From Microbacteriaceae bacterium X2B (GTDB lineage Bacteria > Actinomycetota > Actinomycetes > Actinomycetales > Microbacteriaceae), in assembly GCA_005502445.1 (NCBI GenBank), contig SCPB01000021.1, positions 1 through 39,582 of the forward strand: 39,582 nt of DNA, in the 5' to 3' direction. Numbering within the stretch: the stretch's first letter is position 1; every line of letters begins with the position of its first letter. Positions 1 through 39,582 of the stretch are shown here, piece after piece. The position numbers and the translations under genes are program-made. The notes beneath the pieces are model-generated. The model had not been told where the DNA came from. It ran no database searches and saw only the letters and a program-made list of their open reading frames with translations.

Positions 1-1
1 G

Positions 2-3000
2 AATCCGCCGGTCGCCGAGGCCGCCGCCCCGGCGACGCGGGCCGCGCGATCGGGCCGCTCGGGCATCCAGATCGCCCTGATCGTCGTCGGGATCAGCCTG
101 CTGTCGGTGTTCGCGATCTTCGGCCTCGTCTACGCCTTCGTCGCCTACGGGCAGACGGTGCGCATGCTCATCGTCGCCGCGGGCACCCTCGCGACGCTCG
201 CCGCCGCCGCCGCGCTCTCGCGCCGCGGACTCACCGCGACGGCCGAGGGAATCGCCGTGCTCGGCACCGTCGTGCTCATGCTCGACGCCTGGGCACTGCG
301 CGAGAACGACCCGGCCGGCCTCGGCGCCGTGCCCGGCCTCGCATACTGGGGCGTCGCGCTCCTGATCGTGAGCGCCATCGCGATCGCATGGTCGCGGCTC
401 GGGGCACTCGGAGCCCCGGCCCTCGGCGCCGCCGTGCTGCTGCCGCTCGGGGCGGCGCAACTGGGCGCCCACCTCGCCGCTCCGCTCGACGAGTCGCTCT
501 CGATCGGGCCCGTCGCGGGGGCGAGCACGGCGATCGGCGGCATCACCGGGTTCGCGGCGGCCCTCGTGCACCCGCTCCTCGAGCCCCGGGGGCGCGCGTC
601 GCTGACCGCCGTCGCGCGCGTGCTCGCGGTCGTCGCGGGCGGCATCCTCGCCGCGACCGCGCTCGGGGCGATCGTGCTCTCGCTCGACGGTGATCCGCTC
701 GCCCCGCTCGTGCTCGGTCTCGCCCTCGCGGCCGTCGGCGCCGTGCACGTCGCGGTGCTGTCGCGCCGTCACGCGCGCGGCGAGCCCGACCCGCTCGGGC
801 GACTTCTCTCGGCCGTCGCCGCTGCGGGGTCGACCGTCGCGGCGATCGCGGGAGTCACGACGTTCGCGCTGCAGCTCGACGACCCGGTCGCCGCGGTGTC
901 GATCCCTCTGCTCGCCGCGACCGCGATCGCGATCCTCCTCGAGGTCGTCGTGCGCCCTCGAGCAGGCGAGGCGACGGCATGGGCGGCCCGCACGGCGATG
1001 ATGATCGCGGCCGGCATCGCCGCAGCGGGTGCGGGCATCGCCGCGATCATCGGTCTCGGCGCAACGGTCGAGGCGGTGCTCGCCTCCGCCGCGCCGCTCG
1101 GCGTGACGGCGGCGAGCACGATCGTCGAACCCGAGCCCGTCGTCGGCGCCGCCCTCGCGAGCCTCGCTCTCGCGATCGGCATGATCGCGCTCGGCCGGGC
1201 GGCGCTCGGTCGGTTGCGCGCGCGCAGTCGCGCCCTGACGCCCGTCATGGGCGCGCTCGCCGTCGCACTCGTCCCGCTGCTCGGCCCGTGGTGGGCGCTC
1301 GTGCTCGCCTACGGCATCGCCGCGCTCGGCGCGAGCGCCCTGCTGCACGCCGTCGTGCGCGTGGGCGACGCTGCAGTGAGGCGCGCGCTCGTCGCGGGGC
1401 TCGCTCCCCTCGCCGTCGGCGCCTCCCTGCTCGTCGTCGCGGTCGCTCCAGCGGTCGACGGCGCCTGGGTCATCGGCGTCGTCGTCGCACTCGCGGCCAT
1501 CGCGATCTGCCGCAGCCTGCCGGCGCTCATCGCGGTGCGGGCCGTCGCCGTCGCATCGGGAGCGGCGCTCGTGGTCGGCAGCGCCGCATTCCTCTCCCCC
1601 GATCTCGGCGAGGCCGGCGTCGAGACCTCCACGGGCGCGACGGCCCTCGGGCTGGCCGGTCTCGTCGTGCTCGCGGCGGCCCTCAGCCGGCTGCACCCGC
1701 TCGAGCGCCGGGCAGCAGCCGGCACCGCCGCGGCTCTCGGCGCGATCGCCACGACCGGCACCATCACCCCCGCCCTATCGACCATCGTCGCCGCAGGGCT
1801 CGCCGTCGTCGGCCTCACCGTCGCAGCTCTGCGACGCGGTGCCGACCGCCGCGCCGAGTCGATCGTGGCGAGCGCCCTCGTCGTCCCCGCCGCCGTGCTG
1901 CTCGCCGTCGCCACGCTCGCCGACGCCGACGCCGCGGACCTCATCGGCGACGATGTCCGCGCACTCGTCGTCGTGCTCGCGCTCGTCGTGCTCGCCGCGA
2001 TCAGCCTCGTCGCCTCGATGCGCGCCGGTGATCCGCCGCCTCGGCGCTTGACCACCGACCTCGCGATCGGGGTCGTGCTCGTCGTGGCCGGAGTGCAGAG
2101 CGGGTACCTCCTCGACACCGAGAGCCCCCAGAGACCGCTCCTGCTCGTCACTTCGGCGGTCGTCGTGCTGCTCATCGCGCTCGACCGCGACGGGCTCGTC
2201 GGAGCTCGCACCCGGCGCCGGCTGCTCGGCTGGCTGGCCCTCGCCCTCGGCGTCGTCGCCCTGTGGGATCGCCTGCTGCGCGCGGGAGCGACCGAACCCG
2301 AACCCTTCGTGCTGCCCGTCGCCGGGGCCCTGCTCGCCGTCGCCGCGTGGATCGCCGTCGCCTGGCGACGGCGCGAGGCCGCCGGCGAGGCGCCGCGGGC
2401 CGCCTCGCCGGTCGTCGCCGCGCTCATCGCCTGCGCCGTGCTCATCGCCGCCGTCCCCCTCGCGCTCGAGAGCGGCGAGGCCCCCGAGACGCGCGGACTC
2501 GGCGTCGCCCTCGCTGGCGCAATGCTCGCCGTGCTCGCCGTGCACCGGCACCGCGAATGGGATGGGCGACTGCCGCAATCGGCTCTCGCGCTCGGTAGTT
2601 CGGCGACGATCGCCCTCGGCGCCCTCGCGCTCGCGCAGGCGCTCGAGCTCTCGCGCCGGGCGGGCGGCGAGTCGATCGCGGTGCTCGATCAACTGCAGGC
2701 CGTGCTCGTCGTCGTCGTGCTCGTCGCCGTGGCCCTCGGCTCGTGGGTCGCCGCGCCCAGCAGACTGCGCGACGGGGTCACGGCCGCGGCCGCGGGGCTC
2801 GGCGCGCTCGCCGCGGGAGCACTCGGGCTCGCCGGGGCGGCTGAGCCCGTCGAACTGCTGAGCCTGCCGCTCGCCCTCGGGCTTCTCGCGATCGGCACGA
2901 TCGCCCTCGAGCGCGACGATCGGGCGCGAAGCCGACGGTGGCTCGCCCCCGGCTTCCTCGCCCTGCTCGTGCCTTCGCTCATCGCCGTCACGACCGACGA

Positions 3001-3283
3001 CGATCCCGTGTGGCGCGTCGTCGCCCTCGGCGTCATGGCGACCGCCGTCTTCGTCGGGGGCGTCGTGCGGCGACTGCAGGCGCCTCTCGTCATCGGCGGC
3101 ACCGTGCTGCTCGTGCACCTGCTCGTGCAGTCGTGGCCTCTGCTCGAGCAGGTCGGTCATGCCGTCGAATGGTGGCTCTGGCTCGGCCTCGCCGGCGTCA
3201 TCGTCGTCGCCCTCGCCGCCCGTTACGAGCGGCGGCTGCAGAATGCGCGCGAGCTCGCGCGGCGCATCGCCGAACTGCGCTGA
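2..3283 (+). CDS. Giant polytopic membrane protein, SCO7613-like (5' end outside window)
   Basis: The frame is open from base 2 to a TGA at 3281-3283, so the window holds at least 1,093 codons and the true start lies upstream; the GTG at 107 falls inside a membrane segment and is unlikely to be the start. The protein is almost wholly hydrophobic: Ala/Leu/Val-rich helices of about 20 residues separated by short Arg- or Asp-containing loops, probably 25-30 or more membrane segments, ending in a basic cytoplasmic tail rich in Arg and Glu. The first visible helix (LIVVGISLLSVFAIFGLVYA) resembles actinobacterial proteins with the SCO7613 C-terminal domain, which carry a cysteine-rich N-terminus; that part would lie outside the window. 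No catalytic motif is visible and the function is unknown. Family assignment is from recall of the first helix, so moderate. Confidence 0.7.
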   Translation, partial: NPPVAEAAAPATRAARSGRSGIQIALIVVGISLLSVFAIFGLVYAFVAYGQTVRMLIVAAGTLATLAAAAALSRRGLTATAEGIAVLGTVVLMLDAWALRENDPAGLGAVPGLAYWGVALLIVSAIAIAWSRLGALGAPALGAAVLLPLGAAQLGAHLAAPLDESLSIGPVAGASTAIGGITGFAAALVHPLLEPRGRASLTAVARVLAVVAGGILAATALGAIVLSLDGDPLAPLVLGLALAAVGAVHVAVLSRRHARGEPDPLGRLLSAVAAAGSTVAAIAGVTTFALQLDDPVAAVSIPLLAATAIAILLEVVVRPRAGEATAWAARTAMMIAAGIAAAGAGIAAIIGLGATVEAVLASAAPLGVTAASTIVEPEPVVGAALASLALAIGMIALGRAALGRLRARSRALTPVMGALAVALVPLLGPWWALVLAYGIAALGASALLHAVVRVGDAAVRRALVAGLAPLAVGASLLVVAVAPAVDGAWVIGVVVALAAIAICRSLPALIAVRAVAVASGAALVVGSAAFLSPDLGEAGVETSTGATALGLAGLVVLAAALSRLHPLERRAAAGTAAALGAIATTGTITPALSTIVAAGLAVVGLTVAALRRGADRRAESIVASALVVPAAVLLAVATLADADAADLIGDDVRALVVVLALVVLAAISLVASMRAGDPPPRRLTTDLAIGVVLVVAGVQSGYLLDTESPQRPLLLVTSAVVVLLIALDRDGLVGARTRRRLLGWLALALGVVALWDRLLRAGATEPEPFVLPVAGALLAVAAWIAVAWRRREAAGEAPRAASPVVAALIACAVLIAAVPLALESGEAPETRGLGVALAGAMLAVLAVHRHREWDGRLPQSALALGSSATIALGALALAQALELSRRAGGESIAVLDQLQAVLVVVVLVAVALGSWVAAPSRLRDGVTAAAAGLGALAAGALGLAGAAEPVELLSLPLALGLLAIGTIALERDDRARSRRWLAPGFLALLVPSLIAVTTDDDPVWRVVALGVMATAVFVGGVVRRLQAPLVIGGTVLLVHLLVQSWPLLEQVGHAVEWWLWLGLAGVIVVALAARYERRLQNARELARRIAELR

Positions 3284-3429
3284 GCCGCCCCTCCGAGGGC
3301 GCGCCGCATGCCCTGAGAGCGCGGTGGGAGTCCGCACCGCGCCCAGCCGCAGCGCCCTAGCGTGGAACCGATCCCCCGCGGCCGAGCAGATGCGCGGCCC
3401 GCCCCCTCGAAGCCTGGAAAGGATCCGTC

Positions 3430-3918
3430 ATGACCGACGTCACCTCCGCCCCCGAAGCCACGACCGACACCGACATGGTCTCGGGCGTCGCCCAGTACCT
3501 CGAGCCCGTCGTCATCGACCTCAACGCCCTCGCTCTCGAGGGCAAGCAGGCCCACTGGCACGTTCGCGGTCGCAACTTCATCGGCGTCCACGAACTGCTC
3601 GACACCCTCGTCGAGCATGCGCGCGAGTACGGCGACACCGCCGCCGAGCGGATCGTCGCCCTCGGGCTGCCGATCGACGCGCGCACGCAGGCGATCGCCA
3701 AGAAGACCTCGGTGCCGCCGGTGCGCGCCGGGTTCCAGCAGAGCGACGACCTCATCGCCGACGTCATCGCCGGCATCGACGCCGCCCTCGTGAGCCTGCG
3801 GGCCGCCATCGAGGGCCTGGAGGAGATCGACCCCGTCAGCCAGGACCTCGCGATCGCCATCACCGCCGACCTCGAGAAGGATCGCTGGTTCCTCTTCTCG
3901 CACATCGCCGCCTCATAG
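3430..3918 (+). CDS. dps: Dps-family DNA-protecting ferritin
   Basis: This 162-residue protein is a Dps miniferritin, a cytoplasmic dodecamer that oxidises Fe(II) with peroxide, stores the iron and protects DNA in starvation. The intersubunit ferroxidase ligands are all visible with the family spacing: His42 and His54 (AHWHVRGRNF..VHELLD), Asp58, then Asp69 and Glu73 (YGDTAAER). The first 18 or so residues are a Thr/Ala/Asp-rich flexible tail without the lysines of DNA-binding Dps tails, so direct DNA binding by the tail is doubtful. The ATG at 3430 follows a GGAAAGGA ribosome site. It stands alone between the membrane protein and the convergent amidohydrolase gene. A TAGCGT box at 3358-3363 is a possible -10, with a leader of about 60 nt. 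Confidence 0.92.
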   Translation: MTDVTSAPEATTDTDMVSGVAQYLEPVVIDLNALALEGKQAHWHVRGRNFIGVHELLDTLVEHAREYGDTAAERIVALGLPIDARTQAIAKKTSVPPVRAGFQQSDDLIADVIAGIDAALVSLRAAIEGLEEIDPVSQDLAIAITADLEKDRWFLFSHIAAS

Positions 3919-3969
3919 GGCGCCCGCGCCGGGGCGAATGACGCCGCGCGATCGGCGGAGGGAGCAGGC

Positions 3970-5457
3970 TCAGGCCCGCGCGAGCGTCGGCAGCGCCGAG
4001 TGCGTCACGCGGCCGCCGAGCATTGTGAGCGCGACGGGCATGCCGCGGATGGCATCCCCGGATGCCGTCAGCGGATCGGTCTCGACCGCGACCAGATCCG
4101 CGGGCTCGCCGACCGCGACGAGCGAGCGCGTCGATGCCGCGAGGGCCTCGGCCGGGCCGATCGCCTGCTCGGGGTGGAAGGGAGCACGACCGTCGCGCGA
4201 GCGCGTCGTCGCCGCCGCGATCGCCACCCAGGGGTCGAGGGGAGCGACGGGAGCGTCCGAGCCGAGCACGATGCGCGCCCCCGCGTCGAGCAGCGAGCGC
4301 AGCAGGAAGGCGCGCCGGGTGCGGCCGGGCCAGAATCGCTCGGCGACGTCGCGATCGTCGAGCGCGTGCTCGGGCTGCACGCTCGCGACGACGCCGAGCG
4401 CCGCGAATCGCACCAGGTCGGAGTCGTGCAGAAGCTGCGCGTGCTCGATGCGGCCGCCGCGACCGAGCTTCTGGAACACGTCGAGGGCGACCTTGTTCGC
4501 GCCGTCGCCGATCGCGTGCACGGCGAGCGAGAACCCCGCCTCGGACGCCCGCGCGAGCAGCGGATGCAGGTCGCACGGCGGCACCGTCAGCAGCCCGTAC
4601 GGGTGCTCGGCCTCGTCGGGGTACGGGTCGCAGCAGTAGGCCGTGCGCGTGTTGAGCGCGCCGTCGGTGATGACCTTGAACGGCCCGACCGAGACGGTGC
4701 CCCCGACCGCGGCGCCCGAGCGCAGCCCGGCGTCGAGCGCGCGCTGCAGATCCTGCGGGTACACGCCGAACTCGACCCGCAGCGCATCGAAGCCGGTCGC
4801 GACGCGGCGGCGCCAGTCGTCGAGGCTCCAGCGCATCTCGAAGTCGACGACGCCGACCACGCCGCGCGCGGCGGCCTCGGCGGCGGCTTCGGCGACCCAG
4901 CGGTCGAGCTCGTCGGCGCTCGCGGCGTCGAGCTGCCGCATGATCGCGAACGCCGCCTCCTCGCGCACGAGCCCGCTCGCGGCGACGAGCGCGCCCTCCG
5001 CGTCGGAGAGGGCGACGCCGTAACGGGCGAGCGCTGCCGAATTGAGCCAGGCGCAGTGCACGTCGGCGCTCACGAGCACGACGGGGCGATCCGGCGCCGC
5101 GGCGTCGAGCAGCGCGGCGCTCGGCGCATCGGGCCACAGTCCGTCGCGGAAACCAGCGCCGACGATCGTGTCTCCCGGCGCGGCCCCGGCAGCGGCATCC
5201 CGCACCCGATCGGCGGCCTCGCGCGCACTCGTCGCGGTCGACAGATCGAGCCGGCGGCGATGCTGCGCCCACTGCGTGAGGTGAACGTGCTCGTCCCACA
5301 GGCCCGGCAGCAGGTAGCGGCCCTCGAGGTCGACGACGCCCTCGCCCGCCGGCACGGTTCCGCCCGGGTGGATGCCCGTGATGAGGCCGCCATCGATCGT
5401 CACGTCGATCGGTGCGTGGCCCCCGAGCGGTCGCGCATCAGTGATCGCGCGGATCAT
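3970..5457 (-). CDS. YtcJ-like metal-dependent amidohydrolase
   Basis: A 495-residue amidohydrolase of the TIM-barrel superfamily (Amidohydro_3, YtcJ-like). Metal-ligand motifs appear in the expected order: His57-x-His59 in GLWDEHVHL, the Lys/Asp segment FKVITDGALNT in mid-protein, VHAIGDGANK and IEHAQLL supplying later His ligands, and the catalytic Asp in LGSDAPVAPLDPW. Length is normal for the family (500-550). The family hydrolyses C-N bonds in amides or cyclic ureas; the substrate cannot be read from the sequence. The ATG at 5457 has a strong GAGGAGGG ribosome site and lies inside the end of the upstream PaiB-like gene (20-bp overlap), so it is the last gene of the rpiB operon. It converges with dps. 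Confidence 0.88.
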   Translation of the reverse strand: MIRAITDARPLGGHAPIDVTIDGGLITGIHPGGTVPAGEGVVDLEGRYLLPGLWDEHVHLTQWAQHRRRLDLSTATSAREAADRVRDAAAGAAPGDTIVGAGFRDGLWPDAPSAALLDAAAPDRPVVLVSADVHCAWLNSAALARYGVALSDAEGALVAASGLVREEAAFAIMRQLDAASADELDRWVAEAAAEAAARGVVGVVDFEMRWSLDDWRRRVATGFDALRVEFGVYPQDLQRALDAGLRSGAAVGGTVSVGPFKVITDGALNTRTAYCCDPYPDEAEHPYGLLTVPPCDLHPLLARASEAGFSLAVHAIGDGANKVALDVFQKLGRGGRIEHAQLLHDSDLVRFAALGVVASVQPEHALDDRDVAERFWPGRTRRAFLLRSLLDAGARIVLGSDAPVAPLDPWVAIAAATTRSRDGRAPFHPEQAIGPAEALAASTRSLVAVGEPADLVAVETDPLTASGDAIRGMPVALTMLGGRVTHSALPTLARA

Positions 5458-6073
5458 GGACCCTCCTCATCTCGCGCGCGAGCGCCTCGCTCGCGTACGG
5501 CCCCTCGCCCTCGAGTTCGGCGACGATGCGCTCGACCACCTCGGAGCTCTTGTTCTGACTCATCTTGGCGCGCGCGTCGACGCGCGTCACGCGCAGCCGG
5601 ATTCCGACCGTGCCCGTCGCCACGCGGGCGCTGTACTCCAGGTCGAGGTGCAGGCTGCGCGGCTCGGCGACGTGCTGCTCGAAGTGGTCGGTGAGCGCCG
5701 TGAGCACGCGCAGGTTCTCGTCGGCGTCGAGGATCTCGGGCGTGCCGTACAGGTGGGCGGTGACGTGGTTCCAGGTCGGCACGATGTCGCCCGGCGCGTA
5801 CCACGAGGGCGAGATGTAGCCGTGAGGGCCCTGCACGATGACGAGAACCTCGTGCGCGCCGAGCTCGTGCAGTCTCTCGTCGGGGCGACCGACGTGGCTC
5901 AGCAGCACGATCTCGTCGCCCGTCGACGCGGCCTCGTCGAGCAGCACGGGATAGTGCGAGGCCACGAGCCCCCGCCCCTCGACGTGCGACACGATCGTCG
6001 CCCAGGGGTTCTCGCGCACGAGTCGGCGCAGCTCGTCGGGATCGGTCAGCAGATAGTGCGGCGTGTGGCGCAT
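5438..6073 (-). CDS. PaiB-like FMN-binding protein
   Basis: A 211-residue protein of the PaiB family (FMN-binding negative transcriptional regulator, Pfam FMN_bind_2). Typical features are the start MRHTPHYLLTDPDEL, the segment NPWATIVSHVEGRGLVASHYPVLLD, the HVGRPDERL motif, and PHGYISPSWYAPGDIVPTWN followed by VTAHLYGTPEI. These make a split-barrel flavin pocket as in pyridoxamine-phosphate-oxidase-like proteins. No helix-turn-helix is visible, so an enzymatic or flavin-sensing role is at least as likely as direct DNA binding. The ATG at 6073 is preceded by GAGGA and lies 7 bp after the Nei gene stop; the open frame extends farther upstream, but only inside the nei gene. Its 3' end overlaps the amidohydrolase start. 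Confidence 0.9.
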   Translation of the reverse strand: MRHTPHYLLTDPDELRRLVRENPWATIVSHVEGRGLVASHYPVLLDEAASTGDEIVLLSHVGRPDERLHELGAHEVLVIVQGPHGYISPSWYAPGDIVPTWNHVTAHLYGTPEILDADENLRVLTALTDHFEQHVAEPRSLHLDLEYSARVATGTVGIRLRVTRVDARAKMSQNKSSEVVERIVAELEGEGPYASEALAREMRRVHDPRDH

Positions 6074-6080
6074 CGTGTCC

Positions 6081-7142
6081 TCAACCCTGGCAGCTCGGGC
6101 AGTAGTAGAGCTTGCGGCCCGCCGCGGTCTCCATGACGATGTGCGTGCCGCACACCCGGCACGGCAAGCCCTCGCGCTTGTAGACCCAGTGGCGGTCGGC
6201 GCGATCGCGCAGGGCGAGGCGGCGGGCCTCCTCGTCGAGGCCGTCCATCGTGAGCATCTGGCCGGTGTCGACGCCGACGCCGAGCAGGTGGCGCCAGTCG
6301 CGCCAGAGGCCGCGGATGACGTCATCCGGCAGACTCGCGCCGAGCGCGTGCGGGTCGAGCCGCGCCCGGAACAGCAGCTCGGCGCGGTAGACGTTGCCGA
6401 TGCCGCTCACGACCGACTGGTCCATGAGCAGCAGCCCGATCGGCACGCGACGACGGCGCACGCGCTGAAGCATGCGCTCCTCCCCCGCCTCGAGGTCGTC
6501 GACGAGCGGATCGGGGCCGAGCGCGTCGATCACGCGCTGCACGCCCGTCGCGTCGAGCACCTCGCACGCGGTCGGGCCGCGCAAGTCGGCGACCGCGCGC
6601 TCGGTGAGCAGGCGCACGCGCACCTGGCCGATCGGCTCGGGCGGGAACCCCTCGAGCCCGGCGTCGTCGATCGCGCTCTCGCGCTCCTGCTCGGCCATGC
6701 GCAGCCGCGTGCGGCGCGGGGCGCCGATCGAGGCGAGGGAGTGCTCGTGCGCTCCGACGACCGTGGCGGGGGCGTCCTCGTCGGTCACCCCGCGCATCCC
6801 CGTCTGCCCCATGCGACCGGTTACCAGCCGCGGGTGATCCCGACTCCTCGTGCTACTCGATGACTCCGACTCGCTCGACACTGTGCGCGCGGTCGCTGTG
6901 GCGACCGCGCCGGCGAAGTCCCAGGCTCCGTAGATTCCCAGGTGCACACGCAGCCACATCGCCTCGTCGAACTCGAGGAACAGCTGCTTGCCGACGGCGC
7001 GCGACTCGGTCATGGTGCGCCCGTCGATCAGTGCGGCGCCCTCGGCGAAGCGGCCCTGCGGCGAGGAGGCGGCGACGGGTGCGCCGACGAAGTGCCGCCC
7101 GAACTGGCGGGCGATGCGGTGGATGGAATGACCCTCGGGCAC
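6081..7142 (-). CDS. Fpg/Nei-family DNA glycosylase with a Ser-rich insertion
   Basis: Base-excision-repair glycosylase/AP lyase of the Fpg/Nei family, nearest to actinobacterial Nei2. The N-terminus after start-Met removal is PEGHSIHRIA, with the catalytic Pro and Glu. Lys52 sits in the VGKQLFLEF beta strand, the helix-two-turn-helix is SVVSGIGNVYRAELLFRARL, and the C-terminus is a C-x2-C-x16-C-x2-C zinc finger ending CPSCQG. At 353 residues it is well over the usual 255-290. The excess lies at about residues 80-162, a Ser/Glu/Arg/Thr-rich low-complexity insertion inside the N-terminal beta-sandwich domain. The start is GTG at 7142, five bases after the rpiB stop. His in place of Leu after PEG argues for Nei-like rather than Fpg (MutM) specificity. 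Confidence 0.9.
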   Translation of the reverse strand: MPEGHSIHRIARQFGRHFVGAPVAASSPQGRFAEGAALIDGRTMTESRAVGKQLFLEFDEAMWLRVHLGIYGAWDFAGAVATATARTVSSESESSSSTRSRDHPRLVTGRMGQTGMRGVTDEDAPATVVGAHEHSLASIGAPRRTRLRMAEQERESAIDDAGLEGFPPEPIGQVRVRLLTERAVADLRGPTACEVLDATGVQRVIDALGPDPLVDDLEAGEERMLQRVRRRRVPIGLLLMDQSVVSGIGNVYRAELLFRARLDPHALGASLPDDVIRGLWRDWRHLLGVGVDTGQMLTMDGLDEEARRLALRDRADRHWVYKREGLPCRVCGTHIVMETAAGRKLYYCPSCQG

Positions 7143-7147
7143 GGTCG

Positions 7148-7633
7148 CTAGTCGATGTCGTGACCGGCGATGGCCCCGCTCGCCTCGTATTCGGCGATCT
7201 GGGCGATGCGGCGCGCGTGGCGCTCGTCGCCCGTGAAGGGCGTTCCGATGAACAGGTCGATGAAGCGCAGCGCCTCGTCGACGGAGTGCTGGCGCGCGCC
7301 GATCGAGATGACGTTGGCGTCGTTGTGCTCGCGCGCGAGCGTCGCGGTCGCGTCGCTCCAGACGAGGGCCGCGCGCACGCCGCGCACCTTGTTGGCCGCG
7401 ATCTGCTCGCCGTTGCCCGAACCGCCGAAGACGACGCCGAGCGATTCGAGGCCCGCGGCCTGATCCCGCGCGACGGCGCGCGCCGCGCTGATGCAGAAGC
7501 CCGGGTAGTCGTCGAGGGCGTCGTACTCGACCGGACCGTGGTCGACGACCTCGTGGCCGAGAGCGGCGACGTGGCTCTGCACCGTGCGGCTGAACTCGAG
7601 ACCGGCGTGATCGGTGGCCACGTGGATGCGCAT
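7148..7633 (-). CDS. rpiB: Ribose-5-phosphate isomerase B
   Basis: A 161-residue RpiB/LacAB-family isomerase that interconverts ribose 5-phosphate and ribulose 5-phosphate in the pentose phosphate pathway. The N-terminal strand IHVATDHAGLEF carries the phosphate-binding Asp-His. The active-site loop GGSGNGEQIAANK has Ser and Glu where E. coli RpiB has Cys, which is the actinobacterial (M. tuberculosis) form. REHNDANVISIGAR provides the second His/Asn region. It heads the operon rpiB > nei-like > paiB-like > amidohydrolase, with gaps of 5 and 7 bp and then an overlap. The ATG at 7633 lies 7 nt after a TAGACT -10 box and has no ribosome site, so the mRNA is probably leaderless. Confidence 0.95.
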   Translation of the reverse strand: MRIHVATDHAGLEFSRTVQSHVAALGHEVVDHGPVEYDALDDYPGFCISAARAVARDQAAGLESLGVVFGGSGNGEQIAANKVRGVRAALVWSDATATLAREHNDANVISIGARQHSVDEALRFIDLFIGTPFTGDERHARRIAQIAEYEASGAIAGHDID

Positions 7634-7640
7634 GGAGGCC

Positions 7641-7646
7641 AGTCTA
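7641..7646 (-). promoter_or_regulatory. -10 box of rpiB operon (leaderless)
   Basis: On the minus strand TAGACT is followed by 7 nt and the ATG of rpiB. This fits an actinobacterial -10 element whose transcript starts at or next to the start codon. No Shine-Dalgarno sequence is present. No clear -35 was seen. Confidence 0.65.
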
Positions 7647-7715
7647 GAACCGCGCGGGATGCCCGCCGTGCGCCCGCAGGACGGCTCCCGGGCATCCGCG
7701 CCCGCCGTGCCGGTC

Positions 7716-8063
7716 TCAGGCGATGTAGATCTTGCGCAGCGTCTCGAGCACCTCCCACTCGGTCTCTTCGCCGTCGTCGAGGCGACCGACCGAGCCGGGC
7801 ACGAGCTCGGTCTCGGAGCCGTCCTCCCGGCGCAGGATCGCGCGGCCCGCGAGCACGACGAAGACCTCCTCGACCTCGACGTCGGTGACGATGCCGGGGG
7901 TGAGCTCCCACACGCCGACCTCCCAGTCGTCGACCTCGGTGAGGGCGACGGCGCCGATCATCGGCGAGCCCTCCACGACCTGGTCGGGGTCGACGGGCTC
8001 GAGCTCGAGCTCGATCGTCAGGGCCTGCAGCACCGTGGGAGCGTCGAGCGGTAGCGAGGTCAC
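7716..8063 (-). CDS. Small cupin-domain protein (DUF861/Cupin_3-like)
   Basis: A 115-residue single-domain cupin. The core reads VGVWELTPGIVTDVEVEEVFVVLAGRAIL and then DGSETELVPGSVGRL...TEWEVLETLRKIYI. This is the Cupin_3 (DUF861) pattern of a conserved Trp, an acidic Glu-Glu turn in place of a His-rich metal site, and a WEVLET-RK-Y end. Metal ligands are therefore weak, and binding of a small molecule is as likely as catalysis. The GTG at 8063 overlaps the stop of the upstream oxidoreductase as GTGA, so it is translationally coupled. In other actinobacteria such cupins often accompany FAD amine oxidases of the PuuB type; the job here is unknown. Confidence 0.85.
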   Translation of the reverse strand: MTSLPLDAPTVLQALTIELELEPVDPDQVVEGSPMIGAVALTEVDDWEVGVWELTPGIVTDVEVEEVFVVLAGRAILRREDGSETELVPGSVGRLDDGEETEWEVLETLRKIYIA

Positions 8064-9481
8064 GAGTCGAACCCTAGCCCCACGGCGTCGAGGGTGCGAA
8101 GGAAAAGGTTGCGGCGGCCCTCGCGGTGGTCGGCGCGGTCGAGCGCCCAGCGCACCGACTGCACGGCCGGCCAGGTCGCGGGCTCGGGAGGGAAGGGCAG
8201 CGGCAGCTCGCGCACCGAACGCAGCGCGGTGAGCTCGGTCGTCAGCCCCGCGAGCTGATCGAGCATGACGTTCGCGGCGAAGCGGGTCGCGGCGACGCCG
8301 AGGCCCGTGAAGCCCGCGCTGTAGGCGACGCGACCGCCGTGGGCGGTGGCGTGGAAGGCGAAAAAGCGGCTGCAGGTGTCGATGACACCCGCCCAGCGGT
8401 GGCTGAAGCACACGCCTTCGAGCTGCGGGAAGGTGGTGAAGAAGTGACTCGCGAGCCGCTCGAAGCTCGCCGGGCGGTTCTCGTACCGGGGGCGGATGCG
8501 CCCGCCGAAGTGGTAGACCGCGTCGTAGCCGCCCCACAGGATGCGGTTGTCGGCCGTGAGCCGGTAGTAGTGGAACTGGTTCGCAGAGTCGGCGACCCCC
8601 TGCCGGTTCGACCAGCCGATCGAGGCGAGCTGCTCGGCGCTCAGCGGCTCGGTCATAAGCACGTAGTCGTATACCGGCACGGTGTGCAGGCGAAAGCGCG
8701 TGAGCAGCGAGGGGAAGGCGTTGGTGGCGAGGGCGACGCGATCGGCGCGCACGACGCCGCCGGTCCTCGTCGACAGTTCGACGGCATCCCGATCGGCGCG
8801 CAGCGCGGTCACGGGGCTCTGCTCGAACACCTCGACGCCCGCCTCGAGGCAGGCCCGCAGCAGCTCGCGGGCGAGTCTGCCGGGGTGCACGAGGGCCGAG
8901 TCGCGCCTCGACCACAGGCCGCCCTCGTAGGTGGGCGAGCGGATCTCGCGCTGGACGGCCTCGCGGTCGAGGAAGACGGTGGTCTCGCCGTCGTGGCCGG
9001 CCGCGAGTTCTGCCGTCTGGTAGGGCTCGGTCGCGACCGCGAGGTAACCGACCCGCTCGAAGTCGCACTGCCAGCCGCGCTCGGCGATGGTCGCCTCGAT
9101 CGCGTCGAGGTTCTCGAGGCCCAGCCGGTCGAGCTCGGCGAGCTCGGCGGGGTACCGCTGTGCGCCGTTCTTCTCGCCGTGGGTCAGGCTCGCCTCCATG
9201 AACCCGCCGTTGCGGCCGGAGGCGGCCCAGCCGACGCTGCGCGCCTCGAGCAGGATCACGCGCGCCGCGGGGTCGCGCTCCTTCGCCAGAAGCGCGGTCC
9301 AGAGCCCCGCGTAGCCGCCGCCCACGACGGCGAGAGCGGCGCGCTCGCTCGTGAGGAGGGCCGGTCGGCGCTCGATCACGGGCAGCTCGTCGAGCCAGTA
9401 GACGGATTGACGCGACTCGGCGAGAGACTCGGTGACGATGCGAGCGTCGGGACGGTTCCGTTCGAATACGGTGGACGGCAT
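8060..9481 (-). CDS. FAD-dependent amine/amino-acid oxidoreductase (PuuB-like, DAO family)
   Basis: A 473-residue DAO-family flavoprotein, best compared with gamma-glutamylputrescine oxidase and similar secondary-amine oxidases. The Rossmann FAD site is AALAVVGGGYAGLWTALLAKE near residue 50, followed by LLEARSVGWAASGRNGGF, the SGRNGGF motif typical of the PuuB group. The C-terminal FAD motif is AYSAGFTGLGVAATRF. HRWAGVIDTCSRF precedes it. I chose the ATG at 9481; the frame runs a further 34 codons upstream, but that would cross the palindrome and the amylosucrase start region. It forms a GTGA-coupled operon with the cupin gene and diverges from the amylosucrase gene. The substrate is inferred only to be an amine; no polyamine permease or ligase is next to it. 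Confidence 0.88.
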   Translation of the reverse strand: MPSTVFERNRPDARIVTESLAESRQSVYWLDELPVIERRPALLTSERAALAVVGGGYAGLWTALLAKERDPAARVILLEARSVGWAASGRNGGFMEASLTHGEKNGAQRYPAELAELDRLGLENLDAIEATIAERGWQCDFERVGYLAVATEPYQTAELAAGHDGETTVFLDREAVQREIRSPTYEGGLWSRRDSALVHPGRLARELLRACLEAGVEVFEQSPVTALRADRDAVELSTRTGGVVRADRVALATNAFPSLLTRFRLHTVPVYDYVLMTEPLSAEQLASIGWSNRQGVADSANQFHYYRLTADNRILWGGYDAVYHFGGRIRPRYENRPASFERLASHFFTTFPQLEGVCFSHRWAGVIDTCSRFFAFHATAHGGRVAYSAGFTGLGVAATRFAANVMLDQLAGLTTELTALRSVRELPLPFPPEPATWPAVQSVRWALDRADHREGRRNLFLRTLDAVGLGFDS

Positions 9482-9501
9482 ACGGCAAGAATGCCACACA
9501 C

Positions 9502-9517
9502 TTATCCACTTGGACAA
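9502..9517. promoter_or_regulatory. 16-bp palindrome between oxidoreductase and amylosucrase genes
   Basis: TTATCCACTTGGACAA reads almost the same on both strands (12 of 16 positions are symmetric, core TCCA-N2-TGGA). It is centred in the 52-bp gap between the divergent start codons at 9481 and 9534. It is a candidate operator for both directions. The cognate regulator is not in the neighbourhood, and I cannot name the family. Confidence 0.5.
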
Positions 9518-9533
9518 TGAAGGGGTTGCCGCA

Positions 9534-11450
9534 ATGGAGCGAGCAGTGCGCAGGGCGATCGACGAGGCCCGCGACCCCGCCACGAGCGACGACGACTGGG
9601 CCAGCCTCGAAGCGCGATTCGCCCGCGAGCTGCCCCGCCTGACCGAGTTCTTCGAGCGCGTCTACGGCACCGCCGAGCGCACCGAGCGCGAGCTCGCCCT
9701 GCTCGCCGGGCAGCTGGCCGCGAGCTGGCAGGCCCGCCCGTCCGAGCTGCGGCGACTCGACGCCGCCCGCGAGGCCGACGCCGACTGGTTCCAGTCGAAC
9801 CGGATGCTCGGCGGCGTGATCTACGTCGACCGCTACGCGACCGACCTCGCGGGCGTCAGCGCGCGCATCCCCTATTTCAGGGAACTGGGCCTGACCTACC
9901 TGCACCTCATGCCGCTCTTCCTCGCCCCGGAGGAGAACAGCGACGGGGGCTACGCGGTGTCGAGCTACCGGGAGGTGAGCCCCGCGCTCGGCGACATGGC
10001 GCAGCTCACGGCCCTCGCCGCCGAGCTGCGCGAGGCCGGCATCGCCCTCGTCGTCGACTTCATCTTCAACCACACCTCGAACGAGCACGAGTGGGCGCAG
10101 AGGGCCCTTGCCGGCGAGAAGGAGTACGAGGACTACTACTGGGTCTTCGACGACCGCGAGATGCCCGACGCCTACGAGCGCACGGTGCGCGAGATCTTCC
10201 CCGACGACCACCCCGGCTCGTTCGTGCCGATGCCCGACTCCCCGGACGGCTCGCGCACCGGGCGCTGGATCTGGGCGACCTTCCACAGCTTCCAGTGGGA
10301 CCTCGACTACTCCAACCCGGCCGTCTTCCGCGCCATGGCGGGCGAGATGCTGTTCCTCGCCAACCAGGGCGTCGACATCCTGCGCATGGACGCCGTCGCC
10401 TTCATCTGGAAGCAGCTCGGCACGCAGTGCGAGTCGCTGCCCGAGGCGCACCTGCTGATCCAGGCCTTCAACGCCGCGCTGCGCATCGCCGCGCCCGCTG
10501 TGCTGTTCAAGTCGGAGGCGATCGTGCACCCCGACGAGGTGATCCAGTACATCTCGCCCGGGGAATGCCAGCTCAGCTACAACCCGCTGCAGATGGCGCT
10601 CATCTGGAACTCGCTGGCGACGCGGGATGCGCGCCTGCTGCAGCAGGCGCTGGATCGCCGCCACACGCTGCCCGCGGGCACCGCGTGGGTCAACTACGTG
10701 CGCAGCCACGACGACATCGGCTGGACCTTCGCCGACGAGGACGCCGCCGAGCTCGGCATCGACGGCTACGAGCACCGGCGGTTCCTCAACGCCTTCTACG
10801 TCAACCGCTTCCCCGGCTCCTTCGCGCGCGGCGTGCCCTTCCAGGACAACCCGAAGACGGGCGACTGCCGCATCTCGGGCACGACGGCGTCTCTGGCGGG
10901 GCTGGAGGCCGGCGACCCGGGGGCGATCGATCGCATCGTGCTCGCGCACGCGGTCATCCTCTCGACCGGCGGGATCCCCCTCCTCTACCTCGGCGACGAG
11001 GTCGGCCAGCTCAACGACTACTCGTACGTCGACGAGCCCGGCCACGCCGACGACAGCCGCTGGGTCAACCGCCCGCCGTACCCCGAGCGGCGCTACGCCG
11101 AGCGCATCGACCCGACCACCGACGCCGGAGCGATCTACGCGCGGCTGCAGCAGCTCATCGCGATCCGGCGGCGCACCGACGAGTTCGCCGGCAACGCCCT
11201 CGTCGGCTTCGACGCGAAGAACCCGCACGTGCTCGCCTACCAGAGGCCGGGCGCCGCCTCGACCGTCGTGTGCCTCGCGAACGTCGCCGACGAGCCGCAG
11301 ACGGTCGACGCGGTCACGCTCTCCGGCCTGCCCGCGACGGCCGTCGACCTCATCGGCGGCGGCGAGCTCGACCTGCGCCGCGATCTTGTCGTGTCGGCCC
11401 ACGGCGTCGTGTGGATGCGCGTGGAGGCCGGTTCGGGAACAATCGGCTGA
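9534..11450 (+). CDS. ams: Amylosucrase (GH13)
   Basis: A 638-residue glycoside hydrolase family 13 enzyme that makes alpha-1,4-glucan from sucrose and releases fructose. Catalytic residues are Asp286 (DILRMDAVAFIW), Glu328 (LFKSEAIVHPDE) and Asp393 (VRSHDDIGWTFAD). These are the same numbers as the well-studied Neisseria polysaccharea enzyme, which supports the ATG at 9534. The signature EENSDGGYAVSSYREVSPALG and the helical N-terminal domain set it apart from ordinary alpha-amylases and sucrose phosphorylases. No signal peptide is present, so it acts in the cytoplasm on imported sucrose. A GAAGGGG ribosome site precedes the start. No sucrose transporter is visible nearby. It diverges from the FAD oxidoreductase across a palindrome. 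Confidence 0.95.
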   Translation: MERAVRRAIDEARDPATSDDDWASLEARFARELPRLTEFFERVYGTAERTERELALLAGQLAASWQARPSELRRLDAAREADADWFQSNRMLGGVIYVDRYATDLAGVSARIPYFRELGLTYLHLMPLFLAPEENSDGGYAVSSYREVSPALGDMAQLTALAAELREAGIALVVDFIFNHTSNEHEWAQRALAGEKEYEDYYWVFDDREMPDAYERTVREIFPDDHPGSFVPMPDSPDGSRTGRWIWATFHSFQWDLDYSNPAVFRAMAGEMLFLANQGVDILRMDAVAFIWKQLGTQCESLPEAHLLIQAFNAALRIAAPAVLFKSEAIVHPDEVIQYISPGECQLSYNPLQMALIWNSLATRDARLLQQALDRRHTLPAGTAWVNYVRSHDDIGWTFADEDAAELGIDGYEHRRFLNAFYVNRFPGSFARGVPFQDNPKTGDCRISGTTASLAGLEAGDPGAIDRIVLAHAVILSTGGIPLLYLGDEVGQLNDYSYVDEPGHADDSRWVNRPPYPERRYAERIDPTTDAGAIYARLQQLIAIRRRTDEFAGNALVGFDAKNPHVLAYQRPGAASTVVCLANVADEPQTVDAVTLSGLPATAVDLIGGGELDLRRDLVVSAHGVVWMRVEAGSGTIG

Positions 11451-11457
11451 GCAAAAC

Positions 11458-11472
11458 TGCTACGATTGCTAC
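11458..11472 (+). promoter_or_regulatory. Direct repeat TGCTAC before the toxin-antitoxin pair
   Basis: TGCTAC occurs at 11458-11463 and again at 11467-11472, one 9-bp step apart, just upstream of the antitoxin start. The TACGAT at 11461-11466 could serve as a -10. An autoregulatory operator for the antitoxin is the expected use of such a repeat; this is inference. Confidence 0.4.
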
Positions 11473-11489
11473 ACCCCTCAGGAGGTGTC

Positions 11490-11738
11490 ATGATCGAGCA
11501 ACTGGCACATCGCGATCTGCGCAACCGCAGCGCTGAGATCCTGCGCGACGTTTCGGCCGGTGCGTCGTACGAGATCACCAACCACGGCGAGGTCGTCGCC
11601 CTGCTCAGTCCGCCCGTTCCCGACGGCCGACTGCGTATTCGCCGCGCCACGGTTCATCGCCCGTTCGCCGAGATCCGACGCGTGCACCGCGACGAGAGCA
11701 CCGACGCCGCGCTCGACGACCTGCGCGGAGACCGGTGA
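11490..11738 (+). CDS. Phd/YefM-type antitoxin
   Basis: An 82-residue antitoxin of the prevent-host-death (Phd/YefM) family. The N-terminal DNA-binding domain is recognisable: MIEQLAHRDLRNRSAEILRDV, then GASYEITNHGEVVALLSP. The C-terminal 40 residues are charged and would wrap the toxin. The ATG at 11490 has a near-perfect AGGAGGTG ribosome site; an upstream in-frame ATG at 11466 has none. It begins 39 bp after the amylosucrase stop. The stop overlaps the toxin GTG (GTGA), so the two are coupled. It would neutralise the VapC-type toxin next to it and repress its own promoter. Confidence 0.9.
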   Translation: MIEQLAHRDLRNRSAEILRDVSAGASYEITNHGEVVALLSPPVPDGRLRIRRATVHRPFAEIRRVHRDESTDAALDDLRGDR

Positions 11739-12124
11739 GGGTTTACCTCGACACCTCCGCCGCGGCAAAGCTGCTCGTGGATGAAGCTGAGTCCGAAGCG
11801 ATCACCGTCTACCTCGACGGGCTCGGTGATGAGCACCAGGTCGTGTCGAGCGCGCTGCTCGAGACCGAGTTGCGGCGACTCGCGGGGCGACTCGACGTCG
11901 AGCAGTCCGCGGTGACCGACCTGCTGGCGCGCGTCGACCTCGTCGACCCACCACGTTCGTTGTTCCACGAGGCCGGCCTGCTGCCCGGCACGCATTTGCG
12001 CAGCCTGGACGCCCTGCATCTGGCGACAGCGCTCCGCGTCGACGCCGACATTCTGGTCGCGTACGACGCGCGCCTTCTCGAGTCTGCCCGCGCACTCGGG
12101 CTCTCCACCGACTCGCCGGCCTGA
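11735..12124 (+). CDS. VapC-type PIN-domain ribonuclease toxin
   Basis: A 129-residue PIN-domain endoribonuclease, toxin of a type II pair. The acidic metal-binding residues are Asp6 (VYLDTSAAAKL), Glu43 (SALLETEL), Asp92 (SLDALHLATAL) and Asp111 (VAYDARLLESARALGL), all in the family positions. The start is a GTG overlapping the antitoxin stop by 4 bp. The RNA target cannot be predicted. The pair lies between unrelated metabolic genes with no mobile-element remains. A Phd-family antitoxin paired with a VapC toxin is a common mix in actinobacteria. Confidence 0.93.
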   Translation: MRVYLDTSAAAKLLVDEAESEAITVYLDGLGDEHQVVSSALLETELRRLAGRLDVEQSAVTDLLARVDLVDPPRSLFHEAGLLPGTHLRSLDALHLATALRVDADILVAYDARLLESARALGLSTDSPA

Positions 12125-12157
12125 TCGATCGGGCAGATGACCCGGTCGGGAGCGGAA

Positions 12158-12163
12158 TAGGCT
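12158..12163 (+). promoter_or_regulatory. -10 box upstream of pepN
   Basis: TAGGCT lies 56 nt before the chosen pepN start. Transcription would begin near 12170, giving a leader of about 50 nt that contains the GAAGGAGG ribosome site at 12204-12211. Confidence 0.5.
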
Positions 12164-12218
12164 GAGGGTGCCCAGCCACGAACTGAGCATCCCCCTGTGT
12201 GCCGAAGGAGGCCCCGCT

Positions 12219-14762
12219 GTGCCCGGAGACAATCTCACCCGCGCCGAAGCCCAGGAGCGCAAGCGACAAGTCGAGACCGAGAGCTACCTCATCGCCCTCG
12301 ACCTGACCACGGGGCCGGAGGTGTTCCGGTCGACGTCGACCGTGGTCTTCACCGCGACCCCCGGCGCGAGCACCTTCATCGACGCGATCACCCGCACGGT
12401 GCACAGCGTCACGCTCAACGGCGTCGAGCTCGACGCGGCCGCGATCGCCGACGGCACGCGCATCCACCTGGAGGGCCTCGCCGAGCGCAACGAGCTCACG
12501 GTCGTCGCCGACCACGAGTACACCAACACCGGAGAGGGCCTGCACCGCTTCGTCGACCCGGTCGACGGCGAGGTGTATCTGTACTCGCAGTTCGAGGTGC
12601 CCGACAGCCGCCGCGTCTTCGCGGTCTTCGAGCAGCCCGACCTCAAGGCGACCTTCCGCTTCACCGTGACGGCGCCGCAGTCGTGGGTCGTCGTGTCGAA
12701 CTCCCCCGTCGAGTCGCGGACGGACAGCGGCGACGCCGCGACGACCGTCTTCGCGCCGACGAAGCGCATCTCGAGCTACATCACCGCGATCGTCGCCGGC
12801 CCGTACCAGAGCGTGCACTCCGAGCTCACGAGCGCCGACGGCCGCACCATCCCGCTCGGGATCTTCGCGCGCGCCTCGCTCTTCGCGTACCTCGACGCCG
12901 ACTACATCTTCGACATCACGCGCAAGGGCTTCGAGTACTTCGAGTCGAAGTTCGGCGTCGCGTACCCGTTCGAGAAGTACGACCAGCTCTTCGTGCCCGA
13001 GTTCAACGCCGGCGCGATGGAGAACGCGGGCGCCGTGACCTTCACGGAGACCTACGTCTTCCGCTCGAAGGTCACCGACGCGATCAAGGAGCGCCGCGTC
13101 GTCACGATCCTGCACGAGCTCGCCCACATGTGGTTCGGCGATCTCGTGACCATGAAGTGGTGGAACGACCTGTGGCTCAACGAGTCGTTCGCCGAGTGGG
13201 CGTCGACGATCGCCACGGCCGAGGCCACCGAGTGGCACGAGGCGTGGACGACGTTCCAGGCGATGGAGAAGAGCTGGGCCTACCGCCAGGACCAGCTGCC
13301 CTCGACGCACCCCGTCGTCGCGACGATCAACGACCTGGAGGACGTGCAGGTCAACTTCGACGGCATCACCTACGCCAAGGGCGGCAGCGTGCTCAAGCAG
13401 CTCGTCGCGTGGGTCGGCCAGGAGGCCTTCTTCGCGGGCGTCTCCGCCTACTTCCAGAAGCACGCGTGGGGCAACACCGAGCTGCGCGACCTGCTCGTCG
13501 AGCTCGAGGCCGCGAGCGGCCGCGAGCTGACCTCGTGGAGCGAGAAGTGGCTCGAGACGGCGGGCGTCAACACGCTGCGCCCCGAGCTCTCGGTCGACGA
13601 CAGCGGCGTCATCTCGTCGTTCGCGGTGCTGCAGTCGGCCGCGGCCGACTACCCGACGATCCGCCCGCACCGCATGGCGATCGGCTTCTACGACCTCGTG
13701 GATGGTGCGCTCACGCGCACGCACCGCCTCGAGCTCGACGTCGACGGCGAGCGCACCGACGTGCCCGAGCTCGTGGGCCGGAGCCGCCCCGCGCTCATCC
13801 TGCTCAACGACGACGACCTGGCGTACGCGAAGATCCGCCTCGACCAGGCCTCGCTCGCCGTCGCGATCGAGCACCTCGCGGCGATCGAGAGCCCACTGGC
13901 TCGCGCGATCGTGTGGGGTGCTGTCTGGGATGCCACGCGCGACGCCGAAGCCGCGCCGCGCGACTACGTGCGCCTCGTGCTGGGCAACATCGCGACCGAG
14001 ACCGAGTCGACGACCATCCGCACGACGCTCACGCAACTCACGACTGTGGCGCGCCTCTACGTCGCGCCCGAGCACCGCGAGGCGACGATCGCCGAGGTCG
14101 CCGACGCTCTGTGGGCGCTCGCCCAGGCAGCCGAGGCGGGCAGCGACGCGCAGTTCCAGTTCGTGAAGTTCTTCGCGAACATGGCCGCCACTGCCGAGCA
14201 CGGCGCGACTCTCGCCGGGCTGCGCGACGGCACGGTGGCGCTCGAGGGGCTCACGGTCGACACCGACCTCGACTGGGAGCTGCTCGAGGGCCTCGCCCTC
14301 CTCGGCGCGATCACGCCCGCCGACATCGACTCGGCGCTGGAGAAGGACAACACCTCGAACGGCCAGCAGGCCGCCGCCCGCGCCCGGGCGGCCTTCGCCG
14401 ACGCGGCGAGCAAGCGCGCGGTGTTCGACTCGCTCGTCGGCGACGACAGCGTGCCGAACGCGATCGTGCGCATGACGTGCACGGGCTACAGCCACGTCAA
14501 CGACCCCGCGAGCCTCGACGGGCTCGTCGAGCCGTACTTCGCCGCGCTCACCGGCATCTGGGAGAGTCGCTCGTACAAGATCGCCGAGTACCTGATCCTC
14601 GGCCTCTACCCCGCGCCGCTCGTCTCGCAACGGCTCGTCGACGCGACGCGCGCCTGGCTCGACACGAACGCCGAGCGGCCCGCGGCGCTGCGCCGCATGG
14701 TGTCCGAGAACCTCGCGGGCGTCGAGCGCGCCCTCGCCGCGCAGGAGCGCGACCGGGCGTAG
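12219..14762 (+). CDS. pepN: Aminopeptidase N (M1 family)
   Basis: An 847-residue zinc aminopeptidase that removes N-terminal residues from peptides in the cytoplasm. The substrate-gripping GAMEN motif is at 265-269. The HELAH zinc site is at 299-303 (His299, Glu300, His303), with the third ligand Glu322 in WLNESFAEW. The C-terminal half is the ERAP1-like helical domain, and the length is normal for actinobacterial PepN (850-860). I chose the GTG at 12219 because it follows GAAGGAGG and gives MPGDNLTRAEAQER, the standard actinobacterial start. A GTG at 12168 would add 17 residues, but it sits at the probable transcription start. It is followed by mscS in the same direction, with its own promoter. 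Confidence 0.96.
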   Translation: MPGDNLTRAEAQERKRQVETESYLIALDLTTGPEVFRSTSTVVFTATPGASTFIDAITRTVHSVTLNGVELDAAAIADGTRIHLEGLAERNELTVVADHEYTNTGEGLHRFVDPVDGEVYLYSQFEVPDSRRVFAVFEQPDLKATFRFTVTAPQSWVVVSNSPVESRTDSGDAATTVFAPTKRISSYITAIVAGPYQSVHSELTSADGRTIPLGIFARASLFAYLDADYIFDITRKGFEYFESKFGVAYPFEKYDQLFVPEFNAGAMENAGAVTFTETYVFRSKVTDAIKERRVVTILHELAHMWFGDLVTMKWWNDLWLNESFAEWASTIATAEATEWHEAWTTFQAMEKSWAYRQDQLPSTHPVVATINDLEDVQVNFDGITYAKGGSVLKQLVAWVGQEAFFAGVSAYFQKHAWGNTELRDLLVELEAASGRELTSWSEKWLETAGVNTLRPELSVDDSGVISSFAVLQSAAADYPTIRPHRMAIGFYDLVDGALTRTHRLELDVDGERTDVPELVGRSRPALILLNDDDLAYAKIRLDQASLAVAIEHLAAIESPLARAIVWGAVWDATRDAEAAPRDYVRLVLGNIATETESTTIRTTLTQLTTVARLYVAPEHREATIAEVADALWALAQAAEAGSDAQFQFVKFFANMAATAEHGATLAGLRDGTVALEGLTVDTDLDWELLEGLALLGAITPADIDSALEKDNTSNGQQAAARARAAFADAASKRAVFDSLVGDDSVPNAIVRMTCTGYSHVNDPASLDGLVEPYFAALTGIWESRSYKIAEYLILGLYPAPLVSQRLVDATRAWLDTNAERPAALRRMVSENLAGVERALAAQERDRA

Positions 14763-14788
14763 TCGGGCCGCCGCCGAGCGGCGCTCGG

Positions 14789-14794
14789 TAGGCT
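14789..14794 (+). promoter_or_regulatory. -10 box of mscS (leaderless)
   Basis: TAGGCT is followed by 8 nt and the ATG of mscS. No ribosome site is present, so the mRNA probably starts at or just before the ATG. Confidence 0.55.
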
Positions 14795-14802
14795 GGCACG
14801 CG

Positions 14803-15816
14803 ATGGAGACCTTCGACTGGGCGGCCCTCGGCGAGGGCGTCTACGCCTTCTACCTGGCCTGGCGAGTGCCGCTGCGCATCCTCGGCGTGCTCATCGCCGC
14901 GGTCGTGCTGCGACTCGCCCTCAAGCTCTCGATCAAGCGCGTCGTCGACCGCGTCGTGAGCGGCGTCAAGAAGGCGCAGGCGGTCGAGCACACGGTCGAG
15001 CTGAGCGCCTCGCCGCTGCATGCGGTGCGCGTCGTGCAGCGCACCCGCACGATCGGCTCGGTGCTCAACAACCTCGTCACCTGGGCGATCGTCTCGATCG
15101 CGATCGTGCTCGTGCTGAGCGAGCTCGAGTTCTCGGTCACGGCGCTCATCGCGAGCGCCGGCGTGCTCGGCGCGGCCCTCGGTTTCGGCGCGCAGAACGT
15201 CATCAAGGACATGCTCAACGGCCTCTTCATGGTCTTCGAGGATCAGCTCGGCGTCGGCGACATCGTCGAGCTCGCCTCGACGCAGGGGCCCGTGTCGGGC
15301 GTCGTCGAGAACGTCGGGGTGCGCGCGACGCAGGTGCGCGACGTCAACGGCACGCTCTGGTACGTGCGCAACGGCGAGATCACCAACGTCGGCAACAAGT
15401 CGCAGGGCTGGGCGCGCGTGATCCTCGACATCCCCGCGCCCTACACCTCCGACATCGACGCGGTCGAAGAGACGATGCTCGCGACGGCCGTGACGATGGC
15501 CGCCGACCCGACCTGGAAGCGCAAGATCCTGGAGAAGCCCGAGGTGTGGGGCATCGAGTCGATCTCGGCGGAGGCGCTCGTGATCCGGCTCGTGGTGAAG
15601 GTGCGCGCGGCCGACCAGTTCGACATCGCGCGCGAGCTGCGCCGCCGCATGAAGAACGCCCTCGACGACCTCGGCGTCGCCCTGCCCGCCCTCAACCGCC
15701 TCGTCGTCGACAGCCTCGACGCGCCCGCGAAGAAGCGCGGCGCCCCGCGCACGGCCGCCGCGCCCGCCCCGAACCCGACGCCGACCCCGAGTCGCGCGGC
15801 GAAGCAGACCGACTGA
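14803..15816 (+). CDS. MscS-family mechanosensitive channel
   Basis: A 337-residue small-conductance mechanosensitive channel that opens under membrane tension in osmotic downshock. Hydrophobic segments lie at about 23-45, 83-105 and 107-130. The third includes the pore-lining stretch GVLGAALGFGAQNVIKDMLNG, followed by the conserved FEDQLGVGDIVEL start of the beta domain. The cytoplasmic alpha/beta vestibule follows, and the C-terminal 30 residues are a Pro/Ala/Lys-rich tail. The length is typical of the short MscS group. The stop overlaps the start of the globin gene (TGATG), so the two are coupled. Confidence 0.93.
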   Translation: METFDWAALGEGVYAFYLAWRVPLRILGVLIAAVVLRLALKLSIKRVVDRVVSGVKKAQAVEHTVELSASPLHAVRVVQRTRTIGSVLNNLVTWAIVSIAIVLVLSELEFSVTALIASAGVLGAALGFGAQNVIKDMLNGLFMVFEDQLGVGDIVELASTQGPVSGVVENVGVRATQVRDVNGTLWYVRNGEITNVGNKSQGWARVILDIPAPYTSDIDAVEETMLATAVTMAADPTWKRKILEKPEVWGIESISAEALVIRLVVKVRAADQFDIARELRRRMKNALDDLGVALPALNRLVVDSLDAPAKKRGAPRTAAAPAPNPTPTPSRAAKQTD

Positions 15817-16229
15817 TGGCCGACGTCACGCTCGGCCCGACGGGCGGCCCCATAGACCCGATGTTCGAGCAGGTCGGCGGTCACGCGACCTTCGAGAGGC
15901 TCGTCCGCGGCTTCTACGCCGGAATCGAGGACGACCCCGTGCTGCGGCCGATGTACCCCGACGACGACATGGAGGGCGCCGTCTGGCGCCTGACCGCCTT
16001 CCTGGAGCAGTACTGGGGCGGCCCGACCACGTACAGCGACCAGCGCGGGCACCCACGCTTGCGCGCACGTCACATGCCGTTCCACGTCAACCCGGATGCC
16101 CGCGACCGCTGGCTCACCCACATGCGCGCATCGCTCGATGCTCTCGCGCTGCCGCCGCTGCACGAGGCCGCGATCTGGGAGCACCTCGAGCGGGCCGCCT
16201 ACGCGATGGTCAACACCTTCGAGCAGTAG
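15816..16229 (+). CDS. glbO: Group II truncated hemoglobin (TrHbO)
   Basis: A 137-residue group II (O-type) truncated globin. Key residues are Phe33-Tyr34 at B9/B10 (VRGFYAGI), Tyr47 at CD1 (LRPMYPDDD), the proximal His86 (LRARHMPF) and Trp99 at G8 (DRWLTHM), which is diagnostic for group II. Such proteins bind O2 and may handle NO, peroxide or redox stress; many actinobacteria have one. The ATG overlaps the mscS stop (TGATG), an unusual partner. It is the last gene before the low-GC arsenate/phosphate island. Confidence 0.93.
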   Translation: MADVTLGPTGGPIDPMFEQVGGHATFERLVRGFYAGIEDDPVLRPMYPDDDMEGAVWRLTAFLEQYWGGPTTYSDQRGHPRLRARHMPFHVNPDARDRWLTHMRASLDALALPPLHEAAIWEHLERAAYAMVNTFEQ

Positions 16230-16298
16230 CCGCCCGCCACCGACGTGCGTTCGATGGTGGGACGAGGCCGGGGCCGACGAGAGCCATCTCATCGCTGC

Positions 16299-16955
16299 TC
16301 ACGCTGGCACCACGTCCAGGTCGCCCAACAGCTCCCGCACACGCGCGGTGATCTCGTCGCGCACGCGGCGCACGTCCTCCAGTGGCAGTTCGGCCGGGTC
16401 TTCGAGCTCCCAATCCTGATACCGCTTGCCGGAGTAGACGGGACAGGCGTCCCCGCAGCCCATCGTCACCACGACATCAGCTGCCTGCACCACATCGTCG
16501 GTGAGGGGCTTCGGGAACTCGCTACGCAGATCCACGCCGAGCTCGGCCATGACCGTCACGACGGCGGGGTTCAACTCGTGCGCTGGCATCGAACCCGCGG
16601 AGCGGGCGCGGACACGGCCCCCGGAGAGGTGGATGGTGAGCGCAGCGGCCATTTGCGAGCGGCCTGCATTCTGCTCGCAGACGAAGAGGACCTCCGGCTC
16701 GTCGCGTTCGATCGCCCCCTTCGCTTGAGCCAACGCTGTCAAGCGGTCGGTGGCGAACCGAGTGGTCTGCGACGCGAGGTGGGCTTTGATCTTTGACGTG
16801 CGCAGGAGTCCGGTGTACGACTCGAGCACGTAACGTTCGACCGTCTCGGCGCTGAAGATGCCGGCGAACTTCTCGCTCAACTCGGCGGCCAGACGTTTCA
16901 GATACGCCTCCGGGTATGCGAGCCCCGGCATGCCCCTGCGCTCGAAGATTTCCAT
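16299..16955 (-). CDS. arsC: Arsenate reductase ArsC, thioredoxin/mycothiol-type fold with N-terminal three-helix bundle
   Basis: A 218-residue arsenate reductase with the low-molecular-weight tyrosine phosphatase fold. Residues 10-75 form an Ala/Leu-rich three-helix bundle, the dimerisation domain seen in actinobacterial ArsC. The catalytic P-loop is Cys93-Glu-Gln-Asn-Ala-Gly-Arg-Ser in VLFVCEQNAGRSQMAA (CX5R). SAGSMPAHELNP, FPKPLTDDVVQAADVVVTMGCGDACP and DWELEDP complete the ArsC pattern, separating it from true phosphatases. The cofactor is probably mycothiol/mycoredoxin in an actinobacterium (inference). The ATG at 16955 lies two bases after the stop of the truncated arsC, so it would be translated from that gene's leaderless mRNA. 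It reduces As(V) to As(III); no exporter is next to it. Confidence 0.93.
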   Translation of the reverse strand: MEIFERRGMPGLAYPEAYLKRLAAELSEKFAGIFSAETVERYVLESYTGLLRTSKIKAHLASQTTRFATDRLTALAQAKGAIERDEPEVLFVCEQNAGRSQMAAALTIHLSGGRVRARSAGSMPAHELNPAVVTVMAELGVDLRSEFPKPLTDDVVQAADVVVTMGCGDACPVYSGKRYQDWELEDPAELPLEDVRRVRDEITARVRELLGDLDVVPA

Positions 16956-16957
16956 CG

Positions 16958-17134
16958 CTAGACCCTGACGGGAAGGATCTCGGCGAGCAGCGCCTCGCTT
17001 CGGCCATTGACGTGGTCACGGATCGACCTCATTCCGTCGAAGAACTTGCCCGTCGAGTCGACGAGGTTCCCATCCATCTGCCAGCGACCAGCGTCGCTGA
17101 TGCAGACCAGGAGGACTGTGAACGTTTCGGTCAT
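16958..17134 (-). pseudogene. Internally deleted arsC (58-codon remnant that keeps the CX5R loop)
   Basis: This 58-codon frame begins MTETFTVLLVCISDAGRWQM, which matches the start of single-domain ArsC proteins (VLFVCxxNAGRSQM). It keeps Cys12 and Arg18 of the CX5R loop. It then jumps to DSTGKFFDGMRSIRDHV and ALLAEILPVRV, which match the last helix of ArsC. About 70-80 central residues, including the TMGCGDACP segment, are missing while the frame is kept. This reads as an in-frame deletion of a former arsC. It can hardly be an active reductase, but it is intact as a short ORF, starts 7 nt after a TATATT -10 box, and ends 2 bp before arsC, so it may now act as a translated leader. The family match is by eye. 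Confidence 0.7.
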
Positions 17135-17141
17135 GCTCACA

Positions 17142-17147
17142 AATATA
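17142..17147 (-). promoter_or_regulatory. -10 box of the truncated arsC-arsC operon (leaderless)
   Basis: TATATT on the minus strand is followed by 7 nt and the ATG at 17134. The operator at 17145-17160 overlaps it. The spacing is identical to that of the arsR promoter at 23407-23412. Confidence 0.6.
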
Positions 17148-17160
17148 GACGACTGTCTAT
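17145..17160. promoter_or_regulatory. ATAGA-N6-TCTAT operator before arsC unit
   Basis: ATAGACGACTGTCTAT is a perfect inverted repeat of ATAGAC/GTCTAT around a 4-bp centre. It covers the -10 box of the minus-strand arsC unit, so a bound repressor would block it. The other copies are at 17374, 17429 and, in weaker form, 23410. The ArsR protein encoded at 23070 is the likely binder (inference). Confidence 0.65.
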
Positions 17161-17373
17161 GGAATTGCGAGTAGGCGAAGCTGACCATGCCCGTCGACGT
17201 CCACGATGAGCTCGAAAGTTCCTACGCGATTCCGGGCCCATTCGCGGGGCGAAGACTCCACGCGTCCTGGCGACCGTGGAGCGATCCAGCTGGCCGGCGC
17301 CTGGCTCGCGTTGAAGCATCGACATGAATCTATGCAAAGGACACTGCTTACGTTCGGCGACCTCCATCATCAT
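17161..17373. other. Intergenic stretch without a recognisable gene
   Basis: Between the arsC and pstS control sites lie about 210 bp with lower G+C than the flanks. Short open frames exist on both strands but none has a ribosome site, a start near a promoter, or a family resemblance. It may be the remains of a gene lost when the two divergent units were brought together. I see nothing functional in it beyond the operators at both ends. Confidence 0.4.
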
Positions 17374-17389
17374 ATAGATGTTTCTCTAT
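17374..17389. promoter_or_regulatory. Distal ATAGA-N6-TCTAT operator upstream of pstS
   Basis: ATAGATGTTTCTCTAT has the same outer arms as the arsC operator. With the next base on each side the pattern is TCA-n-ATAGA-N6-TCTAT-n-TGA. The following bases TTGAATGTTGG nearly repeat those after the proximal site (TTGAACGCTGG), so the two pst sites look like a 55-bp tandem duplication. Confidence 0.6.
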
Positions 17390-17400
17390 TTGAATGTTGG

Positions 17401-17433
17401 CGTCACGTCGTGTTCACTTGGCGTTCAGATAGA
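17401..17433 (+). promoter_or_regulatory. PHO box (three 11-bp direct repeats) upstream of pstS
   Basis: Three consecutive 11-bp units in register read CGTCACGTCGT, GTTCACTTGGC and GTTCAGATAGA. The middle one fits the actinobacterial PhoP direct-repeat unit (GTTCA followed by pyrimidines and G/C) at ten of eleven places; the outer two are weaker. This placement before pstS is where a phosphate-starvation activator site is expected. The last unit runs into the operator at 17429, so activator and repressor would compete. Confidence 0.6.
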
Positions 17434-17452
17434 CAAACTTCTATTTGAACGC
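17421..17452. promoter_or_regulatory. 32-bp palindrome with the proximal ATAGA-N6-TCTAT operator
   Basis: The core ATAGACAAACTTCTAT (17429-17444) sits inside longer arms, GCGTTCAGATAGA and TCTATTTGAACGC. These pair over 13 bases with a single G-U if transcribed. It is the most symmetric of the four copies. It starts inside the PHO box and ends about 67 bp before the pstS start. A TCTATT at 17440-17445 could be the pstS -10. It can act as an operator or, less likely, as an RNA hairpin; there is no T-run. Confidence 0.6.
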
Positions 17453-17518
17453 TGGTCGTCGACTGGCAAATCACATTCTGGCCGGCGGCTCCTCGCCGCC
17501 GAAGAAGGGATCACGAGA

Positions 17519-18475
17519 GTGTCCACGAAATTCAGCAAGACCGCAGCGTTCACCGCAACGTTCGCTGCCGCAGCTATCCTTCTCACCGCCTGCAGCGGGC
17601 AATCCGCCACTCCGGGCGAGAGCGAGTCCGGGTCGTCGCTGTCCGGTGCGGTCACCGCCGACGGCTCCTCGACCGTCGCTCCCTTGGCCGAGGCTGCCGC
17701 GGACTTCTTCCGCGACATCGAGCCGGGCGTGAACGTGACCGTGGCGACATCGGGCACCGGTGGAGGCTTCAAGGCATTCTGCGCGGGCGAAACCGACATT
17801 TCTGACGCGTCCCGCCCGATCAAGGACGAGGAAGCCGCCGAGTGCGAGGCCAACGGAATCGGGTACACCGAGATCGTCATCGCCAACGACGGTCTTGCCG
17901 TCGTAGTGAATCCGGAGAACGACTGGGCTGACGACCTCTCCGTCGAGCAGCTCAACAAGATCTGGGCTCCCGAGTCCGAGGGCGTCGTCTTGAGCTGGGC
18001 CGATGTGGACCCGTCGTTCCCGGATGTCCCGCTCGCCCTTTTCGGAGCCGGCACCGATTCAGGAACGTTCGACTACTTCACGGACGCTGTCAACGGAGAA
18101 GAGGGTGCGATTCGCGCTGACTACAGCCCCTCGGAGGACGACAACATCACGGTCCAGGGAGTCGCGGGTGACCCCGGGGGCATCGGCTTCTTCGGCCTGA
18201 GCTATGTCGAGGAGAACGCCGACCTGATCAAGGCGGTCACCGTCGAGGGGGTCTACCCGACTGTGGAGACAGTGCAGGACGGCACGTACACGCCGCTCGG
18301 CCGTCCGCTGTTCATCTACGTCGCCAACGCCTCGTACACAGACAAGCCGCAGGTGAAGGCATTCGTCGACTACTTCGTCTCCGAAGCCGTCACGATCGCC
18401 GAAGCCGCCTTGTTCGTCCCGCTGACGGACGAGCAGATCACCGTCGCCTCCGAAGAACTCGCCACCCTCGGCTAG
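17519..18475 (+). CDS. pstS: Phosphate-binding lipoprotein PstS
   Basis: A 318-residue substrate-binding lipoprotein of the high-affinity phosphate ABC transporter. The signal peptide MSTKFSKTAAFTATFAAAA ends in the lipobox LLTAC with lipidated Cys25. Phosphate-site segments are visible: DGSSTVAPLAEAAA, TSGTGGGFKAFCAGETDISDASRPI and GAGTDSGTFDYFTDAV, the last a Ser/Thr/Asp-rich loop. The GTG at 17519 was chosen because it begins the signal peptide and follows AAGGGA; the frame is open upstream through the operators. It heads pstSCAB and the regulator gene. Control probably combines the PHO box with the ArsR-like operators. Whether it discriminates phosphate from arsenate strongly, as in some arsenate-resistant bacteria, cannot be read by eye. 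Confidence 0.95.
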   Translation: MSTKFSKTAAFTATFAAAAILLTACSGQSATPGESESGSSLSGAVTADGSSTVAPLAEAAADFFRDIEPGVNVTVATSGTGGGFKAFCAGETDISDASRPIKDEEAAECEANGIGYTEIVIANDGLAVVVNPENDWADDLSVEQLNKIWAPESEGVVLSWADVDPSFPDVPLALFGAGTDSGTFDYFTDAVNGEEGAIRADYSPSEDDNITVQGVAGDPGGIGFFGLSYVEENADLIKAVTVEGVYPTVETVQDGTYTPLGRPLFIYVANASYTDKPQVKAFVDYFVSEAVTIAEAALFVPLTDEQITVASEELATLG

Positions 18476-18531
18476 ACAACAGAGATCACGCTGGCAGCAG
18501 TCACTCACCCGGAAACAGGAATCACCACCAG

Positions 18532-19500
18532 ATGACGACAGCCGTCAGCGCGGGCGGTCCGGCCACAACGCCGGACCGCCCGACTCCCCATACCGAACCC
18601 GCATCCCGCTTCGCTGGCAGGCCCCGCTACGGCGAGCTCGTCATCCGGCTGCTCCTGCGAATCGCTGCTGCTGTCACCGTCGTCACGACGGTGGGCATCC
18701 TGATCGCTCTCGCGATTCCCTCCATCGGCTTCTTCGCCGAGGTGCCGGTGCTCGAGTTCCTGTTCGGAACCCGCTGGGCCCCGCGATTCGCCGATGCCTC
18801 TTTCGGTGTCGTACCCCTCGTCACCGCAACCGCCTGGACCACCCTCCTCGCGCTGCTCGTGGCCGTTCCGCTCGGTCTGGGCGCGGCAATCTTCCTCGCC
18901 GAGTACGCGAGTCCGCGGTTGCGTAAAGTGCTCAAACCGATTCTCGAGATACTCGCCGGAATTCCCACCGTGGTGTACGGGTTCTTCGCACTGCAGTTCA
19001 TGCAGACGACAGTCTTCCGTGACTGGGCGAACCTGCCCACAGGCGCGTTCAGCGTGCTAGCCGCGGGCCTGGTCATGGGGGTCATGATCGTTCCCACCAT
19101 CGCCTCGATCTCAGAAGACTCCATGTCGGCCGTGCCACAGGCCATGCGCCAGGGATCCGCCGCGCTGGGCGCCAACCGCATGCAGACCACGCTGCGAGTC
19201 GTCTTCCCCGCCGCGTTGTCGGGCATCGTCGCCGCGATGGTTCTCGGGGTATCTCGTGCCGTCGGCGAGACGATGATCGTCGCCATCGCCGCCGGCAACC
19301 AAGCCCGGCTGGTCGCCAACCCGCTCGAGGCGGGGCAGACCATGACCGGCTTCATCGCGAATGCCGCACTCGGCGACTCGCGCGTGGGTTCGATCGAGTA
19401 CGACACGCTGTTCGCGGTCGGCCTCCTGCTCTTCCTGATCACCCTGCTGATCAACTTCATCAGCATTCGCTTCGTTCGCAGATTCCGGGAGGCATACTGA
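18532..19500 (+). CDS. pstC: Phosphate ABC transporter permease PstC
   Basis: A 322-residue inner-membrane permease, one of the two membrane subunits of Pst. Six membrane segments can be placed, the first at about 40-65 (LLLRIAAAVTVVTTVGILIALAIP) after a Thr/Pro-rich cytoplasmic tail. The ABC-permease EAA loop lies around AVPQAMRQGSAALGANRMQTTLRVVFPAALSGI. GIPTVVYGFFAL and the late stretch VLGVSRAVGETMIVAIAAG are typical of PstC. The ATG at 18532 lies 56 bp after pstS. The stop overlaps the pstA ATG (TGATG). Codon use and G+C are lower than in the flanking genes, as in the whole island. Confidence 0.95.
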   Translation: MTTAVSAGGPATTPDRPTPHTEPASRFAGRPRYGELVIRLLLRIAAAVTVVTTVGILIALAIPSIGFFAEVPVLEFLFGTRWAPRFADASFGVVPLVTATAWTTLLALLVAVPLGLGAAIFLAEYASPRLRKVLKPILEILAGIPTVVYGFFALQFMQTTVFRDWANLPTGAFSVLAAGLVMGVMIVPTIASISEDSMSAVPQAMRQGSAALGANRMQTTLRVVFPAALSGIVAAMVLGVSRAVGETMIVAIAAGNQARLVANPLEAGQTMTGFIANAALGDSRVGSIEYDTLFAVGLLLFLITLLINFISIRFVRRFREAY

Positions 19501-20414
19501 TGCGCACGCTCGGGGGAACGATCGATGGCGCGATCCGTCCCGAACGCCCCCTCGCCTCGGGCACCAATGGGGAACGTCGCCCGGCCCCTCTGACCTTCCT
19601 CGTGTTGCTCTGGCTGAGCCTCGTCGTTGCCTTCGGGGTTCTCGTGACCCTCATCGTCACGATCATCATCGATGGGCAAGGGCAGTTCACCGGGCGCCTG
19701 TTGAGCGAGTACCCGGCATCATCCCCCGATCGCGCCGGCGCCCGCCCAGCGATCCTCGGCTCAGCTTGGGTGATCGCGACCACGGCAATCATGACGATCC
19801 CGCTCGGAATCGCCGCCGCCGTCCACCTCGAGGAGTTCGCCGACAAGAGGAACTGGTTCAACCGGATGATCGAACTCAACGTCCAGAACCTGGCCGCCGT
19901 GCCTTCCATCGTCTACGGACTGCTCGCCCTCGCCTTCCTCTCCCTGCTCGGCGTACGAGACAAGAACATCGTCATCGGCGGCGCTCTTGCGCTGTCGCTC
20001 CTGATCCTGCCGGTGATCATCATCGCCACTCGCGAGGCATTGCGCGCCGTGCCGACGGAGATCCGCGAGGGTTCACTCGCCCTCGGCGCCACGCAGTGGC
20101 AGACCACGTGGCGTCAGACGCTGCCTTCCGCCGTGCCCGGCATCGCGACGGGTTCGATCCTCGCCCTGTCGCGGGCACTGGGAGAAGCGGCACCGTTGCT
20201 CGTCCTCGGTGCGCTCGTGTTCGTGAGCTTCGACCCCAGTGGCATCCTGAGCGGCTACACGACCCTCCCCATCCAGATCTTCAACTGGACAGGCCGCCCG
20301 CAGGAAGGCTTCCACCAGCTCGCCGCCGCAACCAGCGTGCTGCTGCTCGGTGTTCTCGTGCTCATGAACGGGCTCGCGATCTACATCCGCAACAGATTCC
20401 AGAAACGGTGGTAA
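19500..20414 (+). CDS. pstA: Phosphate ABC transporter permease PstA
   Basis: A 304-residue permease and partner of PstC. The first membrane helix is at about 33-58, after a basic cytoplasmic tail. The EAA-loop region reads [33 protein letters not shown], and [17 protein letters not shown] is the PstA form of the conserved GIP/VPSIVYG motif. The ATG overlaps the pstC stop. pstB follows after 4 bp. Function: phosphate uptake across the cytoplasmic membrane, powered by PstB. Confidence 0.95.
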
Positions 20415-20418
20415 CCCG

Positions 20419-21303
20419 ATGATCGATAGAGCCGGCGAGAAGATCGAGAGCATCGTGCCTCACGAGGGCCCCGGAGTCCGAATAAACGCCCGTCCTGCTG
20501 ATGGCTTTCTGCCCGACGAGCCGCGCGGCATACTGCAGTGCGAGAACGTCGACGTCTACTACGGCAGCTTCCGGGCGGTTACGGGCGTCGACCTCAAGTT
20601 CGGACTCCACGAGATCACCGCCCTCATCGGCCCGTCAGGTTGCGGCAAATCCACACTCCTGCGGTCGCTCAACCGCATGAACGACCTGGTCGACGGCGCC
20701 CGGGTCGAAGGGAGGGTGCTCTTCGACGGCGAAGACATCTACGGCAGCAAGGTCGACGCGATCGAGGTGCGCCGTCGCATCGGCATGGTCTTCCAGAAAC
20801 CCAACCCCTTCCCGAAGTCCATCTACGACAACATCGCCTACGGGCCGCGGGTCACAGGTATGCGCGTCGACAGCATGGACGATCTGGTCGAGGAGGCGCT
20901 GACGAAGGCCGCCCTCTGGGGTGAGGTCAAGGACAAACTCAAGCAATCGGCCTACAGCCTCTCCGGTGGCCAGCAGCAGCGGCTCTGCATCGCGCGCACC
21001 ATCGCGGTGAAGCCGGACGTGATCCTCATGGACGAGCCATGCTCAGCCCTCGATCCGATCGCCACCGTACGCATCGAGGATCTCATGCACGAGTTGCGCC
21101 GGGAGTACACGATCGTGATCGTCACCCACAACATGCAGCAGGCCGCCCGCGTTGCCGATCGCACCGCATTCTTCACCGCATTCGCCGACGAGGGCACCGG
21201 CGATCGCACCGGCGTGCTCGTGGAGTTCGGCAAGACCACCCAGATCTTCGAGCACCCGACCGACCAGCGCACCGAGGACTACATCAGCGGACGGTTCGGA
21301 TGA
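20419..21303 (+). CDS. pstB: Phosphate ABC transporter ATP-binding protein PstB
   Basis: A 294-residue ABC ATPase. Walker A is GPSGCGKST at 71-79, the Q-loop [14 protein letters not shown] is typical of PstB, the signature LSGGQQQ is at 181-187, Walker B is VILMDEP at 201-207, and the switch His is in IVIVTHNM. The first 35 residues are an extra N-terminal extension before the usual start of the fold. An acidic 8-residue insertion ([11 protein letters not shown]) sits in the C-terminal strand region where shorter homologues have a tight turn. The stop overlaps the next gene's ATG by 4 bp (ATGA). Confidence 0.96.
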
Positions 21304-22001
21304 ACCTGACCCATTCGACGATGCGCGGTTCGGTCAAAATCGTGGCCGTCGGAAACCTCGACCTGATCGCGCGGGGACGACCAGCAGAGTTCCGGCACCG
21401 CGGGCTGACGCTCGCCACCCGGCCGACGGCGATGGCGGCGCTGCTCGAGGTAGGACGCGATCCCGATTCGATCGTGCTCGTACCGACGAATCTCAACGAC
21501 ATGCCGCTGACGGAGTTCGTCGACATTCTTCACTCCCTGGCTCATGTCCCGGTCATAGCAGGCATCGTCCCGGGCTGTTCGGCGCAGGCGGTGTCAGAGC
21601 TCTTCGACCACGGCATCTCGAGCACTGTCGCGTTGCCGACCAGTCCCGGTCGACTCGCGGATGCGGTTCGGGCCTCACGCACACCGGAGCAGACGGAGGA
21701 ACTGGTCATCGAAGTCGGCAATCTCACCCTCGACGACGCGCGGCACCGGGTGACCTGGTTCGAAAAGGAGGTCACCCTGGCGCCCAAGAACTTCGAGATC
21801 CTCCGCTTCATGCTCGTGGCTCATCCCCGCGTGATTCCGCTGCAGGAGTTGATGAAGCACGTCGGCGACAATCCGCAGAATCGTGCGGTACGCGCACGGG
21901 TCGCGATCGGGCGACTGCGGGCGGCATTCTCGGATGCGGAACCGCGCCATGACACCCCGATCGAGACGGTGCACCGAATCGGATACCGTCTGCGCCTCTA
22001 A
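21300..22001 (+). CDS. PhoB/OmpR-type regulator with a receiver-like domain lacking the phospho-acceptor
   Basis: A 233-residue protein. Residues 139-231 are a clear OmpR/PhoB winged helix: [31 protein letters not shown], then [11 protein letters not shown] and [12 protein letters not shown]. Residues 12-125 have the rhythm of a receiver domain ([40 protein letters not shown]). However, the Asp expected at the end of strand three is replaced by the VPTNL segment, and the Lys of strand five is absent (ALPTSP in place of the usual KP motif). It is therefore unlikely to be switched by a histidine kinase, and no kinase gene follows. As the last gene of pstSCAB it may be an autoregulator of the pst operon sensing a ligand or partner instead. 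The ATG overlaps the pstB stop. Confidence 0.8.
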
Positions 22002-22027
22002 CCACCTGCCACCGCATCGAGGGTGGT
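22001..22027. terminator. Possible hairpin between convergent units
   Basis: ACCACC (22001-22006) can pair with GGTGGT (22022-22027) just after the regulator stop, in the 81-bp gap to the convergent ArsR::ArsC gene. No T-run follows, so this is only a weak candidate for a terminator. Confidence 0.3.
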
Positions 22028-22082
22028 GATCGATCCGCGCGAGCGGGTGGTCGTCGCCCACAAAGACTGGGCACGGATCCTG

Positions 22083-23066
22083 TTATGGTCGGTCGGAGCC
22101 CCGCTGAAGGTTCATCCCGTCGAGCATGCTCTTCACCCGGGAGTAGACGTCATCGCGGATCTGGCGCACCTCCTCGATCGGCCTGCCGACGGGATCCTCG
22201 ATCGACCAGTCCATGTACTGACGTCCCGGGTAGATCGGGCACGCATCGCCGCAACCCATCGTCACCACGTAGTCGGCAGCCTGCACGACTTCGTCGGTGA
22301 GCGGCTTGGGGAATTCGGCAGCCAAGGGGATGCCGATCTCGTCAAGAGCGTCAATCACCGTGGGATGCACGGCGGATGCCGGGGCCGACCCTGCCGTCCG
22401 GACGTGAACTCTGTCGCCGGCCAGGTAGCGGAGAATCGCGGCCGCCATCTGCGATCGGCCAGCATTCTGCACGCACACGAACAAGACCTCCGGCGTACCT
22501 CGCAAAACGAGCCCTTTGGCTGTGGCGAGAGCGCTGAGCCGGTCGGTCGCGAATCGGGTCGTCAGCGAGGGAAGGAAGCGATCGATGTGGGCTCGTTCGG
22601 AAAGCAGCGCATAGCTTTCACCCACGTACCTCGCAACCGTCTCGGGTGAGAAGTAGGAACTGAATCGATAGGCAAGGGTTTGGGCGATCCGAGCAGCGAC
22701 CGGCGGGAGGTCGGCGGGTGACGTCCCGACCGCAATGTTCACCGGTGTCGCGCCCTGCGCGCCGCTCGCCAGCAGCCGACCAAATCGGATCCAAGCGTCC
22801 GCGGTCAGTTGGTACGTTCCCGCGCTGGTCCGGCTCAACAGGCCGGCGCCCTCGAGCGCGTTCAATGCGTCCACGAGGCTCTCTTGGCCGGGAACGTCCA
22901 TGACGCGGGCCACGAAACCGAGCCCGCCCTCTTCGTCAGGTGCGCTCGCGAGTGCGCTCAGGACCCGCAGCCGGAACGGATCGGTGAGCACCGAGATCTG
23001 CTCTGCGCGGGCGACTGCGGATTCGGTGTCCAGAGGACGGCCGATCCGTCGAGGCGCTTCACTCAA
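22083..23066 (-). CDS. ArsR-like winged helix fused to arsenate reductase ArsC
   Basis: A 327-residue three-part fusion. Residues about 14-105 form an ArsR-like winged helix (ISVLTDPFRLRVLSALA, then LVDALNALEGAGLLSRTSAGTYQLT) without any Cys. Residues about 118-188 are the three-helix bundle seen in the island's other ArsC. Residues 192-320 are a full reductase with P-loop Cys198 in VLFVCVQNAGRSQMAA, SAGSAPASAVHP, the TMGCGDACP segment, DWSIEDP and the terminal helix IEEVRQIRDDVYSRV. It could both bind DNA or partner with ArsR and reduce arsenate; the dual role is inference. The start is TTG at 23066 after GAGGTGA, three bases past the arsR stop; no better start lies nearby. The C-terminal ArsC half is clearly similar to the 16299 copy, so one may derive from the other. 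Confidence 0.88.
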   Translation of the reverse strand: MSEAPRRIGRPLDTESAVARAEQISVLTDPFRLRVLSALASAPDEEGGLGFVARVMDVPGQESLVDALNALEGAGLLSRTSAGTYQLTADAWIRFGRLLASGAQGATPVNIAVGTSPADLPPVAARIAQTLAYRFSSYFSPETVARYVGESYALLSERAHIDRFLPSLTTRFATDRLSALATAKGLVLRGTPEVLFVCVQNAGRSQMAAAILRYLAGDRVHVRTAGSAPASAVHPTVIDALDEIGIPLAAEFPKPLTDEVVQAADYVVTMGCGDACPIYPGRQYMDWSIEDPVGRPIEEVRQIRDDVYSRVKSMLDGMNLQRGSDRP

Positions 23067-23069
23067 TCG

Positions 23070-23399
23070 TCACCTCAGAAGGTCGATGATCTCGTCCCTG
23101 CGGCCGGGGGCGATGGCGTGCCAAACATACTTGCCTCGCTGATTGCGGATGAGCACGCCGTCGTCGACGAGGATCCGCAGGTGATGCGTGACCGTGGGCT
23201 GAGTAAAGCCGAGAGCGGCAGCGAGGTCGCCGACCGTCACCTCTTCGTCTGCGGCACCGACGATCATGCTGAGCAGTTGAAGCCTCGTGGGATCGGCCAC
23301 CGCGCGCAGGGTCCGAGCGAGCGTCTCGGCAACGCTGCGCTCGAGCGGAGCACCAGGATGCGCGGGCGCGTATTCGCTGTCACGAGCGGGAACGGCCAT
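23070..23399 (-). CDS. arsR: ArsR/SmtB-family repressor without cysteines
   Basis: A 109-residue winged-helix repressor. The fold is clear: LARTLRAVADPTRLQLLSMI, then EVTVGDLAAALGFTQPTVTHHLRILVDDGVLIRNQRGKYVWHAI. Where arsenic-sensing ArsR proteins have the ELCVCDL cysteine pair, this one has EVTVGDL, and the whole protein has no Cys. Either it senses arsenite in another way or its ligand differs. It heads the arsR > ArsR::ArsC operon and starts at ATG 23399, 7 nt after a TAAACT -10 overlapped by an operator-like site. It is the likely binder of the four ATAGA-N6-TCTAT-type sites (inference). Confidence 0.9.
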   Translation of the reverse strand: MAVPARDSEYAPAHPGAPLERSVAETLARTLRAVADPTRLQLLSMIVGAADEEVTVGDLAAALGFTQPTVTHHLRILVDDGVLIRNQRGKYVWHAIAPGRRDEIIDLLR

Positions 23400-23406
23400 G
23401 CTCTGA

Positions 23407-23412
23407 AGTTTA
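23407..23412 (-). promoter_or_regulatory. -10 box of arsR (leaderless)
   Basis: TAAACT on the minus strand is followed by 7 nt and the arsR ATG, the same distance as at the truncated arsC. No ribosome site is present. The operator-like site at 23410-23425 covers its upstream half. Confidence 0.6.
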
Positions 23413-23425
23413 GCCGACTGACTAT
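23410..23425. promoter_or_regulatory. Weaker copy of the island operator before arsR
   Basis: TTAGCCGACTGACTAT shares the CGACTG centre and the TAG/CTA arms with the site at 17145-17160, and lies at the same distance (11 bases) from the start codon. Read on the minus strand, the 29-base stretch from operator to ATG agrees with the arsC leader at 23 positions, so the two promoters are related by descent. Confidence 0.55.
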
Positions 23426-23576
23426 TCGAGACCGCGGGGAATGAGACGACTGGGTTGCGACGTCATAGCGGCTTCACCGTTCGCTCTCGCGTCGATCCAC
23501 CACGTGGAGGCACTCGGACACATCGGGGCGGCGCCAGTTCCTGACACGAGCCCGCGAGTAGCGGCAGTAGGGCGCC

Positions 23577-24395
23577 TCACTCCCCCGCGCGCTGCAGCAC
23601 GCGCCGCGCGTGGCGCAGCACCGGCTCGTCGACCATGCGACCCTCGTGCGCGAAGACCCCGGCGCGGCCGGACGCCGCCGCGAGCACCCCCCGCGCCCAC
23701 GCCGCCTCCGACTCGCTCGGCCGGTACGCCGCCCTGATCGTCTCGACCTGGCCCGGGTGGATGCACGCGGTCGCCGCGAAACCCTGCGCCGCGGCGTCCC
23801 GCGCCTCCTCCTCGAGCCCCGCGAGGTCGGCGATGTCGAGGTGCACGGCGTCGATGGCCGCCTTCCCGTGGGCGGCTGCCGCGAGCAGCACCCGGGCGCG
23901 CGCATACCGGGCGACGTCGCGGTAGCGCCCGTCGAGACCGCGACTCGAGGTGCCGCCGAGCGAGGCGACGAGATCCTCCGCCCCCCACATGAGCGCGACG
24001 ACATGAGGCTGCGCAGCGAGCGCATCGGCCGCGAGCACGCCCGCGGCGGTCTCGACGAGCGCGACGACCGCGAACGATTCCAGCCCCGCGGCATCCTGCG
24101 CCTTCGGCAGCATGAGGATGCGGTACGCGCCCCCGGCGAGCACCTCCAGATCGCGATCGAACTCCTCCGAATCGCGGGCGTTCACTCGCACGATCGTGCG
24201 GGCCGGATCGAGATCGGAGGCCCGCAACGCCTCGCGGGCGCGCTCCTTGTCGGCCGGCGCCACGGCATCCTCGAGATCGAGGATGACGGCGTCGGCGCGC
24301 TCGGCGGCCTTCGCGAAGCGGTCGGGGCGGTCGGCCGGGCAGAACAGGATCGCCGGGCCGAGGTCGAACCCGCCCGCGATGTCGCCCGCGCTCAT
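23577..24395 (-). CDS. CitE-like beta-hydroxyacyl-CoA lyase (HpcH/HpaI family)
   Basis: A 272-residue HpcH/HpaI aldolase-family lyase. The start of the barrel reads ILFCPADRPDRFAKAAERADAVILDLEDAV, with the acidic metal and acyl-CoA region. VALVETAAGV and LMWGAEDLVASLGG supply the later Glu/Asp metal ligands, and ACIHPGQVETI closes the fold. Gene order next to MaoC, acyl-CoA dehydrogenase and carboxylase genes matches M. tuberculosis Rv2498c. That enzyme is described as a beta-hydroxyacyl-CoA lyase acting in leucine breakdown (HMG-CoA) and on citramalyl-CoA from itaconate. The same role is inferred here, as the operon's final step. The ATG at 24395 overlaps the MaoC stop (ATGA); a start 6 codons upstream is possible but uncoupled. 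Confidence 0.9.
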   Translation of the reverse strand: MSAGDIAGGFDLGPAILFCPADRPDRFAKAAERADAVILDLEDAVAPADKERAREALRASDLDPARTIVRVNARDSEEFDRDLEVLAGGAYRILMLPKAQDAAGLESFAVVALVETAAGVLAADALAAQPHVVALMWGAEDLVASLGGTSSRGLDGRYRDVARYARARVLLAAAAHGKAAIDAVHLDIADLAGLEEEARDAAAQGFAATACIHPGQVETIRAAYRPSESEAAWARGVLAAASGRAGVFAHEGRMVDEPVLRHARRVLQRAGE

Positions 24396-24892
24396 GGCTG
24401 GGCGCCCTCGCACCAGACGAGCGTGGAGCGAACGGCGGTCGCGACGATCGTGCCCTCCTGGTTGCGGGCGGTGTGCCGCAGCGTCACGATTCCCTGCCCC
24501 GGGCGCGAGGCTGAGAGCCGCTTCGCCTCGACTAGCGTCTCGCTGTACAGCGTGTCGCCAATGAGCACCGGGTGCGGGAAGGTCACCTCGCCGAAGCCGA
24601 GGTTCGCCACGATCGTGCCCTGGGTGAGCTGGGCGACGGATGCTCCCACCAGGGTCGAGAGCGTGAGCATCGAGTTCACCAGTCGCTGACCGAACGGCTG
24701 CTTCGCCGCCCAGGCCGCGTCGAGGTGCAACGACTGCGTGTTCATCGTGAGCGTCGTGAAGAGCACGTTGTCGGCCTCGGTGACCGTGCGGCCGGGTGCG
24801 TGCACGTAGGTCGCACCGACCTCGAACTCGTCGAACCAGAGGCCGCGCTGCACGATGCGGCGGCCCTCGCCCTCGGTCGTGCCCGCGTTCAT
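24392..24892 (-). CDS. MaoC-family enoyl-CoA hydratase
   Basis: A 166-residue single-hotdog MaoC-type hydratase, equivalent in position to mycobacterial Rv2499c. The active-site region reads TVTEADNVLFTTLTMNTQSLHLDAAWA, with His57 as the expected catalytic base. The usual Asp of the GDxNPxH motif is Asn here (NTQSLH), as appears common in this subgroup. In the operon it would hydrate the 3-methylglutaconyl-CoA-type product of the carboxylase before the CitE-like lyase cleaves it (inference). Both ends overlap neighbours by ATGA, so it is tightly coupled to the dehydrogenase and the lyase genes. Confidence 0.9.
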   Translation of the reverse strand: MNAGTTEGEGRRIVQRGLWFDEFEVGATYVHAPGRTVTEADNVLFTTLTMNTQSLHLDAAWAAKQPFGQRLVNSMLTLSTLVGASVAQLTQGTIVANLGFGEVTFPHPVLIGDTLYSETLVEAKRLSASRPGQGIVTLRHTARNQEGTIVATAVRSTLVWCEGAQP

Positions 24893-26037
24893 GCGAACCC
24901 CAGCTCGCGCGCGATGATCATGAGCTGCACCTCGGTCGTGCCCTCGCCGATCTCGAGGATCTTCGCGTCGCGGTAGTGCCGCGCTACGGGCGTCTCGTTC
25001 ATGAAGCCGTACCCCCCGAAGATCTGGGTCGCGTCGCGGGCGTTCGCCATCGCCGCCTCGCTCGAGACCATCTTGGCGATGCTCGCCTCGAGTTTGAAGG
25101 GCTTTCCGGCGACGAGCCTGTGCGCGGCGTCGTACGTCGCGAGGCGCGCCTGGTGCACGCGGGCCTGCATGCGCGCGAGCGTGAAGGCGATGTGCTGGTT
25201 CGCACCGATCGGGCGGCCGAAGACCGTGCGGGTCTTGGCGTAGCTCACGGCCTCATCGAGGCATCCCTGCGCCGCCCCCGTGCCGAGCGCCGCGAACGCG
25301 ACGCGGCCCTCGTCGAGCGTCTGGATGAAGTTCGCGAAGCCGCGCCCGCGCTCGCCCAGCAGGTTCGCCTCGGGTACGCGCGCGCCCTGGAAGGTGAGCG
25401 GGTGGGTGTCGGAGGCGTGCCAGCCGACCTTGTCGTAGCCGGGCTCGACCGTGAATCCGGGGGTGCCGGTGGGCACGAGGATGGCGCTGAGCTCGGCCTT
25501 GCCCGCCTCGGTGCGCCCCGTGACAGCCGTGACGGTCACGAGCTCGGTGATGGGCGTGCCCGAGTTGGTGATGAACTGCTTCGAGCCGTCGATGACCCAC
25601 TCGCCTTTCTCGAGCCGCGCGGTCGTGCGGGTCGCACCGGCGTCGGAACCCGCCTCGGCCTCGGTGAGCCCGAAGCCCGCGAGGGCTTCGCCCGAGGCGA
25701 GCCGCGGCAGCCACTGCTGCTTCTGCTCCTCGGTGCCGCTGCGGAAGATCGGCATCGCCCCGAGCCCGACGCCCGCCTCGAGCGTCACCGCGATCGACTG
25801 GTCGACGCGCGCGAGCTGCTCGACGGCGATGCACAGCTCGAGGTAGGTGCCTCCCTGGCCGCCGTACTCCTCGGGGAAGGGCAGACCGAACAGCCCCATC
25901 CCGCCCATCTGGGCGACGACGTCCATGGGCAGCTCGTGCGCCACGTCCGCCTCGTAGGCGCGGGGGGCGACGATCTCGTCGGCGAACTCGCGCACCAGGT
26001 CGCGCAGCGCGAGCTGCTCGTCGGTGAACTCGATCAT
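24889..26037 (-). CDS. Branched-chain acyl-CoA dehydrogenase (FadE19-like)
   Basis: A 382-residue acyl-CoA dehydrogenase oxidising a branched acyl-CoA, probably isovaleryl-CoA and relatives, with FAD. Domain order is normal: helical N-terminus, the FAD/substrate beta domain (GFGLTEAEAGSDAGATRTTA, WVIDGSKQFITNSG) and the helical C-terminus. The catalytic Glu is Glu365 in ILEIGEGTTEVQ, the common location. True isovaleryl-CoA dehydrogenases of the mammalian type have no Glu there, so this is the FadE19/short-branched-chain type. The ATG at 26037 follows a 17-bp tandem duplication that carries a second copy of ATGATCGAGTTC. The encoded start is MIEFTDEQLALRDLV. Confidence 0.93.
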   Translation of the reverse strand: MIEFTDEQLALRDLVREFADEIVAPRAYEADVAHELPMDVVAQMGGMGLFGLPFPEEYGGQGGTYLELCIAVEQLARVDQSIAVTLEAGVGLGAMPIFRSGTEEQKQQWLPRLASGEALAGFGLTEAEAGSDAGATRTTARLEKGEWVIDGSKQFITNSGTPITELVTVTAVTGRTEAGKAELSAILVPTGTPGFTVEPGYDKVGWHASDTHPLTFQGARVPEANLLGERGRGFANFIQTLDEGRVAFAALGTGAAQGCLDEAVSYAKTRTVFGRPIGANQHIAFTLARMQARVHQARLATYDAAHRLVAGKPFKLEASIAKMVSSEAAMANARDATQIFGGYGFMNETPVARHYRDAKILEIGEGTTEVQLMIIARELGFA

Positions 26038-26050
26038 GCGGGGAACTCGA

Positions 26051-26060
<10 letters not shown>
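26026..26060. repeat. 17-bp tandem duplication at accA1/dehydrogenase junction
   Basis: GAACTCGATCATGCGGGG occurs at 26026-26043 and again at 26043-26060, a period of 17. Read on the minus strand, the first ATGA overlaps the accA1 stop and opens a six-codon frame MIEFPA, whose TGA overlaps the real ATG of the dehydrogenase as a second ATGA. The ancestral coupled start has been duplicated out of frame. Confidence 0.85.
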
Positions 26061-28185
<2,125 letters not shown>

Positions 28186-28189
<4 letters not shown>

Positions 28190-29775
28190 ATCCGGAACAG
28201 GCCGAAGGCCGGCTCGGGCAGCGGCGCGCGCGAGCACACGTCGAGGGCGAGGCCGAGCACCGTGCGGGTGTCGGCGGGGTCGATGACGCCGTCGTCCCAG
28301 AGGCGACCGGTCGAGAAGTAGGGGCTGCCCTGGGCCTCGTAGAGCTCGCGGATGGGGCGCTCGAACTCCTCCTGCTCCTCGGCGCTCCAGGCGTCGCCGA
28401 GCTGGTCGCGGCGCACGGTGCCGAGCACGGCGGCGGCCTGCTGCCCGCCCATCACCGAGATGCGGGCGTTCGGCCACATCCACAGGAACCGCGGCGAGTA
28501 CGCCCGGCCGCACATGGAATAGTTGCCGGCGCCGAACGAGCCGCCGATGACGACCGTGAGCTTGGGCACGCGCGTCGTCGCGACGGCGGTCACCATCTTC
28601 GCGCCGTGCTTGGCGATGCCGCCCGCCTCGGCGTCGCGGCCGACCATGAAGCCCGAGATGTTCTGCAGGAACAGCAGCGGCACCCCGCGCTGGTCGCACA
28701 GCTCGATGAAGTGCGCGCCCTTGAGGGCCGACTCGCTGAACAGCACGCCGTTGTTGGCGACGATGCCGGCGGGGTGACCGTGGATGCGCGCGAAGCCCGT
28801 GACGAGCGTCGTGCCGTACTCGCGCTTGAACTCGTGCAGCTCGCTGCCGTCGACGAGCCGAGCGATGACCTCGCGCACGTCGTACGGGGTCTGCACGTCG
28901 GGCGGGATCACGTCGTAGAGCGTGCTCTCGTCGACGGCGGGCGGGCGGCTCTCGAGCACCTCCCACACGGGCGCGGCGGGCGGCGGCACGGTGGCGAGGA
29001 TGTCGCGCACGATCTGCAGGGCGTGCGCGTCGTCGTCGGCGAGGTGGTCGACGACGCCCGAGGTGCGCGCGTGCGTGTCGCCGCCGCCGAGCTCCTCCGC
29101 GCTCACGACCTCGCCGATCGCCGCCTTCACGAGCGGCGGCCCGCCGAGGAAGATCGTGCCCTGGTCGCGCACGATGACGGTCTCGTCGCTCATCGCCGGC
29201 ACATAGGCGCCTCCCGCGGTGCACGAGCCCATGACGGAGGCGATCTGCGGGATGCCGGCCGCGGACATCCGCGCCTGGTTGAAGAAGATGCGGCCGAAGT
29301 GGTCTCGGTCGGGGAAGACCTCGGCCTGCAGCGGCAGGTACGCGCCGCCCGAGTCGACGAGGTACACGCACGGCAGGCGGTTCTCGAGCGCGACCTCCTG
29401 CGCCCGCAGGTGCTTCTTGACCGTGAGCGGGAAGTACGTGCCGCCCTTGACCGTCGCGTCGTTCGAGATGACGAGCACGTGGCGGCCGTGCACGAGGCCG
29501 ATGCCGGCGATGACGCCCGCGGCGGGCGCCTCGTCGTCGTAGAGCCCGGTGGCGGCGAGGGGCGCGAGTTCGAGGAAGGGACTGCCCTCGTCGAGCAGGG
29601 CGTCGATGCGCTCGCGCGGCAGGAGCTTGCCGCGGGCGACGTGCCGCTCGCGCGAGCGCTCGGGGCCGCCGCGGGCCGCCCGGGCGAGCCGGGCGCGCAG
29701 GTCGTCGACGAGGGCGCGCATGGCGCTCGCATTCGACGCCGAGGCGGCGGCGGCGCTCGTGCCGAGGGTCTCCAT
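28186..29775 (-). CDS. accD1: Acyl-CoA carboxylase beta subunit (carboxyltransferase), methylcrotonyl-CoA type
   Basis: A 529-residue carboxyltransferase beta chain. Both halves of the crotonase-like double domain are visible: [23 protein letters not shown] and [17 protein letters not shown] in the first, [21 protein letters not shown] and [17 protein letters not shown] in the second. The AYLPLQ/SGGAYLP form is that of methylcrotonyl-CoA carboxylases rather than acetyl-CoA carboxylase. With accA1 it forms 3-methylglutaconyl-CoA. It heads the five-gene leucine operon and diverges from the TetR gene across 130 bp holding two operator-like sites. The ATG at 29775 follows GGAGAG. Confidence 0.93.
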
Positions 29776-29844
29776 CGACCGCTCTCCTTCGTCTCCGGCG
29801 GCGGCTCGTGGCGCCGATCGGTTCGCGGGGCGTGCAGCCGTCCG

Positions 29845-29860
29845 GTTAGCGAACGCTCAC
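29845..29860. promoter_or_regulatory. TetR-type operator 1 between accD1 and tetR
   Basis: GTTAGCGAACGCTCAC fits the perfect palindrome GTnAGCGnnCGCTnAC, the shape of sites bound by TetR-family regulators of acyl-CoA catabolism. It lies 69 bp before accD1 and 45 bp before tetR. Assignment to the neighbouring TetR is inference. Confidence 0.6.
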
Positions 29861-29868
29861 TCGATCAG

Positions 29869-29884
29869 GTTAGTCACCGTTAAC
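29869..29884. promoter_or_regulatory. TetR-type operator 2 (degenerate) next to tetR promoter
   Basis: GTTAGTCACCGTTAAC repeats the outer bases of operator 1 24 bp further on and sits just upstream of the tetR -10 at 29894. Its wider form GGTTA-N8-TAACC is symmetric. It could give autoregulation. Confidence 0.45.
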
Positions 29885-29893
29885 CGGGATGTC

Positions 29894-29899
29894 TAGACT
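29894..29899 (+). promoter_or_regulatory. -10 box of tetR (leaderless)
   Basis: TAGACT is followed by 6 nt and the ATG at 29906 without a ribosome site. Confidence 0.6.
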
Positions 29900-29905
29900 G
29901 GCGTC

Positions 29906-30550
29906 ATGACGACGGGTCTCGACGGCGCATCCCCGGCTGCGATCGCGACTGGGGTCGAGCGCGACGGCGAGCGCGGTCCCGCGACCGCCCGCGATCGAGC
30001 GAAGGCCGATCGCCGCGCGGCCCTGCTGCGCGCGGCCGCCGAGCTCTTCGCCGAGCGCGGTTTCGCGCGCGTCTCGATCGACGAGCTCGGCGCCGCCGCC
30101 GGCGTGAGCGGCCCGGCCGTCTATCGGCACTTCGCGAGCAAGCAGGCGGTGCTCGCGGCGCTCCTCATCGATGCGAGCGAGGGCCTGCTCACCGGCGGGC
30201 GCGCCGTCGTCGAAGCCGAGCCCGACGCCGCGGCCGCGCTCGCACGGCTCGTGGCGTTCCACGTCGACTTCGCGCTCGCCAACGCCGACGTCATCCGCGT
30301 GCAGGACCACGACCTCGACAGCCTCACCGACGACGGCCGGCACGCCGTACGCGCGCTGCAGCGCGAGTACGTCGAGCTCTGGGTCGACGTGCTCGCCCGC
30401 GTGCGGCCCGGCGAGCCGCGCGACGCTCTGCGCACGCGCGCCCACGCGACCTTCGGGCTCATCAACTCGACGCCGCACAGCTCGCGCGCCGGCGCCCGGG
30501 CCGCGCGGAGCATCCTCGAATCGATGGCGCTGGCCGCACTGACCTCTTGA
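29906..30550 (+). CDS. TetR/AcrR-family regulator of the leucine-degradation operon
   Basis: A 214-residue TetR-family repressor. The N-terminal HTH is clear: RAALLRAAAELFAERGFARVSIDELGAAAGVSGPAVYRHFASKQAVL at about 31-78. The C-terminal ligand domain is helical and would hold an acyl-CoA or similar ligand. It is divergent from accD1, as Rv2506 is from the same genes in M. tuberculosis, so it probably represses the accD1-accA1-dehydrogenase-maoC-citE operon until an intermediate of leucine breakdown binds. It carries a Thr/Ala-rich N-terminal extension of about 30 residues. Start at 29906 with a leaderless promoter. Confidence 0.9.
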   Translation: MTTGLDGASPAAIATGVERDGERGPATARDRAKADRRAALLRAAAELFAERGFARVSIDELGAAAGVSGPAVYRHFASKQAVLAALLIDASEGLLTGGRAVVEAEPDAAAALARLVAFHVDFALANADVIRVQDHDLDSLTDDGRHAVRALQREYVELWVDVLARVRPGEPRDALRTRAHATFGLINSTPHSSRAGARAARSILESMALAALTS

Positions 30551-30601
30551 CCCGCGGCCCGCTCCCCGCTCCCCGCCGACCGGTCCGGCCCCAAACAGCC
30601 T

Positions 30602-30665
30602 CACGGGTGCACGACTCCTTCACGAGTTCACATGAACTTTCACGTGAACTCGTGAGAAACCCGTG
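30602..30665. repeat. Nested inverted repeats between convergent tetR and bkdC
   Basis: Inner arms CACGAGTTCAC (30621-30631) and GTGAACTCGTG (30644-30654) are perfect over 11 bases. Outer arms CACGGGT (30602-30608) and ACCCGTG (30659-30665) enclose them. The 12-base loop itself contains near-palindromes (TTCACATGAA and part of TTCACGTGAA). Its place between two 3' ends fits a bidirectional terminator, but no T-run follows on either strand. Confidence 0.6.
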
Positions 30666-30679
30666 CACTCGTGGGGAGG

Positions 30680-30725
30680 CCGGGCCGGCCCGGGCCGGGC
30701 CGGGCCGGACGGGGCCGGGCCGACC
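30680..30725. repeat. GGGCC-type pentamer tandem repeat
   Basis: Some 45 bases consist of about nine copies of the pentamer CGGGC/GGGCC with a few interruptions, between the nested inverted repeat and the bkdC stop. It can slip or form G-rich structures. It codes for nothing. Confidence 0.7.
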
Positions 30726-30742
30726 CCGCACACCCGGCTCCC

Positions 30743-32194
30743 CTACACGAGCGCGAGCACGCTCGCGGGGTCGCGCAGCACTCCCCCGATGTCGGTCAGG
30801 AACCGCGACCCCTGCTCGCCGTCGACGAGCCGGTGGTCGAACGACAGGCTGAGCGTCATGACCTCGCGCAGCGCGATGCCGCCCTCGAACTCCCACGGCC
30901 GGCGCCGCACGGCGCCCATCGCGAGGATCGCCGCCTCACCCGGGTTGATGATCGGCGTGCCCGCGTCGACGCCGAAGACGCCGATGTTGGTGATCGTGAT
31001 CGTTCCGCCGCTCAGCGCGGACGGGGGCGTGCGACCCTCGCGCGCGGTCTCGGCGAGCTCCCTGATCGCGTCGGCGAGCTGAGGCACGGTCTTCGACCCG
31101 GCATCGGGGATGCTCGGCACGAGCAGCCCGCGCGGCGTGGCCACGGCGATGCCGAGTGCGACGTCGCGCAGCTCGACGATCTCGTTCGTGGCGTCGTCCC
31201 ACCGCGAGTTGAGGCTCGGGTTGCGGCCGACCGCGATGCAGAGGGCCTTGGCGACGAGCGCGAGCATCGACGCGCTCTGCCCGCGCGCCTTGAGCCGCGT
31301 CACGAGCTCGCTCGCAGCCGTGACGTCGACGGCCAGGAACTCCGTCACGTGCGGGGCGGCGAACGCGCTGCGCACCATCGCCTCGGCGGTCGCCTTGCGC
31401 ACTCCCTTGATCGGGCGCCGCACCTCGGCCGGCCGGCCGTCGGCCGACGAGGAACCCGCGCTTGTGGCGGCGGCTGCGTCGATGCCGGTACCGGCGTCGG
31501 TGCCGGTCGCGGGGCCGGATGCCGCAGCACGACCCTGCTCGGCGAATCGAGTGACGTCGGCGCGCGTGACCTGACCGCCGTCGCCCGTTCCGTCGACCTC
31601 GGAGAGGTCGACGCCCACGTCGTGCGCGAGCTTGCGCACAGGGGGCGTCGCCGTCGCGGCGCCCCGCAGGGGTGCGGGACGGCGGCCGGCGGCCGGCCCG
31701 CCGCCCCCGGGCGGCCGGTCGGCGGGGCGCTCCGGCAGCGTGCGCCGCTTGCGCTTCGGGCGACTCCCCGACTCGAGGGCGGGCCCGTAGCCGACGAGCA
31801 CCGACTGCCGCTCGGCGGCGGGTGCGGCCTCGGCTGCGACCTCCGGCTCGTCGACCGTGGCGGGTGCGGCCTCGGTCGGCGCGGCGGTGCGCGGCGCCGG
31901 AGCCTCGGATGGTTCGGGCTCGCTCTCCGGCGCAGACGCGAGCGCAGCATCCGCTGCGACCTCGATCGAGACGATTGGAGCGCCCACCTGCACGGTCATC
32001 CCGGGCTCGACGAGCAGGGCAGCGACGACGCCCGCGAACGGCGACGGCAGCTGCACGATCGCCTTCGCCGTCTCGACGTCGGCGATGGTCTGGTTGAGGG
32101 CGACGCGGTCGCCGACGGCGACGTGCCACTCGACGATCTCCGACTCGGTGAGGCCCTCGCCGAGGTCGGGGAGGCGGAACTCGTGCACGGTCAT
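30743..32194 (-). CDS. bkdC: Branched-chain 2-oxo acid dehydrogenase E2 (dihydrolipoyl acyltransferase)
   Basis: A 483-residue E2 core subunit. The single lipoyl domain at 1-80 has lipoylated Lys44 in DVETAKAIVQLPSP. A long Ala/Pro/Glu linker follows. The E1/E3-binding domain reads ATPPVRKLAHDVGVDLSEVDGTG, and the catalytic acyltransferase domain ends with SFDHRLVDG (His454, Asp458). It transfers the acyl group from E1 to CoA. The equivalent in M. tuberculosis is Rv2495c. The ATG overlaps the bkdB stop (ATGA). A stretch of Gly/Pro/Arg (residues ~145-175) before the binding domain is unusually basic. E3 must come from elsewhere. Confidence 0.93.
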   Translation of the reverse strand: MTVHEFRLPDLGEGLTESEIVEWHVAVGDRVALNQTIADVETAKAIVQLPSPFAGVVAALLVEPGMTVQVGAPIVSIEVAADAALASAPESEPEPSEAPAPRTAAPTEAAPATVDEPEVAAEAAPAAERQSVLVGYGPALESGSRPKRKRRTLPERPADRPPGGGGPAAGRRPAPLRGAATATPPVRKLAHDVGVDLSEVDGTGDGGQVTRADVTRFAEQGRAAASGPATGTDAGTGIDAAAATSAGSSSADGRPAEVRRPIKGVRKATAEAMVRSAFAAPHVTEFLAVDVTAASELVTRLKARGQSASMLALVAKALCIAVGRNPSLNSRWDDATNEIVELRDVALGIAVATPRGLLVPSIPDAGSKTVPQLADAIRELAETAREGRTPPSALSGGTITITNIGVFGVDAGTPIINPGEAAILAMGAVRRRPWEFEGGIALREVMTLSLSFDHRLVDGEQGSRFLTDIGGVLRDPASVLALV

Positions 32195-33192
32195 GAGTCG
32201 CTCCAGCCGGTGAGCGCGTTCGCGCGCCCGAGCACACGGTCGACGGCGTCGAGGATGCGGTCGAGGTCGGGCAGGAAGTGCTCCTCCGCCCGCGCGCTCG
32301 GGTAGGGCGTGTCGAAACCGGTGACGCGCGCGGGCGCGGCCTCGAGGTGCAGGAAGCAGCGGTCGGTGATGCTCGCGGCGAGCTCGGCGCCGAGCCCCCC
32401 GAACTGCTGCGCCTCGTGCGTGATGACGAGCCGGCCGGTCTTAGACACGCTCGCCTCGACCGTGTCGAGGTCGAGCGGCGAGAGCGAGCGCAGGTCGACG
32501 ACCTCGACCGAGACGCCATCGTCGCCCGCGGCGATCGCGGCATCGATCGCGGTCGCCACGAGCGGACCGTAGGCGACGATCGTCACGTCGGTGCCCTCGA
32601 GCACGACGCGGGCGCGATCGAAGGGGTACGTCGCATCCTCGTCGACCTCGCCCTTCGTCCAGTAGCGGCGCTTCGGCTCGAAGAACAGCACGGGGTCGTC
32701 GCACGCGATCGCCTGGCGGATCATCGTGTGGGCGTCCTGCGGCGTCGAGCACGTGACGACCCGCAGCCCCGCGGTGTGCGCGAAGTAGGCCTCGGGCGAC
32801 TCGGAATGGTGCTCGACCGCGCCGATGCCGCCGCCGAAGGGCACGCGGATCGTGATCGGCATGCGCACCGCCCCGCCGGTGCGATAGTGCATCTTCGCGA
32901 CCTGGGCGACGATCTGGTCGAAGGCCGGGTAGATGAAGCCGTCGAACTGGATCTCCACGACGGGACGGAAGCCGCGGTAGGCGAGCCCGACGGCCATGCC
33001 GATGATCCCGGATTCCGCGAGCGGCATATCCATGACCCGGTCGGCGCCGAACTCGCGCTGCAGGCCGTCGGTGACGCGGAACACGCCGCCGAGCGTGCCG
33101 ATGTCCTCCCCCAGCAGCACGACGCGGTCGTCGTCGGCCAGGGCGCGGCGCAGCCCCGAGGTGATCGCCTTCGCGAGGGTGAGCTCGGTCAT
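32191..33192 (-). CDS. bkdB: Branched-chain 2-oxo acid dehydrogenase E1 beta
   Basis: A 333-residue E1 beta chain of the thiamine-diphosphate enzyme that decarboxylates branched-chain keto acids. Typical segments are VLLGEDIGTLGGVFRVTDGL, DMPLAESGIIGMAVGLAYRG, EIQFDGFIYPAFDQIV and ESPEAYFAHTAGLRVV, then the transketolase C-terminal domain with TIVAYGPLV and VEVVDLRSLSPLD. It shows ATGA overlaps with both bkdA and bkdC. I chose the ATG at 33192 for this coupling; the frame extends upstream only inside bkdA. Confidence 0.94.
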   Translation of the reverse strand: MTELTLAKAITSGLRRALADDDRVVLLGEDIGTLGGVFRVTDGLQREFGADRVMDMPLAESGIIGMAVGLAYRGFRPVVEIQFDGFIYPAFDQIVAQVAKMHYRTGGAVRMPITIRVPFGGGIGAVEHHSESPEAYFAHTAGLRVVTCSTPQDAHTMIRQAIACDDPVLFFEPKRRYWTKGEVDEDATYPFDRARVVLEGTDVTIVAYGPLVATAIDAAIAAGDDGVSVEVVDLRSLSPLDLDTVEASVSKTGRLVITHEAQQFGGLGAELAASITDRCFLHLEAAPARVTGFDTPYPSARAEEHFLPDLDRILDAVDRVLGRANALTGWSDS

Positions 33193-34316
33193 TCCGCCAC
33201 CTCCCCGATGCTGCGCAGGTACGCGGCCTGCTGCGAGCGCTGACGGGCGAGCGGCGCATGAGGCTCGGCGTACACGTTGTCGAACACCGACAGCGGGGCG
33301 GGGTTCTCGAGCGCGACGCACCCGGCCCGGAACTCGGCGGCGACCTCGTTCGCGCGGTCGGCGATGGATGCGGCGAGCGCCTCGGTCAGCACGCCCCGTT
33401 CGCGCAGATGGGCCTCCACCCGCCCGATCGGGTCTTTCGCGGCCCACTCCTCGCGCTGCAGGGGGTCGACGTAGCGCGTGGGGTCGTCAGAGGTCGTGTG
33501 CGGGCCCATGCGGTAGGTGACGGCCTCGATGAAGGTCGGCCCCTCGCCCCCGTGGGCGCGCTCGAGGGCGCGGCGCGTCGCCGCGATGACCGCGAGCACG
33601 TCGTTGCCGTCGACGCGGATGCTCGGAATGCCGAACCCGGGCGCGCGCTCGGCGATCGGCCGCTGCGCCTGCAGCCCGACGGGCTCGCTGATCGCCCACT
33701 GGTTGTTCTGGCAGAAGAACACGACGGGCGCGTGGAAGGAGGCCGCGAAGACGAGCGCCTCGTTGACGTCGCCCTGCGTCGTCGCGCCGTCGCCGAAATA
33801 GGTGATCGTCGCCGAGTCGACGCCATCGCGCAGGCAGCCGACCGCGTAGCCGACCGCGTGCAGGGTCTGCGCGCCGATCACGATCGCCGGGGTGGCCATG
33901 TTGACCGTGTGCGGGTCCCAGCCCGACTGGGCGGTCCCGCGCCAGACCTTCACGATGTCGGGCAACCGCACGCCACGGCAGTAGGCGACGGCGTTCTCGC
34001 GATAGCTCGAGAAGACGAAGTCGTCGGGGCGCAGGGTGCGGGCCGAGCCGACCTGGGCGGCCTCCTGGCCGAGCAGCGGCGGCCACAGGCCGAGCTGGCC
34101 CTGGCGCTGCAGCGCCGTGGCCTCGACGTCGAGGCGCCGCACGATCACGAGGTCCTCGTAGAGGCTCGCGAGCTGATCGCCCGTGACGTCGGCCACGTAC
34201 GGATCGTAGAGCGGGTCGCTGACGCGGTTGCCCTCGGGGTCGAGCAGTTGCACGAGTTCGCCCGGCGGGCTCGGCAGCACCGTCTCGATGCCGTCGTCGG
34301 ACACTGTTGTACGCAT
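33189..34316 (-). CDS. bkdA: Branched-chain 2-oxo acid dehydrogenase E1 alpha
   Basis: A 375-residue E1 alpha chain. The thiamine-diphosphate motif is FGDGATTQGDVNEALVFAASFHAPVVFFCQNN (GDG...NN). The N-terminal part has RRLDVEATALQRQGQLGLWPPLLGQEAAQ, and the phosphorylation-loop region is YRMGPHTTSDDPTRY, as in BCKDH rather than PDH. With bkdB it decarboxylates the keto acids of Leu, Ile and Val and passes the acyl group to E2. The ATG at 34316 follows GGAGAAG; an upstream ATG at 34373 has no such site. First gene of bkdABC, with a leader of about 110 nt from the promoter at 34433-34461. Confidence 0.93.
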   Translation of the reverse strand: MRTTVSDDGIETVLPSPPGELVQLLDPEGNRVSDPLYDPYVADVTGDQLASLYEDLVIVRRLDVEATALQRQGQLGLWPPLLGQEAAQVGSARTLRPDDFVFSSYRENAVAYCRGVRLPDIVKVWRGTAQSGWDPHTVNMATPAIVIGAQTLHAVGYAVGCLRDGVDSATITYFGDGATTQGDVNEALVFAASFHAPVVFFCQNNQWAISEPVGLQAQRPIAERAPGFGIPSIRVDGNDVLAVIAATRRALERAHGGEGPTFIEAVTYRMGPHTTSDDPTRYVDPLQREEWAAKDPIGRVEAHLRERGVLTEALAASIADRANEVAAEFRAGCVALENPAPLSVFDNVYAEPHAPLARQRSQQAAYLRSIGEVAE

Positions 34317-34418
34317 CGCTTCTCCGATCCGCCGCGCCGCCAGCGGGTGAGCCGGTGGGCGGACGATCCTCACAGTCGTCGGCCGGTAGACCGCATGACT
34401 GATCCGGGCGACATTGCC

Positions 34419-34432
34419 CGGAGTTGACTCCG
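34419..34432. promoter_or_regulatory. CGGAGT-N2-ACTCCG palindrome at the bkd transcription start
   Basis: CGGAGTTGACTCCG is a perfect inverted repeat with a 2-bp centre. It directly follows the -10 box of the bkd promoter and covers the expected start point near 34426, a place where a repressor would act. No regulator gene next to bkdA is seen. Confidence 0.5.
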
Positions 34433-34461
34433 ACGGTAGCCAGCGTGCGGCGCGTTGACAA
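34433..34461 (-). promoter_or_regulatory. Promoter of bkdABC
   Basis: On the minus strand TTGTCA (34461-34456) and TACCGT (34438-34433) are separated by exactly 17 bp, a good sigma-70-type arrangement. The expected start is near 34426, about 110 nt before the bkdA ATG. Confidence 0.6.
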
Positions 34462-34517
34462 GGGCGACCCGCCGCAGCCTGTGACGAGCCCGGGCGCGAA
34501 CGAGCACGAAGCGCGAC

Positions 34518-35186
34518 TCAGCGCGAGAGCGACCAGCCGGCCTGCTTGACGAGAACGTGCCCGCGCTCGGTCGACAACCGCAGCCACGATCCGGAGGCGA
34601 ACTGCTCGACGGGGTCGTCGCCGAGGAACCCGAGGCTCAGCGCCGCGAAGGCGACACCGGCCGGCACGTGGTCGAGTCCGTCGATGGGCCGACCCCAGAC
34701 CTCGCTGCGCACGCGGTGCACGAGCTCGGCGCCGAGCCCCTCGGGCACCGCCTCGGCGATCTCGTCGATGCCCGCGCGCGCGGTGGATTCCAGCAGCGCC
34801 GCCTCGATCGGCTGCATACGCTGCCAGCCGCCGCGGGGCGGCGAGATCGCCGCCCACACCACGGTGTTGACGGATGTCGGCATCGCGATGGGGATGCCGC
34901 CCTCCGTCGCAGAGGCGAGCGCGGCATCCACGCGCGCCTGCAGCGATCGCAACGGCACGACGACATCGACGTCGTCGCCGCTCGCCTCGAGGGTGCGCAG
35001 TCCGAGAACGGTGGGGCCGCGGTCGAGCAGACCGCGAGGGTGGATGACCGCGACGTAGACGGCGAGCACGCCCGAGTCGATGATGAGCCGCACGGCGGCG
35101 CCCTCGTCGAGGCGCGCGGCACGCCCGAGCATGACCTGCAGGTCGTGCCCGGCGGTCGCGTCGGGAAGGGTGAAGACGCTCGACAT
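34518..35186 (-). CDS. Conserved hypothetical protein
   Basis: A 222-residue protein that I do not recognise. It is soluble, with no signal peptide or membrane segment. The N-terminal half has beta-rich stretches (AAVRLIIDSGVLAVYVAVIHP, DVDVVVPLRSLQARVDAAL), then a Pro/Gly loop (ISPPRGGWQRM). The second half is helical, and the end is a Trp/Arg-rich strand pair (SWLRLSTERGHVLVKQAGW). There is no Cys and no obvious catalytic motif. The ATG at 35186 lies 8 nt after a TAGTCT box shared, in overlapping form, with the divergent thioesterase promoter. Codon use matches the flanks, so it is a resident gene. Confidence 0.75.
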   Translation of the reverse strand: MSSVFTLPDATAGHDLQVMLGRAARLDEGAAVRLIIDSGVLAVYVAVIHPRGLLDRGPTVLGLRTLEASGDDVDVVVPLRSLQARVDAALASATEGGIPIAMPTSVNTVVWAAISPPRGGWQRMQPIEAALLESTARAGIDEIAEAVPEGLGAELVHRVRSEVWGRPIDGLDHVPAGVAFAALSLGFLGDDPVEQFASGSWLRLSTERGHVLVKQAGWSLSR

Positions 35187-35193
35187 CGATCCC

Positions 35194-35200
35194 TAGACTA
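35194..35200. promoter_or_regulatory. Overlapping back-to-back -10 boxes of two divergent leaderless genes
   Basis: TAGACT (35194-35199, plus) ends 6 nt before the thioesterase GTG. TAGTCT (35200-35195, minus) ends 8 nt before the hypothetical-protein ATG. The two hexamers share five base pairs, so only one strand can be opened by polymerase at a time. Confidence 0.6.
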
Positions 35201-35205
35201 CGGGC

Positions 35206-36087
35206 GTGACCGATGAGACCGCCCCTCCCGATCCCGTCGCCGCGATGCTGCAGGCGCTCACCCTGACCGACACGGGCGCGCGCACGACCGAGGACATCTT
35301 CACCGCCCCCAGCCAGTGGATGCCGCAGGGCCGCGTCTTCGGCGGGCAGGTCATGGCGCAATCGGTGCTCGCGGCGATCCGCACGGTCGAGGGCGACCGA
35401 TTCATCCACTCGATGCACGGCTACTTCCTGCGGCCCGGCGACGTGAACCTGCCGATCACGTTCTCGGTCGACCGCATCCACGACGGGCGCTCGTTCTCGA
35501 CGCGGCGGACCCAGGCGTTCCAGAACGGCGTGCCGATCCTGTCGATGATCGCGTCGTTCCAGGACGTCGACCCGGGGCTCGACCACCAGGCGACGATGCC
35601 GGAGGGCATCCCCCAGCCGGAGGACCTGCCGAGCGCCTCCGAGGTGCTGCACGAGCTCGACCACCCCGTCGCGAAGTTCTGGGCGACCGAACGCCCCTTC
35701 GACCTGCGGCATGCGAACGGCCACATCTACTTCGGCGGCGACCGCGAGCCCGTGGCCCGGCAGGCCGTGTGGCTGCGCGCGCTCTCGCCGCTGCCCGACG
35801 ACGAGAACCTGCATCGCGCCGCTCTCGCCTACGCGAGCGACTACTCGCTGCTCGAGCCGATCCTGCGCCGCCACGGCGCCTCCTGGGCGACGCCCGGGCT
35901 CAAGATGGCGAGCCTCGACCACGCGATGTGGTGGCACCGCTTCGCGCGCGTCGACGACTGGCTCTGCTACGTGCAGGAGTCGCCCACCGCGATCGGCGGC
36001 CGCGGGCTGTCGATGGGGCGCATCTTCACGCGCGACGGCGTGCTCGTCGCGAGCGTCGCGCAAGAGGGCATGGTGCGCCTGCCCTGA
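35206..36087 (+). CDS. tesB: Acyl-CoA thioesterase II (TesB family)
   Basis: A 293-residue double-hotdog thioesterase that hydrolyses acyl-CoA to free acid and CoA. The TesB pattern is clear: GRVFGGQVMAQSVLAA, IHSMHGYFLRPGDVNLPITFSVDRIHDGRSFSTRRTQAFQ in the first hotdog, and MASLDHAMWWHRF, with the catalytic Asp, then SPTAIGGRGLSMGRIF in the second. The length is standard. The start is GTG at 35206, leaderless. Its position after the branched-chain acyl-CoA clusters suggests, but does not prove, CoA release from dead-end acyl-CoAs. Confidence 0.93.
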   Translation: MTDETAPPDPVAAMLQALTLTDTGARTTEDIFTAPSQWMPQGRVFGGQVMAQSVLAAIRTVEGDRFIHSMHGYFLRPGDVNLPITFSVDRIHDGRSFSTRRTQAFQNGVPILSMIASFQDVDPGLDHQATMPEGIPQPEDLPSASEVLHELDHPVAKFWATERPFDLRHANGHIYFGGDREPVARQAVWLRALSPLPDDENLHRAALAYASDYSLLEPILRRHGASWATPGLKMASLDHAMWWHRFARVDDWLCYVQESPTAIGGRGLSMGRIFTRDGVLVASVAQEGMVRLP

Positions 36088-36088
36088 G

Positions 36089-36094
36089 TAGCAT
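36089..36094 (+). promoter_or_regulatory. -10 box of the DUF1003 gene (leaderless)
   Basis: TAGCAT begins two bases after the thioesterase stop and ends 6 nt before the ATG at 36101. No ribosome site is present. Confidence 0.5.
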
Positions 36095-36100
36095 CGGGCC

Positions 36101-36547
36101 ATGAGCCTCTCCAGCGCCCGACCGACACCGCCTCGCACCTGGCATCAAGAGGGGCGAGAGAGGTTGACCCGAGGGGAGCGGGCGGCCGACGCCCTGCGCA
36201 ACTCGATGGGCAGCTGGACGTTCGTCGGCTCGTTCCTGGTGTTCATGGTCGCCTGGGCCACCGTGAACTCGTTCGCGTTCGCCTGGGATCCCTACCCGTT
36301 CATCCTGCTGAACCTCTTCCTGAGCATGCTCGCCGGCCTCCAGGGGGCGATCCTCCTCATCGCCGCGAAAAGGCAGGACAGCATCGCGGCGGCGCTCGCG
36401 CAGCACGACTTCGACACGAATCTCGCCGCGAAAGCCGACATCGAGGCCGTCTTGGAGATCAACAATCGCCAGACGGCGATGATCGCCGAACTTCACGAGA
36501 TCCTGAGTCGGCTCGACGCGGGCCGATCTGCGGACTCCGCGTCGTAG
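36101..36547 (+). CDS. DUF1003 membrane protein
   Basis: A 148-residue membrane protein of the DUF1003 family. The hallmark is the pair of membrane helices at about 38-60 and 66-88, with the signature AWDPYPFILLNLFLSMLAGLQG and then ILLIAAKRQD. The C-terminal 55 residues are a cytoplasmic helix, likely a coiled coil (LAAKADIEAVLEINNRQTAMIAELHEIL). No function is established for the family. Start at 36101, 14 bp after the thioesterase stop but with its own promoter box. Confidence 0.88.
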   Translation: MSLSSARPTPPRTWHQEGRERLTRGERAADALRNSMGSWTFVGSFLVFMVAWATVNSFAFAWDPYPFILLNLFLSMLAGLQGAILLIAAKRQDSIAAALAQHDFDTNLAAKADIEAVLEINNRQTAMIAELHEILSRLDAGRSADSAS

Positions 36548-36568
36548 GCAGGCGCCGAAAGAACGGCG

Positions 36569-37000
36569 CTACGCCGGTGCGCGCGGCGAGAGATGCTCGT
36601 GCACGGCGAGCCAGCGACCGTCGCGCAGCGCGAACACGATCGATTCGCGCTCGGCCACGTCGTCGACCGAACCGCCGAGCTCGATGCGCGAGTCGACGGA
36701 ATGCGTGAAGATCGCCGTGTCGCCGAGCAGTTGCACCCGGCGGTCGCTCGAGCGGCAGCCGTGCACGCGGAAGCCGTCCTCGCGCTCCCACTGCGCCCAC
36801 AGCTCCTCGTATTCGGCGCGGCTCTCGAGCCGGCGATCGGCGGTGTGGAAGACGAAGGTCGCGTCGGGCGTGAAGCCCGCGAAGTAGGACGCCGTGCGGT
36901 GGTGGCCGAAGTCGTCGACGATCGCGTCGGCCGCCGCGAGCACCGCGGCGACGACGGCCTCGTCGGCCGCGGCCGCCGCCGGCCCGCCCGCCGCGCTCAC
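36569..37000 (-). CDS. SnoaL/NTF2-like protein
   Basis: A 143-residue protein with the nuclear-transport-factor-2-like cone fold (SnoaL-like). It has an Ala-rich N-terminal helix, then [32 protein letters not shown], and two final strands [15 protein letters not shown] and [23 protein letters not shown]. Such domains bind small ligands or act as minor hydrolases or isomerases; the role is unknown. The GTG at 37000 overlaps the stop of the ureohydrolase gene (GTGA), so the two are coupled, suggesting a shared pathway. Confidence 0.85.
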
Positions 37001-37974
37001 GCCGCGCTCCGTCGACGCGCCATGACCGACAGCAGCTCGTACGCCGCGTGCGAGGCCGCGATGCCCGTGATCTGAGCGTGGTCGTAGGCGGGCGCGACCT
37101 CGACGATGTCGGCGCCGACGAGGTTCACGTCGGCGAATCCGCGCAGCACCGCGAGCAGTTCGCGGCTCGTGAAGCCGCCCGCCTCGGGCGTTCCCGTCCC
37201 GGGCGCGAAGGCGGGATCGAGCACGTCGATGTCGATCGAGACGTAGACGGGGCGATTCCCCACCCGGGCGCGCATGCGCTCGATGACGCCGGGAACGCCG
37301 AGGGCATCCATCTCGGTCGCGTGCACGATCTGGAAGCCCAGGTCGCCGTCCGCGGTGAGGTCGTCGGCCGTGTACAGCGGACCGCGGATCCCTACGTGCA
37401 GGCACGAGTCCTGCGCGAGCAGCCCCTCCTCCGCAGCGCGCCGGAACGGCGTTCCGTGCGTGTAGTCGGCGCCGAAATAGGAGTCCCAGGTGTCGAGGTG
37501 GGCGTCGAAGTGCACGACCGCGATCGGCCCGTGGACGGCGTGCATCGCGCGCAGCAGCGGCAGCGCGATCGTGTGGTCGCCGCCGAGCGTGAGCAGCTGG
37601 GCGCCCTCGGCGAGCACCCGGGCGGCGTGCCGCTCGATGCTGCCCAGGGCCTCGTCGATCGAGAACGGGTTGACGGCGATGTCGCCGCCGTCGACGACCT
37701 GCTGCGCCGCGAACGGCGCGACATCCTGCGCCGGGTTGTACGGGCGCAGCAGGCGCGACGACTCGCGGATGTGCGCGGGCCCGAACCGCGCGCCCGGGCG
37801 GTAGCTGACCCCCGAATCGAACGGAACACCCAGCACGACGACGTCGGCGCGGTCGATCTCGTCCCAGCGCGGCAGCCGCGCGAACGTCGCCGCCCCCCCG
37901 TAGCGCGGCACCTGGGTCGCGTCGACCTGGCCGAGGTTGCCGTTCTCGGTCACGCGGGGCGTGCGCTGCTCCAC
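36997..37974 (-). CDS. Agmatinase-family ureohydrolase
   Basis: A 325-residue manganese (or nickel) ureohydrolase that splits urea from a guanidino compound. Metal ligands are all present: His134 (GGDHTI), Asp157, His159 and Asp161 (HFDAHLD), Asp248 and Asp250 ([19 protein letters not shown]). The length and [13 protein letters not shown] follow agmatinase and guanidinobutyrase rather than arginase. The substrate may be agmatine, guanidinobutyrate or a similar guanidine; the NCS1 permease just upstream and the coupled NTF2-like gene suggest an imported nitrogen source. ATG at 37974, with GGAGGCT before it. No urease or urea transporter is in the window. Confidence 0.9.
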
Positions 37975-38071
37975 GAGGAGCCTCCTTCGTCGTTCGCGGT
38001 GAGTGCGGGATGCCCGGGGCGAGCGGGCAGGATGCCGGGGGCGGTCTGCTGGCCCGCCCCGGGCATCCGGC

Positions 38072-39582
38072 TCAGCCCGCCCGGCGGGCGGCGGCCTTCG
38101 CGGCCGCCGAGCCGTGGTCGGGCTCGATCGGCTGCAGGGGGGCGTCGCGCTCGGGCACGACGCGCGGCCCCGCCGGCGGGAAGACGTAGGTCGGCTCGGG
38201 GAAGATCACGAGCGCGCCGATGTAGAGCACGGCGGCCGAGACGATCGCGACGAGCAGGCTGATGTCGACGCCGCCGGCCGCGTTGATGAACGGGCCGACG
38301 ATCACGGGCGGGTAGTTGGCGAAGAGCAGGCCGAGCACGGCCGAGGCGATCCACGCGACCATGCCGCGCCAGTTGACGCCGCCCGTGAACCAGTAGCGGC
38401 CGCCCACCTCGCCGCGGTTGAAGACCTGCAGGTCGGGGCGCGAGAACGAGCCGCGGCGCACGAAGTAGCCGATCGCCATGATGATCATCCACGGCGTGGT
38501 CGTGACGATGATCGCGCCGACGAAGGCGTTCACGGCGCCGAGGAGGTCGAAGAAGAGGCGGCCGAGCAGGATGAACAGGAACGCGATGACGCCGATGAAG
38601 ACCGTCGCCTGCACGCGCGTGAAGCGCGGGAACACCGACGAGAAGTCGAGGCCCGTGCCGTATAGCGAGGTCGAGCCGGTCGAGAGCCCGCCGATGAAGG
38701 CGACGGCCATGAGCAGCACGGCGTACCAGAGCGGCGAGGTCTGGATGAGCGCGAAGACGTAGTCGACCTCGCCCGCGACGAGCGTGGCGGTCGCGACGCC
38801 GAAGAGGAAGGGGATGAGCGTGAGGCCCTGCCCGAGCGCCGTCGCGCCGAATAGCTTGCGCGCGGGCGTCGAGGCGGGGATGTACCGCGACCAGTCGCCG
38901 AGGAAGGCGCCGAACGACACGGGGTTCGACATGACGATGAGCACCGAGAGCACGAACGTCGGCCAGAAGCCGCCGAGCGCGTAAGCGTCGGGCCCGGGGT
39001 CGTACGAGGGGTCGAATGTTCCGGCGAAGGCGACGAAGGCGAGCAGGAAGAGCACGGAGTTCGCGATGACGGCCGTCTTGTTGATGAGCAGCATGAACTG
39101 GTAGCCGTACACCACCACCACGATCACGATGAGGCCGATGATGCCGTAGATGACCGTGCGCAGGCCGACCGAGTCGGGCACGCCCGCGAGGCGGTTGAGC
39201 GCGCCGACGAGCGCGTCGCCGCCCACCCAGACCGAGATCGAGTAGAACGCGACGGCGGTCAGCAGCGACAGGAACGAGCCGACGACGCGGCCGCGCACGC
39301 CGAAGAAGGCGCCCGATGAGACCGCGTTGTTCGTGCCGGTCCTCGGCCCGAAGAGGCCCATGGGCATGAGCACGACGATTCCGAGGGCGAGGCCGACGAG
39401 CGTCGCCGCGACGGCCTGCCAGAACGACAGCCCGAGCAGGATCGGGAACGTGCCGAGCAGCACGGTCGCGAAGGTGTTGGCGCCGCCGAACTGGATGCGC
39501 ATGAGGTCGACCCACGTCGAGGTGCGGTCGGCGTCGGGCACCGTGTCGATGCCGCGCTGCTCGACCTCGGTCGCGCGCGGTC
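38072..39582 (-). CDS. NCS1-family permease (CodB/allantoin type), N-terminus outside window
   Basis: At least 503 residues of a nucleobase:cation symporter-1 transporter; the frame runs off the right edge. The visible N-terminus includes the family motif [16 protein letters not shown] upstream of the GTG at 39541, so that GTG is inside the gene and only a few residues are missing. Twelve membrane segments can be traced, starting with the cation/substrate helix [20 protein letters not shown] and [20 protein letters not shown]. Substrates of the family are cytosine, purines, allantoin or hydantoins; this cannot be settled here. It is separated from the ureohydrolase gene by 97 bp, probably the same transcription unit. 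The tail is a charged, Pro-rich stretch ([13 protein letters not shown]). Confidence 0.9.

Follow-up and report, generated by a model that had tools for sequence, protein, structure and literature searches.

A cassette in the 39,582-nucleotide contig of Microbacteriaceae bacterium X2B analysed here (the window) encodes a second, horizontally acquired Pst transporter that is probably under dual control, by phosphate shortage and by arsenic, as its promoter sequence suggests. On the best reading, the pump would be produced under phosphate shortage in the presence of arsenic.

Gene content of the cassette

The first-pass annotation had described ArsC, an ArsR::ArsC fusion and ArsR genes around pstSCAB, and this gene set was confirmed between positions 16299 and 23399 (Table 1). 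PstS (as a longer ORF from 17378), PstC, PstA and PstB pass their NCBIfam cut-offs, so that all four transporter subunits are present; the GTG start given for pstS was picked to fit the lipoprotein signal. The PhoB-like protein had been called kinase-less and, by eye, the ORF list of the cassette indeed holds no kinase gene, and no aio or phoU gene either. Features that the first-pass annotation had passed over are the four operators ahead of pstS, the PHO-like repeat, the 58-aa ArsC-like ORF and the cysteine-free state of ArsR.

Table 1. Genes and predicted control elements of the cassette (window positions)
Feature	Position	Strand	Remarks
ArsC	16299..16955	-	PF21234 N-domain and LMWP domain; CX5R and GCGDACP present
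58-aa ORF, ArsC-like without the middle; likely ArsC remnant, judged by alignment	16958..17134	-	C-terminal part aligns to resident ArsC; N-terminal likeness by eye
Operator ATAGA-N6-TCTAT, perfect	17145..17160	.	Closest to the leftward ArsC unit
Operator, one mismatch	17318..17333	.	Pattern match
Operator, perfect	17374..17389	.	55 bp upstream of the operator at 17429
PHO-box-like direct repeat GTTCA-N6-GTTCA	17412..17427	+	Likeness to PHO box
Operator, perfect, ArsR-type	17429..17444	.	One base past the PHO-like repeat; composite promoter element
pstS, lipoprotein phosphate-binding protein, PstS_2 type	17519..18475	+	318 aa
pstC	18532..19500	+	TIGR02138 above cut-off
pstA	19500..20414	+	TIGR00974 above cut-off
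pstB	20419..21303	+	TIGR00972 above cut-off
PhoB-like orphan OmpR/PhoB-type regulator	21300..22001	+	Pfam, structure model
ArsR-like domain::PF21234::Cg_ArsC1'-like arsenate reductase fusion	22083..23066	-	No Cys ahead of P-loop
ArsR-family repressor, zero cysteines	23070..23399	-	Pfam HTH_5, NF033788

The cassette is an insertion

As proposed from the sequence alone, the region differs from its surroundings both in G+C content (0.61-0.66 inside versus 0.67-0.77 outside, in 1-kb windows) and in codon use, with a GC3 of 0.75-0.86 in eight island genes versus 0.91-0.98 in six flanking genes within the window. The globin described on the left was found by Pfam, together with an M1 peptidase and MscS, while the leucine operon described on the right stands only as a by-eye reading of leucine catabolism, the Pfam matches there being CitE-like, MaoC and acyl-CoA dehydrogenase. 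In 10 fetched loci of the same genus the gap between the globin and CitE genes measures 8 bp to 2.2 kb, leaving no room for the island, which is absent from all ten; in an eleventh relative CitE was found and a globin match was not. The region is thus an insertion, and its gene order is not common to all close relatives. Island-type PstC is patchily distributed (16 of 299 family genomes at E 1e-60), and related pst operons occur on plasmids (nine among 72,556 records), with ars genes close by in four of the five plasmid contexts examined. The empty site, the composition shift, the patchy distribution and the plasmid-borne kin bear out the earlier suggestion of transfer as a unit, and support the view of the pst cassette as a horizontally acquired second Pst transporter beside the resident one.

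A composite element ahead of pstS

Three perfect operators were observed in the window, where 0.01 would be expected. Genome-wide there are five, the other two lying at a second ars locus, one ahead of an ArsR::ArsC fusion gene that diverges from a MIP channel gene, the other ahead of an ArsC gene; a reversed-pattern control gave one. We predict that the ArsR-type sites in the pst promoter region, beside the ars genes, act as operators, and the link between arsenate and phosphate drawn in the first-pass annotation is strengthened by their being common to ars and pst genes. Next to one of them lie two 11-nt direct repeats starting GTTCA, and the accessible text on the PHO box describes GTTCACC in 11-nt repeats (PMC4415409); by likeness to Streptomyces, the site may function as a PHO box in this genus. 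In front of the resident pstS stands a PHO-like repeat without an operator.

A scan of 84,980 species genomes with the composite DNA pattern alone returned 36 loci, 35 of which sit 85-263 bp upstream of an island-type PstS match on the same strand, all in named Actinomycetota. An ArsR::ArsC fusion was found at every one of the 12 composite loci having at least 5.6 kb downstream. The architecture, which had been thought unusual, is no rarity, recurring at 35 named loci, and both ArsR::ArsC fusions and arsenic-island pst operons are already in print. In a set of pst loci identified through their proteins and having enough flank, the operator (at most one mismatch) is present in 11/11 ars-linked loci, window included, versus 0/9 unlinked ones (Fisher 6e-6, or 1e-5 without the window, counting as independent loci that are not). 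The unlinked count covers nine of 14 loci, leaving out four on short contigs (L057, L059, L060, L062) and one with its promoter cut off (L063), and the protein set overlaps the pattern scan in six of the 11 linked loci (L020=L105, L022=L090, L023=L076, L028=L099, L067=L082, L072=L080). In all 11 linked loci the PHO-like repeat, with 0-2 mismatches, ends one base ahead of the operator.

One locus counted as unlinked, L058, has ATCGG-N6-TCGAT at the operator position, and Pseudonocardia plasmids carry a sequence similar in form there, so that admitting operator dialects would blur the contrast between linked and unlinked loci. We considered a single origin of the operator-bearing pst operons and did not find one: operator presence requires at least six changes on the PstC tree (starred branches). 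This tree includes flagged long branches, and its 15 rows scored as lacking the operator comprise, among others, the resident PstC and the five loci that are short or cut. The PHO-like repeat with its adjoining predicted ArsR-type operator is conserved ahead of the same pst clade in Actinomycetota. Among the matches listed from the open-licence literature, we recognised none on the cassette, on an actinobacterial PHO box with ArsR, or on a cysteine-free ArsR.

Regulators of the cassette

The window ArsR has the winged-helix domain and no cysteine, and thus does not have the textbook As(III)-thiol site. Cysteine is also lacking in 22 of 24 ArsR genes adjoining a fusion, both exceptions being accounted for, while the other ArsRs at the surveyed loci have CxC in 20 of 20 cases; L020/L105, L072/L080 and L028/L099 enter these counts twice each. 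The fused reductase domain is a candidate sensor. In the fusion, the N-terminal part matches the ArsR profile at 98% and no Pfam HTH model, and the ArsC part is 46% identical to Cg_ArsC1'. By sequence, the protein has the helical N-domain, LMWP fold, CX5R and further cysteine of that type; all NCBIfam arsenate reductase equivalog models stay below their own cut-offs. We predict a Cg_ArsC1'-type arsenate reductase. A fusion in Microbacterium A33 is reportedly named ArsRC2.

We expected arsR autoregulation by the same operator and mostly did not find it: an operator (at most one mismatch, within 300 bp) precedes just four of 21 cysteine-free arsR genes, and the best one upstream of the window arsR carries three mismatches. 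The CxC ArsRs appear to use an ATCGA-type operator, judging from best matches to that other pattern, which had no control of its own.

The PhoB-like protein is modelled (pLDDT 86, pTM 0.53) as a receiver fold and a winged helix, with Foldseek matches to KdpE, MtrA, RpaA and GlnR. Its receiver lacks the phosphorylatable Asp, the acidic pair and the Lys; what we take to be the canonical positions hold P62/T63, G18/N19 and L112. No response regulator of the genome scores above the PhoB model cut-off, which only two of 14 control genomes exceed. The idea that this gene belongs to the ars half of the cassette was dropped, as it also lies beside pst operons without ars genes (L054, L064, L066). It is further present without adjoining ars-kind fusion genes in L026 and L027, the latter with one weak ArsR-like match.

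Proposed mechanism and alternatives

Under phosphate shortage, PhoP or the PhoB-like protein of the cassette would activate at the PHO repeat, while the cassette ArsR, either jointly with the ArsR::ArsC fusion or in its place, would keep the promoter blocked until arsenic has entered. Through the same operator, the ArsC genes in the cassette and at the resident ars locus would be switched on. Selective uptake of phosphate would be regained through the pump when arsenate competes at the resident transporter. As neither Acr3 nor ArsB was found in a genome search, we propose that arsenite may leave by the putative MIP-family channel encoded next to the resident ars genes, which is nearer to aquaporin Z than to the aquaglyceroporin Gla, both matches being far below cut-off.

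Genomic islands collect unrelated cargo and ars genes are not in view beside some pst homologues, so pst and ars genes could be neighbours by chance without shared control; we regard this as hardly credible, because 35 of the 36 composite-pattern matches lie ahead of pstS, which speaks strongly against it, and because the operator follows ars linkage (see above). More serious, if still improbable, is a repressor responding to phosphate or to another signal than arsenic, with the ars genes merely in the same stress unit: LMWP domains generally bind phosphate-like oxyanions and the ArsR is free of cysteine, but at other ars loci, ArsC and ArsR::ArsC genes are likewise preceded by operators, and the likeness of the fusion to Cg_ArsC1' likewise tells against it. 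We also think it quite unlikely that the pump serves arsenate import or arsenic chemistry rather than phosphate supply. Co-regulation through operators common to pst and ArsC would agree with such a role, as would the published model, in its accessible text, of Pst1 bringing As(V) into Agrobacterium (PMC7533571); against it, the PstS is an ordinary PstS_2, several lineages have homologous operons without operator or ars genes in view, and both Pst systems of Halomonas GFAJ-1 are described as phosphate-specific in the available part of PMC5930303. Counter to dual control itself, the same part reports unchanged arsenic resistance after deletion of either GFAJ-1 pst operon, and the pst genes of Rhodococcus BCP1 are, from a partial source, not induced by As(V).

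Relation to known systems

ArsR-controlled pst is already known in Agrobacterium, and the new point would be the composite of PHO-like repeat and ArsR-type operator. In A. tumefaciens 5A, as far as the accessible texts go, a second pst operon also lies by ars genes (ars1-pst1/pho1) and apart from a resident pst2; ArsR1 represses pstS1 and phoB1 through two sites between these divergent genes, the motifs lying, with one exception, away from the -10/-35 region (PMC7965956, PMC3834237), and a joint ArsR1/PhoB1 model has been published (PMC7533571). The cassette differs in the operator that abuts a PHO-like repeat, in the fusion, in the cysteine-free ArsR and in the missing aio, phoU and kinase genes. 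The arsenic island of GFAJ-1 likewise holds a pst operon, with a second elsewhere, but has Acr3, ArsH and ArsJ-type genes, and the available part of the source describes no ArsR control of pst (PMC5930303). Actinobacterial ArsR-ArsC fusions similarly unite repressor and reductase in one chain, with no pst link or composite promoter described in the parts available (PMC6514093, PMC6205960). Thermus thermophilus TtSmtB, another ArsR-family protein with an incomplete As(III) thiol site, answers arsenate better than arsenite; it keeps one of three cysteines, and the accessible text mentions neither a reductase fusion nor pst (PMC5658604).

Tentatively, and with more doubt than confidence, we suggest a new kind of arsenate sensor, in which the cysteine-free ArsR would bind DNA and ArsR::ArsC, paired with it or alone, would detect arsenate directly via the reductase active site. 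Sensor and detoxifying enzyme would then be one chain and, with the PHO box, the promoter would be a true AND gate reading the arsenate-to-phosphate conflict itself. The widespread arsenic-linked cysteine-free ArsR raises the question of how arsenic is sensed without the textbook thiol site. Outside Agrobacterium, phosphate pumps on arsenic islands figure mainly as co-located genes in the literature cited here, as far as its accessible parts go. At 35 loci of Actinomycetota, a coupling of phosphate and arsenic is predicted by a single 33-base element.

Organisation and insertion of the island

Gene orientation divides the island at 16299-23399 into three units, as the first-pass annotation had described for ArsC, pstSCAB, ArsR::ArsC and ArsR (see table), and all four Pst subunits passed their NCBIfam cut-offs. 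The claimed departure from the flanks was also borne out, both for G+C content in 1-kb windows (0.61-0.66 within the island, 0.67-0.77 outside) and for codon use (GC3 of 0.75-0.86 in eight island genes versus 0.91-0.98 in six flanking genes). The 58-aa ORF is ArsC-like at both ends with the middle missing and could be the remnant of a tandem ArsC. The genome assembly itself comprises 2.57 Mb in 113 contigs and is 99.98% complete.

Positions of island genes, operators and related features
Feature	Sequence	Position	Direction	Remark
ArsC	window	16299-16955	leftward	unit 1
58-aa ArsC-like ORF	window	16958-17134	-	upstream of ArsC
Operator	window	17145		perfect
Operator	window	17318		one mismatch
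Operator	window	17374		perfect
Operator	window	17429		perfect
pstSCAB run, then PhoB-like gene	window	17519-22001	rightward	unit 2
arsR and arsR::arsC pair	window	23399-22083	leftward	unit 3
GTTCA-N6-GTTCA, reversed	own genome, L008 (contig C94)	13745-13760 (about 57744-57759)	-	perfect
PBP_like_2 match	own genome, L003/L009 (contig C20)	about 34964-35281		third in genome, weak
Cysteine-free fusion	L087 (retrieved locus)	5998	+	

Counting our own genome, the left-flank globin was present in 19 of 21 same-genus genomes and the right-flank CitE-like gene in 12 of 21. Because these two genes lie only 8 bp to 2.2 kb apart in the 10 relatives retrieved, too close for the island to fit, the island is an insertion, in keeping with the proposed transfer as a unit. 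Since both the length of this gap and the sequence inside it differ across the genus (L129-L138), the spot may be an insertion hotspot.

A shared operator and a composite promoter

Upstream of pstS, the gap contains ATAGA-N6-TCTAT three times in perfect form, where 0.01 would be expected in the window, and a fourth time with one mismatch. Genome-wide there are five such sites, compared with one for the reversed-pattern control, the remaining two belonging to the resident ars locus on contig C94, with the resident pstS some 4 kb away. One of these precedes the gene of an ArsR::ArsC fusion, which diverges from that of a MIP-family channel, and the other precedes an ArsC gene, so that the motif is most simply read as an operator of this ArsR group. 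The operator at 17429 is preceded, at a distance of one base, by GTTCACTTGGCGTTCA, a PHO-box-like repeat; the Streptomyces PHO box is given as GTTCACC in 11-nt repeats in excerpts of PMC4415409. For the resident pstS, a PHO-like repeat was present and an operator absent. Directly upstream of the resident ArsC operator there is a perfect reversed repeat, and PHO control of that gene is possible.

One set of pst loci was found through PhoB-like or PstC similarity. An operator with at most one mismatch preceded pstS in all 11 loci with ArsR or ArsR::ArsC in the retrieved stretch (window included), each time one base after a PHO-like repeat with 0-2 mismatches, and was absent from all nine unlinked loci with a usable promoter, five of the 14 being left aside for short contigs or a cut promoter. 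Operator pairs are 55-56 bp apart in seven linked loci and 27 bp apart in L028; L065, L069 and L071 showed a single operator adjoining pstS. Counting against a clean split, unlinked L058 bears ATCGG-N6-TCGAT at the operator position, and a comparable dialect occurs on two Pseudonocardia plasmids, near ArsRs carrying a cysteine pair (CxC). On a PstC tree of 55 rows, operator-selected loci included, the operator label requires nine changes, at least six of them on well-supported branches (shuffled labels average 13.3), and the operator therefore appears to have been gained or lost repeatedly.

Across plasmids L147-L151, ATCGA-type dialects adjoin PHO-like repeats in Pseudonocardia, where a CxC arsR directly follows the PhoB-like gene. 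In two same-genus genomes (L024, L025) a PhoB-like orphan directly follows operator-bearing genes for ArsR::ArsC and ArsC that lie next to the resident pst; neither genome yielded an island-type PstC in the family search (E 1e-60).

Scanning 84,980 species genomes for GTTMA-N6-GTTCA-N-ATAGA-N6-TCTAT, expected by a hand estimate about once per 257 billion bases of even composition, returned 36 loci. In 35 of them the same strand carries an island-type PstS match that starts 85-263 bp downstream; the other, a Staphylococcus record, had no pst match. Where at least 5.6 kb downstream was available, the fusion was present in 12 of 12 loci and a PhoB-like match in 11, and 17 of the remaining 23 had some ars-type match in the retrieved part. 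The arrangement that the first-pass annotation had singled out thus recurs near pst, and with 35 pstS loci its supposed rarity did not hold.

Of 299 genomes of the family, 16 had an island-type PstC (E up to 1e-60), as had 11 of 347 genomes of the order, two being common to both; it was also found on 9 of 72,556 plasmids. Ars genes lay near the pst operon in four of five plasmid contexts examined (Cellulosimicrobium, Streptomyces, two Pseudonocardia) and were absent there on the Rhodococcus opacus plasmid. On the Cellulosimicrobium plasmid there are two perfect operators at a distance of 56 bp from each other, together with a PHO-like repeat, and the plasmid also encodes an ArsR lacking cysteine and a fusion that is not annotated. 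Relatives with small genomes or fragments (L055-L060) have a pst of the same clade and show no ars genes in the sequence in view; in L057 and L059 a second pstS precedes that pst.

Cysteine-free ArsR and the fusion protein

The window ArsR has no cysteine, and the same holds for 22 of the 24 ArsR-type genes that lie no more than 250 bp from a fusion; one exception is itself a fusion and the other owes its cysteine only to a longer start choice. CxC is present in each of the 20 further ArsRs of these loci. A perfect ATAGA operator lay within 300 bp of none of 23 CxC genes (20 arsR, three fusions), and one with a single mismatch near one, versus four of five cysteine-free fusions of resident type, the fifth standing behind an arsR. 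Among the 20 CxC arsR genes, 16 had a best match of the form AT[CT]GA-N6-TC[AG]AT.

In the fusion model (pLDDT 77, pTM 0.54), an N-part with its helices in the order of ArsR is joined to a helical bundle and an LMWP reductase domain. Its best solved match is the arsenate reductase Cg_ArsC1' (46% identity), with no ArsR among the 50 structural matches listed, and Pfam detected no HTH; the resident fusion, unlike it, scores as HTH_5. The N-part aligns to the cassette ArsR profile with 98% probability, except that QPTVTHH of the recognition helix is missing, consistent with the two proteins dividing the work and DNA binding being left to ArsR. Nearly all fusions retain intact LMWP motifs. Since the known As(III) thiol site is not available to an ArsR without cysteine, the reductase domain of the fusion may be the sensor; that arsenate can act as effector of an ArsR is shown by TtSmtB (excerpts of PMC5658604). 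The L087 fusion has an intact P-loop and no GCGxxCP motif detectable by script, and is possibly a sensor-only copy. In the PhoB-like protein the receiver fold lacks the residues for phosphorylation, and the winged helix is close to those of KdpE, MtrA and GlnR.

Probable joint control by phosphate and arsenic

Parts of this picture have precedents: in Agrobacterium 5A, ArsR1 represses pstS1 and phoB1 (excerpts of PMC7965956, PMC3834237), a joint ArsR1/PhoB1 model is outlined in PMC7533571, and ArsR-ArsC fusions appear in PMC6514093 and PMC6205960, likewise excerpted. The open-licence literature searched gave no description of the composite promoter, its Actinomycetota spread or the cysteine-free ArsR. 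Running against the mechanism, As(V) did not induce pst in Rhodococcus BCP1 (excerpt of PMC6514093), and pst deletions left arsenic resistance unchanged in GFAJ-1 (excerpt of PMC5930303).

Arsenite would leave, perhaps, through the MIP channel, considered because Acr3 and ArsB were searched for and neither was found; the channel's score is closer to aquaporin Z than to an aquaglyceroporin, with either model far short of its cut-off. Low phosphate would activate pstS through the PHO repeat, the ArsR group would block the promoter until arsenic is present, and ArsC would reduce arsenate. Given the shared operators, the composite promoter and the ars linkage evident in these sequences, we believe that control of a second Pst pump by phosphate plus arsenic is the best explanation, and quite a probable one.
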